10,956 nucleotides of DNA, taken from an uncultured Ruminococcus sp. (GTDB taxonomy: Bacteria > Bacillota > Clostridia > Oscillospirales > Ruminococcaceae). The notes beneath the pieces were generated by a model that saw nothing but the letters and a program-made list of their open reading frames with translations, searched no databases and was not told the DNA's origin. Shown in pieces: positions 1-10,956 of this stretch (position 1 is its first letter; every line of letters starts with the position of its first letter). The stretch is from assembly GCA_947177715.1 (NCBI GenBank), contig CAMWVM010000032.1, positions 1-10,956 on the forward strand. Direction: 5' to 3'. The position numbers and the translations under genes are program-made.

Positions 1-2
1 AC

Positions 3-218
3 GGCACCGGTGAACATTTAAGACACGGCGCTTTTCCGGCACAATGGCTTGAGGATACGGAATATGTTAATTTCAATGGGCATGAATTTCCTGTGCCGAA
101 AAGATATGATGAATATTTGAAATATTCATACGGAAACTATAAGGAATGGATTCCTGCAAGTTTAAGAAAAGCAGGACATGATATTATACAGGTTGATTTT
201 GGCAAATATACAAATTAA
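3..218 (+). CDS. LicD-family phosphotransferase, C-terminal fragment
   Basis: This reading frame is open from the window edge and encodes the last 71 residues of a protein whose start lies upstream. The tail has the look of LicD (PF04991): a F-N-G-H-E-F-P-V-P segment followed by R-Y-D-E-Y-L and Y-G-N-Y, matching the family pattern of a (F)-x-G-x-x-F-x-(I/V)-P stretch and a C-terminal L-x-x-x-Y-G-x-Y. LicD proteins transfer phosphocholine or other phospho-substituents such as polyol phosphates from CDP-linked donors to surface glycans. The next gene is a CTP-dependent cytidylyltransferase only 41 nt downstream, which could make such a donor. The catalytic N-terminal part is not visible, so the donor and acceptor cannot be inferred. 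Family assignment is fairly secure; the exact substrate is not. Confidence 0.8.
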   Translation, partial: GTGEHLRHGAFPAQWLEDTEYVNFNGHEFPVPKRYDEYLKYSYGNYKEWIPASLRKAGHDIIQVDFGKYTN

Positions 219-259
219 CAAAAATTAATTTAAATACAGTTTACAAATGGAGGTATAAT

Positions 260-1012
260 ATGAATATAGCAATTATTTTTGCAGGCGGAGCCGGAGTAAG
301 AATGGGCGCTGGTATTCCAAAACAGTTTTTAGAGATAAACGGAAAACCAATTATTGTTCATACACTTGATTTATTTGAATCTCATCCTGACATTGATAAA
401 ATCTACATGTCTGTTCTCGGTGACTATATTCCATACATGGAAAAGCTGATAAAAAAATTCAGCATAACAAAGGTTGCAGGAATTGTTGCAGGAGGAGAAA
501 CAGGTCAGGATTCCATATATAATGCACTATCAAAAGCAGCTGAAGAAAATCCGGAGGATTCTATTGTGTTAATACATGACGGTGTTCGTCCTTGGGTTTC
601 TTACGAAACAATTTCACGCAATATTCAGGGCGTTAAGGATAACGGAAACGCTATTACCTGCACAGCCTGCTATGAAACTATTCTCATGAGCAAGACAGGT
701 AAAAATGTTGAAACAGTTCCTTACAGAAAAGACACCTTCGCTGCACAGGCACCTCAGAGCTTCAGACTTAATGATATTCTTTCCGCTCATGAAGAGGTAA
801 GGCAGACCGAAACAAGGTATGACAATCTTGTGGATTCCTGCACTCTTATTAAAAGCATTGGAAAGGAAGCCTATATGGTTGAAGGAAATCGAGGCAATAT
901 AAAAGTAACAACCCCTGAGGATGTTTATATGTATCGAGCTTTGATTCAATACAGAGAAAATGAACAGGCTTTTGGTATTGGATTGACTCCCAATAATATA
1001 TTAAAAAAATAA
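260..1012 (+). CDS. IspD/TarI-like CTP:polyol-phosphate cytidylyltransferase
   Basis: This 250-residue protein has the nucleotidyltransferase fold of the IspD/TarI family. Visible motifs are the N-terminal CTP-binding loop F-A-G-G-A-G-V-R-M-G with P20-K21-Q22, the H106-D-G-V-R-P111 motif, A-Q-A-P-Q-S-F near residue 165, and the C-terminal N-I-K-V-T-T-P-E-D signature. IspD uses methylerythritol 4-phosphate in isoprenoid synthesis; TarI paralogues use ribitol 5-phosphate to make CDP-ribitol for teichoic acids and capsules. The context of a LicD gene upstream and a CDP-polyol phosphotransferase downstream favours a TarI-like surface-polymer role, but the sequence alone does not settle the substrate. 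The start is supported by GGAGG at 249-253, six bases before the ATG. It is probably cytoplasmic and co-transcribed with its neighbours. Confidence 0.85.
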   Translation: MNIAIIFAGGAGVRMGAGIPKQFLEINGKPIIVHTLDLFESHPDIDKIYMSVLGDYIPYMEKLIKKFSITKVAGIVAGGETGQDSIYNALSKAAEENPEDSIVLIHDGVRPWVSYETISRNIQGVKDNGNAITCTACYETILMSKTGKNVETVPYRKDTFAAQAPQSFRLNDILSAHEEVRQTETRYDNLVDSCTLIKSIGKEAYMVEGNRGNIKVTTPEDVYMYRALIQYRENEQAFGIGLTPNNILKK

Positions 1013-1062
1013 ACTGCAAAAACAACTTGGCATAGCTCGTGTACTGAAAGGAATTATTAAAA

Positions 1063-2307
1063 ATGAATTCTAAGTTTACTCAAATCGAAAGAAGAATGGC
1101 AGAAAAAGGTTTTTTGAAATTTTTGTCTTTAAGAATCCGCCAAAAGATTGACGCTGGAATTGCCGCTATTACAAGAAGAATCATTTCAATGAAAACTCCT
1201 ATTCAAAAAAATAAAGTAGTCTTCATGCATTTTAACAATTCATACAGCTGCAATCCGTCTTATATTTGCAATGAGATTTTACGTCAAAATCTGCCTTGGG
1301 AACTTGTATATGTTTCCGACAAGAAAAAAATGCAGAAGTTTCCTGTTCCATACCCAAAGGGGGTAAAAATCGTAAGACGAAACAGTTTGGAACATTTTTA
1401 TGCTATGGCAAGTGCAAAGATTTGGGTTGACAACGCAGTATGTTTCCCTTGGGAATACCTTCCAAAGAAAAAAGATCAGATTTATATAAACACATGGCAT
1501 GGTTCAATGGGACTAAAACGTATTGATGCTGATAAAATTGTATCTTCAAAATGGGCTAAAGCTGCAAAAAGAGTTAATAAAATTACTGATTTTATGATTT
1601 CAAATTCAAAATTTGAAACCGAAGTTTACAGAACGACATACTGGCCAAATCCGGATGTAAAGATTCTTGAATATGGTCACCCAAGAAACGATATTCTTTT
1701 TAGTGATGAAGAAACTAAAGTAGCAATTAAAAAGAAAATATGCGATTTTTACGAGGTTGAAGAAGACTGTAAATTTATATTATATGCTCCAACATTCCGT
1801 GATGAAGGGAATTTAGATTGTTATGACATAGACTACAACAGAATTCTCGCTGCGGCTACTGCAAGATTCGGAGGGAAATGGAAGATACTAAACAGATTTC
1901 ACTTTAAGGTTGCGTCTGCACTTAAATCGCTGCCCTTAATCCGTGATAATCCAGATATTTTGAACGGCAACCTTTATGAGGACATTCAGGAGCTTATGCT
2001 TATATCTGACATTGGTATAACTGATTATTCAAGCTGGATATGTGATTTTGTACTTACAGGAAAACCAGGATTTATTTATGCAAACGATTTATCTGAATAT
2101 AATGATGAACGAGGTTTTTATTATCCTTTGGAAAGTACTCCTTTTGCAATAGCTGAAAATAACGATGAAATGGAAAGAAATATTCTTAATTTCGATGAAA
2201 TTGAATATAATAAAAAGAAAGAACAGTTCTTAACAGACAGAGGATGTACAGAACAAGGCGACGCTGCTTATAAAGTAGTGGAACTTATGAAAAATTATAT
2301 TAATTAA
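1063..2307 (+). CDS. CDP-glycerol/CDP-ribitol phosphotransferase (TagF/TarF-like)
   Basis: This 414-residue protein belongs to the Glyphos_transf family (PF04464), which polymerises or primes polyol phosphates from CDP-glycerol or CDP-ribitol on the cytoplasmic face of the membrane. Diagnostic features are W145-H146-G147-S148, Y-A-P-T-F-R near residue 245, R278-F-H280 in the position of the second family histidine (usually H-P), and T320-D-Y-S-S324 followed by D-F and K-P-G. The two histidines correspond to residues shown to be essential in TagF. There is no N-terminal transmembrane segment; the first 45 residues are basic and could sit on the membrane surface. The start has GAAAGGA at 1046-1052, ten bases upstream. 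The 50-nt gap from the cytidylyltransferase gene and the 19-nt gap to the next gene suggest one operon. Confidence 0.88.
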   Translation: MNSKFTQIERRMAEKGFLKFLSLRIRQKIDAGIAAITRRIISMKTPIQKNKVVFMHFNNSYSCNPSYICNEILRQNLPWELVYVSDKKKMQKFPVPYPKGVKIVRRNSLEHFYAMASAKIWVDNAVCFPWEYLPKKKDQIYINTWHGSMGLKRIDADKIVSSKWAKAAKRVNKITDFMISNSKFETEVYRTTYWPNPDVKILEYGHPRNDILFSDEETKVAIKKKICDFYEVEEDCKFILYAPTFRDEGNLDCYDIDYNRILAAATARFGGKWKILNRFHFKVASALKSLPLIRDNPDILNGNLYEDIQELMLISDIGITDYSSWICDFVLTGKPGFIYANDLSEYNDERGFYYPLESTPFAIAENNDEMERNILNFDEIEYNKKKEQFLTDRGCTEQGDAAYKVVELMKNYIN

Positions 2308-2326
2308 AATTCAAAGGTGAATCTTT

Positions 2327-3391
2327 ATGAAACTATCCGAAGATAAAATTTTGCAGACTGATTTGGATTTAATAATCAACAACGAAAGCATATTCTGGGA
2401 TATGCTGAAAAACAAAACTGTGCTTATAACAGGCGCTACTGGTCTTATCGGAAGTCAGATTGTTATGACCCTTCTTAATGCAAGTGCTGAAAAGGAATTG
2501 AACATTACCGTTTTAGCAGCAGTAAGGAACAAAGAAAAAGCTGAAAAGATATTTAAATATGCAAACACTGATTCATTGGACTATATTGTTCAGGATATCC
2601 TTGAGCCTTTTGATATTGACAAATCGATAGACTATATTATACACGGTGCCAGCATGACAAGTTCAAAGGATTTTGTGGATTACCCTGTTGAAACCATAAA
2701 AACTGCACTTCAGGGAACTGAAAATATATTGGACCTTGCAAAAGCCAAAAACGTCAAAGGCATGATTTATCTCTCATCTCTTGAAATTTACGGAGTTGTT
2801 GATTTTAACATTGAAAAAGTAACTGAAAATATGTCTGGAACTATTGATTCCATGAGCGTCAGAAGCAGTTATTCAGAAGGCAAACGAATGGTTGAATGCT
2901 TATGCACTGCTTATGCATCGGAATATAATATTCCTATTAAAGTTGCAAGGCTTTGCCAGACCTTTGGGCCTGGTGTAAGCTATAAGGACAACAGGGTATT
3001 TGCACAATTTGCAAGAAACATTATTGAAGGCGAAGATATTGTACTCAAAACTGATGGCAGCACTGAGAGAAATTACTGTTATATACGTGATGCAATAAGC
3101 GGAATTTTGACGGTAATGCTTAAAGGGAACTCAGGTGAAGCTTATAATATTGCCAACAAGTCCACGCTCATAACTATCAGAGGCATGGCAGAAATGCTAA
3201 TTAAAATGTATCCTGAAAGCGGTTCTTCACTTAAATTTGATATCGCCGAAGACATAACAAAACTGGGGTATAATCCAAAGGTTAAGATGAATCTTGATAC
3301 CTCAAAGCTTGAAGCTCTTGGTTGGTCGGCAGAAGTAAGCCTTTCTGAAATGTTTGATCACTTAATTGAAAGCATGAAATTCAATAAATAA
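2327..3391 (+). CDS. NAD-dependent epimerase/dehydratase (extended SDR)
   Basis: This 354-residue protein is an extended short-chain dehydrogenase/reductase of the NDP-sugar epimerase/dehydratase type. The Rossmann nucleotide loop is G36-A-T-G-L-I-G42 after the beta strand V-L-I-T. S150-S151 is followed by the catalytic pair Y182-x-x-x-K186, and the F-G-P-G and R-N-Y-C-Y-I-R-D segments match the sugar-binding half of the family. About 30 residues precede the Rossmann fold, a little longer than usual. It probably modifies a nucleotide-linked sugar or polyol precursor for the surface polymer made by this operon. Haemophilus Bcs1 pairs a cytidylyltransferase domain with an SDR reductase to make CDP-ribitol, so a reductase role in CDP-polyol synthesis is an alternative. 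It is the last gene before the terminator. Confidence 0.85.
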   Translation: MKLSEDKILQTDLDLIINNESIFWDMLKNKTVLITGATGLIGSQIVMTLLNASAEKELNITVLAAVRNKEKAEKIFKYANTDSLDYIVQDILEPFDIDKSIDYIIHGASMTSSKDFVDYPVETIKTALQGTENILDLAKAKNVKGMIYLSSLEIYGVVDFNIEKVTENMSGTIDSMSVRSSYSEGKRMVECLCTAYASEYNIPIKVARLCQTFGPGVSYKDNRVFAQFARNIIEGEDIVLKTDGSTERNYCYIRDAISGILTVMLKGNSGEAYNIANKSTLITIRGMAEMLIKMYPESGSSLKFDIAEDITKLGYNPKVKMNLDTSKLEALGWSAEVSLSEMFDHLIESMKFNK

Positions 3392-3396
3392 AACTA

Positions 3397-3435
3397 ACGA
3401 GCAATGCTAATAAAAGCATTGCTCGTATTTATTTT
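3397..3435. terminator. Bidirectional intrinsic terminator between convergent operons
   Basis: A perfect 12-bp stem (3397-3408 paired with 3415-3426) encloses a 6-nt A/T loop. On the + strand it is followed by ATTTATTTT, and on the - strand by TAGTTTTATTTATT, so both directions have a U-rich tail. It lies five bases after the epimerase stop and its + tail covers the stop codon of the convergent gene, so it serves both operons. Confidence 0.88.
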
Positions 3436-4550
3436 AAGCCTATTTGTTTTAAAATTCTCTCTGTAGCCTGTCCGTCACAATAAGTCATATGATAATTATA
3501 GCAGTCCTCAAGGTCTTTCACATCACGGTTTGTCAATTCATATTTCACTGCTTTTAGTAAATCTTGTTCAGTTTTCGCCACAGTAGTAGGGTAAGACGTT
3601 TCATACGGCAAATAAAAACCGTGGCTTTTTTCATATTCATCCAAATCGGGAGCAAATAATACAAATGGTTTTTTATACACCAGATAATCAAAAACGATGG
3701 AGGAATAATCCGTTATAAGCAAATCTGCAACAGGAAGGAGCCTTTCACTGGGTATGCTACAGCTTATCTTATTATGGTTTTTGTTTTCAAAGTGAGGATG
3801 CAGTTTTTTAACAAGAAAACAATCAGGCATATTCTTAAAAGCGCTGTCAATTTCATCTTCACCCACCAAAACAGGATTAGCTGCATTTCCTCTGAACGTA
3901 GGTGTCCAAAGAACAATCTTTTTGCCTGATGCTTCAGGGTATATTCTAAAAAATTCTTCTCGGCATTCCTTATTATAATCTTCATCAAAATAAGTATCAC
4001 TTCTTGAGATACCAAGCGCTTTCACCACGCCGTCAGGCTGTTTGCACGAGCTTTCAAACACTTTTACACAACAAGGTGCACTTACGGTAAGCAAGTCATA
4101 ATTCTTAAAAACGTTACCTTTATACATATCAGGTACAGAATCGTCAGTGTCATATCCTGCCTTTTTCAGCAATCCTCCCGAATGCCAAAGCTGTACAACG
4201 GTTGTTTCCGGTCGCTTATGACATGAAGATACAGGCAAAAAGTTATCACATATAAAAATATATTTTGCTTTTGCGAATACTTTCATAAACTTTACAAGCC
4301 ACAAAATCAATGATTTTGTACCGTTTTTCTGAAAGTCAAAATACATATCATGTATTTCCAGTCCGTTAATTTCTCCCACACACTTTCTCATCTGCTCCAT
4401 GCTGAAAGGAATCTTACTATGGTGAGCGTCGGCAAAGATAACTGAATTTTCATTGATCTTTCCTCGTGAAAAAAGAAAATACAAAAACGGAAGAAAGATA
4501 TGCTGAACAGTCATTTTTATAAGTTGTTTTATTTTAAATCCTAAGTTCAA
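3429..4550 (-). CDS. CDP-glycerol:polyol phosphotransferase (TagB/TagF-like), TTG start
   Basis: This second Glyphos_transf protein (373 residues from the chosen start) carries the family signatures W122-H123-S-G-G, L-W-T-P-T-F-R, H251-P-H253 in the K-L-H-P-H context, and T280-D-Y-S-S284 with F-D-Y and K-K-P downstream. It matches the family better at the second histidine than the + strand paralogue. A short hydrophobic stretch near residues 16-28 could be a membrane-associating helix, as in TagB. There is no ATG until residue 13, and that ATG has no ribosome binding site. AAAAGGAG at 4565-4558 lies one base before an upstream TTG (4556) but seven bases before the TTG at 4550, so 4550 is the better start. 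It lies about 38 nt after the acyltransferase gene in the same - strand operon. It probably transfers glycerol or ribitol phosphate to a surface glycan or linkage unit. Confidence 0.86.
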   Translation of the reverse strand: MNLGFKIKQLIKMTVQHIFLPFLYFLFSRGKINENSVIFADAHHSKIPFSMEQMRKCVGEINGLEIHDMYFDFQKNGTKSLILWLVKFMKVFAKAKYIFICDNFLPVSSCHKRPETTVVQLWHSGGLLKKAGYDTDDSVPDMYKGNVFKNYDLLTVSAPCCVKVFESSCKQPDGVVKALGISRSDTYFDEDYNKECREEFFRIYPEASGKKIVLWTPTFRGNAANPVLVGEDEIDSAFKNMPDCFLVKKLHPHFENKNHNKISCSIPSERLLPVADLLITDYSSIVFDYLVYKKPFVLFAPDLDEYEKSHGFYLPYETSYPTTVAKTEQDLLKAVKYELTNRDVKDLEDCYNYHMTYCDGQATERILKQIGLK

Positions 4551-4557
4551 GTTCAAG

Positions 4558-4565
4558 CTCCTTTT
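4558..4565 (-). promoter_or_regulatory. Strong ribosome binding site that decides a TTG start
   Basis: The - strand reads AAAAGGAG followed by C, TTG, AAC, TTG. Spacing is 1 nt to the first TTG (4556) and 7 nt to the second TTG (4550). Only the second is at a workable distance, which moves the start two codons inward. Confidence 0.7.
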
Positions 4566-4588
4566 CCAAGTGCTTTTAATTACAAATA

Positions 4589-5704
4589 TTATTTTTTATT
4601 TGTTGTTGGCAGCAGTTTATTTATAATATTTCCAATAATCATAATAAATAATGCTAAAACTAAAGTTGTTATTACAACTGAAACAATCTGCATATTTTCA
4701 TCTAAGCCTGTTAAATAAGTTTTTGTTAGATTTATTGCTGTAATCTGCCCCAAATATATCGGCAGTGACATTTTTCCTAAAAAGAGAACAGCTTTATTAT
4801 TGAACAGTTTATTGCCGTAAGATACACCGGAAAGTACAATAGAAATGAGTAAAAACAGCAATATAATTGTATAAACCTCATATTTTCTTTTGAATGTCAT
4901 TAAAATATACATCATCGTTCCGGCAAAACAGATTAGTTCAATTATAGTAAAAGCAATACGATGTTTTTGGTCATATTCCCTTTCGCCCCAATATCTGCTT
5001 AATTCAAAAGCTGTTGTACCTAATGCAATTTCAGCAATAGCTCGAAGTAGTGATTTATAACACAGTCCCGTCCAAGCGGTAACACCTGTAAGTGAATTTG
5101 TAGTGTAAATCATGTAGCCTAATATTAACAAAGCTGAAATAGGAGCAACACATCGAGTAAAGTTATAATAGTATTTACGGCAAATCGGATAAATTATTGC
5201 CATTGCAATAAGCATACAAGAAATATACCATTCAATATGATTGGGATTGGTAAAGTTAATTCCCGACATTTGTATTAAAAGAAAATTAGGAATACTGTCA
5301 AAGCCTTTTACTATTATTTCTTTAATTCCAAAGTTATTTAACAAAGCAAGGCTTATAAAAGCAAAAACAAACGCCACTGTATGCTGAGGAAAAATGGAAA
5401 GATATTTTTTCTTCAAAAAGTTCAAGCTATTCTTACTCAAACTTATCTCATCATTTTCATCGTCTAACTTTGCAGCATATTTAGATTTATATATTGATTT
5501 TGCCATAAAAAATCCAGATAGGATAAAGAAAAATTCAACACCCATGGCTCCATGGGGAAATAACGATAAATGGATTCCATTATTTAATGAAACCTCTCCA
5601 ACTATATATTTTTGAGCATGAAATAACAAAACAGAAATACAAAAGACAAATCTCAATGCTTCAACTTTACCATTTTTAGCTCTGATTTTTTTCACTTTAG
5701 TCAT
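4589..5704 (-). CDS. OafA-like membrane acyltransferase (acyltransferase family 3)
   Basis: This 371-residue integral membrane protein belongs to the acyltransferase-3 family (PF01757), which moves acetyl, succinyl or other acyl groups from the cytoplasm onto exported sugars. The N-terminus shows the family motif E15-A-L-R18-F followed by H29 in the first membrane helix, then G-A-M-G-V-E-F-F-F-I-L-S-G-F near residues 52-65, equivalent to the usual G-V-D-x-F-F-x-x-S-G-F. The rest alternates hydrophobic helices and short loops, about ten in all, ending in a basic tail. The ATG is preceded by GGGGG at 5715-5711, six bases away. It is the first gene of a two-gene operon with a polyol-phosphate transferase, so the likely acceptor is the surface polymer or its lipid-linked precursor. 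The specific acyl group is not evident. Confidence 0.85.
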   Translation of the reverse strand: MTKVKKIRAKNGKVEALRFVFCISVLLFHAQKYIVGEVSLNNGIHLSLFPHGAMGVEFFFILSGFFMAKSIYKSKYAAKLDDENDEISLSKNSLNFLKKKYLSIFPQHTVAFVFAFISLALLNNFGIKEIIVKGFDSIPNFLLIQMSGINFTNPNHIEWYISCMLIAMAIIYPICRKYYYNFTRCVAPISALLILGYMIYTTNSLTGVTAWTGLCYKSLLRAIAEIALGTTAFELSRYWGEREYDQKHRIAFTIIELICFAGTMMYILMTFKRKYEVYTIILLFLLISIVLSGVSYGNKLFNNKAVLFLGKMSLPIYLGQITAINLTKTYLTGLDENMQIVSVVITTLVLALFIMIIGNIINKLLPTTNKK

Positions 5705-5750
5705 TAGAAACCCCCATATTAAACGTAAATAAACGCTTTTATTTAAAAGT

Positions 5751-5779
5751 ATTATATCATGTCGCTAAATCTTTGTCAA
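5751..5779 (-). promoter_or_regulatory. Perfect consensus sigma-A promoter for the acyltransferase operon
   Basis: Read on the - strand, TTGACA (5779-5774) is separated by 17 bases from TATAAT (5756-5751), and the -10 is extended by TG one base upstream (TGATATAAT). Transcription should start near 5744, giving a leader of about 40 nt before the ATG at 5704. Confidence 0.85.
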
Positions 5780-5817
5780 TGTTGATACAGATTGTTAAAC
5801 CCTTGAAATTCATTCCC
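5780..5817. promoter_or_regulatory. Possible operator between divergent promoters
   Basis: The 38 bp between the two -35 boxes contain TTG-led words beginning at 5782, 5792 and 5803, with a further one at 5773 overlapping the - strand -35. This 9-11 bp phasing is like the direct repeats bound by OmpR/PhoB-type regulators, and such a regulator is encoded directly downstream. The words are short and AT-rich, so chance is a real alternative. Confidence 0.25.
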
Positions 5818-5846
5818 TTGACATATTTTTCTCACCGTTTTATAAT
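5818..5846 (+). promoter_or_regulatory. Perfect consensus sigma-A promoter for the two-component/vanY operon
   Basis: TTGACA (5818-5823), a 17-base spacer and TATAAT (5841-5846) match the consensus at every position. Transcription should start near 5853, leaving a leader of about 130 nt before the response-regulator ATG. Confidence 0.87.
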
Positions 5847-5935
5847 AAATGTATGTCTTTACATTGAAGGCATAATAAGAAAAAATTAAGAAATATATTA
5901 GCTAATGCTTAAAGAATATAATATATAATTTAATT

Positions 5936-5962
5936 ACAGCAAAGAGTTATACAATTTGCTGT
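5936..5962 (+). promoter_or_regulatory. Leader hairpin directly upstream of the response-regulator RBS
   Basis: ACAGCAAA (5936-5943) is perfectly complementary to TTTGCTGT (5955-5962) around an 11-nt loop. The 3' arm ends two bases before AGAGAGG (5964-5970), the ribosome binding site. No T-run follows, so it is not a terminator. It could affect translation or mRNA stability, or act as a dyad in DNA; none of these is proven. Confidence 0.45.
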
Positions 5963-5981
5963 CAGAGAGGATTGATGAACA

Positions 5982-6686
5982 ATGGAAGAAAACTCATACA
6001 TTTTAGTTGTTGATGATGATAAAGATATCGTAGGGGCTATTGCAAAGCTGCTGGAACTTGAAGGTTACAGCGTTATAAAGGCTTATGACGGGATGGACGC
6101 CCTTGATAAGCTTGCCACCAACAACAGTATAAGTCTTATTCTCATTGACATTATGATGCCAAAGCTTGACGGACTTTCTGCAATGATGAAAATTCGTGCC
6201 ACAAGAAATATTCCTATCATTGTTCTGTCTGCAAAGTCGGAAGATACAGACAAGGTGCTTGGACTTTCAATGGGTGCAGACGATTATATTACAAAACCAT
6301 ATAACCCTATTGAGCTTGTAGCAAGAGTCAAATCAAATTTAAGAAGATATCTTCAGCTCGGTTCAGCAGACACAACAAAATCCGATGTAATTAAAATAGG
6401 AGGGCTTGCTCTTGATACCTCTGCCAAAACGCTGGAGGTTGACGGCGAGCCTGTAAAGCTAACGGCAACCGAACTTAAAATTCTTGAACTTCTTATGAGA
6501 AATGCAGGACGTGTTTTTTCATCTGAGGAAATCTATTCAAAGGTATGGAACGAAGACGCTTTCTCAGTTGAAAATACAGTTATGGTTCACATTAGACATA
6601 TAAGAGAAAAGATTGAAATTAATCCGAAAGAACCTAAATATCTAAAGGTGGTGTGGGGAATTGGATACAAAATTGAAAAGTGTTGA
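5982..6686 (+). CDS. OmpR/PhoB-family response regulator (VanR-like)
   Basis: This 234-residue regulator has an N-terminal receiver domain (about 5-122) and a C-terminal winged-helix DNA-binding domain (about 137-232). The receiver shows the acidic pocket D11-D12-D13, phosphoacceptor D56 in I-D-I-M-M-P, S83 (the conserved Ser/Thr switch position) and K105 in K-P. The effector domain has the L-T-A-T-E-L-K-I-L-E-L-L recognition region and ends in V-W-G-I-G-Y-K, typical of the family. It overlaps the sensor kinase gene by 26 nt, so the two form a translationally linked pair. The downstream D,D-carboxypeptidase makes a VanR-like cell-wall role plausible. It is preceded by a consensus promoter and a leader hairpin; autoregulation is a reasonable inference. 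The start has AGAGAGG eleven bases upstream, and a nearer ATG at 5975 is out of frame. Confidence 0.93.
   Translation: MEENSYILVVDDDKDIVGAIAKLLELEGYSVIKAYDGMDALDKLATNNSISLILIDIMMPKLDGLSAMMKIRATRNIPIIVLSAKSEDTDKVLGLSMGADDYITKPYNPIELVARVKSNLRRYLQLGSADTTKSDVIKIGGLALDTSAKTLEVDGEPVKLTATELKILELLMRNAGRVFSSEEIYSKVWNEDAFSVENTVMVHIRHIREKIEINPKEPKYLKVVWGIGYKIEKC
6645..6652 (+). promoter_or_regulatory. RBS supporting the TTG start of the sensor kinase
   Basis: AAAGGTGG lies inside the 3' end of the response-regulator gene, eight bases before the TTG at 6661. No in-frame ATG occurs before residue 50, which is beyond TM1, so the TTG start is needed to include the basic N-terminus and the first membrane helix. 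Confidence 0.6.
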
Positions 6687-9114
6687 TAAAGTAAATAAAC
6701 CCAAAAGAATAAAAAATTTTTTACTGAACAGAAAAGTAAGAACTGTTGTCTGTGGAATTGTTTGTGTGCTTACAGCAATAATATATCTTCTCGGCATAAG
6801 ATTTGCAAATATGAAAAACACTTACCCTTACACCAGTGAGGGATTATATCTTCACGATTATATGGACAGCTATGAATTCTCTATTAAAAAGTTGTCTTTT
6901 TATGAAGCTATGTGCATAACCTCATCTTTTTATTTGAGAAACACCGACAATAATTATAACTTCAAATTAAGCGATTCCACTTTTCTTAACTATACTCAAG
7001 AAATGAAGAACAACTACAAGCTTGATGTAAAGTACAATAAAAATGGAAAGTGCGAAATTGACAGTGACTTTTGGGACTTTTTTGTTGCCTTTGATGACAA
7101 ATATTTAACTAATATTGAAAACCTAAATGTTAATAAAGAAACAGATATCAAGGAATTAGTATATGATTTAATGGATCAATATGACAATTACTGCATCAGA
7201 ACTCAAAATAATATTCTGACAGATCTGCCTTCTTCAGATTACAGTTATTATGTTAGGTTAAATTTTACAGATATTTTTCAACGGTATGGTTATTATTTTG
7301 AAAACTCTGATGGTTCAGAATTTCCGGTTGGTGCGTCAGGCTTTGATAATCTGGGAAGGTTTATTTTTCAATACTATGGCTATAATGATGTAGAATTTTA
7401 TGATAGTACAAAAAAAGATAAAAAATTCAGTTATATTTCCGATTATAATGTTTTACACAACATAGATGATAGATTATACAGTTACGACGAATTTGAAAGA
7501 GATGCATATGGTAGTGATGAAGATTACTATATTGATGATCTTGACGGATATGAATTCACCATTTATGACGATAATCCAATATCAATCTTTTTTGCTCCCA
7601 AGCCTGAACAAACCGAAAAACTCAATGCTACTTTTAAAGGCATTGAAGACGACTATAAGCATGTTATATTAAGCCTGATCTCCTGCTGCATAATCCTTTG
7701 TATATTATGTGTTTATCTTGCTGTAGTCTGCGGTTACAATGCTTGTGAGAAGAAAAAATGGGGATATTCTGTTTTGTTTGGGAAGTGGTATTCTGAAGTT
7801 CAGATAATTTGCCTGATCTTAATGATATTATCAACCACTTTTCTTTTAGGAAGCCCGGAATTCAGTAGATTTATAAAATATTTTATAACCTCAGATACTA
7901 AATATATAGAATTTATATCCTGCATTGCTTTCAGCATATGCTTCAGCTTATGTGCAGGACTGGCAATGGGGCTTATTTCTAAATTCAAGTCCAAAACATT
8001 CATTCAGGACAGCCTTTGCCTGCGGATTGCCAAAAAGCTAACAGCATTTATCAAAAGACATATCATCAATACTAAACTTTTTGTACTGTTTAACAAAAAG
8101 ACAATAGGACAAAAGCTATATACAATCACATGGATTTTCATAGCAGTTACTGTTGTAATGATAATATTATTCTTTATGTCCTTGTCGGCATATGGTACCA
8201 TATTGCCCGCTTTTTACGGAATACTTTGTCTTATCTATTTTATTTATTCAATTTGGTTCTTGATTACTCTTTTCAAAGGCTTCAGTGATATTAACACTCT
8301 TTGCAGTCAGATAGAACAGCTGAGCAATGATGAGGATATAACAGATGAAATAAGCGAATACTCTATTATATACGAAGATTCAAAACGATTAATGAGTATT
8401 TCTGAAAATGTAAAGGAAAACGTTGAAAAACAGGTTCAATCTGAAAGAATGAAAATTGAACTTGTAACTAATGTATCTCATGATTTAAAAACTCCTTTGA
8501 CGTCCATAATAAGCTATATTGATCTGCTCAAAAAGGAGGATTTATCTGATGCGGCAAGAGATTATGTAAACATACTCGATATTAAATCTCAAAAACTGAA
8601 AAACATTGTATCAGATGTATTTTCACTTGCTAAAGCTACAAGCGGAATTGATGTAGAGCTTGAAGAAATTGATGGAGTAATTCTGTTAAAACAAGTTTTA
8701 GGTGATAATGAGGATAAAATAACAAACAGCGGCAAAAATTTAAAAACAGAAATCCTTTGCGACTCAGCAGTAATTAAGGCTGACGGAAACAAGATTTACA
8801 GAGTTTTTCAGAATCTCATTGACAACGCTCTTAATTATTCAATGGATGGCACAAGGATTTTCCTCAAGCTTGATCGAGATGAAACCAGCATGATTCTCAC
8901 CGTTAAAAACACAGCAAGCTATGAAATGAATTTTTCTCCTGAAGAAATCACAGAACGTTTTGCCAGAGGAGATAAATCCAGAACTGACGGAGGAAGCGGT
9001 TTAGGATTATCCATTGCAAAAAGCTTTACAGAAGCCTGCGGAGGAACGTTCAAAATAGAGCTTGACGGTGATGTTTTCAAGGCAATATTAAAAATGCCGT
9101 TAAATAACAAATAA
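6661..9114 (+). CDS. Six-TM sensor histidine kinase with large extracytoplasmic domain
   Basis: This 817-residue kinase is the partner of the regulator it overlaps. TM1 is at about 27-46. An extracytoplasmic domain of nearly 290 residues (47-334), rich in Asp, Glu and Tyr, follows, then TM segments near 335-358, 381-397, 417-440, 487-508 and 514-537, which leaves the kinase core in the cytoplasm. A helical linker (about 540-598) leads to the HisKA domain with H607 in S-H-D-L-K-T-P, then a HATPase domain with the N box at N718-N722 and the G2 box G778-S-G-L-G-L783. The usual DxGxG G1 box is not recognisable; V-K-N-T-A (748-752) lies there. The TTG start has AAAGGTGG at 6645-6652, eight bases upstream. 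The sensor region resembles nothing I can name. A cell-wall or envelope signal is inferred from the carboxypeptidase encoded next. Confidence 0.9.
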   Translation: MDTKLKSVDKVNKPKRIKNFLLNRKVRTVVCGIVCVLTAIIYLLGIRFANMKNTYPYTSEGLYLHDYMDSYEFSIKKLSFYEAMCITSSFYLRNTDNNYNFKLSDSTFLNYTQEMKNNYKLDVKYNKNGKCEIDSDFWDFFVAFDDKYLTNIENLNVNKETDIKELVYDLMDQYDNYCIRTQNNILTDLPSSDYSYYVRLNFTDIFQRYGYYFENSDGSEFPVGASGFDNLGRFIFQYYGYNDVEFYDSTKKDKKFSYISDYNVLHNIDDRLYSYDEFERDAYGSDEDYYIDDLDGYEFTIYDDNPISIFFAPKPEQTEKLNATFKGIEDDYKHVILSLISCCIILCILCVYLAVVCGYNACEKKKWGYSVLFGKWYSEVQIICLILMILSTTFLLGSPEFSRFIKYFITSDTKYIEFISCIAFSICFSLCAGLAMGLISKFKSKTFIQDSLCLRIAKKLTAFIKRHIINTKLFVLFNKKTIGQKLYTITWIFIAVTVVMIILFFMSLSAYGTILPAFYGILCLIYFIYSIWFLITLFKGFSDINTLCSQIEQLSNDEDITDEISEYSIIYEDSKRLMSISENVKENVEKQVQSERMKIELVTNVSHDLKTPLTSIISYIDLLKKEDLSDAARDYVNILDIKSQKLKNIVSDVFSLAKATSGIDVELEEIDGVILLKQVLGDNEDKITNSGKNLKTEILCDSAVIKADGNKIYRVFQNLIDNALNYSMDGTRIFLKLDRDETSMILTVKNTASYEMNFSPEEITERFARGDKSRTDGGSGLGLSIAKSFTEACGGTFKIELDGDVFKAILKMPLNNK

Positions 9115-9145
9115 CAGATATATAGAAAAGAAAGAGAGACAACAA

Positions 9146-9883
9146 ATGAAAAAAGCAACAAAGAAAGATAAAATTCTGATTACTATTGCAGTGATTGGTA
9201 TTATGGTAACTATGACTTTATGTTTATTTCATATAAAGCCAGACTGGAAGTATATGCTTAGTTCAATAGTTACTGCTTCATTCCACAGTTCTGATGTAAG
9301 CTTGTCAGATACCGATGAACTGCAAACCATGTCATACAAAATCTTAGCAGAAAAAGATATTGAAAATATAAGCGAAGATCAAAGTCTTATGCTTGTAAAC
9401 AAAAACAACACTATTCCTGCAAACTTCACTGCAGATCTTACGGATTATAACGAAGACGGATTAAAAATGAACAGCTGTATGACAAAGGCGTTTAAAAGTC
9501 TTTCAGATGACGTTTTTAACAAGTTTGGTGAAAACTTATATATTATGTCAGGATACAGAACCGCTGAAGAACAGTTGGAGCTATATAATAATCAGGGAGG
9601 TTCAACTGCCGAAATACCGGGAGCAAGCGAACATCAAACCGGGTTAGCTTTAGACGTTTATGTAAATAATTATGCCGGTTATGGCTTTTTAAAAAGCGAG
9701 ACAGGGCAATATGTAAACTCAGAATGCTGGAAATACGGATTTATAATCAGATATCCCATGTTAAAAAGCGATATCACGGGCATAGATTTTGAGCCATGGC
9801 ATATTCGTTATGTAGGCATTCCTCATGCTGAAATAATTTACAAAAAGGGAATTACTCTTGAAGAATACGCTGTATATGCTTAG
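9146..9883 (+). CDS. VanY-like D,D-carboxypeptidase, copy 1 (C-terminally truncated by tandem duplication)
   Basis: This 245-residue protein has a single N-terminal membrane anchor (about 9-29) and a peptidase M15B (VanY, PF02557) domain. The zinc and catalytic residues are all visible: S161-x-H163-x-x-G166-x-x-x-D170, E216-P-W-H219 followed by R221-Y, and the substrate-binding S135-G-Y-R138. VanY-type enzymes remove the terminal D-Ala from peptidoglycan precursors or mature stems outside the membrane. The gene lies 31 nt after the sensor kinase, so the two-component system probably controls it. At 9873 the sequence re-enters a second exact copy of 9251-9872 in a shifted frame. The protein therefore ends E-Y-A-V-Y-A and loses the ancestral 49-residue tail. 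The active site is intact, so this copy could still work. The RBS is weak (AAGAGAG at 9132-9138). Confidence 0.87.
   Translation: MKKATKKDKILITIAVIGIMVTMTLCLFHIKPDWKYMLSSIVTASFHSSDVSLSDTDELQTMSYKILAEKDIENISEDQSLMLVNKNNTIPANFTADLTDYNEDGLKMNSCMTKAFKSLSDDVFNKFGENLYIMSGYRTAEEQLELYNNQGGSTAEIPGASEHQTGLALDVYVNNYAGYGFLKSETGQYVNSECWKYGFIIRYPMLKSDITGIDFEPWHIRYVGIPHAEIIYKKGITLEEYAVYA
9251..9872 (+). repeat. Tandem duplication unit 1 (622 bp)
   Basis: Compared base by base by eye, this segment is identical to 9873-10494 along its whole length. It begins in the codons just after the membrane anchor of the vanY-like gene and ends in the codon after E-Y-A. A single G (9250/9872/10494) is shared at the boundaries, so the breakpoint has only one base of microhomology. 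Confidence 0.95.
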
Positions 9884-10494
9884 TTCAATAGTTACTGCTT
9901 CATTCCACAGTTCTGATGTAAGCTTGTCAGATACCGATGAACTGCAAACCATGTCATACAAAATCTTAGCAGAAAAAGATATTGAAAATATAAGCGAAGA
10001 TCAAAGTCTTATGCTTGTAAACAAAAACAACACTATTCCTGCAAACTTCACTGCAGATCTTACGGATTATAACGAAGACGGATTAAAAATGAACAGCTGT
10101 ATGACAAAGGCGTTTAAAAGTCTTTCAGATGACGTTTTTAACAAGTTTGGTGAAAACTTATATATTATGTCAGGATACAGAACCGCTGAAGAACAGTTGG
10201 AGCTATATAATAATCAGGGAGGTTCAACTGCCGAAATACCGGGAGCAAGCGAACATCAAACCGGGTTAGCTTTAGACGTTTATGTAAATAATTATGCCGG
10301 TTATGGCTTTTTAAAAAGCGAGACAGGGCAATATGTAAACTCAGAATGCTGGAAATACGGATTTATAATCAGATATCCCATGTTAAAAAGCGATATCACG
10401 GGCATAGATTTTGAGCCATGGCATATTCGTTATGTAGGCATTCCTCATGCTGAAATAATTTACAAAAAGGGAATTACTCTTGAAGAATACGCTG
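9873..10494 (+). repeat. Tandem duplication unit 2 (622 bp)
   Basis: This is the second exact copy, in direct orientation and with no spacer. The unit length is 3n+1, so reading through the junction shifts frame and stops at the TAG at 9881-9883. No target-site duplication, terminal inverted repeat or transposase accompanies it, so it is not an insertion sequence. Confidence 0.95.
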
Positions 10495-10643
10495 ACTTAT
10501 ATGAAGAGGGTAAATTTTACGAATATGGTGACTACATTATTTCTCGTCAGACCGATACCGATTTGACGCTTCCAAAAGGTTTTAAAAGCTGTAATATATC
10601 TGCGGACAATACTGGAAATTATTATGTAACTGCTCACAAATAA
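9876..10643 (+). CDS. VanY-like carboxypeptidase, copy 2 (lacks membrane anchor; likely broken duplicate)
   Basis: This 255-codon frame repeats residues 37-242 of copy 1 exactly, including every zinc and catalytic motif, and then continues into the original C-terminal tail of 49 residues (from D-L-Y-E-E-G to V-T-A-H-K). It lacks the 36 N-terminal residues with the membrane anchor, so it has no evident way to leave the cytoplasm. The ATG at 9876 overlaps the end of copy 1 by 8 nt, which would allow translational coupling. An alternative TTG at 9858 lies seven bases after AAAGGGA and would add six residues. Removing one 622-bp unit rebuilds a single 291-residue gene (9146-9872 joined to 10495-10643), which is probably the ancestral form. 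It may be a non-functional remnant or an assembly artefact. Confidence 0.7.
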   Translation: MLSSIVTASFHSSDVSLSDTDELQTMSYKILAEKDIENISEDQSLMLVNKNNTIPANFTADLTDYNEDGLKMNSCMTKAFKSLSDDVFNKFGENLYIMSGYRTAEEQLELYNNQGGSTAEIPGASEHQTGLALDVYVNNYAGYGFLKSETGQYVNSECWKYGFIIRYPMLKSDITGIDFEPWHIRYVGIPHAEIIYKKGITLEEYADLYEEGKFYEYGDYIISRQTDTDLTLPKGFKSCNISADNTGNYYVTAHK

Positions 10644-10648
10644 AATGG

Positions 10649-10685
10649 CTACAGAAGATAAATTTATCTTCTGTAGACTTTTTTT
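10649..10685 (+). terminator. Intrinsic terminator of the two-component/vanY operon
   Basis: A perfect 12-bp stem (10649-10660 with 10665-10676) closes an AATT loop and is followed, two bases later, by seven T residues (10679-10685). It lies five bases after the last stop codon. Confidence 0.92.
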
Positions 10686-10695
10686 ATAAAAAGGC

Positions 10696-10724
10696 TTGAC
10701 AAATAAATAAAAATATGATAGAAT
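10696..10724 (+). promoter_or_regulatory. Promoter of the tRNA-Ser gene
   Basis: TTGACA (10696-10701), a 17-base spacer and TAGAAT (10719-10724), preceded by TG as an extended -10, place a start near 10731, about 33 nt before the mature tRNA. Confidence 0.82.
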
Positions 10725-10763
10725 AATTAAGTCGTAAATGTTCAGCACATTATCTGACATTAT

Positions 10764-10852
10764 GGACAGGTGTCCGAGTGGTTTAAGGAGCCGGTCTTGA
10801 AAACCGGTGATACGGCAACGTACCGTGGGTTCGAATCCCACCCTGTCCGCCA
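10764..10852 (+). tRNA. tRNA-Ser (anticodon UGA)
   Basis: The acceptor arm GGACAGG (10764-10770) pairs with CCTGTCC (10842-10848), followed by discriminator G and an encoded CCA. The anticodon stem CCGGT/ACCGG (10791-10795, 10803-10807) closes a 7-nt loop with TGA at 10798-10800, reading UCA and related Ser codons. A long variable arm with stem TACG/CGTA (10811-10814, 10819-10822) marks a class II tRNA, and the T arm GTGGG-TTCGAAT-CCCAC is standard. All stems are intact, so it should be functional. Confidence 0.97.
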
Positions 10853-10857
10853 AATGT

Positions 10858-10904
10858 TTAGCTAAGGCGGGTGCATTTTAATATAACTTGCACCCACAAG
10901 CTGA
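10858..10904 (+). other. Inverted repeat downstream of the tRNA gene
   Basis: GGGTGCA (10869-10875) pairs with TGCACCC (10889-10895) across a 13-nt loop. Outside it, TTAGCT (10858-10863) can pair with AGCTGA (10899-10904) with one G-U pair. The hairpin is not followed by a T-run. It may be a structured tRNA 3' trailer or part of a small transcript; no known family is recognised. Confidence 0.4.
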
Positions 10905-10919
10905 ATTATATAATTAATT

Positions 10920-10941
10920 TGCGGAGATGTCCGCATTTTTT
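10920..10941 (+). terminator. Likely terminator of the tRNA transcript
   Basis: TGCGGA (10920-10925) pairs with TCCGCA (10930-10935) around a GATG loop and is followed at once by six T residues (10936-10941). The stem is short but GC-rich, and no gene starts between it and the tRNA. Confidence 0.75.
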
Positions 10942-10956
10942 ATACAAATATTATTG

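Follow-up and report, generated by a model that had tools for sequence, protein, structure and literature searches.

The window, which is the whole 10,956-bp stretch of DNA analyzed here and also one whole contig (C32) of its assembly, carries a VanY-like carboxypeptidase gene that is cut into two open frames by an exact tandem duplication, and this raises the question of whether the duplication belongs to the cell or to the sequence record. When the window is compared with itself at an offset of 622 bases, positions 9250 to 9872 are identical to positions 9872 to 10494 (623 matched bases, 0 mismatches), and no other stretch of more than 15 identical bases occurs at that offset. The unit consists of 622 bases plus one base (G) of joint homology, and 622 has the form 3n+1. 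The initial annotation had described identical adjacent copies at 9250-10494 with a 1-base microhomology and a 3n+1 unit, and both the coordinates and the description are borne out by this comparison. The size and exactness of the 622-base repeat rule out an origin by chance. TRF reported no tandem repeat in the window; the longest TRF period, 500, is below the 622-bp unit. A repeat search of the window found neither an inverted repeat nor sizeable homology at the unit ends. A mobile element bounding the unit is rejected on the lack of an inverted repeat at these ends, as the earlier remark on missing mobile-element hallmarks had it.

Both open frames contain the VanY domain (PF02557), with 87.8 and 87.6 bits against a gathering score of 25 and with positions 3 to 131 of the 132-position profile covered. 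The hydrophobic segment of the 5′ ORF is N-terminal, and its final three residues are encoded by the joint. The 3′ frame overlaps the 5′ ORF and has an ATG at 9876, from which a protein of 255 aa would be read. S161, H163, G166, D170, E216, W218, H219, and R221 are invariant in 53 of 53 aligned sequences, the 245-aa product included; the motifs SxHxxGxAxD and ExxWHxR are presumably the metal and catalytic residues of M15B D,D-/L,D-carboxypeptidases. The ORFs and the Pfam matches agree with the anatomy proposed initially, namely, an anchored, catalytically complete copy without the tail and an anchor-less copy with it. Among the matches listed, the nearest full-length relatives are 86 to 88% identical, and the eleven nearest (P0002-P0012) are 288 to 296 aa long, which supports the proposed ancestral enzyme of about 291 residues; in the nearest relatives, the gene is one frame of 290 to 291 residues. 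Of the 161 distinct proteins that two protein searches listed, 159 carry the tail; P0013 (211 aa) and the product of the window itself lack it. In the structural model of P0002, the conserved tail (residues 243 to 291) forms five strands, and VanXY-G (4f78) aligns with P0002 through this part as well. The frame is cut immediately after the catalytic domain, close to where the alignment ends for most solved M15B enzymes.

The VanY-like gene sits 3′ of genes for a response regulator and a sensor histidine kinase, and a vancomycin-resistance operon was considered for this arrangement. The 245-aa ORF scored below the NCBIfam cut-offs of vanY_AFMPt (120.7 against 425), vanXY (109.7 against 250), vanY_BG (108.1 against 400), and vanXY_G (74.0 against 500), and the LdcB/DacB L,D-carboxypeptidase model was also not reached (71.7 against 275). 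Because these scores are far under the cut-offs, the enzyme is a relative rather than a member of the vanY and vanXY resistance families, which sets it apart from the M15B enzymes VanXY-G and VanY-B (PDB 4f78, 5zhf, 6a6a, and 5hnm). The best vanR model for the regulator, vanR_ACDEGLN, gave 260.6 against a cut-off of 350, and VanS gave 153.3 against 400 for the kinase. With enzyme, regulator, and kinase all well under the NCBIfam cut-offs, a vancomycin-resistance operon is unsupported. By its predicted features, the gene encodes an ordinary anchored M15B carboxypeptidase adjoining a two-component system. In three congeners (L002, L003, and L004), a histidine kinase is followed by one uninterrupted VanY-like frame, and a kinase adjoins the VanY-like gene in 3 of the 25 relatives' loci that were scanned. 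The pair may form a module for cell-wall sensing that belongs to none of the named van families.

The source assembly (G000) comprises 1,736,549 bp in 277 contigs, with 80.45% completeness and 2.56% contamination, and these figures, together with its relatives, suggest that the draft genome is metagenome assembled. Exact adjacent repeats were searched for in 81 of the 277 contigs (C1-C61 and C101-C120, with only the first 20 kb of C1-C4), which make up 841,781 bp, or 48% of the assembly. Eight exact head-to-tail duplications with units of at least 20 bp were found (109, 203, 221, 253, 302, 393, 622, and 827 bp), all of them two-copy and none with units of 20 to 108 bp (Table 1). All eight are exact across unit and joint; the BLAST alignment of the 109-bp pair continues for a few bases beyond the joint, which lowers its identity to 98.3%. 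Three contigs hold two duplications each, and a simulation gave a P of 0.003 for eight events on five contigs or fewer. Applied to 66 control stretches, which total 807,866 bp when N is discounted and come from the congeners G001, G003, G005, G008, and G009 and from six relatives' loci (L021-L026), the same script found no duplication with units of at least 20 bp and only two arrays of 18-bp units; this control set is similar in size, not larger, and possibly from other pipelines. Eight events in 841,781 bp against none in 807,866 bp correspond to a binomial P of 0.0046. The 19 further short relatives' loci (L002-L020) contain no exact tandem repeat of at least 60 bp except a run of N in L012. 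The count excludes a homopolymer of 36 C that opens C30 and that the script listed under small offsets. Two of the 81 contigs start with runs of C (36 C at L057:1-36 and 29 C at L062:1-29), which we take to be probable signs of untrimmed, poorly cleaned short-read data.

Table 1. Features of the VanY-like locus in the window (C32) and exact tandem duplications on other contigs of the same assembly
Feature	Coordinates	Strand	Remarks
OmpR-type response regulator	5982..6686	+	Response_reg + Trans_reg_C; below NCBIfam vanR cut-offs
Sensor histidine kinase	6661..9114	+	Below NCBIfam vanS cut-off
5′ ORF, 245 aa	9146..9883	+	Hydrophobic anchor and VanY/M15B domain, without conserved C-terminal tail
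Copy 1 of exact 622-bp tandem unit	9250..9871	+	Identical to 9872-10493
3′ open frame, 268 codons stop to stop	9837..10643	+	VanY domain and tail, no anchor
Copy 2 of exact 622-bp tandem unit	9872..10493	+	Identical to 9250-9871
C-terminal tail coding part	10494..10640	+	Single copy, conserved among relatives
203-bp unit, C6	L033:10707-11112		WapI-like immunity gene (PF24716)
109-bp unit, C8	L035:5378-5595		Exact head-to-tail
221-bp unit, C8	L035:12839-13280		Exact head-to-tail
827-bp unit, C31	L058:5842-7495		Exact head-to-tail
253-bp unit, C31	L058:8957-9462		Exact head-to-tail
393-bp unit, C105	L132:1786-2571		Exact head-to-tail
302-bp unit, C105	L132:3247-3850		Exact head-to-tail

Diverged repeats occur in both sets. 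Self-BLAST of the genome's own contigs gave, for example, tandem-like arrays of 74 to 75% identity (L040 and L166) and pairs of 97.4% identity separated by 17 bases (L039) and of 98.9% identity separated by 108 bases (L166). Examples from the controls are a pair of 97.1% identity with 5 bases between its members (L095) and an adjacent pair of 77.6% (L123). These look like ordinary old repeats, and it is the exact adjacent class that distinguishes this genome from the controls.

Seven of the eight duplications lie within genes, six of the eight cause a frameshift, and the eighth breaks no gene clearly. On C6, the two pieces of the PF24716 gene score 42.4 bits, over the cut-off of 27, and 22.1 bits, under it. 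The genes cut on C8 encode a class-II fructose-bisphosphate aldolase, with profile positions 1 to 193 in one frame and 160 to 277 in the following one, and also a YitT/DUF2179 membrane protein, which is cut near its end. On C31, genes for an AlwI-like restriction endonuclease and a D12 adenine methyltransferase are cut; the downstream piece of the endonuclease matches PF09491, and the upstream piece has no Pfam match, with 276 of 276 residues common to both. On C105, an M18 aminopeptidase contains an in-frame repeat of 131 residues, and the second unit starts in the final part of the M18 gene and extends past it, into sequence whose pieces lack any Pfam match. Apart from the two aldolase pieces, no PF01116 match was found in the genome. 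Among 15 congeners, 13 have one full-length PF01116 match and two have none (G011 and G014, 86% and 90% complete), in which the enzyme may be dispensable or unassembled. The aldolase class of PF01791 had no match in this genome, with the control matched in 13 of 14 genomes; the PF00274 search matched zero control genomes and is hence uninformative.

Taken together, the 622-bp duplication is very probably a product of the sequencing library or the assembly and not of the cell, and the organism most likely carries a response regulator, a histidine kinase, and one uninterrupted VanY-like gene at this locus. The initial annotation had left the choice between an extremely recent duplication and an assembly error. 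The second option gains support because there are seven other exact tandem duplications in the sampled 48%, which lie on few contigs and mostly cut genes without regard to frame, housekeeping ones included, and the first, with the switch attached to it, is left unsupported. A real and very recent tandem duplication by illegitimate recombination in the sampled strain is quite unlikely. Under that explanation, the tail-less anchored enzyme would probably still cut peptidoglycan stems, beside an untranslated or cytoplasmic remnant, and the duplication would not be stable, with recombination between the copies removing it again in most cases. The exactness of the copies and the 1-bp joint are consistent with a young spontaneous event, the position of the cut means that copy 1 could work, and the six matches in the genome, two of which are the copies, suggest that a loss would be tolerable. 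Against it, the duplication would be one of about ten per Mb, all young and all at consensus level, another of the eight breaks the only class-II aldolase gene found, and the control stretches have no counterpart. Some ten fresh exact duplications per Mb, together with the cut in that aldolase gene, make it hard to believe that they represent the consensus of a population; at 80% completeness, a second aldolase could be missing from the assembly, and this, together with the two congeners that lack a PF01116 match, tempers the argument for an artefact.

A further point against an artefact comes from protein clustering. The cluster led by a protein identical to the 245-aa product has two members on two contigs, the longest of which is 10,978 bp, so that there is probably another record with this form or one much like it. 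That contig is 22 bp longer than the window, and the near-equal lengths suggest that the same reads were assembled or deposited twice, with an independent sample also possible. The kinase cluster (P0162) has two members on one contig of 10,956 bp, so that the second contig of the 245-aa cluster may be slightly different or have its genes called differently.

The initial annotation had also proposed that gain or loss of one 622-bp unit could switch the C-terminal tail on and off reversibly. Phase-varying duplications inside pneumococcal capsule reading frames provide a precedent (as cited in PMC4022640), as set out below. No positive evidence for such a switch was found here: a near-identical intact sister allele is absent from the 120 best matches of each of the two protein searches, the tail is present in nearly all of the distinct proteins listed, and the unit ends have none of the repeats or homology noted above. 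Phase variation of the tail is scarcely credible on this evidence, and neither a singular event nor a reversible switch is a supported reading of the locus. It is very unlikely that tandem duplications with short joint homology are now arising in a burst across the genome of this lineage and serve it as a source of reversible gene inactivation. If that were true, units of more than 100 bp would arise at about ten per Mb, with the anchor and tail arrangement of a wall carboxypeptidase among the targets, and, in what is seemingly one restriction-modification locus, the D12 methyltransferase would be hit as well as the AlwI-like endonuclease near it.

If the duplications arose in the library or the assembly, two routes can be envisaged. 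Two pieces with an unrecognized overlap may have been laid end to end, or a chimeric (for example, self-circularized) fragment may have introduced a false end-to-start edge into the assembly graph, which would then have been walked twice. Homology at the eight joints is 1, 4, 1, 1, 1, 0, 2, and 3 bases. Since the joints share only 0 to 4 bases, shared k-mers alone are insufficient, and loops from such k-mers are rejected as the sole cause. Compared with random joints drawn outside the interiors of the duplications, homology is above chance (seven of eight joints with at least 1 bp, P of 0.024; sum of 13 against 6.1, P of 0.033). This slight excess, which a real duplication would also accommodate, points weakly to joints that formed in molecules, whether in the cell or the tube, and away from a blind end-to-end joining of pieces. 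The survey shows that the assembly is odd, without by itself pinpointing the responsible step.

False second copies have been described in vertebrate assemblies, where they are reported to look like segmental duplications of recent origin and to distort the models of genes (Kelley and Salzberg 2010, PMC2864568; PMC9516828), including one gene falsely copied next to itself (PMC9516828). The vertebrate cases, as presented there, arise when divergent diploid haplotypes are built twice, whereas the present copies are exact, in a haploid metagenome bin, with a mechanism that we infer. Spurious cycles are common in metagenome assembly graphs according to the DomCycle report (PMC9104695), and a cycle of this kind walked twice would give a two-copy tandem repeat. 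However, the phantom cycles in that report come from repeat elements, and with joints that share 0 to 4 bp, the false edge would have to come from chimeric reads or from a blind join. In the pneumococcal cap8E/tts and type 3 capsule genes, a tandem duplication in the frame inactivates the gene and is reported to be capable of subsequent loss (Waite et al. 2001, 2003, as cited in PMC4022640). There, in a cultured organism, switching was observed, whereas the eight duplications here are spread across a draft genome and known from its sequence. Among the papers listed in the literature search, none treats exact tandem false duplication in metagenome bins; such papers may exist.

The biological weight of the duplication is small, and its value lies in the caution that it adds for fragmented metagenome-assembled genomes, in which exact tandem duplications can mimic striking recent gene events. 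Tallying like structures across an assembly, with congeners as the control, exposes false duplications even when no reads are at hand. Falsely split genes for the aldolase, the methyltransferase, and the VanY-like carboxypeptidase would enter any gene catalogue that draws on this genome. At the VanY-like locus itself, an imperfect 23-nt palindrome lies within each copy (9673-9708 and 10295-10330), a 21-bp stem-loop (10642-10683) lies 3′ of the gene, and a tRNA-Ser gene (anticodon TGA) is located at 10764-10852.
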